Part shown: positions 1-54,675 of the stretch, piece after piece
Numbering within the stretch: the stretch's first letter is position 1
Layout of the letters: the number at the start of each line of letters is the position of its first letter
NCBI GenBank assembly: GCA_944382835.1
Contig: CALWNP010000015.1
Location: forward strand, 1-54,675
Length of the DNA: 54,675 nt
Direction: 5' to 3'
Origin: an uncultured Gemmiger sp.
GTDB lineage: Bacteria > Bacillota > Clostridia > Oscillospirales > Ruminococcaceae
Made by a program: the position numbers and the translations under genes
Notes under the pieces: generated by a model
Told to the model about the DNA's origin: nothing
Seen by the model: only the letters and a program-made list of their open reading frames with translations
Database searches by the model: none

Positions 1-615
1 CTGGCCTTCTACTCCCGCGCCACCACCGACATCGAGTATGCCTTCCCCTTCACCGACTGGGGCGAGCTGTGGGGCATTGCCGACCGCACCGACTACGACC
101 TGGGCCGCCACCAGGAGGCTTCGGGCAAGAGCCTGGAATACTACGACGCCGAGACCAACGAGCACTACCTGCCCTACGTCATCGAGCCCTCCCTGGGCTG
201 CGACCGTGTGGCGCTGGCCTTCCTCTGCGAGGCCTACGACGAGGAGCATCTGGTGGACAGCAAGGGCAAGGAAGATGTGCGCACCGTGCTGCACCTGCAT
301 CCCTTCCTGGCGCCCTTCAAGTGCGCCGTGCTGCCCCTGTCCAAGAAGTTGGGCGACAAGGCCATGGAGATCCGCAACGAGCTGTCCAAGTACTTTATGG
401 TGGACTATGACGATGCCGGCTCCATCGGCAAGCGGTACCGCCGCCAGGACGAAATCGGCACCCCTCTCTGCGTGACGGTGGACTTCCAGACGGTGGGCGA
501 CGACAAGACCCCCGCCGACAACTGCGTCACAATCCGGGACCGGGACACCATGGAGCAGGTCCGTCTGCCCATCTCGGAACTGAAGGATTATATCGCCAAG
601 AAAGTGGAATTCTAA
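1..615 (+). CDS. glyS: Glycyl-tRNA synthetase, C-terminal part (5' end outside window)
   Basis: Charges tRNA-Gly with glycine in the cytosol. The frame is open from base 1 to a TAA at 613-615, giving the last 204 residues. It shows the class II motif 3 region ([16 protein letters not shown]) and then the anticodon-binding domain with the blocks [38 protein letters not shown] and the [12 protein letters not shown] ending. This is the single-chain dimeric GlyQS type of Gram-positives and archaea, not the GlyQ/GlyS heterotetramer. A U-tailed hairpin follows the stop, so it probably ends its own transcript. Identification is certain; only the N-terminal part is missing. Confidence 0.97.
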
Positions 616-627
616 CAACCCGCTTCT

Positions 628-657
628 GCCCGTCCGGTGCCCCGGGCGGGCTTTTTT
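628..657 (+). terminator. Rho-independent terminator after glyS
   Basis: GCCCG at 628-632 pairs with CGGGC at 647-651 around a short C/G-rich loop, and is followed by six Ts. It lies 12 bases after the glyS stop and before the ribosome binding site of the next gene. Confidence 0.75.
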
Positions 658-684
658 CAAACCCGACAAAGGAGAAAAAACGCT

Positions 685-1920
685 ATGAACAAAACCTATC
701 TGCAGCTCTACGCTGACTTTGTGGTCAAGGTGGGGGTCAACGTCCGGCCCCGCCAGAACTTCATCATCCGCTGCCCGGTGACCATGCCGGAGTTTGCCCA
801 CGCCTGCGCCAAGGCCGGGTACGAGGCCGGCGCCAAGGAGGTCATTGTCCGGTACGAGGACGAAAAGCTCTCCCGCATCAAGATGGAACTGGGGGCAGAG
901 GAGGACCTGAGCAGCCCCAAGCCCTACGAGCTGCGCAGCTACCTGGACTACGCCGAGGACCCCGACGGCTGCTGCACCCTGGCCATCCACGCTGCCGATC
1001 CCGAAGCCTATGCCGGACTGGACGCCGGCAAGCTCAACCGGGTCAACCTGGCCCGCCGCAACTTCCTCAAGCCCTGGCAGGAGTACACCATGAAGGACCG
1101 CATCCAGTGGTGCGTGGTGGCGGTGCCGGCGCCGGGCTGGGCTGTCAAGGTATTCCCCGACCTGCCGGTGGAGGAGGCGATGGAAAAGCTCTGGCAGCTG
1201 ATCTTTGAGGTCTGCCGGGTGACCACCGGGGACCCCGTCACCGCCTGGAAGGAGCATGTGGCCCGCACCAAGGCCCGGCGGGACCAGCTCAATGCCTGGC
1301 AGCTGGACCACATCCATATGACCAGCGCCAACGGCACCGACCTGACCATCGGCCTGGCCGAGGACGCCACCTGGGAGGGGGCGTCCAGCGTGGCGGAAAA
1401 CGGCACCGAGTTCATCGCCAACGTCCCCACCGAGGAGGTCTTCTGCGCCCCCCACCGGGAGCGGGTCAACGGGGTGGTCTACGGCACCAAGCCCTACGCC
1501 TACAACGGCCAGCTCATCGAGGGCTGGCATGTGACCTTCCGGGACGGCAAGGCGGTGGAGTACGGCGCCGAGAAGAACGGCGAACTCTGGGCCGAACTGC
1601 TCAAGACCGACGAAAACTCCGACCGCATCGGGGAGATCGCCCTGGTGCCGGCCTCCAGCCCCATCAACCGCTGCGGGGTTCTCTTCTACAATACCCTCTT
1701 TGATGAGAACGCCGCCTGCCACATCGCCTTCGGCGCCGGCTACCCCACCAACATCAAGGGCGGTGCGGCCATGACCCGGGCCCAGCTGCTGGAAAAGGGC
1801 CTCAACGATTCCGCCATCCACGAGGATGTGATGATCGGCGCTCCCGACACCCATGTGATCGGCGTGACCAGGTCCGGCGAGACGGTGACCATCTTCGAGA
1901 ACGGGGAATGGGCCTTCTGA
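685..1920 (+). CDS. M29 family metallo-aminopeptidase
   Basis: Predicted cytosolic aminopeptidase of the thermophilic aminopeptidase T/AmpS/PepS (M29) family, which removes N-terminal residues using a two-metal centre. The 411 residues match the family's usual length of about 410. C-terminal signatures are visible: the acidic block ANVPTEEVFCAPH, then a GEIALVP block, and the histidine-containing FYNTLFDENAACHIAFG segment followed by GYPTNIKGG. I start it at the ATG at 685, preceded by AAAGGAGAAAAAACGCT. The open frame extends 16 codons further upstream, but that part overlaps the glyS terminator. No separate promoter is obvious, so read-through from glyS is possible. The exact substrate is not readable from sequence. 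Confidence 0.9.
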   Translation: MNKTYLQLYADFVVKVGVNVRPRQNFIIRCPVTMPEFAHACAKAGYEAGAKEVIVRYEDEKLSRIKMELGAEEDLSSPKPYELRSYLDYAEDPDGCCTLAIHAADPEAYAGLDAGKLNRVNLARRNFLKPWQEYTMKDRIQWCVVAVPAPGWAVKVFPDLPVEEAMEKLWQLIFEVCRVTTGDPVTAWKEHVARTKARRDQLNAWQLDHIHMTSANGTDLTIGLAEDATWEGASSVAENGTEFIANVPTEEVFCAPHRERVNGVVYGTKPYAYNGQLIEGWHVTFRDGKAVEYGAEKNGELWAELLKTDENSDRIGEIALVPASSPINRCGVLFYNTLFDENAACHIAFGAGYPTNIKGGAAMTRAQLLEKGLNDSAIHEDVMIGAPDTHVIGVTRSGETVTIFENGEWAF

Positions 1921-1978
1921 TCCCGCCCCGGAACCCTTTTACACCCGTAAGAAAACTGTAAAAAATCCTGATTTTCCC

Positions 1979-2007
1979 TTGACAGGGGCCGGATTCCGGC
2001 GGATACT
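1979..2007 (+). promoter_or_regulatory. Sigma-A type promoter directly followed by a terminator
   Basis: TTGACA at 1979-1984, a 17-base spacer and GATACT at 2002-2007. The expected transcription start (about 2014) falls just before a strong terminator hairpin, so the default product would be an RNA of only about 45 bases unless the hairpin is read through. Confidence 0.6.
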
Positions 2008-2017
2008 GAAACCGGAC

Positions 2018-2059
2018 GGCGGGCCCGGGCTGTGGCTGGCCCGGACCCGCCGCCTTTTT
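2018..2059 (+). terminator. Strong terminator / attenuator hairpin
   Basis: GGCGGGCCCGGGC (2018-2030) pairs with GCCCGGACCCGCC (2039-2051) with one mismatch, followed by GCC and five Ts. It could end transcripts of the aminopeptidase gene, or attenuate transcripts started at the 1979-2007 promoter. Confidence 0.75.
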
Positions 2060-2122
2060 CGTGGGGGCGGCAGCCGGCCGTCCCATACCCCTCGGCACCT
2101 TGGGAAAGGACGGTGTACCGTG

Positions 2123-2200
2123 ATGAAAGGATTTCTTCTGCGGGTTCTGTACGGGCTCTGTGTCGCCGGGATGGCGCTGGCCATTGTGGCGCGAATGTAG
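2123..2200 (+). CDS. Possible small hydrophobic membrane peptide (25 aa)
   Basis: ATG at 2123 to TAG at 2200 gives 25 residues: a short basic start (MKGFLLR) and then an uninterrupted hydrophobic segment (VLYGLCVAGMALAIVA) long enough to span a membrane. A purine-rich GGAAAGGA lies 13 bases upstream, a little far for a ribosome binding site. It sits just after the hairpin at 2018-2059 and before the rimP promoter. I recognise no family. It may be a chance open frame; the hydrophobic composition and single-TM shape are the only support. Confidence 0.25.
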   Translation: MKGFLLRVLYGLCVAGMALAIVARM

Positions 2201-2271
2201 CAAAAAAGGGGACCGGTGGGGAAAAGGATGCGGAAAAAGTGACAAAATGGCGGCAAAATGGAACCAAAGGC

Positions 2272-2300
2272 TTGCATTTTGCCCGGGAATATGGTATAGT
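2272..2300 (+). promoter_or_regulatory. Promoter of the rimP-nusA-infB operon
   Basis: TTGCAT at 2272-2277, a 17-base spacer and TATAGT at 2295-2300, with TGG just before it (extended -10). Transcription would start near 2307, about 70 bases before rimP. Confidence 0.8.
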
Positions 2301-2326
2301 CACATTGTTCGATGATGATTTATTGT

Positions 2327-2357
2327 GAAAGTGGGCCGTGCGGTCCGCTTTCTTTTT
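2327..2357 (+). promoter_or_regulatory. Terminator-like attenuator in the rimP leader
   Basis: GAAAGTGGGCCG (2327-2338) pairs with CGGTCCGCTTTC (2341-2352) through 12 base pairs including two G-U pairs, followed by TTTTT (2353-2357). It lies between the promoter and the rimP start, so every operon transcript must read through it. A terminator-like hairpin here fits feedback control by NusA, which the operon encodes; that link is inference. Confidence 0.65.
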
Positions 2358-2377
2358 GTGATAGGGGGATTTTTGCT

Positions 2378-2875
2378 ATGGCCAAGGGCAACAGCCGTCA
2401 GCCCGGCGGGGCAGCCGCCGCCGTCGAAGCGCTGGTGCGTCCGACCGTTGAGGGGATGGGCCTGCGTCTGTGGGACGTCCGCTTTGAAAAGGAAGGCCCC
2501 GACTGGTTCCTGCGGGTGCTCATCGACCGGGACGAGGCGCTGGACACCGATACCTGTGAGGCGGTGTCCAGGGCCATCGATCCCTTGCTGGATGAGGCGG
2601 ACCCCATCGAACAGAGCTACTATCTGGAAGTGGGCAGCCCGGGGCTGGGCCGCCGCCTGACCCGGCCGGAGCATTTCGCCGCCCTGGTGGGGCAGAAGTG
2701 CGCCGCCCACCTGATCCGCCCCGATGAGAGCGGCCGCCGTGACCTGGAGGGCATCCTGAAGGGGATGGCCGAGGACGGCACCGTCACCCTGGAAAATGGG
2801 GGAGAGGAACTGTCCTTCCCCTTCAAGGCCGCCAGCTATGTCAAGCTCTGCGACGACGAACATCTCTTTGACTGA
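2378..2875 (+). CDS. rimP: Ribosome maturation factor RimP
   Basis: Assists late 30S assembly in the cytosol. The 165 residues carry the family signature in order: an N-terminal alpha/beta domain (PTVEGMGLRLWDVRFEKEG, WFLRVLIDR, CEAVSRAIDPLLDE), the conserved YYLEVGSPGLGRRLTRPEHF block at about residues 80-100, and a C-terminal SH3-like barrel. The start is the ATG at 2378, right after GGGGGATTTTTGCT; the frame is open upstream but that stretch overlaps the leader hairpin. It is first in a translation-factor operon, the standard place for rimP before nusA. Confidence 0.95.
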   Translation: MAKGNSRQPGGAAAAVEALVRPTVEGMGLRLWDVRFEKEGPDWFLRVLIDRDEALDTDTCEAVSRAIDPLLDEADPIEQSYYLEVGSPGLGRRLTRPEHFAALVGQKCAAHLIRPDESGRRDLEGILKGMAEDGTVTLENGGEELSFPFKAASYVKLCDDEHLFD

Positions 2876-2913
2876 TCGAGATTCAATATACTTTTTGGGA
2901 GGAAAGCGTAAAA

Positions 2914-3990
2914 ATGGCTACTGCAAGCAACAACGATTTCTTTGAGGCCCTCGCTGCACTGGAGAAGGAGCGCGGTCTGCCCGCCGATTACCTGATCGAA
3001 AAGATCAAGGCGGCCATCGTGATCGCGGTGAAGAAGGACTACGAGGTGGAGGACGACAACGTCATTGTGGACATCGATCCCTCCATCGGCGCCTTCCGCG
3101 CCAGCCTGTCCCAGGAGATCGTTGAGGAAGTGGAGAACCCCCACACCCAGGTCAGCCTGGAGGACGCCCAGAAGGTGCGCAAGAGCTACAAGATCGGCCA
3201 GCGCTTCATCACCCAGCTCAAGACCAAGGAGTTCGGCCGCATCGCCGCCCAGACCGCCAAGCATGTGATCCGGCAGGGCCTGCGGGAGGGCGAGCGCAAC
3301 CTGCAGTGCCATGAGATGCAGTCCCGTGCCCATGAGATCATCTCGGCCACCGTTGTCTCGGTGGACCACGAGCGGGGCAACATCGTGCTGGATCTGGGCA
3401 AGGGCGGCAGCGCCGTTCTGCCCCGCAACGAGCAGGTCCCCGGCGAAACCTTCACCGAGGGCCAGGTGGTCCAGGTCTATGTGGTGGATGTCATTGCCAC
3501 CGACCGCGGCCCCCGTGTGACCATCAGCCGCACCCATCCCGGCCTGGTCAAGCGGATGTTCGAGCTGGAAGTGCCCGAAATCTACGACGGCACCGTGGAG
3601 GTCAAGGCCATCGCCCGGGAGGCCGGTGCCCGCACCAAGATGGCGGTGTACAGCAAGGACCCCAACGTGGACCCGGTGGGCGCCTGCATCGGTGCCCATG
3701 GCTCCCGCGTGGAGAAGATTGTGGAAGAGCTGGGCGGCGAGAAAATCGACATCATCCGCTGGAGCGAGGACATCACCGAGTTCATCAGCGCGGCCCTGTC
3801 CCCGGCCAAGGTGGTCAAGGTGGAGCTGCTGCCCGGCGAGAGTAAGAGCTGCCGGGTCACCGTGCCGGATCACCAGCTCAGCCTGGCCATCGGCAACAAG
3901 GGGCAGAATGTGCGTCTGTGTGCCCATCTGACCAACTATAATATTGATATCCGCCCCGAGTCGGGGTATTATGGCGAGGACGAGGACTGA
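2914..3990 (+). CDS. nusA: Transcription termination/antitermination factor NusA
   Basis: RNA polymerase-associated factor that controls pausing, termination and antitermination. The 358 residues fit the short Gram-positive form: N-terminal polymerase-binding domain (1-125), S1 domain (about 130-200, from EIISATVVSVDHERGNIVLDLG), KH1 (from EGTFTEG to the PEIYDGTVEVKAIAREAG region) and KH2 with DPVGACIGAHGSRVEKIVEELGGEKIDI and LAIGNKGQNVRLCA. The acidic repeats found in the long proteobacterial form are absent. GGGAGGAAAGCGTAAAA precedes the ATG. Between rimP and rnpM, it may feed back on the attenuator at 2327-2357. Confidence 0.98.
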   Translation: MATASNNDFFEALAALEKERGLPADYLIEKIKAAIVIAVKKDYEVEDDNVIVDIDPSIGAFRASLSQEIVEEVENPHTQVSLEDAQKVRKSYKIGQRFITQLKTKEFGRIAAQTAKHVIRQGLREGERNLQCHEMQSRAHEIISATVVSVDHERGNIVLDLGKGGSAVLPRNEQVPGETFTEGQVVQVYVVDVIATDRGPRVTISRTHPGLVKRMFELEVPEIYDGTVEVKAIAREAGARTKMAVYSKDPNVDPVGACIGAHGSRVEKIVEELGGEKIDIIRWSEDITEFISAALSPAKVVKVELLPGESKSCRVTVPDHQLSLAIGNKGQNVRLCAHLTNYNIDIRPESGYYGEDED

Positions 3991-4063
3991 GTTCCGTCCC
4001 GGACCCTAGGGGAGTTTTGCAAATTTCTGGCGCGCGGCGCCAAGGGAAAAGAGGTTCAGCCAT

Positions 4064-4375
4064 TTGCAGCACAAGCAGCAGAAAAAGATACCGGTGCGCC
4101 GGTGCGTGGGTTGTAATGCCCAAAAGCCGAAGAAGGAACTGGTGCGCATCGTGCGCAGCCCCGATGGGGAGGTCAGCGTGGATCTGACCGGCAAAAAGGC
4201 CGGCCGCGGCGCGTACCTCTGCCCATCGGCGGCCTGTCTGGCCAAGGCCCGCAAGGCCAAACGGCTGGAACGGGCCTTCGGGGTGGAAGTGCCGGACGGT
4301 GTGTTTGACCGCCTGAACGAGGAGATTGCCTGCGCCGAGCAGATGGCAAAGGAGGCGATGCCCCGTGGCGAATGA
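4064..4375 (+). CDS. rnpM: YlxR/RnpM RNA-binding protein
   Basis: Small basic protein of the YlxR family; the B. subtilis member binds RNase P RNA and modulates RNase P (established for that homolog). The 103 residues show the diagnostic RRCVGCNAQKPKKELVRIVRS motif near residue 10 (described here in two parts: RRCVGCNAQK, then PKKELVRIVR) and the GRGAYLC block near residue 45. The start is a TTG at 4064 after AAAAGAGG; no ATG fits the conserved N-terminus. It overlaps ylxQ by 11 bases, implying coupled translation. Confidence 0.93.
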   Translation: MQHKQQKKIPVRRCVGCNAQKPKKELVRIVRSPDGEVSVDLTGKKAGRGAYLCPSAACLAKARKAKRLERAFGVEVPDGVFDRLNEEIACAEQMAKEAMPRGE

Positions 4376-4700
4376 CACACACCCGCTGCTGGGCGCCCTG
4401 GGGCTGTGCCGCAAGGCGGGCAAGCTGCTGCATGGATACGACCGTGTGCAGGAAGCTGTGCTGCGCGGCAAAGTCAGCCTGGTGCTGCTGGCGTCGGATG
4501 CCAGCGCACGAACAACCACCCATATGCGGGAAGCCTGCGAGGGGATCGTGGCCTGCGAAGCCATGCCCCTGACCACCAGTCAGCTCAGCGTGCTGACCCC
4601 CAAGCCGGCTGCCGTTTTTGCGGTCACCGACGAAAATCTGGCGCGGTTGTGCGCAAAACACCTGATGCAAAACGAGGAGGAATCTGCCCATGGACTTTAA
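4365..4700 (+). CDS. ylxQ: L7Ae-family ribosomal-like protein YlxQ
   Basis: A 111-residue protein of the L7Ae/L30e/YlxQ RNA-binding fold: LGLCRKAGKLLHGYDRVQEAVLRGKVSLVLLASDAS, a kink-turn-binding type core (given as segments LGLCRKAGKL and KVSLVLLASDAS). I start it at the GTG at 4365 because AAAGGAGG (4347-4354) sits 10 bases upstream and the rnpM stop lies within its first codons. Its last 11 bases overlap infB. YlxQ is a usual nusA-infB operon member in Firmicutes; its precise role is poorly defined. Confidence 0.9.
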   Translation: MANDTHPLLGALGLCRKAGKLLHGYDRVQEAVLRGKVSLVLLASDASARTTTHMREACEGIVACEAMPLTTSQLSVLTPKPAAVFAVTDENLARLCAKHLMQNEEESAHGL

Positions 4701-7134
4701 GTATAAAATCGGCGATGTTGCCAAGAGCTTTGGCATTTCCACCAAAAAGGCCATTGATACCGTTGCCGCGGTGACCGGCGAAACCCGCAAGCCCGGCGGC
4801 ACCTTTGAGGAGAGCGAGGTCAACTGCCTGCTCGAAACCCTGACCCGGGAAAATGCCGAGACCAGCCTGGACGCCTATCTGGCCTCGGGCAAGCAGCCGG
4901 AGAAGAAGGAAGAACAGAAGCCCCAGGCCAAGCCGGCCGCCAAGGCCCCGGCCAAGCCCGAGGCAAAGACCGAGATTAAGGATGAGCCCAAGGCCGAAAA
5001 CAAGCCGGCCGCCAAGCAGCCCGAGCGCCGTCCCGAGCGCAAGCCGGAGAAGAAGGCCGAAAAGCGCAAGGAGCAGCGGGTGACCATGAAGGATCTGGCC
5101 GCCGACAGCGGCATCAAGAAGCCGGTGGCCACCGAGACGGTCAGTGTCCAGCGCGCCCAGGTCCAGGTGGATACCCGCACCGTGGATGTGAACGTGGATA
5201 AGTTCAGCGCCCGGTACGACGATCTGGCCGACAGCCGCAACATGCCCAGCAAGCGCAAGGGCCAGAGCACCGGCAACAAGCAGAAGTTCAACAACCGCAA
5301 CAAGAACCGCAACCCCTACCAGCGCCGCCGGGAGACCGAGGCCGAGCGTCTGCAGCGCATCCAGCTGGAGAAGGCCCGCAACGCCCAGCTCAAGATCTCC
5401 ATTCCCGATGAGATCACCGTCAGCGAGCTGGCCAGCCGTCTGAAGCAGAACGTGGCCAAGGTGGTTGCCAAGTTCATGCAGATGGGCGAGATGCACGCCG
5501 CCTCCGATGTGGTGGATTTCGACTCTGCCGCCCTGGTGGCCGAGGAGTTCCACGCCAAGGTGGAACACGAGGTTCATGTCTCCATCGAGGAGCGCCTCTT
5601 TGTGCAGGAAGAGGATTCCGAGGCCGATCTGGTGCCCCGTCCGCCGGTTGTGGTGGTCATGGGCCACGTTGACCACGGCAAGACCTCCATCCTGGACGCC
5701 ATCCGCAAGACCCATGTGACCGCGGGCGAGGCCGGCGGCATCACCCAGGCCATCGGTGCCTACCAGGTCAGTGCGGCGGGCAGCGTCATCACCTTCCTGG
5801 ACACCCCGGGCCACGAGGCCTTCACCGCCATGCGTGCCCGCGGCGCCAACATGACCGACATCGCGGTGCTGGTTGTGGCTGCCGATGACGGCATCATGCC
5901 CCAGACCATCGAGTCCATCAACCACGCCAAGGCCGCCAAGGTCAAGCTGATCGTGGCCATCAACAAGATGGATAAGCCCACCGCCAACCCCGAGCGGGTC
6001 AAGGAACAGCTGACCAAGTACGAGATCGTCCCCGAGGACTGGGGCGGCGACGTGGCCTGCATCCCGGTTTCTGCCGTCACCGGCATGGGCATCAACGACC
6101 TGCTGGAGCGGATCGTGCTGGAAGCCGAGGTCATGGAACTGAAAGCCAACCCCAACCGCCGTGCCAAGGGCGCGGTGGTGGAAGCTCGTCTGGACAAGGG
6201 CCAGGGCCCTGTGGCCACCCTGCTGGTCCAGAACGGCACCCTGCACCGCGGCGACTGCCTGATCGCCGGCACCGCCGTGGGCCGTGTGCGTACCATGCGC
6301 AATGACAAGGGCCAGGACATCACCGAAGCCCTGCCCTCCATGCCGGTGGAGATCACCGGCCTCACCGATGTGCCGGTGGCCGGCGACATCTTTGAGGCGG
6401 TGGAAGACGAGCGTCTGGCCCGTGAGCTGGCCGACAAGCGGATGACTGAGGCCAAGGAGAAGCAGTTTGCCTCCTACACCAAGGTCACCCTGGACAATCT
6501 GTTTGACCAGATGGCCCAGAACGATATGAAGGAACTGCCCATCGTCGTCAAGGCGGATGTGCAGGGCAGCGCCGAGGCAGTCAAGCAGAGCCTGGAGAAG
6601 CTCTCCAACGACGAGGTCCGGGTGCGGGTCATCCATGCCGGTGTGGGCGCCATCAGCAAGTCCGATGTCAGCCTGGCCGACGCCTCCAACGCCATCATCA
6701 TCGGCTTCAACGTCCGTCCCGACCCGGTGGCCAAGGCCGAGGCCGAGCAGACCGGCGTGGAAATGCGGATGTACCGTGTCATCTACGATGCCATCAACGA
6801 TGTCTCCGACGCCATGAAGGGCATGTTGGCCCCCAAGATCCGCGAGGTCGCCCTGGGCGAGGCTCAGGTCCGCCAGGTCTACAAGATCTCCTCGGTGGGC
6901 ACCGTCGCCGGCTGCCGCGTCACCTCGGGCAAGATCACCCGGGATGCCCAGCTGCGTCTGGTCCGTGACGGCATCGTCATCACCGAGGACTCCATCGCCT
7001 CCCTCAAGCGGTTCAAGGACGACGCCAAGGAGGTTGCCGAGGGCTTCGAGTGCGGCATCACCCTGGCCAAGTTCTCCGACATCAAGGAGGGCGATGTCTT
7101 CGAGTGCTTCAAGCTGGAGGAATACCGGGATTGA
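4690..7134 (+). CDS. infB: Translation initiation factor IF-2
   Basis: GTPase that brings fMet-tRNA to the 30S subunit. The 814 residues comprise an N-terminal IF2N module, a long Lys/Pro/Glu-rich linker (about 60-200), a second IF2N-like segment (ISIPDEITVSELASRL), and the GTPase domain with GHVDHGKT (325-332), the DTPGHEAF switch II, and NKMDKP. These are followed by domain II, domain III and the fMet-tRNA-binding C-terminal barrel (VGTVAGCRVTSGKI). ATG at 4690 has GAGGAGGAATCTGCCC upstream and overlaps ylxQ by 11 bases. A perfect 9-bp hairpin without a T-run lies just after the stop (7143-7162) and may affect mRNA processing rather than termination. Confidence 0.98.
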   Translation: MDFKYKIGDVAKSFGISTKKAIDTVAAVTGETRKPGGTFEESEVNCLLETLTRENAETSLDAYLASGKQPEKKEEQKPQAKPAAKAPAKPEAKTEIKDEPKAENKPAAKQPERRPERKPEKKAEKRKEQRVTMKDLAADSGIKKPVATETVSVQRAQVQVDTRTVDVNVDKFSARYDDLADSRNMPSKRKGQSTGNKQKFNNRNKNRNPYQRRRETEAERLQRIQLEKARNAQLKISIPDEITVSELASRLKQNVAKVVAKFMQMGEMHAASDVVDFDSAALVAEEFHAKVEHEVHVSIEERLFVQEEDSEADLVPRPPVVVVMGHVDHGKTSILDAIRKTHVTAGEAGGITQAIGAYQVSAAGSVITFLDTPGHEAFTAMRARGANMTDIAVLVVAADDGIMPQTIESINHAKAAKVKLIVAINKMDKPTANPERVKEQLTKYEIVPEDWGGDVACIPVSAVTGMGINDLLERIVLEAEVMELKANPNRRAKGAVVEARLDKGQGPVATLLVQNGTLHRGDCLIAGTAVGRVRTMRNDKGQDITEALPSMPVEITGLTDVPVAGDIFEAVEDERLARELADKRMTEAKEKQFASYTKVTLDNLFDQMAQNDMKELPIVVKADVQGSAEAVKQSLEKLSNDEVRVRVIHAGVGAISKSDVSLADASNAIIIGFNVRPDPVAKAEAEQTGVEMRMYRVIYDAINDVSDAMKGMLAPKIREVALGEAQVRQVYKISSVGTVAGCRVTSGKITRDAQLRLVRDGIVITEDSIASLKRFKDDAKEVAEGFECGITLAKFSDIKEGDVFECFKLEEYRD

Positions 7135-7203
7135 TGGCGCCATGCCCCGGCTGGCCGGGGCACACCATCATCCCCATAGGGAAATCCCCCTGGAGGTTCA
7201 TTT

Positions 7204-7590
7204 ATGCCTAGCAAAAACCATGGCCGTATGGCCCAGGATATGAAGCGGGAACTCATCGGCATCATCGGCCAGATGAAGGACCCCCGCATCACCGGTGGCC
7301 TGCTGACGGTCACCCGCCTGGATGTCACGCCGGATCTGGACGTGGCCAAGGTATATGTCAGCGTCATGGGCCGCGAAGGCGGTGCGGCACCGGTGGTCAA
7401 GGGGCTGAACAAGGCCTCGGGCCACATCCGCACCGAGATCAGCCGCCGCATGCACATCCGCAAGGCACCCCGTTTTGTCTTTGTGGAGGATGACGGCGCC
7501 GCCTATGCGGCACATATCAACGAGCTTCTGCGCGAGCTGGAGCCTTCGTCCCAGGATGGGCAGCAGCCCGACACCGGGGACGAGGCCTGA
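7204..7590 (+). CDS. rbfA: 30S ribosome-binding factor RbfA
   Basis: Assembly factor needed for maturation of the 30S subunit. The 128 residues show the single KH-like fold: RMAQDMKRELIGIIGQMKDPRI, TVTRLDVTPDLDVAKVYVSV, then LNKASGHIRTEISRRMHIRKAP and the ending FVEDDGAAYAAHINELL (family blocks in order). The usual length is about 115-130. CTGGAGG lies upstream of the ATG. It follows infB by 69 bases in the same operon, its normal position. Confidence 0.95.
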   Translation: MPSKNHGRMAQDMKRELIGIIGQMKDPRITGGLLTVTRLDVTPDLDVAKVYVSVMGREGGAAPVVKGLNKASGHIRTEISRRMHIRKAPRFVFVEDDGAAYAAHINELLRELEPSSQDGQQPDTGDEA

Positions 7591-7697
7591 GCCCGGCGCC
7601 GGATGCCGGCCGCCCGGACCATCGCCCCGTACACCGTTGGAGAACGGCAGGGGCCGCGGACCGGATGGGCTGAAATCATAGAAAAGAGGACCCTGTT

Positions 7698-8672
7698 ATG
7701 ACCGAATCTGTGGATCGTCAGACAGCTGTGGCCCGTCTGCGCAGTGCGGACGATATCCTGATCCTGTGCCACAAGAACCCTGACGGCGACACCACCGGCA
7801 GTGCTGGCGCCCTGTATCAGGCCCTGAAGAGCCTGGGCAAGAATGTGGCGGTGCTCTGCAGTGACCCCATCCCCAAAACCTACGATTACATGGATTTCAC
7901 CTGGTTTGACGGCAGCTTTGAACCCGCCTTTGTGGTGGCGGTGGACGTTGCCAGCATCCAGCTGTTCGGCGAGCGCAACAATGTTCAGGAATACGTTGCC
8001 CGGGCCAATCTGTGCATCGATCATCACGCCAGCAACAGCGGCTACGCCTTCGAGACCCTGCTGGATCCCGGCGCGGCGGCCACCTGTGAGCTTCTGCTGG
8101 ATGTGATCCAGGAGATGGGGGTCACCATCACCCCCGCCATTGCCAACTGCCTGTATACCGGCGTTGCCACCGATACCGGCTGCTTCCGCTTTACCAACAC
8201 CACTGCCCGCACCCATCAGGCGGCGGCCCGGCTCATCGAGGCGGGGGCGGACATTGCCACCCTCAACGAGCGGCTCTTCGAGTGCCGCTCCCACGCCCGC
8301 ATCCAGATCGAGCGGCTGGCGCTGGAAAGCCTGGAGTTCTTCTTTGAGGAGCGCTGTGCCATGATCTGCCTGACCTGGGACCAGATCACCTCCACCGGGG
8401 TGGCGGGTTCCGAGCTGGAGGACCTGACCAGTCTGCCCCGCTCCATCGAGGGGGTGGAGGTCGGCCTGACCCTGCGCCAGCAGAAGGACGGCAGCTTCAA
8501 GATCAGCGTCCGCACCGGCGGAACGGTGGATGCCTGCCGCATTGCCCGGCGTCTGGGCGGCGGCGGCCATACCCGGGCGGCCGGCTGCGAGATCAGCGGC
8601 AACCTGGACAATGCCAAAATGGCCATCCTGGACGAAGTCAGAAAAGAACTGGGCGAACCCGCCCAGGCGTGA
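7698..8672 (+). CDS. nrnA: DHH-family phosphoesterase (oligoribonuclease NrnA-like)
   Basis: Predicted Mn-dependent enzyme that degrades very short RNAs and may also dephosphorylate pAp, as known for NrnA. The 324 residues match the family. In order they show CHKNPDGDTTGS (metal-binding motif I), VVAVDVAS, the name-giving CIDHHAS, GVATDTGCFRF, and the C-terminal DHHA1 signature RRLGGGGHTRAAG. The ATG at 7698 follows AAAAGAGGACC. It sits between rbfA and truB, the usual Clostridia order. A very similar stretch, ATCATAGAAAA(G)AGGACCC, precedes both this gene and truB. Confidence 0.93.
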   Translation: MTESVDRQTAVARLRSADDILILCHKNPDGDTTGSAGALYQALKSLGKNVAVLCSDPIPKTYDYMDFTWFDGSFEPAFVVAVDVASIQLFGERNNVQEYVARANLCIDHHASNSGYAFETLLDPGAAATCELLLDVIQEMGVTITPAIANCLYTGVATDTGCFRFTNTTARTHQAAARLIEAGADIATLNERLFECRSHARIQIERLALESLEFFFEERCAMICLTWDQITSTGVAGSELEDLTSLPRSIEGVEVGLTLRQQKDGSFKISVRTGGTVDACRIARRLGGGGHTRAAGCEISGNLDNAKMAILDEVRKELGEPAQA

Positions 8673-8727
8673 TGGCGGCATCCGGCCGCACACGCCCTTA
8701 ACATCATAGAAAAAGGACCCCATCACC

Positions 8728-9621
8728 ATGCCCAACCGCAACGGAATTTTGCTCGTCGACAAACCGGCGGGCTGGACCAGCTTTGACGTGCTGGCCAAAC
8801 TGCGCGGGGCGCTTGGGACGCGAAAGCTGGGGCACTCGGGCACACTGGACCCTATGGCGACCGGTGTGCTCGCGGTGTTTATCGGCAGCGCCACCGCAGC
8901 GGCCGACCGGCAGCCCAACCACGACAAGACCTACGAGGCTACCATCCGCCTGGGCCTGCGCACCGACACCGGAGATGTGACCGGCACCCCTCTGGAAACG
9001 GCGCCGGTCACCGCAGGGGAGAGGGAGCTGCTGGCGGTGCTGCCCCGCTTTGTGGGGCAACAGCAGCAGCTGCCCCCCATGTACTCCGCCGTCAAGGTGC
9101 ATGGCCAGCCGCTGTACAAGGCGGCCCGGGCCGGCAAGACGGTGGAGCGCATCCCCCGCACCATCACCATCTATGGCATCGACTACCTGGGCAGCCCCGC
9201 GCCCAGGGACTTCACCCTGCGGGTGTCCTGCTCCAAGGGCACCTACATCCGGGTGCTGGCCGAGGACATCGGCGCTGCTCTGGGCCAGCCCGCCACCCTG
9301 GCGGCGCTGCGCCGCACCCGGGCCGGTGCCTTCACCCTGGCCGATGCCCACCCGCTGCCCGAGATCCTGGCCGCCGCCCAGGACGGCACCCTGGAGGAAA
9401 AGGGCTGGATTCTGGGCACCGAGGCGGCCTTCACCCCGCTGCCGGCACTGACGGTGGAGGACTTTGCCAAAACCCACCTGCTCAACGGCTGCCCCACCAG
9501 CCGGTACCCGGCCGATGACGGCCGCTACCGGGTCTATGACCGCCAGGGTTTCTTTTTGGGGCTGGCCACCGTCACCGAAGGGGTGCTGCGGGTGGAAAAA
9601 CTCTTCTGCGAAAGGACCTGA
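8728..9621 (+). CDS. truB: tRNA pseudouridine(55) synthase TruB
   Basis: Makes pseudouridine 55 in the T-loop of tRNAs. The 297 residues carry the family start GILLVDKPAGWTSFDVL, KLGHSGTLDPMATGVL with the catalytic Asp at residue 41, the KTYEATIRLG block, QLPPMYSAVKV and SKGTYIRVLAEDIG. AAAAAGGACC lies upstream of the ATG. Its stop is two bases before ribF, so the two are probably translated together. Confidence 0.97.
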   Translation: MPNRNGILLVDKPAGWTSFDVLAKLRGALGTRKLGHSGTLDPMATGVLAVFIGSATAAADRQPNHDKTYEATIRLGLRTDTGDVTGTPLETAPVTAGERELLAVLPRFVGQQQQLPPMYSAVKVHGQPLYKAARAGKTVERIPRTITIYGIDYLGSPAPRDFTLRVSCSKGTYIRVLAEDIGAALGQPATLAALRRTRAGAFTLADAHPLPEILAAAQDGTLEEKGWILGTEAAFTPLPALTVEDFAKTHLLNGCPTSRYPADDGRYRVYDRQGFFLGLATVTEGVLRVEKLFCERT

Positions 9622-9623
9622 CC

Positions 9624-10550
9624 ATGCAGATTCTGCAAACCATTTCACCGGTGGAGGCGCCCCGCGGCAGCGCGGTGGCCCTGGGCTATTTTGACGGGGT
9701 GCATCTGGGGCACCGCGCCGTCATCGGGGCGGCGGTCCGGGATGCCGCCGCCAACGGGTTGACTCCCGCCGTCTTCACCTTTGAGCTGCCCGAGGGGCAG
9801 ACCCTCAAGGGGGGCAAAATTCTCTCGGCGGCACAAAAGCACCACCGGATTGCCGGCCTCGGGGTGGAACAGTGCATGGAGCCCCCTTTTGCCGACTTCT
9901 GCGGGCTGAGCCCCGAGGACTTTGTGGACACCATCCTGGTGCACTGCTTCGGGGCCCGGTCGGTCTTCTGCGGCGACAACTTCACCTTCGGCGCCCGGGC
10001 CGCCGGCAACGTGGCCCTGCTGCGGCAGCTCTGTGCCAGCCGGGGCATCCGGGTCCAGGTGGTGGAGATGGCCCAGTACGGCGGGCAGGCGGTTTCCTCC
10101 ACCCGCATCCGGGCCGCCCTGGAAGAAGGTCGGATCGGGGATGCCAACGCCATGCTGGGCGCCCCCTACGCCATCGACTGGACGGTGGTCCACGGCAAGG
10201 GGATGGGCACCTCCAAGCTGGGTACCCCCACCATCAACCAGAACTATCCCGCCGGCACCCTGCAGCCCAGCTGCGGGGTCTACATCACCCGCATCCGGCT
10301 GGACGGCCGCTGGTGGCCCTCGGCCACCGGCATCGGCCCCCGCCCCACCGTGGATGTGAAGGGGGCGGCGGTGAGCTGCGAAACCTATGTGCCGGACTTT
10401 ACCGGAAATGTCTACGGCGAGAACCCGGTGCTGGAATTTCACCGCTATCTCTGCCCGGTGCGCAAGTTCGGCAGCCTGCAGGAGCTGACCAACCTGATCT
10501 TTGACGCCGCCGCCCGCAGTCGGGCCTACTTTGCCGCCTGGCCGGACTGA
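9624..10550 (+). CDS. ribF: Bifunctional riboflavin kinase / FAD synthetase
   Basis: Converts riboflavin to FMN and then FAD. The 308 residues comprise an N-terminal nucleotidyltransferase domain with GYFDGVHLGHRAVI, FCGDNFTFG and SSTRIRAAL (about 1-180), then the flavokinase domain (about 185-305) with VVHGKGMGTSKLGTPTIN, a variant of the usual GxxxGRxLGFPTxN block, and GIGPRPTVD. It is the last gene of the operon that starts at rimP; a new promoter for rpsO follows. Confidence 0.95.
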   Translation: MQILQTISPVEAPRGSAVALGYFDGVHLGHRAVIGAAVRDAAANGLTPAVFTFELPEGQTLKGGKILSAAQKHHRIAGLGVEQCMEPPFADFCGLSPEDFVDTILVHCFGARSVFCGDNFTFGARAAGNVALLRQLCASRGIRVQVVEMAQYGGQAVSSTRIRAALEEGRIGDANAMLGAPYAIDWTVVHGKGMGTSKLGTPTINQNYPAGTLQPSCGVYITRIRLDGRWWPSATGIGPRPTVDVKGAAVSCETYVPDFTGNVYGENPVLEFHRYLCPVRKFGSLQELTNLIFDAAARSRAYFAAWPD

Positions 10551-10579
10551 GCAGGCCGCCAAAAAATTGCGGCGGGGCC

Positions 10580-10608
10580 TTGTAATCGACCCTGCGTTGT
10601 GATATACT
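10580..10608 (+). promoter_or_regulatory. rpsO promoter
   Basis: TTGTAA at 10580-10585, 17 bases, TATACT at 10603-10608 preceded by TGA (extended -10). The start of transcription would be near 10615. Confidence 0.75.
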
Positions 10609-10614
10609 AAATTC

Positions 10615-10724
10615 TGTTACCGTGGCTTGGTTTCGGGCGTATGCCCTTGCCTGCGGGCAGTGTGGGACACCTTGTTACCCGTCGCTTTGCCATCGGCAAA
10701 TACAACAAAAGAGAGGTATATATC
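10615..10724 (+). promoter_or_regulatory. Possible autoregulatory leader of rpsO
   Basis: A leader of about 110 bases precedes rpsO. It contains GGGC-GTAT-GCCC (10635-10646) and TTTGCC-ATC-GGCAAA (10686-10700), the second close to the ribosome binding site AGAGAGG. Ribosomal protein S15 often represses its own mRNA through such leaders, but these structures differ between bacterial groups and I cannot match a named class. Confidence 0.35.
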
Positions 10725-10997
10725 ATGAGCCAGAAATCCGCGATTGAAAAGAAGCCCATCATCGAAAAGGCCGCCATCCATGAGGGTGACACCGGTTCTC
10801 CGGAGGTCCAGGTTGCGCTGCTGACCGCGCGCATCAACCACCTCACCGAGCACCTGAAGACCAACAAGCACGACAACCACAGCCGTCGTGGCCTGTTCAA
10901 GATGGTCGGCCGCCGCCGTAACCTGCTGGCCTATCTGCAGAAGAAGGACATCAACCGTTACCGTGCCCTGATCGCTGAATTGGGTCTGCGTAAGTAA
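10725..10997 (+). CDS. rpsO: 30S ribosomal protein S15
   Basis: Primary 16S rRNA-binding protein of the small subunit. The 90 residues show [24 protein letters not shown], the HDNHSRRGL motif and [15 protein letters not shown], all S15 hallmarks (given as segments). The start is the ATG at 10725 after GAGAGGTATATATC; the frame is open upstream but that is leader sequence. It is followed by a strong terminator, so it forms its own unit just before pnp, the classic rpsO-pnp arrangement. Confidence 0.98.
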
Positions 10998-11009
10998 TTT
11001 CGCAAAAAC

Positions 11010-11046
11010 GGACAGGGCGCACTCTGCTGCGCCTTGTCCATTTTTT
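11010..11046 (+). terminator. rpsO terminator
   Basis: GGACAGGGCGCA (11010-11021) pairs with TGCGCCTTGTCC (11028-11039) over 12 base pairs including one G-U, then A and six Ts. Confidence 0.9.
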
Positions 11047-11111
11047 ATATCTGCTGCTCCACCGCTGCGGCAGCCCTCTACTGGAACAAGGCGCCGTCGC
11101 CGTGGTTTGTG

Positions 11112-11157
11112 CAGTAAATCGAACGCCCGGAACCGTCTCCGGACACTGGATTTATTG
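11112..11157 (+). promoter_or_regulatory. Nested hairpin upstream of pnp
   Basis: CAGTAAATC (11112-11120) pairs with GATTTATTG (11149-11157) allowing one G-U. Inside, CCGGA (11127-11131) pairs with TCCGG (11138-11142). There is no T-run. It could be part of a pnp leader, if transcription crosses it. An extended -10-like TGGTATATC lies at 11181-11189 without a good -35. Confidence 0.35.
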
Positions 11158-11216
11158 CTCAAAGCCGGCGGGGGTGCCATTGGTATATCAACGCTAAAAA
11201 AGAAGGAGAATCCCCT

Positions 11217-13367
11217 ATGGCACTGGAATTTGCATCCCGGAAAGAAACTTTCCCCCACTACCGCAAATTTGAGACCACCTTTGCGGGCCGTCCCTTTGTG
11301 GTCGAGACCGGCAAGCTCTGCGGCCTGTCCAACGGCAGCGCCATGGTGCGCTACGGCGAAACCTGCGTGCTCTGCAACGTGACCATGAGCCCCAAACCCC
11401 GCGAGGGAGTCGATTTCTTCCCCCTCAGCGTGGAGTTTGAGGAAAAGCTCTACGCCGCCGGCCGCATTCCCGGCAGCTTCATGCGCCGGGAGGGCCGCCC
11501 CGGTGAGCACGCCATCCTCACCTCCCGGGTGGTGGACCGCCCCATCCGGCCCCTCTTCCCCAAGGACATGCGCAACGATGTCTGTGTGACCATGACCGTC
11601 ATGAGCCTGGACCCCGACTGCAGCGCCGAAATCACCGGCATGAACGGGGCCTCGCTGGTCATCGCCATGTCCGACATCCCCTGGAAGGGCCCCATCGGCG
11701 GTGTCTCGGTGGGCCTGGTGGACGGCGAGATTGTCCTCAACCCCACCAAGGAACAGCGGGAGCACAGCGACCTCTCCCTGACCCTGGCCGCCAGCATGGA
11801 GAAGATCGTCATGATTGAGGCCGGCGCCAACGAGGTGGACGAGGCCACCATGATGAAGGCCATCCGCACCGGTCATGAGGAGATCAAGAAGCTGCTGACC
11901 TTCATCAACGGCATTGTGGCCGAGGTGGGCAAGCCCAAGATCGACTTCCAGTCGGTGGATCTGGACTACGACCTGCTCAAGGAGGTCAGCGCCGCCCATC
12001 TGGACCAGTTCAAGGCCGCCATGGACACCGACGACAAGAATGTCCGGGATGCCGCTCTGCTTCCCATCATGGACCAGATCGCCGCCGAACACCCCGATCT
12101 GGACGCTGCCACCCTGGACCTGATCAGCTACAAGATGCAGAAGTTCGTCGTCCGCCGCTGGCTGCTGGACGAGGGCAAGCGGGTGGACGGCCGCGGCATC
12201 AACGAGATCCGTCCCCTGGCCGCCGAGGTTGGGCTGCTGCCCCGGGTCCACGGCTCCGGCCTCTTCACCCGCGGCCAGACCCAGTGCCTGACCGTCTGCA
12301 CCCTGGGCTCCATCCGGGACGCCCAGACCATGGACGACCTGGGCGATACCCCCCAGAAGCGGTACATCCATCACTACAACATGCCGCCCTACTCCACCGG
12401 TGAGGCCCGTGCCCCCCGCAGCCCCGGCCGCCGGGAGATCGGCCACGGCGCCCTGGCCGAGCGGGCACTGATCCCCGTTCTGCCTTCCACCGAGGACTTC
12501 CCCTACACCATCCGCTGTGTCTCCGAGATCATGTCCTCCAATGGCTCCACCTCCCAGGCTTCCATCTGCGGGTCCACCTTGGCTCTGATGGATGCCGGCG
12601 TGCCCATCAAGGCGCCGGTGGCCGGCATCTCCTGCGGCCTGATCACCGAGGGCGACCGCTGGATGACCATGCTGGACATCCAGGGTGTGGAAGACTTCCA
12701 CGGCGATATGGACTTCAAGGTGGGCGGCACCCGCCGGGGCATCACCGCCATCCAGATGGACATCAAGATCGACGGCCTGACCTACGAGATTGTGGAGGAG
12801 GCGCTGGAGAAGTGCCGCAAGGGCCGGCTGTACATTCTGGACGAGATCATCAAGCCCTGCATCGCCGAACCCCGGCATGAGTTGTCCAAGTATGCTCCCA
12901 AGATGTTCAGCATGCAGATCCCGGTGGACAAGATCAAGGATGTCATCGGCAAGGGCGGCAAGGTCATCCAGGAGATGTGCGCCAACTTCAACTGCAAGAT
13001 CGACATTGAGGAGGACGGCCACGTCTTCATCTCGGCGGTGGATCTCGACGACGCCAAGCGGGCCATCTCCACCATCAAGACCATTGTGGAGGACCCTGAG
13101 GTGGGTGCCATCTACAAGGGCCGGGTCACCCGTCTGATGAACTTCGGCGCTTTTGTGGAGATTGCGCCGGGCAAGGAAGGTCTGGTCCACATCTCCAAGC
13201 TGGACAACCATCGGGTGGAGCATGTGGAGGATGTGGTTGCCGTGGGCGATCCCATCTTTGTCATGGTCACCGACATCGACCAGCAGGGCCGCATCAATCT
13301 GTCCCGCAAGGACGCGCTGGCAGCCATCGCCAAAAAGCGTGCCGAGCAGGCCAAGCAGGAATCCTGA
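11217..13367 (+). CDS. pnp: Polynucleotide phosphorylase
   Basis: Phosphorolytic 3'-5' exoribonuclease of mRNA decay. The 716 residues contain two RNase PH domains (about 1-220 and 310-540) separated by a helical linker, then a KH domain (PVDKIKDVIGKGGKVIQEM, about 560-610) and an S1 domain (GAIYKGRVTRLMNFGAFVEIAPGKEGLVHIS, given as start and end: GAIYKGRVTRL to EGLVHIS). FFPLSVEFEEKLYAAGRIPGSF and PYSTGEARAPRSPGRREIGHG mark the PH domains. The ATG at 11217 follows AGAAGGAGAATCCCCT. Confidence 0.98.
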   Translation: MALEFASRKETFPHYRKFETTFAGRPFVVETGKLCGLSNGSAMVRYGETCVLCNVTMSPKPREGVDFFPLSVEFEEKLYAAGRIPGSFMRREGRPGEHAILTSRVVDRPIRPLFPKDMRNDVCVTMTVMSLDPDCSAEITGMNGASLVIAMSDIPWKGPIGGVSVGLVDGEIVLNPTKEQREHSDLSLTLAASMEKIVMIEAGANEVDEATMMKAIRTGHEEIKKLLTFINGIVAEVGKPKIDFQSVDLDYDLLKEVSAAHLDQFKAAMDTDDKNVRDAALLPIMDQIAAEHPDLDAATLDLISYKMQKFVVRRWLLDEGKRVDGRGINEIRPLAAEVGLLPRVHGSGLFTRGQTQCLTVCTLGSIRDAQTMDDLGDTPQKRYIHHYNMPPYSTGEARAPRSPGRREIGHGALAERALIPVLPSTEDFPYTIRCVSEIMSSNGSTSQASICGSTLALMDAGVPIKAPVAGISCGLITEGDRWMTMLDIQGVEDFHGDMDFKVGGTRRGITAIQMDIKIDGLTYEIVEEALEKCRKGRLYILDEIIKPCIAEPRHELSKYAPKMFSMQIPVDKIKDVIGKGGKVIQEMCANFNCKIDIEEDGHVFISAVDLDDAKRAISTIKTIVEDPEVGAIYKGRVTRLMNFGAFVEIAPGKEGLVHISKLDNHRVEHVEDVVAVGDPIFVMVTDIDQQGRINLSRKDALAAIAKKRAEQAKQES

Positions 13368-13373
13368 TGTTTG

Positions 13374-13413
13374 CGGGAGCGTTTCCCCCTGGCGGGGGAC
13401 GCTCCCGTTTTTT
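13374..13413 (+). terminator. pnp terminator
   Basis: CGGGAGCGTTTCCCCC (13374-13389) pairs with GGGGGACGCTCCCG (13394-13407) and is followed by six Ts. Confidence 0.9.
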
Positions 13414-13427
13414 GTTTTTGCCGCAGC

Positions 13428-13460
13428 AAAAAGGCGCTGCCCCCGGCAGGGGACAGCGCC
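13428..13460 (-). terminator. ackA terminator
   Basis: On the minus strand GGCGCTGTCCCC and GGGGGCAGCGCC form a long stem followed by TTTTT (plus-strand AAAAA at 13428-13432). It faces the pnp terminator between the convergent genes. Confidence 0.85.
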
Positions 13461-13485
13461 TTTGGTGTTTGGGTGGAAAAAACGA

Positions 13486-14691
13486 TCAGTTCATCTTGTC
13501 CAGAACTTCCTTGGTGTCACGGGCGATCATCAGTTCCTCGTTGGTCTCGATGACCAGGGTGCGGACCTTGGAGCCCCAGTAGGTGATCTCGGTCACATCG
13601 CCATGGATGTTGCGGTTCTTGTCGGTGTCGATGCGGATGCCCAGCCAGTCCATGTGATGGCAGATCTTGGCACGGCTGTCGGCGTCGTGCTCACCGATGC
13701 CGCCGGTGAAGACGATGGCGTCCACGCCGCCCATGGCTGCAATGTAGCTGCCGATGATCTTCTTGATCTGGTAGTTCAGCATGTCGCTGGCCAGCTGAGC
13801 GCGGGGGTTGCCGGCCTTGGCGGCGGCTTCCACATCCCGCTTGTCGCTGGAGACGCCGGAGATGCCCAGCAGACCGGACTTCTTGTTCAGGATCTCATCC
13901 AGCTGGTGGCCGGTGATGCCCAGGGTGTACTTCAGGTAGTTGACCACCGAGGGGTCCAGGTCACCGCAGCGGGTGCCCATCATCAGGCCGGCCAGCGGGG
14001 TCATGCCCATGGAGGTGTCCACAACGCGGCCCTGGTCCACCGCGGCGATGGAAGAACCGTTGCCCAGGTGGCAGGTGATCAGCTTGAGGCGCTCGATGGG
14101 CTCCTCAAGATATTCGGCGGCCTTGTGGCTGACATACTTGTGGCTGGTGCCGTGGAAGCCGTAGCGGCGGACGCCGTACTTCTCGTAATACTCGTAGGGG
14201 ATGGCGTACATGTAGGCCTTGGGGGGCATGGTGCTGTGGAAGGCGGTGTCGAAAACGGCAATGTTGGGAACGTTCTCCCCGAAAACCTTCTTGGCGGCCT
14301 CGATGCCCAGGATGCCGGCGGGGTTGTGCAGCGGAGCCAGGGGGCTCAGGTCGCGGATGGCGGTGATGACCTCGGGGGTGATCAGGCAGCTGGCCTTGAA
14401 CTTCTCGCCGCCGTGGACGATGCGGTGGCCGATGGCGTCAATCTCATGAACGCTGTCGATGACCTTGCCCTCGCCGGTGGTCATCTTCTTGACAACCTCT
14501 CCGAATGCTTCGGTGTGGGTGGGGAAGATGGCCGGGGTGGTGGCCTTCTTGCCGTTGGCCTCGTGGGTGATCATGCTGCTTTCCATACCGATGCGCTCGC
14601 ACAGGCCCTTGCACAGGACGTGTTCGCCGTTCATATCAATCAGCTGATACTTCAAGCTGGACGAACCACAGTTGATGACCAGGATCTTCAT
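13486..14691 (-). CDS. ackA: Acetate kinase
   Basis: Interconverts acetyl phosphate + ADP and acetate + ATP, the ATP-yielding step of acetate fermentation. The 401 residues show the ASKHA-fold signatures: MKILVINCGSSSLKYQLID at the start, GHRIVHGGEKF, VFDTAFHSTMP, GTSHKYVS, ITCHLGNGSSIAAV, GLMMGTRCGDLDP, and FTGGIGEHDADSR near the end. AAGGAGGATATAGA precedes the ATG. No phosphotransacetylase gene is in the window. It is transcribed away from tmcAL, whose product uses acetate. Confidence 0.98.
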   Translation of the reverse strand: MKILVINCGSSSLKYQLIDMNGEHVLCKGLCERIGMESSMITHEANGKKATTPAIFPTHTEAFGEVVKKMTTGEGKVIDSVHEIDAIGHRIVHGGEKFKASCLITPEVITAIRDLSPLAPLHNPAGILGIEAAKKVFGENVPNIAVFDTAFHSTMPPKAYMYAIPYEYYEKYGVRRYGFHGTSHKYVSHKAAEYLEEPIERLKLITCHLGNGSSIAAVDQGRVVDTSMGMTPLAGLMMGTRCGDLDPSVVNYLKYTLGITGHQLDEILNKKSGLLGISGVSSDKRDVEAAAKAGNPRAQLASDMLNYQIKKIIGSYIAAMGGVDAIVFTGGIGEHDADSRAKICHHMDWLGIRIDTDKNRNIHGDVTEITYWGSKVRTLVIETNEELMIARDTKEVLDKMN

Positions 14692-14713
14692 TCTATATCC
14701 TCCTTAAAATTTG

Positions 14714-14731
14714 AAAGGGCAGCGCCCTTTT
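14714..14731 (-). promoter_or_regulatory. Hairpin in the ackA leader
   Basis: AAAGGGC-GCT-GCCCTTT on the minus strand lies between the ackA promoter and its ribosome binding site. There is no T-run, so it is not a terminator. Its function is unknown. Confidence 0.4.
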
Positions 14732-14756
14732 GTCTCTGTCGAAAATATTATATAAT
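14728..14756 (+). promoter_or_regulatory. Probable tmcAL promoter, overlapping the ackA promoter
   Basis: TTTTGT at 14728-14733, 17 bases, TATAAT at 14751-14756 on the plus strand. The -35 is poor but the -10 is perfect and shares the palindrome ATTATATAAT with the divergent ackA promoter. Confidence 0.55.
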
Positions 14757-14776
14757 AAAGGGAAAGCTTTTTGCAA
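14747..14776 (-). promoter_or_regulatory. ackA promoter
   Basis: On the minus strand TTGCAA (plus 14771-14776), 18 bases and TATAAT (plus 14747-14752). The -10 is half of the perfect palindrome ATTATATAAT at 14747-14756, whose other half is a TATAAT on the plus strand. Confidence 0.75.
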
Positions 14777-14827
14777 GGGCTTCTCAATCAACGTCGTACA
14801 AATCTTGCGCAGTAACAGGAGATTTCT

Positions 14828-16015
14828 ATGAAAATTGCGGGCATCATTGCCGAATACGATCCCTTCCACAACGGCCACGCCGCCCAGATCCGGATGCTGC
14901 GGCAGCAGGGGGCCAGGCAGGTGGTGGTTTGCATGAGCAGCGGGGCAGTGCAGCGGGGGGCAGTGCCCCTGCTGCCCGAGTGGACCCGCACCCGGGCAGC
15001 ACTGCTGAGCGGGGCGGACCTGGTGCTGGCCCTGCCGGCCCCCTACGCCTGTGCCGGTGCCGAGGCCTTCGGCGCGGCGGGGGTGCGGCTGCTCACCGCG
15101 GTGGGGTGCGACACCCTGGCCTTTGGGGCCGAGGAACCCGATGGGGAACGGCTGATGCAGGCCGCCGGTCTGCTCCAGGGCCCGGCCCTGCGGGCTGAAC
15201 TGCGGGCCAGGCTGGACACCGGCATGACCTTTGCAGCGGCCCGGGCAGCGGCCGCCGAGGCGCTGTGCCCCGGGGCGGGGGCACTGCTGGCCCGACCCAA
15301 CAACATCCTGGGCATCGAATACTGCAAGGCCATCCTGGCCCAGCACAGCCCGCTGCGCCCCCTGGCCCTGCCCCGTCTGGGGGCGGACCACAACGGGCAG
15401 ACCCCCGGCCGGACGGGGCAGACCGTAATCGCCTCGGCCAGCTATCTGCGGACTCTTGTGCGGCAGCAGGGGGTGGAGGCGCTGGGCCCCTACCTGCCCG
15501 CAGCCGTCTTGGACCTCTACCGGGAGGCGGCCGGGGCAGGGGAGCTGTCCGACCCCGCCCGGTTCGATCTGGCCCTGCTGGCCCTGCTGCGCAGCCGCAC
15601 CCCCGAGGAACTGGCCCGGGTGCGGGGGCTGAGCGAGGGGCTGGAGCACCGGCTGGCGTCGGCCATCCGCACCGCCACCAGTGCCGGGAATCTCTATGAG
15701 ACGATGAAAACCAAGCGTTACCCCCATGCCCGGCTGCGGCGGCTGGCACTGGATGCCGCCCTGGGCTGCAACCGGGACGCACTGCCGGAACTGCCGCCCT
15801 ACCTCCATGTGCTGGGGGCACGGCGCAGCGCGCTGCCTCTGCTGAAGGAGGCCCGCCTGCCGGCCTCCACCTCGCTGGCCACTCTGGCCCGCCAGGGGGA
15901 GGACTGCGCCGCGGTGGCGGCCCTCCACAGCAAAATGGTGGATTTCTCCCTGCTGTGCCGGGAAAAAATCCTGCCCATGGGGCTGGCCTTTACCGCAAAA
16001 CCGGTGCTTCTTTGA
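14828..16015 (+). CDS. tmcAL: tRNA(Met) cytidine acetate ligase TmcAL
   Basis: Predicted to form N4-acetylcytidine at the wobble base of elongator tRNA-Met from acetate and ATP, as shown for B. subtilis TmcAL (YlbM). The 395 residues match the family. The N-terminal nucleotidyltransferase fold has IIAEYDPFHNGHAAQI with the ATP-binding HNGH at residues 14-17, then VVVCMSSGAVQRGAVPLL, and later RPNNILGIEYCKAI. The C-terminal part is an alpha-helical RNA-binding domain containing MKTKRYPHARLRRLAL. GGAGATTTCT precedes the ATG. It is divergent from ackA with a 136-base gap; the metabolic link is acetate. Confidence 0.93.
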   Translation: MKIAGIIAEYDPFHNGHAAQIRMLRQQGARQVVVCMSSGAVQRGAVPLLPEWTRTRAALLSGADLVLALPAPYACAGAEAFGAAGVRLLTAVGCDTLAFGAEEPDGERLMQAAGLLQGPALRAELRARLDTGMTFAAARAAAAEALCPGAGALLARPNNILGIEYCKAILAQHSPLRPLALPRLGADHNGQTPGRTGQTVIASASYLRTLVRQQGVEALGPYLPAAVLDLYREAAGAGELSDPARFDLALLALLRSRTPEELARVRGLSEGLEHRLASAIRTATSAGNLYETMKTKRYPHARLRRLALDAALGCNRDALPELPPYLHVLGARRSALPLLKEARLPASTSLATLARQGEDCAAVAALHSKMVDFSLLCREKILPMGLAFTAKPVLL

Positions 16016-16112
16016 ACAACGGATGGAAAATTGCGCCCCGGATTTGTGATTTTGTTTCTTTTTTAACGCGCAAAATCGGTGCTGTCTGTCCACCGGACAA
16101 CAACACCCCGCC

Positions 16113-16163
16113 AAAAGACAAAACAGCCCCGCACCGGAATCTTGCCGGCAGCGGGGCTGTCCT
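16113..16163 (-). terminator. Terminator of the ACP operon (possibly two-way)
   Basis: ACAGCCCCGC (16123-16132) pairs with GCGGGGCTGT (16151-16160), with inner CCGG/CCGG pairing. Read on the minus strand it is followed by TTTTGTCTTTTG. The plus-strand tail is poor in T, but it could still slow transcription arriving from tmcAL. Confidence 0.75.
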
Positions 16164-17164
16164 TATGTCAGATTGGGGCGATCCTGGTCGCCGTCGGCCT
16201 TGAACATCACAAAATGTTCCGGCTTGTTGGTGAAGTAGTAGTACTCGGTGTTTTCCCGCAGCGGCGGGGTCAGATAGTTGGGGATCACGTTGCCGTCGTC
16301 GGGCAGCCGCTCGCAGAAGCCGGCGGCCCGCCAGATCTCGGGTGGGATGCCTACATTGTAACAGTCGATGTACTCGGCACCGGTCTGCTGGAGCAGCCGG
16401 TCGAGGGAACTGCCCAGCAGGGGCAGGGCCTCGTCGGGGCCGATGAAGTCCACCAGCCGCAGCACCGGCACACAGCCGGTCTCAGCGGCCGAGACGGTGC
16501 GGGTGACCAGGTAGCAGGCCAGCTTGCCCTCCAGCCGGGCCATCCAGAAATCATAATGGAAGTGGGGATAATGGAAGTACCGGCGGCGCAGATACCACAG
16601 GTCCTTGCGGGGGGTGTGGACCGAGGGGGGCATCCCCAACGGGATCAGGTCGGCGGCGCTCTCCACCCGGATCAGGGCCAGGCCGCCCTTCACCGGCAGG
16701 ATGATGGGGTGCACCGGCTTGGCCAGCTGGTAGCCGCCGGGACCGGCGGGGGCCAGCCGGTAATAGTGGTGCATCCGGTCGGCCTCCCAGCCCAGAAAGC
16801 GGTAGAAGGTGCAGGTGTTGGGCCGGATGTTGTTGCAGGCCAGCACCTCGGCATGGACCAGGTCGGGCAGGGCGTTCATCAGCTCCAGCCCCACCCCGTT
16901 GTGGCCCTTGGCGGCTACCCAGACCGAGACCCAGACATCCGGCCGGGCTTCGGTGTTGGCCAGGATGTAGCCGGCGGCGCTGAGGTAGTTGCCGTCCTGC
17001 TCCGCCACCGCGAACTGGGGCACCCCGCCCCGGCCGGCATAGTAGTGGCGGTAGAACTCCGGGCGGTTGATCAGCGGCAGCCGCATATCAAAATGGCTGT
17101 TGATGAAGTCGATGATCTGCCGGTCCTCCCCGAGACGGGCCAGCCGAAAGACAATCTCAGACAA
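16163..17164 (-). CDS. GNAT-like acyltransferase of the orphan ACP operon
   Basis: A 333-residue protein that looks like two fused GNAT-like halves. The N-terminal half has FRLARLGEDRQIIDFINSHF and then QFAVAEQDGNYLSAAGYILA and SVWVAAKGHNGVGLELMNAL, the core strands and the acyl-CoA or acyl-ACP binding turn. The C-terminal half has DFWMARLEGKLACYLVTRTV and the LRLVDFIGPDEAL strand. No signal peptide or membrane segment is seen. The start is a TTG at 17162-17164 overlapping the SDR stop by 8 bases, so translation is coupled. As last gene of an ACP/dehydratase/reductase operon it may pass an acyl group to an unknown acceptor; that is inference. Confidence 0.7.
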   Translation of the reverse strand: MSEIVFRLARLGEDRQIIDFINSHFDMRLPLINRPEFYRHYYAGRGGVPQFAVAEQDGNYLSAAGYILANTEARPDVWVSVWVAAKGHNGVGLELMNALPDLVHAEVLACNNIRPNTCTFYRFLGWEADRMHHYYRLAPAGPGGYQLAKPVHPIILPVKGGLALIRVESAADLIPLGMPPSVHTPRKDLWYLRRRYFHYPHFHYDFWMARLEGKLACYLVTRTVSAAETGCVPVLRLVDFIGPDEALPLLGSSLDRLLQQTGAEYIDCYNVGIPPEIWRAAGFCERLPDDGNVIPNYLTPPLRENTEYYYFTNKPEHFVMFKADGDQDRPNLT

Positions 17165-17900
17165 TGGCCGAGCCCCCCGTCACAGGCAGAGTAACCCCGG
17201 TGATGAACCGGGCCTCCTCGCTGAGCAGGAAGGCCATGGCGGGCACAACGTCTTCGGGGGTGGCGTTGCGGCCCATGGGGTTGTCGGCGGCGGCCGCCTG
17301 CACAATCAGGTCGGGGGTGTCTTTCAGAAAGTGGGTCTCCATCATGCTGGGGGCAACGCAGTTCACTGTCACCCCGAACCGGGCGTACTCCACCGCCAGG
17401 CTCTTGACCAGGCCGCCCAGGGCGCTCTTGGCCATCACATAGGCGGCGGTGTTCTTGGGCGGGCAGCCGATGGTGTAGCTGGTCTGGATGAAGAGCAGCC
17501 GCCCGAACCGGGCCTTGGTCATGGCGGGCAGAATCGCCTTGCAGAGCTTGACGGCGCTGTGGACCTGGATCTCCATGTCGGCGGCAAAGCGGACCTCGTC
17601 AAAGGCCTTGAACTTGGTGTTGATCACCGGCAAGGCCGGCAGATGGACAAAGTGAGTGGGGGCGGGGCAGGTCTGGGTCAGCAGCTGGCAGAAGGTGTCC
17701 ACCTTGTAGGGATCGGACAGATCCACGTCAAAGGGGCGCACCATGCCGGGAAATTCCTGGCACAGGGAAGCCAGCTTGTCCAGATCGCCGCAGCCCTGGG
17801 CCAGCACCAGGGTGCCTTCGGGGGCGCCGGTGAGAAGGCGGCGGATCAGCGTCCGGCCCACATCGCTGGTGGCGCCGGTGATCAGATAGATGTTTGACAT
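17157..17900 (-). CDS. SDR-family oxidoreductase (FabG-like)
   Basis: A 247-residue classical short-chain dehydrogenase/reductase, probably NADPH-dependent. It shows the dinucleotide-binding TGATSDVG (8-15), Ser141 in the FIQTSYTIG strand, and the catalytic Tyr154-xxx-Lys158 (YVMAK), followed by VNCVAPSMMETHF and FITGVTLPVTGG, the usual SDR ending. In FabG enzymes this fold reduces 3-oxoacyl-ACP, and an ACP gene in the same operon makes that chemistry likely here. One oddity is HLPAL where most SDRs have NNAG near residue 87. It lies 33 bases after the dehydratase gene and overlaps the GNAT gene. Confidence 0.85.
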   Translation of the reverse strand: MSNIYLITGATSDVGRTLIRRLLTGAPEGTLVLAQGCGDLDKLASLCQEFPGMVRPFDVDLSDPYKVDTFCQLLTQTCPAPTHFVHLPALPVINTKFKAFDEVRFAADMEIQVHSAVKLCKAILPAMTKARFGRLLFIQTSYTIGCPPKNTAAYVMAKSALGGLVKSLAVEYARFGVTVNCVAPSMMETHFLKDTPDLIVQAAAADNPMGRNATPEDVVPAMAFLLSEEARFITGVTLPVTGGSAIV

Positions 17901-17933
17901 GACAATCTCCTTTTTTACAAACCCCGGCGGGCG

Positions 17934-18350
17934 TCAGCGGGCCAGCCCGGCCTTGATGACGCCGCGGGTTACCTTTTTTCCGTCCTGGTTGGTGATGACC
18001 GCCTTGATCTCCACCTCGGAGAATGCCTCGCTGGCATGGGTCACGGTGCCGGAAACGGTCAGGGTGTCCCCGATGAAGATGGGGCGGGCAAACTTGCACT
18101 CCACACTGTGGAGCAGGCAGTGCTCCCCGGGCAGGTAGACCCCTGCCAGGGTGGAGAAGAAGCTGGCCCCCAGCATCCCGTAGACCACCCGGCCGGGATA
18201 GCCCCGGCCCTTGGCATAGTCCTCATCCATGTGGATGGGGGAGCAGTCCCCGGTCAGGGCGGCGAAGGCGTCCATCATCTGGGGGGTGATGGTGACGGTG
18301 AACTGTTCGGTCAGCCCAGGGGTCATCTGGGCGAAGGTGTAGTGGTTCAT
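17934..18350 (-). CDS. MaoC-like hot-dog dehydratase/hydratase
   Basis: A 138-residue single hot-dog domain of the (R)-specific enoyl hydratase/MaoC type, which adds or removes water at a 3-hydroxyacyl thioester. The active-site signature is present: LTGDCSPIHMDEDYAKG with Asp35 and His40, then VVYGML on the central helix and a C-terminal strand set (ARPIFIGDTLTVSGTV). The start is the ATG at 18350 after GAAAGGACACCGCC; 37 upstream in-frame codons overlap the ACP end and look non-coding. The family normally handles CoA or ACP substrates, and here the ACP is encoded next to it. Confidence 0.85.
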   Translation of the reverse strand: MNHYTFAQMTPGLTEQFTVTITPQMMDAFAALTGDCSPIHMDEDYAKGRGYPGRVVYGMLGASFFSTLAGVYLPGEHCLLHSVECKFARPIFIGDTLTVSGTVTHASEAFSEVEIKAVITNQDGKKVTRGVIKAGLAR

Positions 18351-18420
18351 GGCGGTGTCCTTTCGGTGAGGGAAAAGCAAAACGGGCGGGGGCATCCCCC
18401 CGCCCCAGATGCGGCGAAAC

Positions 18421-18660
18421 TCAGACCATGCGGCCCACCAGATCCAGCAGGTCGCCCACATTTTTCAGGTTGCGGACATCAGCCAGCTTGAACTTGATGG
18501 AAAACTTCTTCTCGATGGCGGTCAGCAGATTGATCTGCTCCAGGCTGTCCCAGTCCTCGATGTCATCGGCGCAGGTGTCGCGGGTGATCACCAGGGTGTC
18601 GTCGTCAAAATTGTCGCGGAAAATTTCCTGGACCGCTTCCAGAATGGCCTGTTCAGTCAT
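18421..18660 (-). CDS. Acyl carrier protein
   Basis: A 79-residue acidic four-helix carrier. Ser39 in the EDWDSLEQINLL motif is the expected phosphopantetheine attachment site, followed by the usual helix II and the FKLADVRNLKNVGDLLDLV ending. It is first in a four-gene operon with a dehydratase, a reductase and a GNAT protein. The sequence differs from a housekeeping fatty acid synthase AcpP (D-S-L-E-Q rather than D-S-L-D-x-V), and no fab genes are nearby, so I read it as a dedicated carrier. AAAGGAGTAGACAAT precedes the ATG. Confidence 0.9.
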   Translation of the reverse strand: MTEQAILEAVQEIFRDNFDDDTLVITRDTCADDIEDWDSLEQINLLTAIEKKFSIKFKLADVRNLKNVGDLLDLVGRMV

Positions 18661-18685
18661 ATTGTCTACTCCTTTATATAGAAGG

Positions 18686-18699
18686 TATGGTTTGCCATA
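18686..18699. promoter_or_regulatory. Palindrome at the ACP operon start, possible operator
   Basis: TATGG-TTTG-CCATA lies just downstream of the -10, where the transcript begins. A further CCATA half-site occurs at 18705-18709, inside the spacer. Either a repressor site or a small 5' hairpin. No known operator was recognised. Confidence 0.35.
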
Positions 18700-18728
18700 A
18701 GTGTACCATAGGAAACCCCCATTGTCAA
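18700..18728 (-). promoter_or_regulatory. Promoter of the ACP-MaoC-SDR-GNAT operon
   Basis: Minus strand TTGACA (plus 18723-18728), 17 bases, TACACT (plus 18700-18705), preceded by TGG (extended -10). A near-consensus promoter, implying substantial expression. Confidence 0.8.
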
Positions 18729-18758
18729 AGGAAACGGCGCCCTTTTGCGGGGCGCCGC
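18729..18758 (-). terminator. Terminator of the small BofC-C-like gene
   Basis: Minus strand CGGCGCCCC and GGGCGCCG form a stem around GCAAAA, followed by TTTCCTTT. It abuts the -35 of the ACP operon promoter, so the two units are insulated from each other. Confidence 0.7.
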
Positions 18759-18789
18759 GGAGAAAATGACTGCCGGGATCCGGGCCGGC

Positions 18790-19098
18790 TCACAGCCCGT
18801 AATCCTCCAGCTTGCGCTGCAGGTCGGTTTCGTCGGTGACCGGCACCCCCTGCTGCAGGGCCAGCAGATCCTGTTCCGGCAGCAGCCGGGTGTAGATCTC
18901 GTACTCGGCCAGCGGGCCCTCGCCCTCCCCGGTGTAGAGGGCCAGATGGCCGGCGTTGTCCTTGAGCAGATAGGCGGGCTCGGTGGGCTCGGTCACCGGC
19001 CGCTGGGCCAGCCAGACACACACCGCCACCACACACAGCAGCGCCACCGCCGCCAGCAGCGACAGGTAGACCCGGTATCCGGTGGGAAGGTTTCGCAT
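18790..19098 (-). CDS. Small membrane-anchored protein with BofC C-terminal-like domain
   Basis: A 102-residue protein. Residues 8-32 form one hydrophobic segment (VYLSLLAAVALLCVVAVCVWLA), so the rest probably lies outside the membrane. The C-terminal 60 residues follow the pattern of the BofC C-terminal domain: YLLKDNAGHLALYTGEG, YEIYTRLLPEQDLLALQQGVPV and the ending DLQRKLEDYG (in segments). BofC in Bacillus controls an intercompartmental protease during sporulation; short stand-alone versions are common in Clostridia and their role is not settled. The ATG is at 19098; GAAGGGGGTGATGGAAG precedes it. The assignment rests on pattern memory and is moderate. Confidence 0.6.
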   Translation of the reverse strand: MRNLPTGYRVYLSLLAAVALLCVVAVCVWLAQRPVTEPTEPAYLLKDNAGHLALYTGEGEGPLAEYEIYTRLLPEQDLLALQQGVPVTDETDLQRKLEDYGL

Positions 19099-19238
19099 CT
19101 TCCATCACCCCCTTCCTCGGATGGGAAAAAACAGACAAAAAATCACCATCTGATCCCCAGTATTCCCGCCAAAGCGGCGAAGCAATCAAAATCCTGTGAA
19201 TTTTATCCCCCGACACCTGTACTTTTGGGAATACTTTG

Positions 19239-19247
19239 TGTTATAAT
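19239..19247 (+). promoter_or_regulatory. Extended -10 promoter of the class A PBP gene
   Basis: TGT-TATAAT at 19239-19247. No convincing -35 exists at the right distance, so this would rely on the extended -10. The start of transcription is expected near 19254. Confidence 0.55.
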
Positions 19248-19300
19248 TCAGTTTATGGTAAAGTCCATCCCTGTGTGCAGCCGTCTGCGGCCCCGCAGGG

Positions 19301-21976
19301 ATGATCCAAATAGGAGGCGCTCCGGCGGCCTCCGGACAAGGAATTTCCGCAAAGGAGGCGGTCCCCATAGACCCCAAACAGGAACGGCATATCTCGATGC
19401 AGGGTGCCAAAGGCCCGCAGAATGCAGCCAATTCGTCCGCATCCGGCGGCAAGAAACCAAAACCAAAAAAGCGGCGCCGCAGCATCCCCGGCATGATCCT
19501 GAGCTTCATCGGCTGCCTGCTCTGTGTCTGTGTCATGGTGGGATGTGTGGGCGCAGTGGCCCTCTCGATGTATGTGGTGCAGGTCACCGCTTCGGACGAC
19601 CTGGACCTGGACAACCTGGAGTTCAAGCAGACCACCATCGTCTATGATCAGCAAGGCAACGAGGTGACCACCTTCTCCAGCGGCGACAGCAACCGGATCT
19701 GGCGCAACCTCAGCGACATGCCGGAAAACCTGCAGCATGCCTTCATCGCCGTGGAGGACAAGAACTTCTACCAGGAATCCCTGGGCATCAACGTCAAGCG
19801 TACCATCGGTGCGGTGCTCAACGAGGTGGCCGGCGGCCGAATCTACGGCGGCACCCAGGGTGCTTCCACCTTTGAACAGCAGCTGGTCAAAAACCTCACC
19901 GGCGACAACGCCCAGGACTATATGCGCAAGGTCCGCGAGATCTTCCGCGCCATCGGTCTGGCCAACCGGTACAGCAAGGAGACGGTGCTGGAGGCCTACC
20001 TGAACACGGTGCCCCTGACCGGCATCATCCAGGGCGTGGAGGCCGGCGCCAACGAATACTTTGGCAAGAGCGTGGAGGAGCTGACCCTGGCCGAGTGCGC
20101 CACCCTGGCCTCCATCTCCAAGAACCCCACCAACTACAACCCCTTCACCAACCCCGAGATGCTCATGGCCCGGCGCAACCACGTCCTGGCGCTGATGGCC
20201 CAGCAGGGCTATATCACCGAGGAGGAGTGCGCCGCCGCCCAGAATGAGACCGTCGTTCTGGCCGAGAGCAAGAGTGCCACCGAAAACTCCACCCGGACCT
20301 CCAACAACTCCTACTTCGATGACGCCCTCTTCGAGGCCCTCACCGAGGACATCATGGAGACCCGCAACCTGACCCGGGCCGAGGCCCAGGAGGAAATCTT
20401 CACCGGCGGCCTGAAGGTCTACGCCACGGTGGACACCGAAATTCAGGAAAAGCTGGAGCAGCTGATGCTCAACGAGCCCGACGAGGACGGCAACGAGCTC
20501 TTCCCGGCCCTGTGGCACGAGGAGGAGGTCACCACCAGCATCCCGGTGGGCGCCCAGATCACCTACGACGAGAACACCGGCCTGCCGCTGAACCCCGACG
20601 GCTCGGCCATCTTCGGCACCGACGATCTGCCGGTCTACGAGGATGAGGCCGCCGGCACCCTCAAGACCGGCACCAGCGAGGACGGCCAGTATGTGGTCTT
20701 CTACGAGAATGTCCGCACCCAGGCAGCCATGGTGGTCATGGACTACGAGGGCAATATCCTGGCCGTGGGCGGCGGCATCGGGGAGAAGAAGGTGGACCGC
20801 GGCACCAACCGCGCCACCATCCCCCATCAGACCGGTTCTACCATGAAGCCCATCGCGGCCTACAGCCTGGCGCTGGACCGCCGGCTGATCACCTATTCCA
20901 CCCCGCTGTCGGATACCCCGTACTATGATGCGGCCTCCAAACAGGTGCTCAAGTCGGAGTATTCCTACCTGAATCCCTATGACCCGGCCACCCTGGCCCG
21001 CAGCGACGTCTGGCGCTCCTGGCCCGAAAACTACAACGGCATGGGCGGCAACGGCGAGGTCATGCTTGTCTACGACGCCCTGCGCCAGTCCTTCAACACC
21101 ATCGCGGTGTGGGTGGGCAGCATGGTGGGCGCCGACAACATGTTCGACTTCGCCCACGATACCCTCAACTGTACCCATCTGGACCCCGAAACCGACGTGG
21201 ATCTGGGCCCCATGGTGCTGGGCTCCCAGAGCTACGGCCTGACCACGGTGGAGCTGGCCGGCGCCTACACCATGTTCTGGGACGGCACCTTCACCACGCC
21301 GCACTACTACACCCGTGTGGAGGATTCTGACGGCAACACCTATCTGGACAACAGCACCCGGATCACCACCACCGAGGCCATCAAACCCACCACGGCCACC
21401 ATCATGGTCCGTCTGCTCCAGAATGTTCTGTACACCAGCAAGGGCACTGCCTACGGCATGGCTCCCGAGATGGACAACGGCATGATGGCAGCGGCCAAGA
21501 CCGGTACCACCTCCGACTTCCGCGATTACACCTTCGTGGGTCTGACCCCCTACTATGTGACCGCGGTCTGGTGGGGCTTTGATACTCCGGCCAGCATGTA
21601 CGACTATCCCCAGGGCAAGAACGGCAAACCCACCCAGTATGCCTGGAAGTACCTGATGGAGGATGTCCAGGCCGACCTGCCGCTGAAGGAGTTCCCGGTG
21701 GCCGAAGGGGTTGTGGAGAAACAGTTTGATCCCAACACCGGCGCCATCGTCAGCTCGGGCGGCATGACCGGCTACTACACCGAGGACAACCTGCCCAGCG
21801 ACGACTACGCCACCACCGAAAGCGACGAGTTCACCCAGCAGGCCCAGGCCGCAGCGGAAGCCGCCCAGTCCGAGGCGGGCACCTCCACCGCGACGGCGCC
21901 TGCCACCGACAGCACCACCACGACGGCGCCGTCCACCACGACCTCCACCGATCAGGGCAGCATTGTTGTTGGCTGA
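19301..21976 (+). CDS. Class A penicillin-binding protein (glycosyltransferase/transpeptidase)
   Basis: Bifunctional cell wall synthase that polymerises lipid II and cross-links peptides on the outer face of the membrane. From the ATG at 19301 it is 891 residues: a basic cytosolic tail, one membrane helix (about 63-95), a GT51 domain with catalytic EDKNFYQE (Glu152) and QGASTFEQQLVKN, then the transpeptidase with Ser513-xx-Lys516 (GSTMKP), SFN (597-599) and KTG (733-735). An Ala/Ser/Thr-rich tail follows. The start is unclear. ATG 19301 has a poor ribosome binding site, the next ATG is at 19397, and the best site, AAAGGAGG (19351-19358), faces an in-frame ATA. A promoter at 19239-19247 and a terminator at 21995 make it a single-gene unit. 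Confidence 0.93.
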   Translation: MIQIGGAPAASGQGISAKEAVPIDPKQERHISMQGAKGPQNAANSSASGGKKPKPKKRRRSIPGMILSFIGCLLCVCVMVGCVGAVALSMYVVQVTASDDLDLDNLEFKQTTIVYDQQGNEVTTFSSGDSNRIWRNLSDMPENLQHAFIAVEDKNFYQESLGINVKRTIGAVLNEVAGGRIYGGTQGASTFEQQLVKNLTGDNAQDYMRKVREIFRAIGLANRYSKETVLEAYLNTVPLTGIIQGVEAGANEYFGKSVEELTLAECATLASISKNPTNYNPFTNPEMLMARRNHVLALMAQQGYITEEECAAAQNETVVLAESKSATENSTRTSNNSYFDDALFEALTEDIMETRNLTRAEAQEEIFTGGLKVYATVDTEIQEKLEQLMLNEPDEDGNELFPALWHEEEVTTSIPVGAQITYDENTGLPLNPDGSAIFGTDDLPVYEDEAAGTLKTGTSEDGQYVVFYENVRTQAAMVVMDYEGNILAVGGGIGEKKVDRGTNRATIPHQTGSTMKPIAAYSLALDRRLITYSTPLSDTPYYDAASKQVLKSEYSYLNPYDPATLARSDVWRSWPENYNGMGGNGEVMLVYDALRQSFNTIAVWVGSMVGADNMFDFAHDTLNCTHLDPETDVDLGPMVLGSQSYGLTTVELAGAYTMFWDGTFTTPHYYTRVEDSDGNTYLDNSTRITTTEAIKPTTATIMVRLLQNVLYTSKGTAYGMAPEMDNGMMAAAKTGTTSDFRDYTFVGLTPYYVTAVWWGFDTPASMYDYPQGKNGKPTQYAWKYLMEDVQADLPLKEFPVAEGVVEKQFDPNTGAIVSSGGMTGYYTEDNLPSDDYATTESDEFTQQAQAAAEAAQSEAGTSTATAPATDSTTTTAPSTTTSTDQGSIVVG

Positions 21977-21994
21977 GCAACAGATTCCCATGGG

Positions 21995-22031
21995 GCACCG
22001 CACACCAGTACTGGCTGTGCGGTGCTTTTTT
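21995..22031 (+). terminator. PBP gene terminator
   Basis: GCACCGCACA (21995-22004) pairs with TGTGCGGTGC (22016-22025) and is followed by six Ts. Confidence 0.9.
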
Positions 22032-22170
22032 GGTTGCGGACTGCGTATATTGTTCCCGCTGTACAGACAGAACGAGACGCATCATCAGGTAACTTTGCCC
22101 TGGTTTGTCCGGTGCCGGTAAAAACTATTGGACAGGTTGCCCAAATTCCTGCTTTACCTGGCAAAAGTGC

Positions 22171-22199
22171 TTGCGCACGACGGGCGGTTGTGCTATGAT
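22171..22199 (+). promoter_or_regulatory. Promoter of the ACT-hom-thrB-lysC operon
   Basis: TTGCGC at 22171-22176, 17 bases, TATGAT at 22194-22199 preceded by TGC (extended -10). The stretch 22032-22170 before it holds nothing else I recognise. Confidence 0.75.
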
Positions 22200-22242
22200 G
22201 ATCCTTGCTTGAAATACATTTGTATGTAAAGGGGACACAGCT

Positions 22243-22671
22243 ATGGCAGAGCGCCGCTTACTTCTGGTAGACGCATCGGTTTTGCCGGAGGTCTTTCTCA
22301 AAGTACTGGACGCCAAGGAATTGATCGCCTCGGGGCAGGCCACCAGCATTTCTGCCGCCACCCGGCAGGTGGGTATCTCTCGCAGCGCCTTTTACAAATA
22401 TAAGGACAGTGTTTTTGATGCCGAAACCGGGCGGGAAGCGCTCACCGTCATCGCCACGCTGCTGGACAAAACCGGCGCCCTGCAAGGGCTTTTGTCCGGC
22501 ATCTCGGCGGCGGGGGCGTCCATCGTCACGATGAACCAGTCCCGGCCGGAGAACGGCGCCGCCCAGGTGGAGGTGACCATCCGCACCGGTACCATGCAGA
22601 TGAGCGTGGAGGAGATGCTGGCGCGGCTGGCCAAACAGCCCAACGTGGTGGAAGTCCACCGGGGCGCCTGA
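22243..22671 (+). CDS. ACT domain protein (UPF0735/PheB-like)
   Basis: A 142-residue protein with an N-terminal helix-turn-helix-like part (VFLKVLDAKELIASGQA, then QVGISRSAFYKYKDSVF) and a C-terminal ACT domain (about 70-142: LTVIATLLDKTGALQGLLSGI, ASIVTMNQS, VEVTIRT, NVVEVHRG). ACT domains bind amino acids, so the likely role is amino-acid-responsive control. It is the first gene before hom, thrB and lysC, a common Clostridia arrangement, and may sense threonine or a related product; which ligand is not shown by the sequence. The ATG at 22243 follows AAAGGGGACACAGCT. Confidence 0.85.
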   Translation: MAERRLLLVDASVLPEVFLKVLDAKELIASGQATSISAATRQVGISRSAFYKYKDSVFDAETGREALTVIATLLDKTGALQGLLSGISAAGASIVTMNQSRPENGAAQVEVTIRTGTMQMSVEEMLARLAKQPNVVEVHRGA

Positions 22672-22702
22672 GCATATTGTGCAATTGAGGGGGAACTGAC
22701 AT

Positions 22703-23932
22703 ATGGCAAAAATCGCAATTCTGGGCTTCGGCACCGTGGGCAGCGGTGTGCTGGAAGTCTGCCGCCGCAACGCAGCGGCCATCGCCCGCCGGGCCGGAGA
22801 ACCGGTGGAGGTCAAGGCCATTCTGGATGTGCGGGACTTCTCGGATTCGCCCGACGCGGCCCTGTTCACCAAGGACATCCAGGACATCCTCTCCGACCCC
22901 GAGATCAAGGTGGTGGTGGAGACCATCGGCGGCACCAAGTACGCTTACCCTTACGTCCGCCAGTGCCTGGAAAGCGGCCGCAGCGTCTGCACCTCCAACA
23001 AGGAGATGGTGGCCACCTATGGCGCCGAGCTGCTGGCCCTGGCCAAGGCCCACAACGCCGCCTTCCTCTTTGAGGCCAGCGTGGGCGGCGGTACCCCCAT
23101 CATCACCCCCATGCACCAGTGCCTGGCGGCCAACCACATCAGCGAAATCCAGGGCATTGTCAACGGCACCACCAACTTCATGCTCACCAAGATGAAGCGG
23201 GAGAACATGGACTTTGACCAGGCCCTCAAGATCGCCCAGCAGCTGGGCTACGCCGAGACCAAGGACCCCGGCGACGACGTGGATGGCCGGGACGCCTGCC
23301 GCAAGATCGCCATTCTGGGGTCGCTGGCCTGCGGGCATCATCTCTATCCCGACAACATCCCCACCCGGGGCATCCGGGACATCACGGTGGCCGATGTCAA
23401 GGCGGCTGATCAGCTGGACTGCGCCATCAAGCTCATTGCCTGGTACCGGGAAGGGGAGAAGGGCACCGTGGCTGCCGGCGTGGAGCCCATGCTGGTGCCC
23501 AGCGCCAACCAGCTGGCCGGGGTGGACGATGTCTTCAACGCCGTCCTGATGAAGGGCGACATGCTGGGGGACGTGATCTTCTACGGCAAGGGGGCGGGCA
23601 AGCTGCCCACCGCCAGCGCGGTGGTGGCCGATGTGATCGACGCCCTCAAGGAGGGCAGCAAGATCCACGACAGCCTTTTCTGGCAGCCCGCCGAAAAGTT
23701 GGACGGGATGCTCACCGACGACACGAGCTATCCCTACTACATCCGGGCCACCGGCCTCAGCGGCGCGGTGCTGACCTCCATCGCGGGGCCGGGCTCCCTG
23801 GTCTTTGAGAATGAGCGGGAGGCCGCCTGCCTGGTCAATTCCGCCACCGCCGCCGAGATGCAGGCCCTGGCCGGCAAGATCGCCCTGCTGGGCGGTCAGG
23901 CGGCCCTGGTGCTGAAGAAACTGCCGGAATAA
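22703..23932 (+). CDS. hom: Homoserine dehydrogenase
   Basis: Reduces aspartate semialdehyde to homoserine in the threonine/methionine pathway. The 409 residues show the Rossmann start IAILGFGTVGSGVLEV, TSNKEMVATYG, FEASVGGGTPII, GIVNGTTNFMLTKM and the catalytic stretch GYAETKDPGDDVDGRDACRKIAILG with the conserved Lys (in segments). A C-terminal ACT-like region (about 330-409) suggests feedback inhibition. It follows the ACT regulator by 31 bases. Confidence 0.96.
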   Translation: MAKIAILGFGTVGSGVLEVCRRNAAAIARRAGEPVEVKAILDVRDFSDSPDAALFTKDIQDILSDPEIKVVVETIGGTKYAYPYVRQCLESGRSVCTSNKEMVATYGAELLALAKAHNAAFLFEASVGGGTPIITPMHQCLAANHISEIQGIVNGTTNFMLTKMKRENMDFDQALKIAQQLGYAETKDPGDDVDGRDACRKIAILGSLACGHHLYPDNIPTRGIRDITVADVKAADQLDCAIKLIAWYREGEKGTVAAGVEPMLVPSANQLAGVDDVFNAVLMKGDMLGDVIFYGKGAGKLPTASAVVADVIDALKEGSKIHDSLFWQPAEKLDGMLTDDTSYPYYIRATGLSGAVLTSIAGPGSLVFENEREAACLVNSATAAEMQALAGKIALLGGQAALVLKKLPE

Positions 23933-23948
23933 GCAGGGGAGGAAGATC

Positions 23949-24845
23949 ATGGCAAAAATCACCATCACCGTCCCCGCCACCAGCGCCAACGTGGGCGCCG
24001 GGTTTGACGCGCTGGGGCTGGCGGTTTCGATGCACAACGTCTTTACCTTCGAGGAGAGCGACCGCATCCAGATCTCCTCGGTGGACGGCACCCACGTGCC
24101 CGCCGGGGCCAACAACCTGGTGTTCCGCAGCGCCCGGGCGGTCTACGACCAGCTGGGCATCCCCCTCAAGGGGCTGCGGATCACCCAGCGCAACGACATC
24201 CCCATGGCCCGGGGGCTGGGCTCCAGCTCGGCCTGCATTGTGGCCGGGATCCTGGGGGCCAACGCCCTGCTGGGCGGCCGGCTGACCAAGCGGCAGATGC
24301 TGACCCTGGCCACCGCCATCGAGGGACACCCCGACAACGTCGCCCCCGCCATGCTGGGGGGCTTTGTGACCAGCGTCTACGACGAGGGGCAGGTCTACAC
24401 CGTCAAGAAGGACATTGACACCGATCTGGCCTTCGCCGCCTTTGTGCCGGATTTCCGGCTGCTCACCGCCAAGGCCCGGGCTGCGCTGCCCCAGATGATC
24501 TCCCACAAGGACGCGGTGTATAACCTGTCCCGGGCGGCGCTGGCCACCGCGGCCTTCTGCGATGGGGACTACAACCTGCTGGGGGTGGCCACCAAGGACG
24601 CCTTGCACCAGCAGTACCGGCTGCCGCTGATCCCCGGCGGGGACGAAATGTTCGAGTTCGCCCAGGACCTGGGGGCGCTGGCAGTGTACATCTCGGGCGC
24701 CGGCCCGACCATCATGGCGGTGGTTCACCGCGACAACGACGAGTTCTTCCAGCGGGCCGAAGCCGAGCTTGGCCAGCACGAAAAACTCAAACACTTTACC
24801 GTTTACCGCCTGCTGGCGGATAACACGGGCGCGACCGTGCAGTAA
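23949..24845 (+). CDS. thrB: Homoserine kinase
   Basis: GHMP-family kinase that phosphorylates homoserine, the step committing it to threonine. The 298 residues start ITITVPATSANVGAGFDALG and carry the ATP-binding MARGLGSSSACIVAGI, then ATAIEGHPDNVAPAMLGGF and the C-terminal VYISGAGPTIMAV. CAGGGGAGGAAGATC precedes the ATG. The threonine synthase gene thrC, which often accompanies thrB, is not in this window. Confidence 0.96.
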   Translation: MAKITITVPATSANVGAGFDALGLAVSMHNVFTFEESDRIQISSVDGTHVPAGANNLVFRSARAVYDQLGIPLKGLRITQRNDIPMARGLGSSSACIVAGILGANALLGGRLTKRQMLTLATAIEGHPDNVAPAMLGGFVTSVYDEGQVYTVKKDIDTDLAFAAFVPDFRLLTAKARAALPQMISHKDAVYNLSRAALATAAFCDGDYNLLGVATKDALHQQYRLPLIPGGDEMFEFAQDLGALAVYISGAGPTIMAVVHRDNDEFFQRAEAELGQHEKLKHFTVYRLLADNTGATVQ

Positions 24846-24866
24846 TTTCAGGAGGAGAAGGAATCC

Positions 24867-26072
24867 ATGGGGCTTATCGTTCAAAAATTTGGCGGCACCT
24901 CAGTCAAGGACCGCAACCGCATTTTTAATGTGGCGCGCATCGTGGCCAACACCCGCAACGCCGGCAACGACGTTGTGGTGGTGGTTTCGGCCCAGGGCGA
25001 CACCACCGACGACCTGATCCAGAAGGCCGCCGAGATCACCAGTGACCCGTCTCACCGCGAGATGGATATGCTGCTCTCCACCGGTGAGCAGATCTCCATT
25101 GCGCTGTTGACCATGGCGCTGCAGGAGCTGGGTGTCTCGGCCATCAGCCTCACCGGCTGGCAGGCCGGCTTTGCCACCGACCGTGCCTACACCAAGGCCC
25201 GGATCAAACGGATCAACACCGAGCGTCTGGAAAGCGAACTGGCCCGCAACCGTGTGGTGGTTGTGGCCGGCTTCCAGGGACTGAACCGGTCGGAGGACAT
25301 CACCACCCTGGGCCGCGGCGGCAGCGATACCAGTGCCGTCGCCCTGGCCGCGGCGCTGCATGCCGACCGCTGCCAGATCTTTACCGATGTGGAGGGTGTG
25401 TTCACCGCCGACCCCCGCAAGATCCCCAAGGCCACCCGCCTCAAGGAGATCACCTTTGACGAGATGCTGGAGCTGGCCTCGCTGGGCGCCCAGGTCCTCA
25501 ACAACCGCAGCGTGGAACTTGCCAAGAAATATGGCGTCGAGCTGGAAGTGCTGTCCAGCATCAACCCGATCCCCGGGACCATTGTGAAGGAGGAAACCAA
25601 AGTGGAAGGTATGCTGATCAAGGGCGTCGCAAAAGACGATCACGTGGCTGTCATTTCGATTCTGGAGGTGCCGGACGTTCCGGGTATCTCCTTCAAGGTC
25701 TTCAGCCTGCTGGCCCAGAAAAACATCGATGTGGACATCATCCTGCAGAGCTCCGGCCGGGGCAACAACAAGGACCTGATCTTCACCGTGCCCCTGGGCG
25801 ACGCCGAAAGCGCCCTCTCGGTGCTCAACGCCAACAAGTCCCGGTTCGGCGGCGATGAGATCAAGGTCAACAAGGACTGCGCCAAGGTCAGCGTGGTGGG
25901 TGCCGGCATGCAGAGCCATCCCGGTGTTGCTTCCACCATGTTCGAGGCACTGTACAACGAGAACATCAACATCCATATGATTTCCACCAGCGAAATCAAG
26001 ATCAGCGTCATCATCGACAAGGCCGACGCCGACAAGGCTGTGGCCGCCATCCATGACGCCTTCATCCAGTAA
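24867..26072 (+). CDS. lysC: Aspartate kinase
   Basis: First step of the aspartate pathway (Asp to aspartyl phosphate). The 401 residues start GLIVQKFGGTSVKD and have VVVVSAQGDTTDDLIQKA, LSTGEQISIALL, LGRGGSDTSAVALAAAL and FTDVEGVFTADPRK. Two C-terminal ACT domains follow (about 265-400), including VPGISFKVFSLLAQKNIDVDII, cut here at VPGISFKVFSLLAQK, and ISTSEIKISVII. This is the monofunctional lysine/threonine-regulated type. It is last in the operon, followed by a terminator. GGAGGAGAAGGAATCC precedes the ATG. Confidence 0.96.
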   Translation: MGLIVQKFGGTSVKDRNRIFNVARIVANTRNAGNDVVVVVSAQGDTTDDLIQKAAEITSDPSHREMDMLLSTGEQISIALLTMALQELGVSAISLTGWQAGFATDRAYTKARIKRINTERLESELARNRVVVVAGFQGLNRSEDITTLGRGGSDTSAVALAAALHADRCQIFTDVEGVFTADPRKIPKATRLKEITFDEMLELASLGAQVLNNRSVELAKKYGVELEVLSSINPIPGTIVKEETKVEGMLIKGVAKDDHVAVISILEVPDVPGISFKVFSLLAQKNIDVDIILQSSGRGNNKDLIFTVPLGDAESALSVLNANKSRFGGDEIKVNKDCAKVSVVGAGMQSHPGVASTMFEALYNENINIHMISTSEIKISVIIDKADADKAVAAIHDAFIQ

Positions 26073-26083
26073 AAGCGGATGCC

Positions 26084-26112
26084 GCCCTTCCCCGCCCGGG
26101 AAGGGCTTTTTT
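26084..26112 (+). terminator. lysC operon terminator
   Basis: GCCCTTCCC (26084-26092) pairs with GGGAAGGGC (26098-26106) and is followed by six Ts. Confidence 0.9.
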
Positions 26113-26150
26113 GTTGATCGGCCGCCCTCTTTGGGGCGGGCGCAAAACGG

Positions 26151-26179
26151 TTTACATCCCGGCGGAAATGTCCTATAAT
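26151..26179 (+). promoter_or_regulatory. Promoter of the yfmF-yfmH-lgt-folD group
   Basis: TTTACA at 26151-26156, 17 bases, TATAAT at 26174-26179. Start expected near 26186. Confidence 0.8.
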
Positions 26180-26244
26180 AAAGTGATCTACCGCAATCCG
26201 GCGCTGCTGCGCCACAACCATAACCCGTTGGGAGGACCTGTCTT

Positions 26245-27516
26245 TTGGAACGCAGACAACTTGCCCCCGGCGTCTTTTTGACCACGCTGGAAGCCGAAAA
26301 ATTCAACCGATGCCGCATCACCATCCACCTGCGCTACCCGGCGCTGCGCAAAAGCGCCACCGACGCCGCGGTGCTGCCCCTGGTGCTGGAGCGCGGCTAC
26401 GCCCAATGCCCCGATATGACCGCCCTGTCCCGTCGCCTGGCCCGGCTGTACGGCGCCGACCTGGGGGTGGACGTGGGCAGCGCCGGTGTGGACCGGATTC
26501 TCTCCGCCGACATCTGCGGCATCAAGGACCGGTTCGCCCTGGGTGGCGAGAACCTCACCGCCGCCTACGCCGACATTGTGCTGGGCATCCTCTTTGACCC
26601 CTACCTGGTGGACGGCCTCTTTGATCCCGAGGCGGTGCGGATCGAGAAGGAGACCCTGGCCCGCCGGCTGCAGGCCGAGTACAACAACAAGCGGCTGTAC
26701 TGCGTGCGCCAGGCCCGCCGCCGCTTTTACGGCGACAGCCCCGCCGGCATCGAGCTGGGGGGCTATCTCAAGGACCTGCCCGCCGTCACCCCCGCCACCC
26801 TCAAGGCGGAGTATGACCGCATCCTCTCGGTGGCCTCCATCGACGTGATGGTCCAGGGGGCGGACGCCGGGCGGGTGGCCGAGATGCTGCTGGACAAGCT
26901 GGCCCGGGTCAAGCGGGCCCCGGTGCGGTTTGCCTCCCCGCTGGCCATGCCCATCACCCAGCCCCGCCATTTCCGGGAGGAGATCCCCGGCCTGACCCAG
27001 GCCAAACTCTGCATGCTCTTTACCACCGGCACCCCCGAGGATCTGCCCTCCATCACGGTGCTGCGGATGGCCATGTCCCTCTTCGGCGGCAGTGCCACCA
27101 GCCGGCTTTTCCGCAACGTGCGGGAAAAGCAGAGCCTGTGCTACTACTGCGGCGCCAGCGCCCTGCGGGCCACCGGCGTCATGATGGTGGATTCCGGGGT
27201 GGAGCCCGGCCGGGAGGACCAGGCCGAGGCCGCCATCCTCAAGGAGCTGGAAGCCCTGTGCACCGGCCCCATCACCACAGAGGAGCTGGACGACTGCCGC
27301 CGCAGCCTGCTGTCCACCCTGGACGCTCTGGGGGACAGCCTGGGCGGGCTGGAGAGCTGGTACTATGGCCAGATCCTGCGGGATGAGGCCCTGGCACCGC
27401 CGGAGTACGGCAAGGTGCTCTTCAACGCCGTGACCGTGGAGGAGGTCCGGGAAGTGCTGCAAAGCTATCACTATTCGGTCTGCTACGCCGTGACCGCAAA
27501 GGAGGGGGCCCAATGA
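26245..27516 (+). CDS. yfmF: M16-like protein YfmF (inactive partner)
   Basis: A 423-residue member of the M16 peptidase family without the zinc-binding HxxEH motif: the equivalent region reads LPLVLERGY. It keeps the M16 fold, with RLARLYGADLGVDVG in the first domain and SLFGGSATSRLFRNVREKQSLCYYC in the second. Such inactive subunits pair with an active M16 protein, and the next gene encodes one. In B. subtilis YfmF/YfmH are linked to the 5-aminopentanol modification of EF-P (established there; untested here). The start is a TTG at 26245 with GGGAGG 9 bases upstream. It overlaps yfmH by the ATGA at 27513. Confidence 0.87.
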   Translation: MERRQLAPGVFLTTLEAEKFNRCRITIHLRYPALRKSATDAAVLPLVLERGYAQCPDMTALSRRLARLYGADLGVDVGSAGVDRILSADICGIKDRFALGGENLTAAYADIVLGILFDPYLVDGLFDPEAVRIEKETLARRLQAEYNNKRLYCVRQARRRFYGDSPAGIELGGYLKDLPAVTPATLKAEYDRILSVASIDVMVQGADAGRVAEMLLDKLARVKRAPVRFASPLAMPITQPRHFREEIPGLTQAKLCMLFTTGTPEDLPSITVLRMAMSLFGGSATSRLFRNVREKQSLCYYCGASALRATGVMMVDSGVEPGREDQAEAAILKELEALCTGPITTEELDDCRRSLLSTLDALGDSLGGLESWYYGQILRDEALAPPEYGKVLFNAVTVEEVREVLQSYHYSVCYAVTAKEGAQ

Positions 27517-28811
27517 GCGAACTGGAACGCATCCGGGAAAAGGCGGCGGCCGCCGTCAACTGCACCGGCACCACCCTGCCCAGCGGGCTGCGGGTGCTCT
27601 GCCGCACCATGCCGGGGTACAGCACCGTCCACGCCATGTACGCCACCGCCTTCGGCTCGGTGAACCGGGCCTTTGTGCTGGACGGCAAACAGATTGACCT
27701 GCCCGCTGGCACCGCCCATTTCCTGGAACACAAGATGTTCGAGAGCGAGCAGGGGGACGCCTTTGACTTTTATGCCAAGACCGGCGCCTCGGCCAACGCC
27801 TTCACCAGCTACGACCGCACCTGCTACATCTTCTCGGCCACCCAGAAGATTGACGAAAACCTGGACATCCTGCTGGGGATGGTGGGCAAACCCTGGTTTA
27901 CCCAGCAGACCATCGCCAAGGAGCAGGGGATCATCGGCCAGGAGATCAAGATGTACGACGACAGCCCCGACTGGCGGCTGCTCACCGCCCTCTTCCGCTG
28001 CCTGTATCAGTACCATCCCATCCGGGATGACATCGCCGGCACGGTGGAGAGCATCGCCACCCTGACCCCCGAGCTGCTCTACGCCTGCACCGACGCCTAC
28101 TACCGGCCCTCCAATATGGTGCTCTCGGTGGCGGGCAACATCACCCTGGCCCGGGCGGTGGCCGCCTGCCAGCGGGCCGGGCTGGACAAACCCTGGCCGG
28201 AACACCGGGTCCAGACCCTGCTGCCGCCCCCCGAGGGCCCGGTGCAGCAGAAGGAGGTCGCCTTCACCATGCCGGTGAACAAGCCCTGCTTCGCCCTGGG
28301 CTACCGGGAGGCTCCCATTCCCCGGGGTGACACCCGGCGGGAGGTCATCTGCGACATGCTGCCCGATCTGGTCTGCGGCGGCCTCACCGACCTCTACCGC
28401 CGCCTCTACGACGAGGCCATGGTCAACCCCGAGTTCAGCGGGGACTATATCTCGGCGGGGGGCTGCTGCGCCATCGCCTTCACCGGCGAGAGCGAGGAGC
28501 CCCGCAAGGTGGCTGATCTGGTCCGGGCCGAGATCGCCCGGCTGCGCCGGGAGGGCATCGAGGAAGAGCTTTTCACCCTGGTGAAAAACCAGATGTACGG
28601 CGAGCTGCTGGCCGATGTGGAAGGGGTGGAGGACGCCGCCGAGGAGATCGGCGCCGCCTACCTCAAGGGCCGCAGCCTGACCGATGAGATCGAGGTGCTG
28701 GCCACCCTGACCCTGGAGGAAGTGAATCAGGCGCTGCAGACCATGCTGCTGGAGGAAAACAGCGCCTATGTGGAGATCCGCCCCACCGGGACGGACGAGG
28801 AGGAATCATGA
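27513..28811 (+). CDS. yfmH: M16 zinc peptidase YfmH
   Basis: A 432-residue cytosolic metallopeptidase. The zinc motif HFLEHKMFE (HxxEH) is near residue 70, with the downstream Glu expected about 75 residues later, in the TPELLYACTDAYYRPSNMVLSVAGN block region. A second, non-catalytic M16 domain fills residues 240-432. It shares ATGA overlaps with yfmF before it and lgt after it, so the three are translated as a chain. With YfmF it should form an active/inactive M16 heterodimer; the substrate is not known. Confidence 0.9.
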   Translation: MSELERIREKAAAAVNCTGTTLPSGLRVLCRTMPGYSTVHAMYATAFGSVNRAFVLDGKQIDLPAGTAHFLEHKMFESEQGDAFDFYAKTGASANAFTSYDRTCYIFSATQKIDENLDILLGMVGKPWFTQQTIAKEQGIIGQEIKMYDDSPDWRLLTALFRCLYQYHPIRDDIAGTVESIATLTPELLYACTDAYYRPSNMVLSVAGNITLARAVAACQRAGLDKPWPEHRVQTLLPPPEGPVQQKEVAFTMPVNKPCFALGYREAPIPRGDTRREVICDMLPDLVCGGLTDLYRRLYDEAMVNPEFSGDYISAGGCCAIAFTGESEEPRKVADLVRAEIARLRREGIEEELFTLVKNQMYGELLADVEGVEDAAEEIGAAYLKGRSLTDEIEVLATLTLEEVNQALQTMLLEENSAYVEIRPTGTDEEES

Positions 28812-29917
28812 ATTTTCATGTGCAGTTTCCCGGCCTGGGGCTGGAGATGACCGTCCACCGGGTGGCCGTCAGCCTGGGCGGGTTCAACATCTACTGGTAC
28901 GGCATCATCATCGCCCTGGGCATGGTGCTGGCCATGGCCTTTGCCTTCCATTATGCCACGGATTTCGGCATCAACAGCGACCGCCTCATCGACGTGGTCT
29001 TCATCGGGGCGGTCATGGCCATCGTCTGCGCCCGGATCTGCTATGTGGCCATGGCCCCCTTCGACTACCAGTCCATCTGGGAGATGATCGACATACGGTT
29101 GGGAGGCATCGCCATCTATGGCGCCGTCATCGGGGCCTTTGTCTTTGGCGGGCTGGCCGCCCGCTGGCGGAAGATCCCCATTCTGCCGCTGTTTGACCTG
29201 GTGGCCATGGGCTTTTTGATCGGCCAGGGGGTGGGCCGCTGGGGCAACTTCGCCAACCAGGAAGCCTTCGGCACCAACACCACCCTGCCCTGGGGGATGT
29301 ACAGCGAGGGCACCCACGACTATCTGGCCTCGGTGCAGTCCACCCTGGCCGCCGCCGGCATCACGGTGGACCCCACCCAGCCGGTGCACCCCACCTTTTT
29401 GTATGAGAGCATCTGGTGCCTGGTGGGCTTCCTGGCGCTCTGGGCCTTCATGAAGCACCGCCGGTTCCACGGCCAGCTCTTTCTGATGTATGTGATCTGG
29501 TACGGCCTGGGCCGCTACTGGATCGAGGGGCTGCGCACCGATTCGCTGCTCATCGGCAACACCAATCTGCGGTTCAGCCAGGTGGTGGCCATGTGCTCGG
29601 TGGCGCTGGCCATCATCCTGATGGTCCACAACCTCCAGCGCGCCGCGGGCCAGACCCTGATGGTGCCGCTGGCGGTGGAGGACATCAAGAAACAGGCCAA
29701 AGCAGGGGACCGCTTTGTGGTGGACAGCCTGCCGGCCCGCAGCCGCCACGCCGATTTTGTCACCGCTACCGCCGCCATGAACCGGCGGCTGGCCGAGCTG
29801 GACCTGGATGCCCCGGTCCCGGCGGACGAGGCGGATGCCGCAGAGGAACCCGAAGCAGCCACAGCGCCGGAAACGCCGGCACCGCAGGAGCCGGAAAAAG
29901 AGGACGCCGGGGAATAA
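28808..29917 (+). CDS. lgt: Prolipoprotein diacylglyceryl transferase Lgt, with long acidic tail
   Basis: Membrane enzyme that attaches diacylglycerol to the lipobox cysteine of prolipoproteins. The 369 residues show about seven hydrophobic segments and the family signatures RLGGIAIYGAVIGAF, GRWGNFANQEAFG (phosphatidylglycerol-binding), HPTFLYESIW and YGLGRYWIEGLRTDSL. The enzyme proper ends near residue 285. A cytosolic tail of about 80 residues, rich in Ala, Glu and Pro, follows and is longer than usual for the family; its role is unknown. ATGA overlap with yfmH. Confidence 0.95.
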   Translation: MNFHVQFPGLGLEMTVHRVAVSLGGFNIYWYGIIIALGMVLAMAFAFHYATDFGINSDRLIDVVFIGAVMAIVCARICYVAMAPFDYQSIWEMIDIRLGGIAIYGAVIGAFVFGGLAARWRKIPILPLFDLVAMGFLIGQGVGRWGNFANQEAFGTNTTLPWGMYSEGTHDYLASVQSTLAAAGITVDPTQPVHPTFLYESIWCLVGFLALWAFMKHRRFHGQLFLMYVIWYGLGRYWIEGLRTDSLLIGNTNLRFSQVVAMCSVALAIILMVHNLQRAAGQTLMVPLAVEDIKKQAKAGDRFVVDSLPARSRHADFVTATAAMNRRLAELDLDAPVPADEADAAEEPEAATAPETPAPQEPEKEDAGE

Positions 29918-29944
29918 CCGGCCCGTAAAGAGGGGAGAATGACT

Positions 29945-30796
29945 ATGTCTGCAACACGCATTGATGGCACCGCTCTGGCCGCTCAGGTCAAGGCCGAGGC
30001 CGCCGCCGAGGTGAAGGAACTGGTCAGCCGGGGGATCCACCCCTGCCTGGCGGTGATTCTGGTGGGGGAGGACCCCGCCAGCCAGGTCTATGTCCGGGGC
30101 AAGGCCCGGGACTGCGCCGAGTGCGGCATCGAGAGCCGGGTGATCCGGCTGCCCGAATCCACCACCCAGGCCCAGCTGCTGGACCGGATTGGAGAGCTGG
30201 CCGCCGATGAATCGGTCCACGGCATCCTGGTCCAGCTGCCGCTGCCCCGCCAGATCGACGAGGCCGCCATCATCGACGCCATTCCCCCCGAGAAGGATGT
30301 GGACGGCTTTTCCCCGGTGAATGTGGGCCGGATGCAGACCGGCCAGCCCTGCTTTCTGCCCTGCACCCCGGCGGGCTGCATCCGGATGATCCAGTCCACC
30401 GGCGTCTCCATCGACGGCAAGCGGGCGGTGGTGGTGGGCCGCTCCAACATCGTGGGCAAACCGGCGGCGCTGCTGCTGCTGGAACACAACGCCACCGTCA
30501 CCATCTGCCATTCCCACACCCAGAATCTGGCCGAAATCTGCGCCGGGGCCGACATTCTGGTGGCCGCGGTGGGCCGCCAGGGCTTCATCACCGGCGAGAT
30601 GGTCAAGCCCGGCGCCGTGGTCATTGACGTGGGCATCAACCGGGGGGCGGACGGCAAGCTCCACGGGGATGTGGACTTTGCGGCAGCTTCGGAGAAAGCC
30701 GCCTTCATCACTCCGGTGCCCGGCGGGGTGGGCCCCATGACCCGGGCCATGCTGATGAAGAACACCGTCCAGGCCGCCGCCCGCCAGGCAAAATGA
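29945..30796 (+). CDS. folD: Methylene-tetrahydrofolate dehydrogenase/cyclohydrolase FolD
   Basis: Interconverts 5,10-methylene- and 10-formyl-tetrahydrofolate. The 283 residues contain VGEDPASQVYVRGKARDCAE with the catalytic Lys region, GILVQLPLPRQID, PEKDVDGFSPVNVG, VVVGRSNIVGKPAALLLL (NADP site) and PVPGGVGPMTRAMLMKNTV. An ATG at 29939 is also in frame, but GAGGGGAG ends one base before it, so the ATG at 29945, seven bases from that site, is the better start. It is last of the group behind the 26151 promoter. Confidence 0.96.
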   Translation: MSATRIDGTALAAQVKAEAAAEVKELVSRGIHPCLAVILVGEDPASQVYVRGKARDCAECGIESRVIRLPESTTQAQLLDRIGELAADESVHGILVQLPLPRQIDEAAIIDAIPPEKDVDGFSPVNVGRMQTGQPCFLPCTPAGCIRMIQSTGVSIDGKRAVVVGRSNIVGKPAALLLLEHNATVTICHSHTQNLAEICAGADILVAAVGRQGFITGEMVKPGAVVIDVGINRGADGKLHGDVDFAAASEKAAFITPVPGGVGPMTRAMLMKNTVQAAARQAK

Positions 30797-30836
30797 CCCC
30801 TCCCGACAAAATGCCGCCCAAAGGGAAAAAATCTTC

Positions 30837-30865
30837 TTGACGCGGCATTTGATCTATGGTATCAT
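30837..30865 (+). promoter_or_regulatory. rplU promoter
   Basis: TTGACG at 30837-30842, 17 bases, TATCAT at 30860-30865 preceded by TGG (extended -10). A perfect inverted repeat (AATGCCGC arm starting near 30809; GCGGCATTT at 30842-30850) overlaps the -35 and spacer and may be a folD terminator arm or an operator. Confidence 0.75.
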
Positions 30866-30871
30866 AATAAA

Positions 30872-30955
30872 GCCGCATGGTATGGGCCCGATAAGTGTGC
30901 CGTTTTCCGGCACCGCCCTGTTTCCAGCGAGACTTATTGAAAGAGGTTATCCACT
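30872..30955 (+). promoter_or_regulatory. Probable L21-type ribosomal protein leader
   Basis: The 84-base leader before rplU contains GTGCCG-TTTT-CGGCAC-type pairing (about 30898-30913) and ends with AAAGAGG. L21 leaders controlling rplU-rpmA are known in Firmicutes; position and size fit, but I could not match the consensus in detail. Confidence 0.4.
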
Positions 30956-31267
30956 ATGTATGCAGTGATCATGACCGGTGGCAAGCAGTACAGCGTCAAG
31001 GTCGGCGACAGCATCTTCGTCGAGAAGCTGGGCGCCGAGGCTGACAGCGAGGTCACCTTCGACAAGGTTCTGGCCGTTGGCGAGGAGGGCGCTGTCAAGG
31101 TTGGCACTCCCGTTGTGGAAGGCGCCACCGTCACCGCCAAAGTCGTCAAGAACGGCAAGGGCAAGAAGCTCAACATCCTGACCTATCGTCCCAAGAAGGG
31201 CAGCATGGTCCGCAAGGGTCATCGTCAGCCCTACACCAAGGTGGAAATCACCGCGATCAACGGCTAA
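30956..31267 (+). CDS. rplU: 50S ribosomal protein L21
   Basis: Large-subunit protein binding 23S rRNA. The 103 residues start [20 protein letters not shown] and include [35 protein letters not shown] and the ending ITAING, all L21 hallmarks. AAAGAGGTTATCCACT precedes the ATG. It lies only 14 bases before rpmA; the prp protease gene that sits between rplU and rpmA in many Firmicutes is absent. Confidence 0.98.
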
Positions 31268-31281
31268 GGAGGGAATCAACA

Positions 31282-31533
31282 ATGGCACATAAGAAAGGCG
31301 TAGGCTCCACCAAGAACGGCCGTGACAGCGAGTCCAAGCGTTTGGGCGTCAAGCGCGGCGACGGTCAGTTCGTTCTGGCCGGCAACATCCTCGTCCGTCA
31401 GCGCGGCACCCACATCCATCCGGGTGAGGGCGTCGGCATCGGCAGCGACGACACCCTGTACGCCCTCGTCGATGGCCGCGTTCATTTCGAGCGCGTTGGC
31501 CGCGACCGCAAGCGTTGCACTGTCAAGCAGTAA
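31282..31533 (+). CDS. rpmA: 50S ribosomal protein L27, without cleavable N-terminal extension
   Basis: Large-subunit protein whose N-terminus reaches the peptidyl transferase centre. The 83 residues start directly with [20 protein letters not shown], so the mature-type N-terminus is encoded. Many Firmicutes instead encode L27 with about nine extra residues removed by the Prp protease; neither the extension nor prp is seen here. [19 protein letters not shown] is the L27 core block. AAGGAGGGAATCAACA precedes the ATG. Confidence 0.98.
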
Positions 31534-31544
31534 AAGCCTATTTC

Positions 31545-31576
31545 GGGGCGGGCCGCAGCGGCTCGTCCCTTTTTTT
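31545..31576 (+). terminator. rplU-rpmA terminator
   Basis: GGGGCGGGCCGC (31545-31556) pairs with GCGGCTCGTCCC (31558-31569) with two G-U pairs, followed by seven Ts. obgE must then be read by read-through or a promoter I do not see. Confidence 0.85.
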
Positions 31577-31625
31577 GTCCGTCCTTCGGGGCGGCTTCAC
31601 CCACAACGAAACGAGGTGCATCCCC

Positions 31626-32909
31626 ATGACCACCGGAAATTTTATTGATGTGGCCACCATCTGGGTCCACGCGGGCAAGGGCGGCGACGGCGCCGTCAGC
31701 TTCCACCGGGAAAAGTTTGTGGCGGCGGGCGGCCCCGACGGCGGCGACGGCGGCCGGGGCGGCAACGTGATCTTTGTCGCCGACGACAACCTGTCCACCC
31801 TGCTGGATTTCCGCTACAAGCGCAAATACACCGCCAAGGACGGCGAAAACGGCCGCGGCGCCCGCCAGAAGGGCCGGGACGCCGAGGACCTGGTCATCCG
31901 GGTGCCCCGGGGCACCGTCCTCAAGGAGGCCGACAGCGGCCTGGTGGTGGCCGACCTGTCCGACGGCAAGCCGGTGGTGGTGGCCAAGGGCGGCCGCGGC
32001 GGCTGGGGCAATGCCCGGTTCGCTACCCCCACCCGCCAGATTCCCCGCTTCGCCAAACCCGGCCTGCCGGGGGAGGATCTGCATCTGACCCTGGAGCTGA
32101 AGGTCATCGCCGATGTGGGGCTGATCGGCTTCCCCAACGTGGGCAAGTCCACCCTGCTCAGCGTCATCAGCGCCGCCCGGCCCAAGATCGCCAACTACCA
32201 CTTCACCACCCTGACCCCGGTGCTGGGTGTGGTGCGGGTGGGCCCCGAGCAGAGCTTTGTCTGCGCCGACATCCCCGGCCTCATCGAGGGGGCCGCCGAG
32301 GGGGTGGGCCTGGGCCATGACTTCCTGCGCCATGTGGAGCGCTGCCGTCTGCTGCTCCATGTGGTGGATGTGTCGGGCAGCGAGGGCCGGGACCCCAAGG
32401 AGGATTTTGAGCAGATCAACAAGGAGCTGGCCGGGTTCAGCGCCGAGCTGGCCCAGCGGCCCCAGATCGTGCTGGGCAACAAGTGCGATGTGGCCACCCC
32501 CGAACAGGTGGAGGAGTTCCGCCGGTTTGTGGAGGACAAGGGGCTGACCTTCCTGCCCATCTCGGCGGCGGCCCACACCGGCATCGAGGGGCTGCCTGCC
32601 CTGGTCTACAACCGGCTGGCCGACCTGCCCCCGGTGCGGGTCTTTGAGGCGGAGTACCACCGCCCCGACCTGAGCGACGCCCCCCAGCGGCCCTTCACGG
32701 TGCAGCGCACCGGGGACCACGAATTCACGGTGGATGCCCCCTGGCTGGAGCGGATCCTGGCCGGCACCAACGTGGAGGATTACGAGAGTTTGCAGTATTT
32801 CCAGACCCAGCTGGGGGATTCCGGCATCCTGGACGAACTGGTCCGCCAGGGCGTGGAGGAGGACGACACCATCAAGATCGGGGAATACGAGTTTGACTAT
32901 GTCTATTGA
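31626..32909 (+). CDS. obgE: GTPase Obg/CgtA
   Basis: Essential GTPase of 50S assembly and stress signalling. The 427 residues comprise the glycine-rich Obg fold (about 1-160: WVHAGKGGDGAVSFHREKF, GGPDGGDGGRGGNV), the G domain with GFPNVGKST (168-176), DIPGLIEGAAEGVGLGHDFL and NKCD, and a C-terminal OCT domain (about 345-427) typical of Gram-positives. The start is the ATG at 31626 after ACGAGGTGCATCCCC; upstream in-frame codons run through the rpmA terminator and are not coding. Confidence 0.97.
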   Translation: MTTGNFIDVATIWVHAGKGGDGAVSFHREKFVAAGGPDGGDGGRGGNVIFVADDNLSTLLDFRYKRKYTAKDGENGRGARQKGRDAEDLVIRVPRGTVLKEADSGLVVADLSDGKPVVVAKGGRGGWGNARFATPTRQIPRFAKPGLPGEDLHLTLELKVIADVGLIGFPNVGKSTLLSVISAARPKIANYHFTTLTPVLGVVRVGPEQSFVCADIPGLIEGAAEGVGLGHDFLRHVERCRLLLHVVDVSGSEGRDPKEDFEQINKELAGFSAELAQRPQIVLGNKCDVATPEQVEEFRRFVEDKGLTFLPISAAAHTGIEGLPALVYNRLADLPPVRVFEAEYHRPDLSDAPQRPFTVQRTGDHEFTVDAPWLERILAGTNVEDYESLQYFQTQLGDSGILDELVRQGVEEDDTIKIGEYEFDYVY

Positions 32910-32917
32910 GGTGTACC

Positions 32918-33325
32918 ATGTTGTTTGAAGCACAGCCCACGGTGGATCTGCGGGAGCAAAGCCCCCTGGCCCTGGCCTTTGTGGGGGACGCGGTGCTGGA
33001 ACTGCTGGTGCGGCAGCGGCTGGTGGAAACCACCCGGATGCAGCCCGGCAAACTGCACAGCACCGCCACCCGGTATGTCTCGGCCCACGCCCAGAACCGG
33101 GAGCTGGAGATCCTGACCCCCCTGCTCACCGAGGAGGAGGCCAACGTCCTGCGCCGGGGCAAAAACGCCACCAAGGCCACGGTGGCCAAGCACGCCACCG
33201 CCCAGGAATACCGGGCCTCCACCGGCTTCGAGTGCCTGCTGGGGTGGCTGTATCTCCAGAACCGCAACGACCGCATCCAGCAGCTCTTTGAGGCGCTCTG
33301 GCAGCAGTACACCCCCGAAGCATAA
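32918..33325 (+). CDS. mrnC: Mini-ribonuclease 3 (Mini-III)
   Basis: Dimeric RNase III catalytic domain without a dsRNA-binding domain; in B. subtilis it matures 23S rRNA. The 135 residues show SPLALAFVGDAVLELLVRQRL (catalytic Glu/Asp region), PGKLHSTATRYVSAHAQ, RRGKNATKATVAKHATAQEYR and STGFECLLGWLYL, in family order. The start is the ATG at 32918 (GAGGTGTACC upstream), eight bases after obgE. B. subtilis has mrnC next to cysS, so the obgE neighbourhood differs. The TAA is embedded in the A-run of an opposing terminator. Confidence 0.93.
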   Translation: MLFEAQPTVDLREQSPLALAFVGDAVLELLVRQRLVETTRMQPGKLHSTATRYVSAHAQNRELEILTPLLTEEEANVLRRGKNATKATVAKHATAQEYRASTGFECLLGWLYLQNRNDRIQQLFEALWQQYTPEA

Positions 33326-33357
33326 AAAAAGAGCCCTCCGCCCCGAAAGGCGGAAGG
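33324..33357 (-). terminator. Terminator of the small Cys-Gly peptide gene
   Basis: Minus strand CCTTCCGCC pairs with GGCGGAGGG (plus arms 33334-33342 and 33349-33357, one G-U), followed by CTC and seven Ts. It lies about 100 bases after the small gene's stop. The intervening stretch (33358-33458) also has a short CCGGGC/GCCCGG hairpin and no gene. Confidence 0.8.
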
Positions 33358-33458
33358 CGGCCGGGCACAGGCCCGGACAGGATGGGCGCAGTGTCCGGGG
33401 CCGTGGCTCCGTCCGCAGCGCTCCTCTTTTGGTTGTGGCCCTAGGCAGGCTCAGAACC

Positions 33459-33632
33459 TCACTTCTTGCGGCCGTCCTTGCCGCAGCCGCAGCCACAGTC
33501 GCTTGCGGTGCTGGAGGTGGCCCGGTTGGTGGCCTTCTGGGTGGTTTTCTGGGTGCTGCGCTGCTGGGTCTCGTTCTGGGTCTTCTGCTGGGTGCCGTTG
33601 GTGCTCTTGTTGGTGTTCATGTTGCGTGCCAT
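33459..33632 (-). CDS. Unrecognised 57-residue Thr/Gln-rich peptide with Cys-Gly-Cys-Gly-Cys-Gly tail
   Basis: ATG at 33632 to TGA at 33459. A strong ribosome binding site (AAAGGAG, then AAACCCATC) and a downstream terminator make this a real gene despite its size. The first 45 residues are built almost only of T, Q, N, S, K, R and A (11 Thr, 7 Gln in all; the stretch QKTQNETQQRSTQKTTQKAT), with no hydrophobic core, so it is probably unfolded. It then ends SDCGCGCGKDGRKK. No signal peptide or membrane segment. I know no family like it. The three Cys could bind metal, form disulfides, or be modified as in a peptide natural product. The hydrophilic part recalls gamma-type spore proteins in composition only. 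Confidence 0.75.
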   Translation of the reverse strand: MARNMNTNKSTNGTQQKTQNETQQRSTQKTTQKATNRATSSTASDCGCGCGKDGRKK

Positions 33633-33755
33633 GATGGGTTTCTCCTTTCATGCAGTCGAAAATTCGGGACCTTTTGCGGTCCTTGTTGCCAGTATGCCCG
33701 GCGGTCTGCCGGTTATTCCGTCCCCGGTCTGGATTTTACAGGAAGGAGGGCCAGG

Positions 33756-35123
33756 ATGTCCCTGCCCGCTGCATTTGAAGAACGGGAGCGCGCCCTGCTG
33801 GGGCCGCGCTTCGCGGCGCTGCACACCCCCAAAACTCTTACCCCCGCCCGGGGGGTGACCGTTAACACCCTGCGCTGCACCCCCGAGCGGTTCGCCGCCC
33901 TGGCCGGACTGGGGCTGGAACCCTCCCCCTTCTGCCCGGCGGCCTTCCGGCTCACCGACCCGGCCTGCAAGCCGGGGCTGCACCCCTACCACCACGCCGG
34001 GGTCTTTTACGCGCAGGAACCCAGCGCCGCCGCCCCCGCTGCCTTGCTGCAGGTACACCCCGGCATGCGGGTGCTGGACCTTTGCGCCGCGCCGGGGGGG
34101 AAGAGCAGCCAGCTGGCCGCCGCCCTGGCCGGGGAGGGGCTGCTGGTGGCCAACGAGTACAGCGCCCCCCGGGCCGAGGTGCTGCGCCAGAACCTGGAGC
34201 GGATGGGGGTGCGCAACGGGGTGGTGCTCAATGAAGACACCGGCCGGATCGCCGCCGCCCTGCCCGGTTTCTTTGACCGGGTGCTGGTGGACGCCCCCTG
34301 CTCCGGCGAGGGAATGTTCCGCAAGGAGGCGGCCGCCGTCACCCAGTATGGCCCGGCGCTGGTGGACCAGTGCGCCGCCCTGGGCCGGGAAATCCTGGAC
34401 AATGCCGCCGCCCTGCTGGCACCCGGTGGGCTGCTGGTCTACTCCACCTGCACCTTCTCTCCCCAGGAGGACGAGGCCCAGGTGGAATCCTTCCTGCAAC
34501 GCCACCCCGAGTTTGTCCTCTGTGATCTCTCTGGCGTGGGCTTCGGCCATCCGGGGGAGGGCAACCGGGCTTCTTCCCCCGACTTCCCGGCGGAGCGCTG
34601 CCGCCGCATCTGGCCCGCCGACGGGGGAGAGGGGCACTTCATGGCCCTGCTGCAAAAGGCGGAGGATGCCCCCGCCCCGGCGCTGCGGCCGGCCAAGCCG
34701 CCCCGCCCCGGCAAAATTCCCAAAGAATGGCAGGAGTTTGCGGCCCGGTACTTCCCGGTGCTGGCCGGCAGCCAGCCCGCCGCTCTCAAGGAGCTGCTGC
34801 TGCTGCCTCCGGCCCTGCCGCTGCCCTCCACCCGGCTGCACCAGCTGCGGGCCGGGGTGTTGGCCGGCAGCCTGCGCAAGGGCCGGTTCGAGCCCGCCCA
34901 CGCCCTCTTCATGGCCTGGGGGACCCAGTGCACCAACCGGGAGGAGCTGACCCTGGCCGACCCCCGCACCGCCGCCTGGCTGCGGGGGGAGGAAATCCCC
35001 GCCCAGACCGCCGGCAGCGGCTGGTGCGCCGTGCTGGTGGACGGCTTTCCGCTGGGCGGGGGCAAGGTCAGCGGCGGCCGGGTGAAAAATCACTACCCCA
35101 AGGCGCTGCGCAACCTGCGCTGA
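33756..35123 (+). CDS. rsmF: RsmF/NOL1-NOP2-Sun family rRNA m5C methyltransferase
   Basis: Predicted SAM-dependent 16S rRNA cytosine-C5 methyltransferase. The 455 residues include an N-terminal domain with VNTLRCTPERFAAL, the SAM-binding VLDLCAAPGGKSSQLA (about residue 110), motif IV DAPCSGEGMFRK with Cys182, and motif VI YSTCTFSPQEDE with Cys232. The two cysteines are the nucleophile/release pair of the family. The C-terminal 150 residues look like the RsmF RNA-binding extension (GWCAVLVDGFPLGGGKVSGGRVKNHYPKAL, in part). The start is the ATG at 33756 after GGAAGGAGGGCCAGG. The long open frame upstream overlaps other features and is not coding. Confidence 0.9.
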   Translation: MSLPAAFEERERALLGPRFAALHTPKTLTPARGVTVNTLRCTPERFAALAGLGLEPSPFCPAAFRLTDPACKPGLHPYHHAGVFYAQEPSAAAPAALLQVHPGMRVLDLCAAPGGKSSQLAAALAGEGLLVANEYSAPRAEVLRQNLERMGVRNGVVLNEDTGRIAAALPGFFDRVLVDAPCSGEGMFRKEAAAVTQYGPALVDQCAALGREILDNAAALLAPGGLLVYSTCTFSPQEDEAQVESFLQRHPEFVLCDLSGVGFGHPGEGNRASSPDFPAERCRRIWPADGGEGHFMALLQKAEDAPAPALRPAKPPRPGKIPKEWQEFAARYFPVLAGSQPAALKELLLLPPALPLPSTRLHQLRAGVLAGSLRKGRFEPAHALFMAWGTQCTNREELTLADPRTAAWLRGEEIPAQTAGSGWCAVLVDGFPLGGGKVSGGRVKNHYPKALRNLR

Positions 35124-35135
35124 ACGCCCCAAGCC

Positions 35136-35164
35136 TTGAAAAAAACGCACAAATGTGCTATAAT
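35136..35164 (+). promoter_or_regulatory. yebC promoter
   Basis: TTGAAA at 35136-35141, 17 bases, TATAAT at 35159-35164 preceded by TGC (extended -10). A leader of about 70 bases follows. Confidence 0.85.
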
Positions 35165-35243
35165 ATCCCATTGGTATACGCTAGGCGGCCGGTATATTCG
35201 CGGCGCCTTTGTCCAACAATTCAAACATATAGGGGGATCATCC

Positions 35244-35981
35244 ATGTCCGGACATAGCAAATGGAACAACATCAAGCGCAAAAAGGAAAAAACCGACGGC
35301 GCCCGCGCCAAGGTCTTTACCAAGATTGGGCGTGAGATCAGCGTGGCCGTCAAGGAGGGCGGCGCCGATCCCAACTCCAACAGCAAGCTGGCGGCCCTGA
35401 TCTCCAAGGCCAAGGCCAACAACGTGCCCAACGACAACATCCAGCGGATCATCAAGCGGGCCGAGGGCGGCGACAAGACCGAGTACGAAGCCATAACCTA
35501 CGAGGGCTACGGCCCCGGCGGCGTGGCGGTTATGGTGGAAACCCTCACCGACAACCGCAACCGCACCGCAGCCAATATGCGCCATTACTTTGACAAGTTC
35601 GGCGGCAACCTGGGCCAGATGGGCTGCGTGGGCTTCCTCTTCAACCAGAAGGGGGTCATCGTGGTGGATCTGGAGGACAAGGACCCCGATCAGCTGATGA
35701 TGGACGCCCTGGATGCCGGCGCCGAGGACTTTGATGCCGGCGAGGAGGCCGCCGAGGTGACCACCACCCCCGAAAACTTTACCGCGGTCTGCGATGCCCT
35801 GCAGAACAAGGGCTACAACTTCATCAGCGCCGACGTGGCCATGGTGCCCACCACCACCACCACCCTGACCGACCCGGACCAGCTGACCAACATGGGCAAG
35901 CTGCTGGATGCCCTGGACGACGACGACGATGTCCAGAACGCCTGGCACACCCTGGAAAACGAGGAAGACCTCGACCGCTAA
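35244..35981 (+). CDS. yebC: YebC/PmpR family protein
   Basis: A 245-residue YebC/TACO1-family protein. Members were described as transcriptional regulators and more recently as factors that help ribosomes through difficult (proline-rich) stretches. The N-terminus MSGHSKWNNIKRKKEKTDGAR and the blocks FTKIGREISVAVKEGGADP, NVPNDNIQRIIKRAEG and YEGYGPGGVAVMVETLTDN are diagnostic. The start is the ATG at 35244 after AGGGGGATCATCC. The usual genomic partner ruvC is not next to it. A terminator follows. Confidence 0.95.
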   Translation: MSGHSKWNNIKRKKEKTDGARAKVFTKIGREISVAVKEGGADPNSNSKLAALISKAKANNVPNDNIQRIIKRAEGGDKTEYEAITYEGYGPGGVAVMVETLTDNRNRTAANMRHYFDKFGGNLGQMGCVGFLFNQKGVIVVDLEDKDPDQLMMDALDAGAEDFDAGEEAAEVTTTPENFTAVCDALQNKGYNFISADVAMVPTTTTTLTDPDQLTNMGKLLDALDDDDDVQNAWHTLENEEDLDR

Positions 35982-35995
35982 TCATACGGTTTGGG

Positions 35996-36038
35996 GGGGC
36001 GCGCAGGAAGGCCGGAGAGGCCGTGCGCGCCCCTTTTT
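35996..36038 (+). terminator. yebC terminator
   Basis: GGGGCGCGCA (35996-36005) pairs with TGCGCGCCCC (36024-36033), then five Ts. The Ts run straight into the GGAGGAAAGGGAGAGGG ribosome binding region of the next gene, so read-through into that gene may be a control point. Confidence 0.85.
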
Positions 36039-36059
36039 GGAGGAAAGGGAGAGGGATGG

Positions 36060-37697
36060 ATGAGCAAGGTGATCCTGTGCCCACACTGCCTGATGGAGCT
36101 GGAAGGCGGCTTTGGCGGGACCTGCCCCCACTGCGGCAAAAGCCTGGAGAATGCCAACCCCGAGGGGGCGCTGGCCTTCGGCACCCAGCTGGGGGACCGC
36201 TACACCGTGGGGGGCTATCTGCGCGCCGACGGGGACGGCCTGTGCTACCGCGGGGTGGAAAACGATGAGCGGCGCTATGTGCTGATCAAGGAGTTTTTCC
36301 CCATGACCCTCTGCAACGGCCGGGGGGAGGACGGCGCCCTGATGCCCCGGGAGGACCGGGAGGTGCTGTTCAAGACCAGCCGGATGGACTTCAAGGACCT
36401 CTACGACGAGCTGCACACCCTGACCCCCACCACCGGGCTTTCCCAGATCCTGGAGGTGGTGGAGGAGAACAACACCGTCTATGCCATCGAGGAGAGCGAG
36501 AAGGGGATGACCCTGACTCACTACCTGAGCCTGCGCTCCCGCAACATGACCCCCGCTGACGCCTGCCGGCTGCTGCAGCCGGTGATGGAGGGGGTGGCGG
36601 TGCTGCACAAGGCCGGGCTGATCCACCGGGGCATCTGCCCCGACAACATCCTGCTGCCCATCGACGGCACCGCACGGCTGACCGGCTACGGCACCCTGGC
36701 CCTGCGCACTGCCGGCAGCGAGCTGAAAGCCCAGCTCTACGCCGGCTATGCCGCCCCCGAGCAGTATTCGGCGGCGGAGTTCTCGGGCAGCTACACTGAT
36801 GTCTACGCCCTGGCGGCGGTGACCTACCGGCTGGTCACCGGCCAGACCCCGCCTTCGGCGGCCCAGCGCAAGCAGCGGGACACCATGGAGAACGCCCACA
36901 GCCTGGAATCCGCCGTGCCCGGCTACTTTGCCCAGGTGCTGGCCTGCGCCATGCGGCTGGACACCCAGAAGCGGATGCAGACGGTGCCCGAGCTGATGAA
37001 CGCCCTGGCCGACCCCGAGTACGCCAGCGCCATGTTCGAGCGGGGGGACAACCAGATCTCCACCAAAAAGATCCTGGGGGCCTCGCTGGTGGTGATCTTT
37101 GTGCTGGTGGTGCTGATGATGTGGAGCATGCTGGGCCGCTCTGGCGACAGCAGCCCTCGGGCCACCCCCACACCCAGCCCCTCGGCCGCCGCCGAGAGCA
37201 CCGATGCCCAGGAGGAGGCGGTGGAGGTGATCCCCGACCTGGTGGGCAAGAACTACCAGACCGAGATCAAGGGCAGTGACCTCTACCAGTCCTACCGCAT
37301 CGTCATGACCGAGGAGAACTCCAGCGAGGTGGCCGAGGGGTGCGTGATCAGCCAGAAGCCGGTGGCCGGGACCCTCAAGACCGAGGTGGGGCAGATCATC
37401 GAGATTGTGGTCAGCAAGGGTCCCGCCCTGGCCGAGATGCCCAACCTCATCGGCTTCTCCCAGGACAAGGCGGAGCAGCTGCTCAAGAGTGCCGGCATCC
37501 AGTACCGCATCCAGCCCATGGAAAACGACGGCCAGTACGCCGCCGGCTGTGTGGCCCGCTGCGATGTGACCGCCGGCACCAAGTTCGACGCCAGCAAGAC
37601 GGTGGTCAATGTCTACATCGCCGAGGCGCGGGACGACAGCTTTGCCACCGCCAGCCCCACCCCCGCCCCCGAGGAGGACGGCATCACGGTGGGCTGA
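36060..37697 (+). CDS. Zinc-ribbon protein kinase-like protein with two PASTA domains; probable pseudokinase
   Basis: A 545-residue membrane protein. An N-terminal zinc ribbon (CPHC at 6-9 and CPHC near 20) is followed by a kinase-fold domain (about 40-310), a membrane helix (338-358), a Pro/Ser/Thr linker and two PASTA domains (about 386-455 and 458-525), which would face the wall. The ATP-lysine survives (Lys77 in YVLIKEFFP), but the HRD loop reads HRGICPDN (Gly191 for the catalytic Asp) and the DFG motif reads GYG (209-211). Phosphotransfer is therefore unlikely. PASTA domains bind muropeptides or lipid II, so a sensing or scaffold role at the wall is my inference. The start is the ATG at 36060. 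Confidence 0.88.
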   Translation: MSKVILCPHCLMELEGGFGGTCPHCGKSLENANPEGALAFGTQLGDRYTVGGYLRADGDGLCYRGVENDERRYVLIKEFFPMTLCNGRGEDGALMPREDREVLFKTSRMDFKDLYDELHTLTPTTGLSQILEVVEENNTVYAIEESEKGMTLTHYLSLRSRNMTPADACRLLQPVMEGVAVLHKAGLIHRGICPDNILLPIDGTARLTGYGTLALRTAGSELKAQLYAGYAAPEQYSAAEFSGSYTDVYALAAVTYRLVTGQTPPSAAQRKQRDTMENAHSLESAVPGYFAQVLACAMRLDTQKRMQTVPELMNALADPEYASAMFERGDNQISTKKILGASLVVIFVLVVLMMWSMLGRSGDSSPRATPTPSPSAAAESTDAQEEAVEVIPDLVGKNYQTEIKGSDLYQSYRIVMTEENSSEVAEGCVISQKPVAGTLKTEVGQIIEIVVSKGPALAEMPNLIGFSQDKAEQLLKSAGIQYRIQPMENDGQYAAGCVARCDVTAGTKFDASKTVVNVYIAEARDDSFATASPTPAPEEDGITVG

Positions 37698-37740
37698 GCC
37701 CGGCAGCGCCCCTTTTGAAACGAAAAGAGAAACAAGTACA

Positions 37741-37789
37741 CCCGGACCGCGGCAGGAAGCTCCCTGCCGGCGGTCCGGGCGTTTTGCTT
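37741..37789 (+). terminator. Terminator after the PASTA protein gene
   Basis: CCCGGACCGC at 37741-37750 pairs with GCGGTCCGGG (about 37770-37779), with inner CAGG/CCTG pairing, then TTTTGCTTTT. Confidence 0.85.
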
Positions 37790-37802
37790 TTGGGAAAAAG
37801 GG

Positions 37803-37833
37803 CAAAAAACAAACCCCCTGCCGGAGCAGGGGG
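37803..37833 (-). terminator. rpsF-ssb-rpsR terminator
   Basis: CCCCCTGC (37814-37821) pairs with GCAGGGGG (37826-37833); on the minus strand it is followed by TTTGTTTTTT. Confidence 0.9.
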
Positions 37834-37861
37834 CCGTTTTGCATTTCAGAAACCGCAGATA

Positions 37862-38104
37862 TCAGTCGCTGACATAGGGCATCAGAGCCATATGACGGGC
37901 GCGCTTGATGGCAACGGTCAGCTCGCGCTGATGGAAAGCGCAGGTGCCGGTGACGCGGCGGGGAATGATCTTCGCACGCTCGCTGACATACTTGCGCAGG
38001 CGGGGCAGATCCTTGTAATCAATGCGGTCGATGCGGTCCACGCAGAAGCTGCAAACCTTCTTGCGGCCGCGATGCATCGGACGAGAAGAACGATCCATAG
38101 CCAT
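37862..38104 (-). CDS. rpsR: 30S ribosomal protein S18
   Basis: Small-subunit protein that pairs with S6. The 80 residues contain [38 protein letters not shown] and the ending [20 protein letters not shown], typical of S18. Cysteines at the CSFC pair plus CAFH suggest a zinc-binding form. It is the last gene of rpsF-ssb-rpsR. GGAGGTAACCCGATC precedes the ATG. Confidence 0.98.
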
Positions 38105-38144
38105 GATCGGGTTACCTCCTTGTTAGAATCAGGTGCGATTGCAG

Positions 38145-38615
38145 TTAGAAAGGCAGGTCGCCTTCGTCCTCGATCAGCGCAAAGTCGTCGTTGGAGCCAG
38201 CCGAATAGGCGGGCGCGGCGGGCTGCTGCGCAGCGGGACGGGAATACTCTGCCGGAGCAGGGGCCGGGGCGTTCATGGCAGGGGCACCGCCCTGGGAACG
38301 CTCGCCGGTGAAGTTGACGTTGTTGGCCACAATCTCAATCGCCGTGCGGTTGGCGCCGGTCTTGTCCTGGTAGCTGCGGGACTGCAGACGGCCGTCCACG
38401 GCAATCAGCGAACCCTTGTGGAAGTAACGGCAGACAAACTCGGCCGTGCGCTCCCACGCCACAACGTCCAGGAAATCGGCCTGGCTCTGCCCGTTGGCAT
38501 CGCGGCGGCCACGATCACAGGCGATGCGGAAAGACGCAACGCTCTTGCCGGTCGTGGTCTGGCGCAGCTGAGGGTCAGACACCAGACGGCCCATAATTGC
38601 AACGACGTTCATCAT
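38145..38615 (-). CDS. ssb: Single-stranded DNA-binding protein
   Basis: Protects single-stranded DNA in replication and repair. The 156 residues start with the OB fold (MNVVAIMGRLVSDPQLRQTTTGKSVASFRIA, in part; then FLDVVAWERTAEFVCRYFHKG and VDGRLQSRSY). A Pro/Ala/Gly-rich linker from about residue 110 ends in the acidic partner-binding tip DDFALIEDEGDLPF. The position between rpsF and rpsR is standard. Start ATG at 38613-38615, with two ATG codons in a row. Confidence 0.98.
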   Translation of the reverse strand: MMNVVAIMGRLVSDPQLRQTTTGKSVASFRIACDRGRRDANGQSQADFLDVVAWERTAEFVCRYFHKGSLIAVDGRLQSRSYQDKTGANRTAIEIVANNVNFTGERSQGGAPAMNAPAPAPAEYSRPAAQQPAAPAYSAGSNDDFALIEDEGDLPF

Positions 38616-38634
38616 AATAGCCTAGCTCCTTACC

Positions 38635-38919
38635 TCAGTCCTCTTCAGCAATGATGATGCTGCGGAGAACGCCCTCGGTGATCTTGTAGATACGATCCAG
38701 CTCGGCCGGGAAATCGGGCTCGCTGGTGAACTTGATCACGGTGTAAACACCCTCGGTCTCGTCGTTGATGGGGTAGGCAAGACGCTTCTTGCCCCACTCG
38801 TCAACAGATTCAATCGTACCATTGGCTTCGATCAGGGACTTGAACTTGCCGATCAGAGCGGCGGAAGCCTCTTCATCCAGGGTCGAAGTGGTAACCAGCA
38901 TGGTTTCGTACTTAGCCAT
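38635..38919 (-). CDS. rpsF: 30S ribosomal protein S6
   Basis: Small-subunit protein that binds 16S rRNA with S18. The 94 residues read MAKYETMLVTTSTLDEEASA at the start, then VDEWGKKRLAYPINDETEGVYTVIKF (in part) and the ending LRSIIIAEED. AAAAGGAGGTGTACAGAAG precedes the ATG. It is first in the operon behind a consensus promoter and a structured leader. Confidence 0.98.
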   Translation of the reverse strand: MAKYETMLVTTSTLDEEASAALIGKFKSLIEANGTIESVDEWGKKRLAYPINDETEGVYTVIKFTSEPDFPAELDRIYKITEGVLRSIIIAEED

Positions 38920-38947
38920 CTTCTGTACACCTCCTTTTGGACATTAG

Positions 38948-38989
38948 GCCCCCTTGCGGGGGCAAGGATTCTGTGCCAGCTTGGCACAG
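38948..38989 (-). promoter_or_regulatory. Two hairpins in the rpsF leader, candidate S6:S18 control element
   Basis: The leader transcript holds CTGTGCCA-agc-TGGCACAG (plus 38971-38989) and GCCCCC-gcaa-GGGGGC (plus 38948-38963), the second next to the ribosome binding site. S6:S18-binding leaders are known before rpsF in many bacteria; whether this one keeps the binding bases is not certain. Confidence 0.45.
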
Positions 38990-38995
38990 CAATTT

Positions 38996-39024
38996 ATTAT
39001 ACCAAGATGGGCAAAAAATGTCAA
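38996..39024 (-). promoter_or_regulatory. Consensus promoter of rpsF-ssb-rpsR
   Basis: Minus strand TTGACA (plus 39019-39024), 17 bases, TGG then TATAAT (plus 38996-39001): perfect -35, -10 and extended -10. It lies 30 bases beyond the galT stop, and no clear terminator separates galT from it. Confidence 0.92.
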
Positions 39025-39053
39025 GAATTTTTCCTTCCCAAGGGGGAATTTCC

Positions 39054-40658
39054 TCAGGCGCGGCGGAAGCCCACGCTCTCCACAAACTTCAGGAAGGCGG
39101 CCTTGCCGGCAGCGTCCTGCTTGAAGACGCCGGCGTTCTCCAGCACATGGCTGAACACCACGCCGATTTCCTGGCGCAGGGCGTCCTCGGCCACCTCCCG
39201 GGGCAGGCGGGTGCCGTACTTGGCAATCAGGCTGTCGATCCAGTCGGCGTGCACCGCCAGATCGCTGCCCGGCTCCCGGGAAGTGTTGGGGGCGGCGCCG
39301 GTGAGGATGTCCACAATGGCCGCGCCCTGGGTTTTCAGCCGGGCGGGCAGGATGGCCAGACCCATGACCTCGATGAGGCCAATGTTCTCCTTCTTGATGT
39401 TGTGGTATTCCTTGTGGGGATGGAAGATGCCGTCGGGATACTGGTCGGTGGTGCGGTTGTTGCGCAGCGCCAGGTCCAGGATGTAGCCCTGCTCCTCGTC
39501 ATAGTGGAGGATGGGGGTGACGGTGTTGTGGGGGGTGTCGCCGGTGTGGGAGAGGATGTCCACCGAGGGATCGCTGTAACTGCGCCAGGCGGTCAGGATG
39601 TCGTTGGCAGCGGCCTGGACCTCCCGGGAGCTGCGGCCGATGAGCCGCACCGTGGACACCGGCCAGTTGATGATGCCGGCCTGCACCCCCACATAGCGGG
39701 GATTGGTCAGCGGCACCGCGATGCCGGTTTTCTGCATGGGGAAGGTGTAGCGCCCGCCCTGGAAGTGGCTGTGGCTGAGGATGCTGCCCCCCACGATGGG
39801 CAGGTCGGCGTTGGAGCCGCAGGTGTAGTGGGGGAACTGGCTGACAAAGTCAAAGATCTGGGCCAGGGTGTGGCGATCCATCTCCATGGGCTTGTGCTCG
39901 TCGTGGAGGATGATGCAGTGCTCATGGAAGTAGGCATAAGGGCTGTACTGGAGGTAGAACTGCTCCCCGGCCAGGTTCACCGGCACGATGCGGTGGGTCT
40001 GGCGGGCAGGAAAGTTGATCCGCCCGGCATAGCCGATGTTCTCCTTGCAGAGCATGCAGGCCGGATAGCTGGACTTGGGCTGCAGCCGCTCCATGGCAAT
40101 GACCTTGGGGTCCTTCTCCGGCTTGGTCAGGTTGATGGTGATTTCCAGCTCCCCGTAGGGGGTCTTGGCGTTCCACTGGATGTTCTTGGCGATCTGGGCG
40201 GTGCGGATGTAGTTGGACACCACACACAGGTCGTAGAACCAGTCAGTGGCCGCCTCGGGGCCCTTCTTGGCGTAGAGCTTGCGGAACTTGCGGCAGACCT
40301 CGCTCTCCCGGGGCATCATGGCGCCCATGATCCGGGTCTCGAAGTTGATGCGGTACTGGGGCACCGTGTTGTCAAACAGCGACTTCTGGGCGGCCAGATC
40401 CAGCATCTCCTCCAGCAGGGCGGCGGGGGTGTCGAAGTTCTCCTTGGGCAGCTCGCCCTGGTAGGGGGCGGCCAGGCCCAGCAGGTCCAGCATGGTGTTG
40501 CGGGCAATGATCACGTCCAGATCCTTGATGAGCTTGTGCTTGCGGCCAAAGCTCAGCAGGCGCTCCACATCACGGGCCAGGGCGGCGTCCACCGCCGGGG
40601 CGGCAACCGGATCGGACAACGGCTGCGAGGTTTGGGCAAGGTTCTTTTCTTCGGACAT
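39054..40658 (-). CDS. galT: UDP-glucose--hexose-1-phosphate uridylyltransferase (type 2 GalT)
   Basis: Leloir pathway enzyme exchanging UMP between UDP-glucose and galactose-1-phosphate. The 534 residues match the long Firmicutes type 2 GalT rather than the 350-residue type 1. Conserved blocks: NTMLDLLGLAAPYQGELP, ESEVCRKFRKLYAKKGPEAATDWFYDL (in part), LPIVGGSILSHSHFQGGRYTFPM with the catalytic His-x-His (HSH), and IFHPHKEYHNIKKENIGLIEVMGLAILP (in part). The start is the ATG at 40658 with AGGAGGGATAACAGA upstream; 23 further upstream codons are discounted. It follows a sugar nucleotidyltransferase gene by 109 bases. No galK or galE is in the window. Confidence 0.95.
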   Translation of the reverse strand: MSEEKNLAQTSQPLSDPVAAPAVDAALARDVERLLSFGRKHKLIKDLDVIIARNTMLDLLGLAAPYQGELPKENFDTPAALLEEMLDLAAQKSLFDNTVPQYRINFETRIMGAMMPRESEVCRKFRKLYAKKGPEAATDWFYDLCVVSNYIRTAQIAKNIQWNAKTPYGELEITINLTKPEKDPKVIAMERLQPKSSYPACMLCKENIGYAGRINFPARQTHRIVPVNLAGEQFYLQYSPYAYFHEHCIILHDEHKPMEMDRHTLAQIFDFVSQFPHYTCGSNADLPIVGGSILSHSHFQGGRYTFPMQKTGIAVPLTNPRYVGVQAGIINWPVSTVRLIGRSSREVQAAANDILTAWRSYSDPSVDILSHTGDTPHNTVTPILHYDEEQGYILDLALRNNRTTDQYPDGIFHPHKEYHNIKKENIGLIEVMGLAILPARLKTQGAAIVDILTGAAPNTSREPGSDLAVHADWIDSLIAKYGTRLPREVAEDALRQEIGVVFSHVLENAGVFKQDAAGKAAFLKFVESVGFRRA

Positions 40659-40767
40659 TCTGTTATCCCTCCTGTTGCCTCTACGATACCGCATTTTATC
40701 TTCCCTTTCCATGGCGCAAGATACCATGCTTTTGCAGATTTCGTGCCTGCCGGCGGGGGAAGGGCGA

Positions 40768-41694
40768 TTACTTCTTCAGGTCGCTGAACAGATCCTTCTG
40801 GTAGACGCCGGCGGCGATGAGGTCGGCAAAGGACTGGATGACCACATCCTTGTCCTCTTTGTAGGTGACGCCGAACCACTTGTCCCCGGTCTGGAGCACC
40901 TGGACGGTGACCTTGCCCTGCTTGAGCAGGCTGTCAATGTAGATGGGCAGCAGGTACTCGGCCTTGAGCTCGTTGCCGGCGATGCCCTGGAAGAACTCCA
41001 CAAAGCCGGTCTCCAGCAGGTCCATGAACTCGGGGGTCAGGCCCCACATGTTCATCGAGACCAGGCTGTCGGGGTCCACCGGCTGGCCGGCCACGGCGGC
41101 GCCGTCGGCGGTCTTCTCGATGCCGGAGGTCTCGATGACATCGGTCAGGAAACCCTGGTCGTCCATCTTGCAGATGCCGCGGGTGACCGCGCCGTTGTCG
41201 CTGAGGGTGTTCTTGAGGACAAAGCCCGCCATGCAGAGCTGGCCGGGCTTGTCCGGGGTGTAGTTCTCCAAAAAGCTGTGCAGCTTGACAAAGGCTTCCT
41301 TGCCGTAGTAGTCGTCGGCGTTGATGACCGCGAAGGGCTCCTTCAGCAGCCCCTTGCAGGCCAGCACCGCCTGGCCGGTGCCCCAGGGCTTGGAGCGGCC
41401 TTCGGGCACCGAGATCCCGGCGGGCAGGGCGTCCAGCGCCTGGAAGGCGTACTCGGTCTCCACACCCAGTTTGGCGCAGATGCCCTCGATGCGGTCGCCG
41501 ATGGCTTCCTTGAAGGCCTCCTCGATGTCGTGGCGGATGATAAAGACAATCTTGTCAAAGCCGGCCTCGATGGCATCGTGGATGGAATAGTCCATGATGA
41601 TCTCCCCGTTGGGGCCCACGGCGGCCAGCTGCTTGATGCCGCCGCCGAACCGGGACCCGATGCCTGCTGCCATGATGACCAGTGCAGTTTTCAT
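40768..41694 (-). CDS. Sugar-phosphate nucleotidyltransferase (GalU-like)
   Basis: A 308-residue NTP transferase fold protein: TALVIMAAGIGSRFGGGIKQL (in part; MAAGIGSRFGG is the nucleotide-binding loop), VGPNGEIIMDYSIHDAIEAGF, KPWGTGQAVLACK, INADDYYGKEAF with the metal Asp pair, and LVSMNMWGLTPEF. It belongs to a clade with the loop GSRFGG-IKQL rather than GTR-PxTK of classical GalU, so the exact sugar is uncertain. Next to galT it probably makes or recycles UDP-hexose from a hexose-1-phosphate. GGAGGAATTATT precedes the ATG at 41694. Its 5' region holds two sizeable hairpins. Confidence 0.82.
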   Translation of the reverse strand: MKTALVIMAAGIGSRFGGGIKQLAAVGPNGEIIMDYSIHDAIEAGFDKIVFIIRHDIEEAFKEAIGDRIEGICAKLGVETEYAFQALDALPAGISVPEGRSKPWGTGQAVLACKGLLKEPFAVINADDYYGKEAFVKLHSFLENYTPDKPGQLCMAGFVLKNTLSDNGAVTRGICKMDDQGFLTDVIETSGIEKTADGAAVAGQPVDPDSLVSMNMWGLTPEFMDLLETGFVEFFQGIAGNELKAEYLLPIYIDSLLKQGKVTVQVLQTGDKWFGVTYKEDKDVVIQSFADLIAAGVYQKDLFSDLKK

Positions 41695-41711
41695 AATAAT
41701 TCCTCCAATAT

Positions 41712-41785
41712 GCCGGGCAGATGGGCCCGGATTGTTTGGGCTGCCTTTCCAAAAAGGAGAATGCCTCCCGGTTTGAAAGGCAGCC
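41712..41785 (-). promoter_or_regulatory. Structured 5' region of the nucleotidyltransferase gene
   Basis: A perfect 11-bp inverted repeat (GGCTGCCTTTC at 41739-41749, GAAAGGCAGCC at 41775-41785, 25-base loop) and a second hairpin CCGGGC/GCCCGG (41712-41730), the latter close to the ribosome binding site. No T-run and no clear promoter. Candidate RNA control element; no known riboswitch was recognised. Confidence 0.4.
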
Positions 41786-41839
41786 ATATTCCAAAAGCTC
41801 CCGCCGCCGGACAAGGGCAGGGGAGCGCAGGGAAACAGA

Positions 41840-42832
41840 TTACAGCGAGACCAGCGAGATCACCGCCTGGACGTTGGGGCCCATCATCTGGACGATGAGG
41901 GCGATGACCGCCAGGTAGGCCACCACATAGATCACCACCGCCGCCGCGCTGGTGCCCCCCGAAAGGGCCAGGGCATCCTCCCGGGCGGGGCCGTCGGGGA
42001 TGCGGGCGCAGATGTCCCGGATCTTCTGGGCGGATTCCTTCTTGTACCAGTATACCGCAAACAGACAGCGCAGGATCATCTGGACCCAGTCCAGCACGGC
42101 GCAGACGTTGAGCAGGATGTAGAGCCAGTTGCCCCCCGGCAGCCAGGCCACCAGCGGCGACTGGGAGATGGCCAGCAGGTAGATCACGGTGGGCAGGGAA
42201 AGCAGCACCGTCAGGGCGGTGAAGATGGCCCCCTCCTTCCACATCTTGCGGTAGAAGAAGTAGATGGGGCCCAGAAACAGCGCCGAGAAACAGACGCTGA
42301 CCTTGTGGCGGGTTTCCTCCATCCGGAAAAACTGCATCAGATAATACAGACTGGAATTGCCCACAAAGGTGGCCCAGTCCCGCGCCTTGATGCCGTCGAT
42401 GGGGTCCTCGGGGCCCAGCTCCTTGCGGTAGAAGCCGGCAAAGCCTTCCTCAGCCCCCGGGGCGGCGTTGGCAGCGTTGGCGCTGTTGGCCGTGCTGCCG
42501 GGGTTGGGCCGGGCATAGATCGGGGGGGGTTCGGGCGCGGCGGCCCCGGCGGCGTCGGGGTCGGGCAGGGGCACCCCGCAGTGGTTGCAGAACCGGGCCC
42601 CCACCGGGTTGTGGGTGCCGCAGTTGGGGCAGACCGGCTCCTCGGGGGCGGGGGCGTTGTCCGGCCGCCACTCAAAGCCGGTGGCGTGCTCGGCCTGGTG
42701 GACACAGACCCCTACCTTCTGCCAGCAGGCGCGGTGGTAGGGGGTACCGCAGTCGGGACAGACGACGATGTCGTCCCCCTCCTGGAACGGGGTATGACAA
42801 ACAGGGCATTGGTTGCCTTTATAATCAGCCAT
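41840..42832 (-). CDS. RING-like/zinc-ribbon membrane protein
   Basis: A 330-residue protein. Residues 9-36 form a treble-clef/RING-like zinc site (CPVC, CPDCGTPYHRACW) of the prokaryotic RING type. A second zinc ribbon follows (CPNCGTHNPVGARFCNHCG, about 68-86), then an Ala/Pro/Asn-rich linker. The C-terminal half has four or five hydrophobic segments (VCFSALFLGPIYFFY, AIFTALTVLLSLPTVIYLLA, LYILLNVCAVL, AVVIYVVAYLAVIALIV). Zinc-finger domains on multi-span membrane proteins are common in Firmicutes, but their targets are unknown. CTGGAGGAAACCAA precedes the ATG at 42832. It has its own promoter, divergent from prfB. Confidence 0.8.
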   Translation of the reverse strand: MADYKGNQCPVCHTPFQEGDDIVVCPDCGTPYHRACWQKVGVCVHQAEHATGFEWRPDNAPAPEEPVCPNCGTHNPVGARFCNHCGVPLPDPDAAGAAAPEPPPIYARPNPGSTANSANAANAAPGAEEGFAGFYRKELGPEDPIDGIKARDWATFVGNSSLYYLMQFFRMEETRHKVSVCFSALFLGPIYFFYRKMWKEGAIFTALTVLLSLPTVIYLLAISQSPLVAWLPGGNWLYILLNVCAVLDWVQMILRCLFAVYWYKKESAQKIRDICARIPDGPAREDALALSGGTSAAAVVIYVVAYLAVIALIVQMMGPNVQAVISLVSL

Positions 42833-42903
42833 TTGGTTTCCTCCAGAACAGGACGCCCGCCGCGGGCCTGGGGGCCGGGCGGGGTGTGCTGTATTCTTCT
42901 GCC

Positions 42904-42932
42904 ATTATACTATACATGGTAAGCAAAATCAA
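42904..42932 (-). promoter_or_regulatory. Promoter of the RING-like membrane protein gene
   Basis: Minus strand TTGATT (plus 42927-42932), 17 bases, TATAAT (plus 42904-42909). Confidence 0.8.
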
Positions 42933-42984
42933 AGAATTTTCCATGAACAGTGGACGCTGTGGGGCAAATTCTGCAAGATTTCTG

Positions 42985-43013
42985 TTTACAAGGGGCGGTG
43001 TTTCGTTTATACT
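42985..43013 (+). promoter_or_regulatory. prfB promoter
   Basis: TTTACA at 42985-42990, 17 bases, TATACT at 43008-43013. It is divergent from the promoter at 42904-42932, about 50 bases away. Confidence 0.8.
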
Positions 43014-43065
43014 AAAACTGTATGAGTATGTGCCATTGTATGACTAAAGGGAAGAACGTGAAACC

Positions 43066-44187
43066 ATGATTACCATTGACGAACTGAAATCCAAACTGGG
43101 CGGATTTGAGACCGCCGTGGCCGATCTGCGGGATGCGCTGTCCATCGAGGCCAGCGAAAAGCGGTTGGCCGAGCTGGAACATCAGATGACCATGCCCGGC
43201 TTTTTTGACGATCAGGAGCGCAGCCAGAAGGTCTACTCCGAGATGGGGGATCTGAAAAACAAGCTGGAGCGCTTCAACAAGCTGACCAACCAGTACGAGG
43301 AGGCCGCCACCCTGCTGGAGATGCTGGAGGAGGAAAACGATCCCTCCCTGATCCACGAGGGCGAGGAAGCCGTGAACGGGGTGGAGAAATCCATCGACGA
43401 GCTGCAGCTGATGACCATGCTCAACGGGGAATACGACCACTCCAACGCCATCCTGACCTTCCACGCCGGCACCGGCGGCACCGAGGCCCAGGATTGGGCC
43501 GAGATGCTCTTCCGGATGTACAACCGCTGGGCCGACGCCCACAGCTACTCGGTGGAGGTGCTGGATGTGCTGGAAGGCGAGGAAGCCGGCATCAAGAGCG
43601 CTTCGATGATGGTCAAGGGCGCCAACGCCTACGGCATGCTGAAGAGCGAAAACGGGGTGCACCGGCTGGTGCGCATCAGCCCCTTTGACGCCAACGCCCG
43701 CCGCCAGACCAGCTTCGCCTCGCTGGAGGTCATGCCCGAGCTGGACAACAACATCAAGATCGAGATCAACCCCGCCGACATCGAGATGCAGGTCTACCGC
43801 TCCTCCGGCGCCGGCGGCCAGCACATCAACAAGACCTCCTCGGCGGTGCGCCTGATCCACAAGCCCACTGGCATCGTCACCAGCTGCCAGACCCAGCGCA
43901 GCCAGCTGCAGAACCGGGAGTACGCCATGGAGATGATGAAGGCCAAGCTCTACCAGATTGCTTTGCAGCAGCATAAGGAGAAGATCGACGACATCAAGGG
44001 GGTCCAGAACGAGATCGCCTGGGGCCACCAGATCCGCAGCTATGTCTTTATGCCCTACACCCTGGTCAAGGACCACCGCACCAACTACGAGAGCGGCAAC
44101 GTCCAGGCCGTCATGGACGGGGATCTGGACGGCTTCATCTACGCCTACCTCAAGGCCAGCTCCCGGGGCGAGCTGCAGGATGTCTGA
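43066..44187 (+). CDS. prfB: Peptide chain release factor 2, no programmed frameshift
   Basis: Ends translation at UGA and UAA. The 373 residues show the N-terminal coiled region, the RF2 stop-recognition tripeptide SPF at 205-207 (ISPFDANARRQTSF) and the peptidyl-hydrolysis motif GGQ at 250-252 (SGAGGQHINKTSSAVR). In many bacteria prfB has an in-frame UGA near codon 26 that needs a +1 frameshift, with a Shine-Dalgarno-like sequence before it. Here the frame runs straight through ADLRDALSIEASEKRLAELE with no stop. The start is the ATG at 43066; AAAGGGAAGAACGTGAAACC upstream gives a rather distant ribosome binding site. Confidence 0.96.
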   Translation: MITIDELKSKLGGFETAVADLRDALSIEASEKRLAELEHQMTMPGFFDDQERSQKVYSEMGDLKNKLERFNKLTNQYEEAATLLEMLEEENDPSLIHEGEEAVNGVEKSIDELQLMTMLNGEYDHSNAILTFHAGTGGTEAQDWAEMLFRMYNRWADAHSYSVEVLDVLEGEEAGIKSASMMVKGANAYGMLKSENGVHRLVRISPFDANARRQTSFASLEVMPELDNNIKIEINPADIEMQVYRSSGAGGQHINKTSSAVRLIHKPTGIVTSCQTQRSQLQNREYAMEMMKAKLYQIALQQHKEKIDDIKGVQNEIAWGHQIRSYVFMPYTLVKDHRTNYESGNVQAVMDGDLDGFIYAYLKASSRGELQDV

Positions 44188-44207
44188 TCCCACAATCCAA
44201 CCAAGTC

Positions 44208-44253
44208 GGGGCGCGGGCCTTTCCCAACCGGGAGGGCCTGCGCCCTTCCTCTT
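44208..44253 (+). terminator. Probable prfB terminator
   Basis: GGGGCGCGGGCC...TTTCCC (44208-44226) pairs with GGGAGGGCCTGCGCCC (about 44230-44245), giving a long stem with one bulge, then TTCCTCTTT. The T-run is interrupted. Confidence 0.65.
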
Positions 44254-44386
44254 TGCCGCCCGGCCCCCAAAACCCAGATTTTTCCCAAATTTTGCAGGAA
44301 GCTGCTATATTTGTTCACAGTCCCTCGTCTATACTGGATAGAAACCCCCGCCCGCGGGGGCTGTGAGAAAACCGAGGTGAACTGTC

Positions 44387-46858
44387 TTGCAACATCCCAT
44401 TCTGCCCTGGCACAAAACGCCGGGCGCCTCGTCGCCCGATACCGCCGCCCTGCCCCCGGTGGACGCCGACCCCGACCGGGGGCTGAGCTCCGCCCAGGTG
44501 GAGGAGCGGGTCCGGGCCGGGCTGACCAACGCGGTCAGCGACACCGCCACCAAGAGCGAGGCCCGGATCATCCGGGACAACCTCTTTACCTTCTTCAACC
44601 TGGTCTTTGTGGTGCTGGCCCTCTGCCTGGGGCTGGTGGGCTCCTTTGCCAACATGACCTTTCTGGGGGTGGTGGTCTGCAACACCGTCATCGGCATTGT
44701 GCAGCAGCTGCGCAGCAAACGCACCATCGACCAGCTCACCCTGGTCAGCGTCCACAAGGTTCGCTGCATCCGGGACGGCCGGGTGGAGCTGCTGCCCAGC
44801 GACGCCCTGGTGCGGGACGACATTGTGGAGTTTCTGCCCGGGGAGCAGATCTGCGCCGACGCGGTGGTGCGCCGGGGGGAGGCCAGCCTCAACGAGGCGC
44901 TGATCACCGGCGAGGCCCGGGCGGTGCCCAAGGCCCCCGGCGACCGGCTGCGCTCCGGCAGCTTTGTGGTGGCGGGGCGGTGCCGGGCCCAGCTGACCTG
45001 CGTGGGGGATGACAGCTACGCCAGCCGTCTGACCGCCGAGGCCAAGGCCGACGCCGGGGTCAGCCGGGGAGAGATGATGCGGTCGCTGGACCGGCTGATC
45101 CGGGTCATCGGTATCGCCCTGATCCCCATGGGGCTGCTGCTCTTTTATAATCAGAAAGAAATGCTGGGGATGCCGCTGCGCAGCGCGGTGGAGACCACCG
45201 TGGCCGCCCTGATCGGGATGATCCCCGAGGGGCTCTATCTGCTGACCAGCATGGCCCTGGCGGTGAGCATGATCCGGCTGGCCCGGCGCAAGGTGCTGGC
45301 CCAGGACATGAACTGCATCGAGACCCTGGCCCGGGTGGATGTGCTCTGCGTGGACAAGACCGGCACCATCACCGAGGCGAGGATGGAGGCCGCCGCGCCC
45401 CAGCTGCTGGACCCCGAAGACTGGCCCATGGACCGGGTGGAAACCCTGCTGACCAGCTTTTACGCCGGCACCGAGCCGGACAACGACACCGCCCGGGCGC
45501 TGGTGGGGCGGTTCGGCCATCGGCCGGAGGGGGCACCCGTCTGGCAGCGCACCCACACCGTGCCCTTCCAGTCCGCCTACAAGTGGAGCGCCGCCACCTT
45601 TGGGGAGCAGGGCAGCTTTGTGGTGGGGGCGCCCGAGATCATCGCCGGGGGGCGCTATGGCGAGATTGAGGCCCGGTGCCGGGGGCTGATGGAGCAGGGC
45701 AGCCGGGTGCTGCTGGCCGCCCAATACGACGGCAGACCCGACCCCGAAACCGGCCTGGACCCCGCCCGGCTGCACTGGGTGGCGCTGCTGCCGGTGGCCA
45801 ACCGCATCCGGCCCGAGGCCCCCGAGACCTTCCGCTACTTTGACCGGCAGGGGGTGGCGGTGAAGGTGATCTCGGGGGACAACCCCCTGGCGGTGAGCCA
45901 GGTGGCCCGGCAGGCGGGCATCGCCGGGGCGGAAGCCTATGTGGATGCCTCCACCCTGCACACCGAGGCCGAGCTGGCCGACGCTGCCCGCCGCTGCACC
46001 GTCTTTGGCCGGGTGACCCCCGAGCAGAAGCGGGCGCTGGTGCGGGCCTTGCAGCGGGCCGGGCACACCGTGGCCATGACCGGCGACGGGGTCAACGACG
46101 TGCTGGCCCTGAAGGATGCCGACTGCGGCATCGCCATGGCCTCGGGGGCCCAGGCCGCCGCCCAGATCGCCCAGCTGGTGCTGCTGGAATCCGACTTCGC
46201 CGGGCTGCCCGCCGTGGTGGACGAGGGGCGCCGGGTCATCAACAACATCCAGCGGTCGGCGGCGCTGTTTCTGGTCAAGAACATCTTCTCCTTCACCCTG
46301 GCGCTGCTGACCATCTTCATCACCATGCCCTATCCGCTGCAGCCCATCCAGCTCACCCTGGTCTCGGCGGTGACCATCGGCATCCCCTCCTTTGTGCTGG
46401 CGCTGGAACCCAACCACGAGCTGGTGCGGGGGCGGTTCATCTACAACGTGCTGCGGGCCGCCCTGCCCGGCGGGCTGACCAATCTGCTGCTGGTGCTGGG
46501 GGTGGAGGCCTTCTGCGCGGCCTTTGACCTGCCCTACGCCACCCTGACCACCATCACCACCCTGCTGCTGCTGGCGGTGGGGCTGGCGGTGCTGTGGCGG
46601 GTGTGCCAGCCCTTCACCCCGGCCCACATCGCCCTGTGGGTGGGCATGGCGGTGCTGGGGGTGGCCGGGGCCGTCCTGGGCGGGCCGCTGCTGGGCCTCA
46701 GCCCCCTGGACCGCCAGGGACTGCTGGTGCTGGCGGTCTTTCTGGCCCTGGTGGTCCAGACCCTGCGGCTCTGGACCGGGATGAGCCACTGGGGGGACCG
46801 GGCCGCCGCCTGGGTGCAGAACCACAGCCCCTTTGCCCCGCCCCAAGATCCCGAATAA
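44387..46858 (+). CDS. P-type cation ATPase, CtpE-like
   Basis: An 823-residue integral membrane pump. Motifs in order: actuator loop ITGEA (usually TGES), membrane segment M4 with IPEGLYLLTSMALAV, the phosphorylated Asp323 in CVDKTGTIT, the nucleotide-binding domain, and the hinge MTGDGVNDVLALKDADCGIAM. Around ten membrane segments; the last six form a large C-terminal domain. The IPEGLYLLTS block and the ASGAQAAAQIAQLVLLESDFAGLP stretch (in part) resemble CtpE, a calcium-uptake ATPase in mycobacteria, so Ca2+ is the likeliest ion; that is inference. No metal-binding N-terminal domain, against a copper pump. The start is a TTG at 44387 after CCGAGGTGAACTGTC. A hairpin (about 44345-44360) lies in its 5' region, and no strong promoter is seen. 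Confidence 0.88.
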   Translation: MQHPILPWHKTPGASSPDTAALPPVDADPDRGLSSAQVEERVRAGLTNAVSDTATKSEARIIRDNLFTFFNLVFVVLALCLGLVGSFANMTFLGVVVCNTVIGIVQQLRSKRTIDQLTLVSVHKVRCIRDGRVELLPSDALVRDDIVEFLPGEQICADAVVRRGEASLNEALITGEARAVPKAPGDRLRSGSFVVAGRCRAQLTCVGDDSYASRLTAEAKADAGVSRGEMMRSLDRLIRVIGIALIPMGLLLFYNQKEMLGMPLRSAVETTVAALIGMIPEGLYLLTSMALAVSMIRLARRKVLAQDMNCIETLARVDVLCVDKTGTITEARMEAAAPQLLDPEDWPMDRVETLLTSFYAGTEPDNDTARALVGRFGHRPEGAPVWQRTHTVPFQSAYKWSAATFGEQGSFVVGAPEIIAGGRYGEIEARCRGLMEQGSRVLLAAQYDGRPDPETGLDPARLHWVALLPVANRIRPEAPETFRYFDRQGVAVKVISGDNPLAVSQVARQAGIAGAEAYVDASTLHTEAELADAARRCTVFGRVTPEQKRALVRALQRAGHTVAMTGDGVNDVLALKDADCGIAMASGAQAAAQIAQLVLLESDFAGLPAVVDEGRRVINNIQRSAALFLVKNIFSFTLALLTIFITMPYPLQPIQLTLVSAVTIGIPSFVLALEPNHELVRGRFIYNVLRAALPGGLTNLLLVLGVEAFCAAFDLPYATLTTITTLLLLAVGLAVLWRVCQPFTPAHIALWVGMAVLGVAGAVLGGPLLGLSPLDRQGLLVLAVFLALVVQTLRLWTGMSHWGDRAAAWVQNHSPFAPPQDPE

Positions 46859-46860
46859 AC

Positions 46861-46898
46861 AAAAAGGCTGCGCCCCCCGGCAAGGGGACGCAGCCTTT
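46861..46898 (-). terminator. dnaD-dnaC terminator (possibly two-way)
   Basis: GGCTGCGCCCCC and GGGGACGCAGCC form a stem at about 46866-46896. On the minus strand it is followed by TTTTTGTTTA; on the plus strand by only TTT, so it is stronger for the minus-strand genes. Confidence 0.85.
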
Positions 46899-46906
46899 GC
46901 TGTTGC

Positions 46907-47869
46907 TTATTTCATCCGCAGGTCCACCCCGAAAAACCGGAAGACCTTGCACCCGCCCAGAATCCGGCTGGCCACCTTCTCGGTGTAGCGGGCCTCGAAG
47001 ATGGCCTGGTCGGTGATGTTGGTGGTGTAGATGGTGGGGCGGCCGCAGAGCATCCGGGTGTTGATGAGTTCATACAGCACGCTGATGGTCAGCTGGGTGA
47101 TGTACTCGGTGCCCAGGTCGTCCAGAATCAGCAGGTCTGCCTCCTTGCAGGCCTCCAGCCAGGGGTCCTGGGTGTTGTCCCGGTCAAAGTGCTCCCGGCT
47201 CAGCTGGGCCGCCAGCGCCGCCGAGCTGGTGTAGAGGACATCAAACCCCCGGCGCAGCACGGTGTCGGCGATGGCCAGGGCCATGTGGGTCTTGCCCAGT
47301 CCCGCCGACCCGGTGAACATCAGCGACTTGCTCTGCAGGGTGAAGGTCTGGGCGTAGTGGATGCAATAGTGCAGCACCTTGCCCATGTACTCCCGGGGGA
47401 TGCCGTGGAGGTCGGGGTCCATGGTATCGGGGTAGCGGTCCAGGTGGAAGGTGTCGAAATCGCAGAGGGCCAGGGGGCTGGCGCTGTTGATCTCCTCCCG
47501 CCGCAGGGTGCGGGCCAGCTCGGCCACGCAGCGGCAGGGCACCCCCTTGGCCAGCCCGGTGTCCCGGCAGAGGGGACAGTGGTACTTGGGTTCCAGGTCG
47601 TCGGCGGCGTAGCCCGCGGCGGCCAGGGCGGCGTTCCAGTCGGCATCGCTTTTGGCCAGGGCGGCCTTGGGGGCGGCCAGATCCAGCCCCTGGGCGGCCG
47701 CCAGCGTCAGGGAGAGCCCCGCCCTGGTGTGGGCCTCGTCGGCGGCGGCCAGGGCGGGGTGGGCGGCAAAGGCCGCGTCCCGCTTGCGCTGGGCTTCCAC
47801 CACCGCCCGCTGGCGGCGCATGGTGATGAGCCGCTGGGCCTGGCGAAACAGTTCGTCCTTGGTGCGCAT
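46907..47869 (-). CDS. dnaC: DnaC/DnaI-type helicase loader ATPase
   Basis: AAA+ ATPase that loads the replicative helicase. In 320 residues, an Ala-rich N-terminal helical part (1-90) is followed by a Cys cluster (C98, C101, C112, C114 in YHCPLCRDTGLAKGVPCRC, probably a zinc site) and an AAA+ core with GSAGLGKT (187-194), Walker B LLILDDLG (246-251) and the sensor region PTIYTTNI. Lies 3 bases after dnaD, so the pair is co-translated. The Cys cluster before the AAA+ core is as in DnaI. IstB-type transposition proteins share the fold, but no transposase is near. Confidence 0.9.
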   Translation of the reverse strand: MRTKDELFRQAQRLITMRRQRAVVEAQRKRDAAFAAHPALAAADEAHTRAGLSLTLAAAQGLDLAAPKAALAKSDADWNAALAAAGYAADDLEPKYHCPLCRDTGLAKGVPCRCVAELARTLRREEINSASPLALCDFDTFHLDRYPDTMDPDLHGIPREYMGKVLHYCIHYAQTFTLQSKSLMFTGSAGLGKTHMALAIADTVLRRGFDVLYTSSAALAAQLSREHFDRDNTQDPWLEACKEADLLILDDLGTEYITQLTISVLYELINTRMLCGRPTIYTTNITDQAIFEARYTEKVASRILGGCKVFRFFGVDLRMK

Positions 47870-47872
47870 GGT

Positions 47873-48796
47873 TTATCCCTCCCCGTCCTCGTCAAAGACC
47901 GCGTTCCAGTCCCGGTTGAAGACATCTTTCTTGGCGGTGGCGGCGGCCCCGGCGGCGGGGGCGGCGGGGCGCTGGGTGGCCAGGATGTTGCTGCCCGACA
48001 GCTGCCCCTTGCCCCGCACCGCCGCCACCGTGGTCAGCCCCTGGGCCCGCCAGGAGCGCAGGATGCCGTCCACATACCGGATGGTGCGGTGGTTCTCGGC
48101 GTGGAGCAACGCCTCGTCCACCATGGCGGGGCCGTAGCCCCACTCCTCCTGCCAGCGCACCAGGGCGCCCCGCTCCCACCGGGTCAGCTGCCGGGGGTCG
48201 GTGCCGAACATCCGGGCCGCCTCGGCCCACCATTCCTCCCGGCGCTTCTGGCGTTTCAGGTAGCGCTCGGCGTCCTCGCCGGTCTCCACATTGTCCGCCC
48301 GCCAGCGCTCCAGCTCCCGGCCCAGGGCGGCCACCGTCCGCCGCCCCTGCCGGGCCACCTCGGCACAGGCCAGCAGCAGCACGTCGGGCTGCCAGCCCTC
48401 GTTGAGGTAGAGCCCCACCAGCCGCTGCATCTCGCTGCGGCTCAGCGCCCGGCCAAAGGCGTTCTGGGCCTCCTCGCAGAGCACCGCCACATAGGGGTCG
48501 TTCAGGCTGGACAGGTCCACGGCGGCGGGGTTCACCGGGGCGGTGGCATCCGCCGAACCCAGGGTCTTTGTCCGCTCCAGCAGCCCCGCACCCGCCCAGT
48601 ATTGCAGCGCCCGGCGGGCGGCCTCGGGGCTTTTCAGCGCCAGGTCGTGGGCGATGGTCTGGGGGTCCGCCGCCCCGCCGTTCAGCAGATAGAGGGCCAC
48701 CCGGATGGTGTCGCCGTCGGTCTGGGCCAGATGCCGCAGCACCAACTGGGGCACCGCCAGGGTGTCCCCGCTCTGTTCCACCAGCCTGTATCCCAT
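47873..48796 (-). CDS. dnaD: DnaD-like replication initiation protein
   Basis: Primosome protein acting in initiation with the helicase loader. The 307 residues have an N-terminal winged-helix part (VPQLVLRHLAQTDGDTIRVALYLL, in part) and two DnaD C-terminal-type repeats (about 110-180 and 190-260), the second with RWEEEWGYGPAMVDEALLHAE-like spacing: RWQEEWGYGPAMVDEAL, then TIRYVDGILRSWRAQGL, which is the diagnostic YVDGIL-W motif. The start is the ATG at 48796 with AAAGGGGGG 10 bases upstream. It pairs with dnaC as in most Clostridia. Confidence 0.85.
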   Translation of the reverse strand: MGYRLVEQSGDTLAVPQLVLRHLAQTDGDTIRVALYLLNGGAADPQTIAHDLALKSPEAARRALQYWAGAGLLERTKTLGSADATAPVNPAAVDLSSLNDPYVAVLCEEAQNAFGRALSRSEMQRLVGLYLNEGWQPDVLLLACAEVARQGRRTVAALGRELERWRADNVETGEDAERYLKRQKRREEWWAEAARMFGTDPRQLTRWERGALVRWQEEWGYGPAMVDEALLHAENHRTIRYVDGILRSWRAQGLTTVAAVRGKGQLSGSNILATQRPAAPAAGAAATAKKDVFNRDWNAVFDEDGEG

Positions 48797-48838
48797 GCCA
48801 AAATGGCCCCCCTTTGCCCACAAACATTCTTACAGCCC

Positions 48839-48847
48839 ATTATATCA
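48839..48847 (-). promoter_or_regulatory. Extended -10 promoter of dnaD-dnaC
   Basis: Minus strand TGA-TATAAT (plus 48839-48847). No convincing -35 at 17 bases. Confidence 0.5.
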
Positions 48848-48940
48848 TAGATTGCCCCACCGGGGAGGTTTTGCCGCGCTCTTTGTGCATCCTGCCAAAA
48901 AACGCCCGGGGATTTTGGGAGGTGTTTTGGGCGGTTTACC

Positions 48941-48969
48941 TTGCGGAAGGGGAAAAATTCTTCTACAAT
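48941..48969 (+). promoter_or_regulatory. Promoter of the PRTase-like gene
   Basis: TTGCGG at 48941-48946, 17 bases, TACAAT at 48964-48969. Confidence 0.7.
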
Positions 48970-49017
48970 AAAGATATTGAGACAAAACCCTGATGTTGCA
49001 GCGAAGGAGTGGTACAC

Positions 49018-49656
49018 ATGGCAATTCATCTGGTCAAACTTCCCACCAAAAAACGGGACCTGGTTCTGCGGGTCGCCCAGGGACATTTTGCCACCAGTCA
49101 CAGTCATATCAACTATTACATCGACGTGACCCTGCAGAAGACCCGCCTGTCCGAGGCCCGGGCGGTGGCCCAGGAGCTGGTGTCGGCCTACACCACCAAC
49201 ACCATTGTGGACACCATCCTCTGCCTGGACGGGATGGAGGTGGTGGGGGCCTGCATGGCCAGCGAGCTGACCCACGACGGCTTTGTGAACATGAACGCCC
49301 ACCAGACCATCTACGTCATCACCCCCGAGCACACCTCGGGCAGCCAGCTGATCTTCCGGGAGAACATCACCCCCATGGTCACCGGCAAGCATGTGCTGAT
49401 CCTGGCGGCTTCGGTAACCACCGGCTACACCGCCCAGGCCGCCATCGAGGCGGTGAACTACTACGGCGGCACGGTGGCCGGGCTGGCCGCCATCTTTGCC
49501 ACCACCGAGGAGTGCGAGGGCTACCGGGTGGCCTCCATCTTTAACCCCGGCGACCTGCCCGACTACCAGAGCTTTGATTCCCACGCCTGCCCCTGGTGCA
49601 AGGAGGGCAAAAAGATCGACGCCCTGGTCAACAGCTTCGGCTATTCCAGCCTGTGA
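49018..49656 (+). CDS. Phosphoribosyltransferase-like protein
   Basis: A 212-residue protein of the type I PRTase fold, closest in pattern to orotate PRTases: HFATSHSHINYYIDVT near the start, then strand VTGKHVLILAASVTTGYTAQAAIEAV (in part). The PRPP loop normally has two acidic residues before the TTG (as in VDDVxTTG); here it reads LAASVTTG (about 129-136), so both are missing. The C-terminus carries a CPWC pair. It may bind a nucleotide without full transferase activity. The start is the ATG at 49018 with AAGGAG 8 bases upstream; a GTG nine bases earlier is less likely. Own promoter, followed by a two-way terminator. No pyr genes nearby. Confidence 0.75.
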   Translation: MAIHLVKLPTKKRDLVLRVAQGHFATSHSHINYYIDVTLQKTRLSEARAVAQELVSAYTTNTIVDTILCLDGMEVVGACMASELTHDGFVNMNAHQTIYVITPEHTSGSQLIFRENITPMVTGKHVLILAASVTTGYTAQAAIEAVNYYGGTVAGLAAIFATTEECEGYRVASIFNPGDLPDYQSFDSHACPWCKEGKKIDALVNSFGYSSL

Positions 49657-49690
49657 ATCCAATCTGGATAAAACATCCCAAATAATACAA

Positions 49691-49730
49691 AAAGGCCGCT
49701 GCGGTTTTCCTTGCCGCAGCGGCTTTCTTA
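49691..49730. terminator. Two-way terminator between convergent genes
   Basis: GCCGCTGCGG (49695-49704) pairs with CCGCAGCGGC (49714-49723). Plus-strand tail TTTCTTATTTG; minus-strand tail TTTTTG. It serves the PRTase-like gene and the symporter gene. Confidence 0.85.
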
Positions 49731-51089
49731 TTTGTCCAGGTCCTCCCGGGCGGCCCGGGCCACCACCCCCGACAGGAAGACCAGGGCGATGAGGTTGGGG
49801 AAGACCATCAGCCCGTTGAAGAGGTCGGAGAGGTTCCACACCAGGTCCACCTTGAGGGCGGAGCCGATGACGATGCAGACCACCACCAACGCGGCGTAGC
49901 CCCGCACCGCCCGGCGGCCGAAGAGGGCTTTGACGTTGGTCTCGCCAAAGAAGTACCACCCGATGATGGTGGAGAAGGCAAAGAAGAGCATGCAGACCGC
50001 CACAAAGGCGTTGCCGAAGGCGCCAAAGGCCTGGTTGAAGGCGGCCTGGGCCAGGGCGGTGCCCTCGAGAGCCCCGGGCACCCCGGCCTGGAGCTGGCCC
50101 GAGGTGAGGATCACCAGGGCGGTGAGGGTCAGCACGATGAAGGTGTCCACGAACACCCCCACCATGGCGATGATCCCCTGGTCCTGGGGACGGTCCACCT
50201 TGGCCAGGGCGTGGGCGTGGGGGGTGGAGCCCATGCCCGCCTCGTTGGAGAAGAGGCCCCGGGCCACCCCGTAGCGCATGGCCTCCCGGACGGTAATGCC
50301 CGCCGCGCCGCCGAGGATCGCCTTGGGCTGGAAGGCCGCCACAAAGATGGAGGCGATGGCCTCGGGCAGCGCCCCCCGGTTGAGCACCAGGATCACGAGA
50401 CAGCCCGCCATGTAGAACAGCGACATCACCGGCACCAGCTTCTCGGTGAAGGCGGCGATGCGGCCCACCCCGCCCAGAAAGATGAAGGCGGCCACCACCG
50501 CCACAAAGATTCCGGTGGCCGGCACCGGCACCCCGAAGGCGGTGTCAAAGGCGGCGCTGATGGAGTTGGCCTGCACCATGTTGCCGGTGAAGCCCAACGC
50601 AAAGACGATGGCCACCGAGAAGAACCCCGCCAGCGCCTTGCCGAAGGCCCCGGGGAACCGGGCCCGGATGTAGTAGATGGGGCCGCCGGTCACATGGCCG
50701 GTCTCGTCGGTGGTCTTGAACTTCTGGGCCAGCACCGCCTCGCCGTAGATGGTGGCCATCCCGAAAAAGGCCGACAGCCACATCCAGAAGATCGCCCCCG
50801 GCCCGCCGTTGTAGAGCGCCGTGGCACAGCCGGTGATGTTGCCGGTGCCCACCTGGGCCGCGATGGCGGTGGTCAGCGCCTGGAAGGAGGACATCCCCTC
50901 CTTGCCGGCCTTGGCGCCCTTGAGGGAAAAGCCCCCCAGCAGCTGGGAAAACCCCCTGCCCAGCTGCCGCAGCTGGACAAACCGGGTGCGCAGGGTGAAG
51001 AGGATGCCGGTGCCCACCAGCAGCCAGAGCAGAAGATTGTTCCAGACAAAATCGCTGACGGTTTTTACCATGACGGTCAGTTGTTCCAT
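49728..51089 (-). CDS. Sodium/alanine (glycine) symporter, AGCS family
   Basis: A 453-residue membrane transporter with about eleven hydrophobic segments. Family signatures: LLLWLLVGTGILFTLRTRFVQ at the start, SSFQALTTAIAAQVGTGNITG (sodium/substrate region), GPGAIFWMWLSAFFGMAT, GVARGLFSNEAGMGSTPHAHA and FAFSTIIGWYFFGE. The start is most likely the ATG at 51089 (GGGGGTAGCT upstream); an ATG 12 bases earlier in frame is possible. It probably imports alanine or glycine with sodium for fermentation or wall synthesis; the exact substrate is not readable. Promoter at 51148-51176. Confidence 0.93.
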   Translation of the reverse strand: MEQLTVMVKTVSDFVWNNLLLWLLVGTGILFTLRTRFVQLRQLGRGFSQLLGGFSLKGAKAGKEGMSSFQALTTAIAAQVGTGNITGCATALYNGGPGAIFWMWLSAFFGMATIYGEAVLAQKFKTTDETGHVTGGPIYYIRARFPGAFGKALAGFFSVAIVFALGFTGNMVQANSISAAFDTAFGVPVPATGIFVAVVAAFIFLGGVGRIAAFTEKLVPVMSLFYMAGCLVILVLNRGALPEAIASIFVAAFQPKAILGGAAGITVREAMRYGVARGLFSNEAGMGSTPHAHALAKVDRPQDQGIIAMVGVFVDTFIVLTLTALVILTSGQLQAGVPGALEGTALAQAAFNQAFGAFGNAFVAVCMLFFAFSTIIGWYFFGETNVKALFGRRAVRGYAALVVVCIVIGSALKVDLVWNLSDLFNGLMVFPNLIALVFLSGVVARAAREDLDK

Positions 51090-51147
51090 AGCTACCCCCA
51101 TTGGCCGGCCCCCGGGGCCTCCGGCGGCGGCAAAAATCACAGTGGGC

Positions 51148-51176
51148 ATTGTATCACATGGACGGTCATCTGTCAA
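51148..51176 (-). promoter_or_regulatory. AGCS symporter promoter
   Basis: Minus strand TTGACA (plus 51171-51176), 17 bases, TGA then TACAAT (plus 51148-51153), extended -10. Confidence 0.85.
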
Positions 51177-51230
51177 CGGGGGACGGGCTGTTCCGGGCAG
51201 AGAAAAAGCCCGCCCCGGGCGGGGGAGGGC

Positions 51231-51662
51231 TCAGTCGTCGGGGGGATCGTCGTCGGGGTAGTTGGGGTGGAGGGGATTCTGTCCTTCCAGCATGGACAGA
51301 TAGAGGGCGTAGTCGTAGAGCTGCCGCTGGCGCCGGGGCGGCAGATGCCGGAAAATCCGCAGCATCTGCTCCAGCTGGTCGACCTCCAGCCCGGTGACAA
51401 TGTCCCCCAGCGCCGCCGCAATCCCGGCGGGGGGCGGGCTGCCGTCCAGCTTGGCCAGCACCTCGTTCAGCTCCATCCCGATGGCCGACGCCACCGCCTT
51501 GATGGTCTCCAGCGAGGGCTCCACCGGCTTGCCGTTCACCGGGTTGTAGTTGCGCTCCAAAATCGAGACATAGGCCTTGCTCAGCCCGCACTTGCGGGCA
51601 AACTGCTCCATGCTGGTGTGGGTCTCGGTGCGGTAGGCCTTGATCAGGTCCCCCAGAATCAT
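51231..51662 (-). CDS. Xre/CI-like repressor of a phage-like element
   Basis: A 143-residue regulator. Residues 1-70 form an Xre-type helix-turn-helix: LGDLIKAYRTETHTSMEQFARKCGLSKAYVSILERN (in segments) and LETIKAVASAIGMELNEVLA. The C-terminal half (about 75-130: IVTGLEVDQLEQMLRIFRHLPPRRQRQLYDYALYL, in part) is helical and may dimerise; there is no LexA/CI-type Ser-Lys protease domain. The start is the ATG at 51662 with AAAGGAGGGATGCCCG upstream. It is divergent from a replication/baseplate operon, across a region full of palindromic operators, so it most likely represses that operon and itself. Confidence 0.85.
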   Translation of the reverse strand: MILGDLIKAYRTETHTSMEQFARKCGLSKAYVSILERNYNPVNGKPVEPSLETIKAVASAIGMELNEVLAKLDGSPPPAGIAAALGDIVTGLEVDQLEQMLRIFRHLPPRRQRQLYDYALYLSMLEGQNPLHPNYPDDDPPDD

Positions 51663-51680
51663 CGGGCATCCCTCCTTTGT

Positions 51681-51783
51681 GTCTAGTATATCATACACAA
51701 AAACACCTTATATTGGACGGGCCTTGTCCGGCCTGTCCGGCGATCTTTTATTGCTCTTTCGTCTAGTATATCATACACAAAAA
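51681..51783. repeat. Two identical 23-bp direct repeats upstream of the repressor
   Basis: GTCTAGTATATCATACAC followed by five As occurs identically at 51681-51703 and 51761-51783, 80 bases apart. Each begins with the operator half-site GTCTAG; the second half only partly matches. Read on the minus strand each contains TGA-TATACT, an extended -10, so the proximal copy probably overlaps the repressor's own promoter. The rest of 51704-51760 holds a CCGG-rich stretch and no gene. Confidence 0.75.
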
Positions 51784-51801
51784 TAATTTCAATCTTTGTG
51801 C

Positions 51802-51817
51802 GTTTAGTATGCTTGAC
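51802..51817. promoter_or_regulatory. Operator site overlapping the -35 of the phage-like operon
   Basis: GTTTAG-TATG-CTTGAC, an imperfect copy of the palindrome GTCTAG-N4-CTAGAC; it contains the TTGAC of the -35 at 51813. Confidence 0.6.
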
Positions 51818-51841
51818 AAGATACGTCTAGTGTGCTAGACT
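51813..51841 (+). promoter_or_regulatory. Promoter of the phage-like replication operon
   Basis: TTGACA at 51813-51818, 17 bases, TGC then TAGACT at 51836-51841 (extended -10). Operator palindromes cover both the -35 and the -10. Confidence 0.8.
51825..51840. promoter_or_regulatory. Perfect operator palindrome over the -10
   Basis: GTCTAG-TGTG-CTAGAC, a perfect 6-4-6 palindrome covering the -10. Repressor binding here would block RNA polymerase. Confidence 0.8.
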
Positions 51842-51961
51842 GCACATGGAGAGGAGGTGAATCCCATCCGTCCGGTTCCCGATGTCCGGCCCAAAGGGGC
51901 AGGGAACCCGCCCTTCCCCGGGACTGTGGCCCGGTGCCGGGGCGACGAAAGGAGATTTTTT

Positions 51962-52021
51962 TTGAGAGAAAAGTCTAGCATACTAGACAGCCTGGCCGGG
52001 CTCTTCCGGCCGGCGGCCTGA
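51962..52021 (+). CDS. Possible 19-residue leader peptide
   Basis: TTG at 51962 to TGA at 52019-52021 would encode MREKSSILDSLAGLFRPAA. The support is an excellent ribosome binding site (AAAGGAG at 51948-51954, seven bases upstream) and the position just before the replisome organizer gene. The peptide has an amphipathic look. Its coding region contains the operator palindrome at 51973-51988. Another AGGAGGTG at about 51852-51859 has no convincing start after it. I recognise no family and rate this as tentative. Confidence 0.3.
   Translation: MREKSSILDSLAGLFRPAA
51973..51988. promoter_or_regulatory. Second perfect operator palindrome, inside the leader
   Basis: GTCTAG-CATA-CTAGAC, about 150 bases downstream of the promoter operator. 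Bound repressor could act as a roadblock or form a loop with the upstream sites. Confidence 0.75.
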
Positions 52022-52033
52022 AAGGGGGCCGCC

Positions 52034-52705
52034 ATGGCAAGACCCATCCAGGAGGGATGCAGCTACTTTCCGCTGGACTGTGACTACTTCCAGAGCCGCA
52101 AGGTGCGGCTGCTGCGGGCCCAGCTGGGGGCCCGGGCCGAGCTGGTGCTGATCCGCCTCTGGTGCGAGATTTACAGCGGCAACGGCTGGTACACCACCCT
52201 GGGCGGCGAGGAGATGGTGCTGCTGGCCGCGGCGCTGGGCAAGGGCTTTCCCCTGGGCTTTGTGCAGGAGGTGGTCAGGGCCTGCTGCCGCCGGGGCCTC
52301 TTTGACGAGGGGCTCTACGCCCGCCACCGGGTGCTCACCGGGGTGGAGGTGCAAAAGCGGTATCTGTCCACCCGCTGCCGCCGCACCACCATCCCGGTGC
52401 TGCCCGACTACTGGCTGCTCACCGCCCGGAGCTGGGCCGAGGAAAACCCCGACCTGGCCCGCAAGCTGCGGTATCTGCTGCCCGACGGCAGCTCAGCCCC
52501 GGTTTTTGCAGCAGAAACCCCCACTGAGTGTGCCGACGGGGAACATTCCGACGATTCAGTGCCCCCGGATGCTGCAAAAACGCCACAAAGAAAAGAAAAG
52601 AAAAGTACAGGAAACCAGTCCGAGCTGTCAGCGCCGGGGGCGGGGCCTGCCCGGGACCAGCCCCGCCAGGTGGGGGCGGACGCCGACCTGGCCCAGCTGT
52701 TTTAG
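52034..52705 (+). CDS. Phage replisome organizer-like protein (Lin1244/Lin1753 N-terminal domain)
   Basis: A 223-residue protein. The N-terminal 110 residues match the Lin1244/Lin1753-like domain of Firmicutes phage replication proteins: ARPIQEGCSYFPLDCDYFQSRKVRLL (in part), LVLIRLWCEIYSGNGWYTTL, then VRACCRRGLFDEGLYARHRVLT. The C-terminal 70 residues are low-complexity, Lys/Ser/Pro-rich and probably unfolded. It should bind the element's origin and recruit the helicase encoded next; this role is inferred from phage relatives. The ATG at 52034 follows AAAGGGGGCCGCC. Confidence 0.82.
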   Translation: MARPIQEGCSYFPLDCDYFQSRKVRLLRAQLGARAELVLIRLWCEIYSGNGWYTTLGGEEMVLLAAALGKGFPLGFVQEVVRACCRRGLFDEGLYARHRVLTGVEVQKRYLSTRCRRTTIPVLPDYWLLTARSWAEENPDLARKLRYLLPDGSSAPVFAAETPTECADGEHSDDSVPPDAAKTPQRKEKKSTGNQSELSAPGAGPARDQPRQVGADADLAQLF

Positions 52706-52714
52706 GAGGCCGCC

Positions 52715-53989
52715 ATGGAAAAACTCACACCCCAGCAGCGCAACCAGCTGGCCTTTCTGGGCGGGGCGCTGGTGGCCCCCGAAAAGGCCCACGACAGCAT
52801 CCTGCGGCTGAGCCCCGCCATGTTCCAGTCCGGCCACCTGCGCAGAATCTTTGCCGCCATCCGGGAGCTCACCGCCCAGGGCAGGGGGCTGGACCCGGTG
52901 ACGGTGGCCGCCAAGGCCGGGCAGGACACCCGGAACCTGATCCTCCACGCCGCCGAGACGGTGCCCAGCATCAGCCACATCGCCGACTACGAGGCGCTGA
53001 TCGTGGAGGACTACCGCCGGGACACCATCCTGGCCGAGCTGGCCGCCCTCTCGGTTCAGGGGGGCGACAGCGACGGACTCTGCGCCCGGCTGCGCACCCT
53101 GCTGGACAGGCAGGACGCCATCCGCAGCACCCAGCTGGACGCCAGCGCCCGCAGCTTTGACGCGGTGCTGGACGCCGCCCTGGACAGCCTGACCCACCCC
53201 GACCGGGGGCTCAAGCTGGACTGGCCGGAGCTGGACCGCTACGGCCTCTTTGAGCCGGGCAACGTGGTGGTCATCGGGGGGCGGCCGGGCAGCGGCAAGA
53301 CCGACTTTGCCATCAACCTGGCGGCCCGGCTCTCCCGCCGCTACCGGGTCTACTACCTGACCATGGAGGAGACCGCCGAAAAGCTGGTGGGCCGTCTGCT
53401 GGCCAAGGCTACCCGCATCGACGCCGCCCGGCTGCGGGACCGCCGCCTGACCGAAGCCGAGCAGACCACCCTGCACAACACCGCCGCCGCCCTCCGCCGC
53501 CAGCACAACATGGTGCTGGACAGCGACGGCAAGGTGACGGTGGAGGGCATCCGGGCCAAGCTGCTCTGCCACAAGCCCCAGGTGGCCTTCATCGACCACA
53601 TCGGGCTGCTGACCCCCACCGACCCCCGCCAGAAGGAGTACGAGCGGCTCAGCGAGATCACCCGCAGCCTCAAGGTGCTGGCCATGCAGATGGGCATTGT
53701 GGTGGTGGAGCTCTGCCAGCTCAACCGGGCGGTGGCCCGGGAGGGCTTCGCCTACGCCACCCTGGCCGACCTGCGGGGTTCCGGCACCATCGAACAGGAC
53801 GCCAACGCCGTGGTCTTTGTCCGCAACCTGGCCCCCGGCGGGCCCCGGCTCCAGGGGGCCGACGCCTGGCGGGAAACCGGCGTCCGCATCGCCAAAAACC
53901 GGGACGGCGCCCTGGGCACCCTGCCCATCTGCTGGCAGCCCCAGTACCACGACTGGCGCCCCATCCCACAACAAGAGGAGGAAGTATGA
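52715..53989 (+). CDS. Phage-type DnaB replicative helicase
   Basis: A 424-residue hexameric helicase. The N-terminal DnaB domain (about 1-100: EKLTPQQRNQLAFLGGALVAPEKAHDSIL, in part) is followed by the RecA-like C-terminal domain with Walker A GRPGSGKT (189-196), VYYLTMEETAEKLVGRLLA, Walker B AFIDHIGLL, and LCQLNRAV through DLRGSGTIEQDANAVVFV. It is shorter than the chromosomal DnaB of about 450 residues. It lies nine bases after the replisome organizer gene and its stop overlaps the next start (ATGA at 53986). No loader gene is in the element as seen here; the host dnaD-dnaC pair lies 4 kb away. Confidence 0.92.
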   Translation: MEKLTPQQRNQLAFLGGALVAPEKAHDSILRLSPAMFQSGHLRRIFAAIRELTAQGRGLDPVTVAAKAGQDTRNLILHAAETVPSISHIADYEALIVEDYRRDTILAELAALSVQGGDSDGLCARLRTLLDRQDAIRSTQLDASARSFDAVLDAALDSLTHPDRGLKLDWPELDRYGLFEPGNVVVIGGRPGSGKTDFAINLAARLSRRYRVYYLTMEETAEKLVGRLLAKATRIDAARLRDRRLTEAEQTTLHNTAAALRRQHNMVLDSDGKVTVEGIRAKLLCHKPQVAFIDHIGLLTPTDPRQKEYERLSEITRSLKVLAMQMGIVVVELCQLNRAVAREGFAYATLADLRGSGTIEQDANAVVFVRNLAPGGPRLQGADAWRETGVRIAKNRDGALGTLPICWQPQYHDWRPIPQQEEEV

Positions 53990-54675
53990 TTCAACTGACC
54001 AACGGGGTGCAACTCCCCGAAACCCGCCTGATCCAGAAAGCCACCGCCTCGGTGAGCAGCCTCTCCGCCGCCGGCCGGCTGGAGGTCATGCAGTACGACG
54101 ACACCCTGCCGCTGGTGGCCGTCACCCTGACCAACCGGGGCATCCACTGGGCCCCGCCCGCCGGCGCCACCCTGCGGGTGCGGATGGGCAAACCCGACGG
54201 CAAGGGGGTGCTCAACGACGCTTTGGGCACCGACGAAAACGGCGCCGTCTACTTTGCCTTCACCCGCCAGATGACCGCCGCCGACGGCATGGGGGAGCTG
54301 AGCATCCAGGTCGAGACCGACGAGGGGGTGAAGTCCAGCGCCATCCTGCCGGTGACCATCCGCCGCAGCCCGGTGTCCGACGACAAGATCGAGAGCGGCG
54401 ACGAGTACCAGTCCCTGGCCCAGATCCTGGACGAGGCCGGCGGGGTGATCCAGCAGGCCGGCGCCGCCGCCGACACCGCCGCCCAGCAGGCCGATGCCGC
54501 CGCCCAGCAGGCCGATGCCGCCGCCCAGCAGGCCGACCAGGCCCGCCAGTACGCCCAGCAGGCCGGGGAACAGGCCGCCCGGGCGGTGGCCGAAGGGCTG
54601 GCGGATCTGGGCTTTCCCAAAATCCGGCCGCTGCGCACCGACACCGCCGTCCCCAACCCCACCGGCGGGGACCGG
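53986..54675 (+). CDS. BppU-like phage baseplate/tail protein, 3' end outside window
   Basis: Open from the ATG at 53986 to the window edge (230 codons). The N-terminal 130 residues look like the BppU N-terminal domain of receptor-binding baseplate proteins: LVAVTLTNRGIHWAPPAGATLRVRMGKPDG (in part), NGAVYFAFTRQMTAADG, GELSIQVETDEG, SSAILPVTIRRSP. A helical heptad region follows (54475-54537, three AAAQQAD-type units), probably a trimeric coiled-coil stalk. It overlaps dnaB by ATGA and has GAGGAGGAAGT upstream. A structural gene directly coupled to a helicase gene is unusual. Confidence 0.8.
   Translation, partial: MIQLTNGVQLPETRLIQKATASVSSLSAAGRLEVMQYDDTLPLVAVTLTNRGIHWAPPAGATLRVRMGKPDGKGVLNDALGTDENGAVYFAFTRQMTAADGMGELSIQVETDEGVKSSAILPVTIRRSPVSDDKIESGDEYQSLAQILDEAGGVIQQAGAAADTAAQQADAAAQQADAAAQQADQARQYAQQAGEQAARAVAEGLADLGFPKIRPLRTDTAVPNPTGGDR
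54475..54537 (+). repeat. Three tandem 21-bp units encoding a heptad
   Basis: Three copies of a unit reading (G/A)CC-GCC-GCC-CAG-CAG-GCC-GA(T/C), differing only at the first and last bases. Each encodes (A/T)AAQQAD. They lie in the coiled-coil part of the BppU-like protein and could change in number by slippage. Confidence 0.9.

Follow-up and report, generated by a model that had tools for sequence, protein, structure and literature searches.

A Gemmiger operon that may make and transfer the N-acyl group of a legionaminic-acid-like nonulosonic acid

Introduction

In the loading module of the bryostatin polyketide synthase (PKS), FkbH works together with KR and DH to provide D-lactate. The chemistry that we propose below is the same, i.e. 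glyceryl bound to an acyl carrier protein (ACP) would be dehydrated and reduced to lactoyl-ACP, except that the proteins here are discrete and no PKS is involved. For FkbH enzymes, the proposed role is to charge an ACP with glyceryl taken from 1,3-bisphosphoglycerate (PMC7489565), and the glycerate-utilisation genes of tetronate and methoxymalonyl polyketide pathways, for which glyceryl-ACP formation from 1,3-bisphosphoglycerate is proposed, likewise comprise an FkbH-domain protein and a stand-alone ACP. In contrast to these systems, the operon genes described here include no FabH-like enzyme, methyltransferase or PKS, the acyl group would pass to a GNAT-like transferase after the action of a MaoC-type enzyme and an SDR, and the loader is unlinked in the genome under study.

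The second point of comparison is the GDP-linked pathway to CMP-legionaminic acid of C. jejuni (LegB, LegC, LegH, LegG, LegI and LegF), in which LegH acylates the LegC product and is described as an acetyltransferase (PMC6137143, PMC9298399); the donor here would most likely be an ACP-bound C3 acyl group instead. In the flagellar glycosylation locus of C. jejuni, approximately Cj1298-Cj1302, LegH is Cj1298 (PMC3438082, in excerpt) and Cj1302 is an FkbH-domain gene (PMC7099621, in excerpt). This locus is likened to ours by description and not by sequence, and the excerpts of these papers describe no order with MaoC and SDR genes. Excerpts of the open-licence PMC literature yielded no description of the system reported here.

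Here, we analysed a stretch of 54,675 nucleotides (called the window) from an uncultured Gemmiger sp. (assembly GCA_944382835.1, contig CALWNP010000015.1, called C15). It carries a four-gene operon which, on the evidence of sequence, probably supplies a legionaminic-acid-like nonulosonic acid with its N-acyl group, made via glyceryl- and then lactoyl-ACP; our confidence in this reading is moderate.

Materials and methods

Relatives of the operon were taken as the best 80 of 179 motif-matched loci, of which 10 lay too near a contig edge to be judged. The window's clade comprises 26 of the 80 (L149-L170, L172, L174, L180 and L218); this list was drawn up after the FkbH pattern had been seen and is supported by the tree of the GNAT-like protein, in which the window's clade forms one clade among the rows kept (support 100/99). 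A separate set of 40 loci overlaps the same genomes and was kept out of the gene-order counts, while the residue, tree and hairpin counts used both locus sets, so that some genomes enter twice. The counts of FkbH, NeuB and genera against the list of genomes with the GNAT-like gene were tallied by hand. The names PtmE, Gfo, LegF, SGNH, accD and accA are labels from reading translations unless a family score is given.

The FkbH-partner ACP profile was built from 14 ACPs of genomes that lack the GNAT-like gene, picked solely because they stand behind FkbH; those of L131 and L133 are not among them. Earlier profiles had taken ACPs similar to those of the window and of L043. As such a choice is circular, the ACPs were re-chosen by position, which returned the same 14 and the same scores. 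The FkbH loci used for neighbourhood comparisons were 20 hand-picked from the 50 genomes that have FkbH but lack the GNAT-like gene.

Results

The operon reads on the minus strand from an ACP gene to a gene for a GNAT-like protein, with the following features:

18700-18728, minus strand: sigma-70-like promoter of the ACP gene, TTGACA-17-TACACT, its -10 element preceded by TG, 10 of 12 consensus matches
18421-18660, minus strand: ACP of the FkbH-partner type, 79 aa, attachment site Ser39; PF00550 23.1 bits (cut-off 20.8)
18384-18405, minus strand: terminator-like hairpin between the ACP and MaoC genes, from a hairpin scan
17934-18350, minus strand: MaoC-type hot-dog dehydratase/hydratase, 138 aa from the ATG at 18350, Asp35 and His40; PF01575 60.7 bits
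17157-17900, minus strand: FabG-like SDR reductase, 247 aa, Ser141, Tyr154 and Lys158; PF13561 (adh_short_C2) 118.5 bits
16163-17164, minus strand: GNAT-like acyltransferase, 333 aa, TTG start, proposed LegH role; conserved C-terminus FKADGDQDRPN (two alignments)
16124-16159, minus strand: intrinsic-terminator-like hairpin after the GNAT-like gene, found by eye; the hairpin scan agrees partly (16139-16127)

The four genes are real and intact; their open reading frames, on the minus strand, are where the original prediction placed them, and the SDR and GNAT-like genes overlap by the predicted 8 bases (17157-17164). Pfam backs the first three, and neither a ketosynthase nor a ligase is among the four, again in agreement with it. 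The proposed search for the four-gene order in other genomes revealed that the order is kept in many genera, and the set is therefore not due to chance. The catalytic and attachment residues named beforehand proved invariant or nearly so among the relatives and the window (best 80 of 179 plus the 40-locus set, some genomes counted twice): Ser39 of the ACP in 104/104 sequences, Asp35 and His40 of MaoC in 105/105 and 103/105, and Ser141, Tyr154 and Lys158 of the SDR in 105/108, 108/108 and 108/108. The near-consensus promoter is present as claimed, at 18728-18700, and is the single site of this kind in the 3.35 kb scanned; since shuffled sequence yields 0.6 such sites (sd 0.8), it does not exceed chance by itself. 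The hairpin between the ACP and MaoC genes is possibly a leaky terminator favouring the ACP. Across the same two locus sets, with some genomes again counted twice, a hairpin followed by a T run was found at this position in 14/29 loci of the window's clade, to which L052, L055 and L056 were added for this count, and in 17/67 loci outside it. An Rfam search of the window gave no match. A plasmid search gave one match, to an unannotated Subdoligranulum record.

The description of the last gene product as a double GNAT is on weaker ground, as the 333-aa protein matches no Pfam or NCBIfam family. A 43-sequence profile searched against the PDB returned only RibT (E 0.19) and an integron cassette protein (E 0.54), neither of them usable. 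The gene occurs in 46/247 genomes of the family. Two distant homologues, in L047 and L048 (28-30% identity), have genes resembling NeuB and AMP ligases in their neighbourhood but no FkbH, a point against the pathway preferred below. By reading of the operons, in which no ligase was seen, a ligase was rejected as the loader.

Outside the window's clade, 37/45 judgeable loci have the order FkbH-ACP-MaoC-SDR-GNAT with FkbH first, whereas in the window's clade 23/25 judgeable loci lack FkbH and keep the ACP, MaoC, SDR and GNAT-like genes together (both among the best 80 of 179 relatives). Seven loci outside the clade that bear Gemmiger in their titles have all five genes (L173, L179, L183, L184, L186, L187 and L217). 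FkbH is present in 45/46 genomes with the GNAT-like gene (the exception is G150) versus 50/201 without it (Fisher p 1.8e-21), and counted by genus in 25/26 versus 31/100 (p 6e-10). The original prediction saw an orphan operon in which nothing loads the acyl group, and named constant membership of a larger known cluster as a finding that would contradict it. The first part is not supported, as FkbH heads the operon in most loci outside the window's clade and occurs in 35/35 Gemmiger genomes (34 over the cut-off). We therefore reject the orphan reading; as to the larger cluster, the four genes usually belong to a five-gene operon in other genera, which bears out that alternative only in part. 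Extra DNA in gaps of L040, L042 and L044 looks unrelated (a MATE-like transporter, short reading frames and a lipoprotein-like reading frame).

Some loci are shorter. FkbH, ACP and GNAT-like genes stand without MaoC and SDR nearby in L043 and L210, L207 has FkbH and the GNAT-like gene with no ACP, MaoC or SDR found there, and L050 has FkbH-ACP-SDR-GNAT with MaoC absent. MaoC and SDR are thus not universal, and the arrangements in L043, L210 and L050 imply that the transferase can probably use unmodified glyceryl. They favour a variant of the pathway in which glyceroyl or another glycerate derivative is transferred and MaoC and SDR do not dehydrate and reduce glyceryl-ACP, e.g. they oxidise it or make the opposite C2 isomer. 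Precedents fit this variant as well, as far as the excerpted sources go: pseudaminic acid of C. jejuni can carry di-O-methyl-glyceric acid (PMC3068675), and methoxymalonyl pathways oxidise glyceryl-ACP with no dehydration (PMC7489565). However, the near-invariant catalytic residues of MaoC and SDR suggest that complete operons do dehydrate and reduce, and we regard the glyceroyl variant as fairly unlikely.

The window ACP is one of four PF00550 matches in its genome. It scored 98.9 bits against the FkbH-partner profile, and the other three scored 25.2, 5.2 and 3.6 bits. One further ACP gene of the genome is followed directly by accD- and accA-like genes (functions from reading translations), which upholds the earlier view that the operon is not the housekeeping fab set. 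By family the ACP, MaoC and SDR resemble parts of fatty-acid synthesis; yet a separate ACP lies just ahead of the acc-like genes, the window ACP is of the FkbH-partner type, the operon is associated with FkbH and NeuB, and its GNAT-like gene overlaps that of the SDR, so that the idea of ordinary fatty-acid accessory genes is highly improbable and was rejected.

Fatty-acid synthesis could also charge the ACP directly with acetoacetyl or crotonyl, so that MaoC and SDR form 3-hydroxybutyryl-ACP and the GNAT-like protein places this group on a sugar, FkbH being uninvolved in Gemmiger. 3-hydroxybutyryl groups are known on nonulosonic acids, the SDR is FabG-like and the MaoC protein resembles enoyl hydratases. 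Genes for ACP and FabG also occur in enterobacterial flagellin glycosylation islands, according to an excerpted source (PMC4875605). Nevertheless, no ketosynthase gene fits between the genes of the contiguous operons of five or four genes and none was seen by reading, the window ACP is of the FkbH-partner type and FkbH is linked in most other genera, all of which makes this route improbable.

In the window genome, FkbH lies on contig C31 and is not linked to the ACP on C15. The C31 protein scores 266.9 bits with TIGR01686 (cut-off 146.65; 269 bits for FkbH of L050) and contains LDLDNTLWGG, which we take to be an intact HAD motif. The gene that loads the acyl group probably sits elsewhere in the same genome; if the proposed pathway is right, a distantly related enzyme from another locus of the Gemmiger genome seems to have taken over from the first enzyme of the operon. 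In each of the four Gemmiger genomes examined, FkbH forms a locus with SGNH and MBOAT genes apart from the operon; no ACP was found in this locus in any of the four, one of which is a single-contig genome. The C31 neighbours are a DltB-like MBOAT (134 bits to DltB, cut-off 375) and an SGNH-like protein with a weak match (22 bits, below the cut-off of 32.9), and loader, carrier and membrane acyltransferase would therefore share the logic of the Dlt system (DltA, DltB, DltC and DltD). The difference is that FkbH takes the place of DltA and no ACP was found in the C31 locus; a separate dlt-like set on contig C18 has a DltA-like gene (below the DltA cut-offs) with its own ACP.

Because the FkbH tree places the four Gemmiger proteins on its MBOAT-associated side, in a different clade from the operon copies, C31 FkbH may serve the MBOAT rather than the operon. 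Of the 20 hand-picked loci whose genomes lack the GNAT-like gene, 10 have an MBOAT gene on the strand of FkbH-ACP and no more than about 4 kb away (L132, L137-L142, L144, L146 and L148; L129, at about 5 kb, was excluded). The tree and these neighbourhoods agree with FkbH serving only its SGNH and MBOAT neighbours in Gemmiger, where the window ACP would be the carrier for a Dlt-like acylation of the surface, while the window MaoC, SDR and GNAT-like proteins act elsewhere. In 4 of 20 loci of genomes lacking the GNAT-like gene no small reading frame follows FkbH, which counts against the preferred reading. Such a split leaves the NeuB association unexplained, the substrate of this type of MaoC and SDR would have to be on an acyl carrier, and the four genes are still found side by side in those 23 loci of the window's clade from which FkbH is absent; we consider it distinctly unlikely.

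The preferred reading, a path to a legionaminic-acid-like sugar, draws on the distribution of NeuB, which was found in 44/46 genomes with the GNAT-like gene versus 25/201 without it (p 2.7e-28), and by genus in 24/26 versus 19/100 (p 4e-12). The two genomes with the GNAT-like gene but no NeuB (G095 and G123) are 82-87% complete. Operon members lie in or beside legionaminic-acid clusters at four loci. In L189 and L195 a relocated GNAT-like orthologue, nested inside the operon clade of the tree, heads a cluster with LegB, LegC, NeuB and NeuC; in L041 a more distant homologue lies with LegB on the opposite strand beside a Leg operon; and in L131 the last gene of a NeuB-NeuC cluster is cytidylyltransferase-like, with FkbH-ACP-SDR beginning about 30 bases beyond it. 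The evidence fits the earlier suggestion of a sugar decorated with a short acyl group.

In the window genome, LegC (432.5 bits, cut-off 420), NeuB/LegI (459.4, cut-off 399.65) and NeuC/LegG (379.3, cut-off 235.9) lie together on contig C7, another contig than the GNAT-like gene. NCBIfam names the latter two through equivalogs of the Neu5Ac pathway. Cytidylyltransferase-like and PtmE-like genes, below every family cut-off, adjoin them, as in the legionaminic pathway. No LegH was seen among the reading frames read around this cluster and no LegB in the surrounding 19.9 kb. Matches to the NeuD/PglD family occur in 15/15 genomes, none over the cut-off, and one of these could act as LegH instead.

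Discussion

Sequence shows which genes are present, how they are linked in relatives and that the window ACP fits FkbH. As operon, FkbH and Leg cluster occupy three contigs in the window genome, we infer their joint action. In the proposed first step, which combines the FkbH literature with the ACP profile fit, C31 FkbH would load glyceryl from 1,3-bisphosphoglycerate onto the window ACP. MaoC would then dehydrate glyceryl-ACP to the enol of pyruvoyl-ACP, and the SDR would reduce pyruvoyl-ACP to lactoyl-ACP; we infer these two steps, and with them that the acyl group is lactoyl or possibly glyceroyl, from enzyme class only. Gene neighbourhood and co-occurrence suggest the acceptor of the last step, most likely a legionaminic-acid precursor: the GNAT-like protein, in place of LegH, would acylate the 4-amino group of nucleotide-linked 4-amino-4,6-dideoxy-GlcNAc, the LegC product. 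Afterwards, LegG, LegI and LegF would give an activated legionaminic acid whose N7 bears a group other than acetyl.

More tentatively, one FkbH, from a Dlt-like surface-acylation locus and replacing a lost operon copy, might together with one ACP feed two acylations, i.e. lactoyl on the cytoplasmic legionaminic-acid precursor through MaoC, SDR and the GNAT-like protein, and glyceroyl or the same acyl group on a surface polymer through SGNH and MBOAT. If so, common gut bacteria would have a glycolysis-derived, CoA-independent acyl supply for their surface.

Bacterial nonulosonic acids are similar to the sialic acid of the host and are important in contact with it. The genera concerned among the best 80 of 179 relatives are Gemmiger, Fournierella, Anaerofilum, Ruthenibacterium and Pygmaiobacter, with many titles naming gut samples. 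If the proposed pathway is true, a group of Oscillospiraceae would tag a legionaminic-type sugar with a C3 acyl group from 1,3-bisphosphoglycerate and not by plain acetylation, a specific mass would be predicted in the glycans of these bacteria, and a transferase family that matched nothing in Pfam or NCBIfam in this analysis would gain a function.

The four genes and their signals

The original prediction described four genes ending in an 8-base overlap and named active residues for the first three. Genes, coordinates and overlap were confirmed by ORFs, with Pfam matches for the first three, and the active residues are conserved in relatives.

Genes of the operon in the window
18421-18660, minus strand, ACP (ORF; Pfam match)
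17934-18350, minus strand, MaoC (ORF; Pfam match)
17157-17900, minus strand, SDR (ORF; Pfam match)
16163-17164, minus strand, GNAT-like protein of 333 aa (ORF)

The overlap is shared by the SDR and GNAT-like genes. The GNAT-like protein had no match in Pfam or NCBIfam; its best PDB match with a 43-sequence profile was RibT, a faint one (E 0.19), and its C-terminus, FKADGDQDRPN, is strongly conserved in its alignments. Upstream of the ACP gene lies a TTGACA-17-TACACT site, whose count (one found versus 0.6 in shuffles) is by itself no proof of a promoter, and a hairpin with a T run, recognized by eye, lies 3' of the last gene (GNAT-like). A terminator-like hairpin at 18384-18405 separates ACP and MaoC. 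Hairpins with a T run, differing in sequence, occupy this position at 14 of 29 loci belonging to the window's clade (the loci grouping around the window operon) and at 17 of 67 others, counts that include some genomes twice; such a hairpin may keep the level of the ACP above that of the enzymes.

A proposed loader gene precedes the four genes in most relatives outside the window's clade

Of 247 genomes in the same family, 46 encode the GNAT-like protein, and the order ACP-MaoC-SDR-GNAT recurs around its gene. Most loci outside the window's genus (Gemmiger, a name NCBI also applies to some members of neighbouring genera) carry an extra gene directly ahead of ACP encoding a protein of ~590 aa; the one copy scanned, from locus L050, contains an FkbH domain (TIGR01686, 269 bits). 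FkbH is the proposed loader of glyceryl from 1,3-bisphosphoglycerate onto ACP. We compared the best 80 of 179 motif-matched relatives, 10 of which lay too close to a contig edge. Outside the window's clade, 37 of the 45 judgeable loci among these 80 showed the five-gene order with FkbH adjacent, one (L178) had all five genes with overlapping ORF calls, and the other seven deviated. Inside the clade, whose list was drawn up after the FkbH pattern was known, 23 of 25 judgeable loci kept the four genes but lacked FkbH, with no less than 2 kb of sequence available ahead of ACP; L160 had all five genes and L174 four genes with odd ORF calls. The GNAT tree backs this clade (100/99 among the rows kept). 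The description of the genes as an orphan set was thus not borne out, FkbH preceding ACP in those 37 loci. Searches of open-licence papers turned up no account of the five-gene operon. The five genes also lie in order, unannotated, at 5578-9987 of L333 (OY725877.1), a 267-kb circular Subdoligranulum variabile record submitted as a plasmid and classed as mobilizable.

FkbH was detected in 35 of 35 Gemmiger genomes, 34 of them above the family cut-off; in G256 it is in two pieces below the cut-off, and G253 has one additional weak match. All four Gemmiger genomes examined contain a separate FkbH-SGNH-MBOAT locus, at which neither BLAST nor PF00550 found an ACP and of which we found no description in open-licence papers. 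In the window genome its contig, C31, stops just past MBOAT; in the single-contig genome G220 it lies ~0.6 Mb from the operon. A tree of 64 FkbH proteins groups the four Gemmiger copies in a single clade (100/100). This clade belongs to the side (19 rows, 99/95) where most MBOAT-associated copies lie, and all 36 operon copies fall on the opposite side (41 rows, 98/92), as does the L094 copy, although it neighbours an MBOAT gene. Because the Gemmiger proteins fall apart from the operon copies, the operon FkbH was probably lost in Gemmiger and another FkbH remains.

The window ACP as a predicted partner of FkbH

A partner profile was built from small ORFs, chosen by position only, that immediately follow FkbH where the genome lacks the GNAT-like gene; such an ORF was present in 16 of 20 loci, and 14 ACPs entered the profile after exclusion of L131 and L133. 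The window ACP scored 98.9 bits versus 25.2, 5.2 and 3.6 for the three further PF00550 proteins detected in the window genome, and in G020 and three sister genomes the ACP of the window type scored 98.3-101.9 and the other ACPs listed at most 25.0. Since the training ACPs come from other genomes, we consider this predicted partnership with FkbH the strongest single result. Elsewhere in the window genome, an ACP-like ORF (L078, 7199-7627, contig C25) exceeds the PF00550 cut-off and by eye has Ala at the expected phosphopantetheine Ser (GADAEDL), possibly a carrier incapable of being charged.

The acyl group

Acting on glyceryl-ACP, MaoC would yield the enol of pyruvoyl-ACP, which the FabG-like SDR would reduce to lactoyl-ACP; the same dehydrate-then-reduce logic has reportedly been proposed for the bryostatin loading module. 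Alternatively, glyceroyl itself may be transferred in some loci, because FkbH-ACP-GNAT is retained without MaoC and SDR in L043 and L210, FkbH-ACP-SDR-GNAT without MaoC in L050, and FkbH-GNAT alone in L207. Of all parts of our reading, the identity of this group is the least secure.

Linkage to legionaminic-acid genes

Of the 46 genomes that carry the GNAT-like gene, 45 also encode FkbH, versus 50 of the 201 genomes that lack the gene (by genus, 25/26 versus 31/100); for the nonulosonic acid synthase NeuB the figures are 44 of 46 versus 25 of 201 (24/26 versus 19/100). We place more weight on gene linkage, since relatedness inflates the p values of co-occurrence. In both L189 and L195, genes for an N-acetyl sugar amidotransferase, LegB, LegC, a PtmE-like protein, NeuB and NeuC come after the GNAT-like gene in its own orientation (L195: LegB 493 bits, LegC 429, WbuX 346, all above cut-offs). 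When 79 GNAT-like proteins were placed in a tree, those of L189 and L195 nested within the operon proteins, sharing a 29-row clade (96/91) with the window protein, and are therefore read as relocated orthologues. In L041 the GNAT-like gene comes after LegB, on the other strand from a similar Leg operon, its protein being a long branch of unsure placement in that tree. In L131, FkbH-ACP-SDR start ~30 bases after the cytidylyltransferase-like gene belonging to a LegC-NeuB-NeuC cluster.

Contig C7 of the window genome carries in a row LegC, PtmE-like, NeuB, NeuC, two Gfo-like and cytidylyltransferase-like genes, around which no LegH was seen among the ORFs of at least 130 aa read. In the established pathway it is LegH that acylates the product of LegC (PMC6137143; PMC9298399; PMC3438082). 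A second acetyltransferase of NeuD/PglD type may be present as well: matches to this family occurred in 15 of 15 genomes tested, none over the cut-off, though the G220 match, by reading, adjoins MBOAT- and SGNH-like genes. For the GNAT-like protein, a legionaminic-type sugar precursor is the likely acceptor. The original interpretation is partly supported: the genes fit a sugar-decorating acyl set with a likely acceptor, but the supposed want of a loader is not borne out, FkbH being the probable one.

By reading, distant GNAT-like homologues in L047 and L048 lie near NeuB-like and AMP-ligase-like genes without FkbH, L048 also having LuxE-like and ThDP-enzyme-like ORFs, which suggests that transferases of this kind also serve other acyl groups.

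MBOAT-associated loci

MBOAT acyltransferase genes lie near FkbH and a same-strand ACP in L132, L137-L142, L144, L146 and L148, all from genomes without the GNAT-like gene, and near FkbH in Gemmiger L076 and L091-L093; a protein of 463-491 aa separates MBOAT and FkbH in L137, L140, L144 and L148. These loci resemble a surface acylation system of the Dlt kind in which FkbH takes over from DltA. On contig C18 of the window genome, L079 (5368-9873) holds a ligase-ACP-MBOAT-SGNH set resembling dltA, C, B and D. The ligase, the ACP and the MBOAT protein all stay under the NCBIfam Dlt cut-offs, the SGNH protein has no match, and the group that this set transfers may not be D-alanine.

Comparison with known systems

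ACPs, acyl-protein synthetases and FabG-like reductases are described in enterobacterial flagellin glycosylation islands (PMC4875605). Another parallel comes from C. jejuni, where LegH is Cj1298 (PMC3438082), Cj1302 has an FkbH domain (PMC7099621) and the pseudaminic acid bears di-O-methyl-glyceric acid (PMC3068675). By its sequence and gene neighbourhoods, the window system appears to work like a glycerate-loading set joined to the legionaminic pathway.
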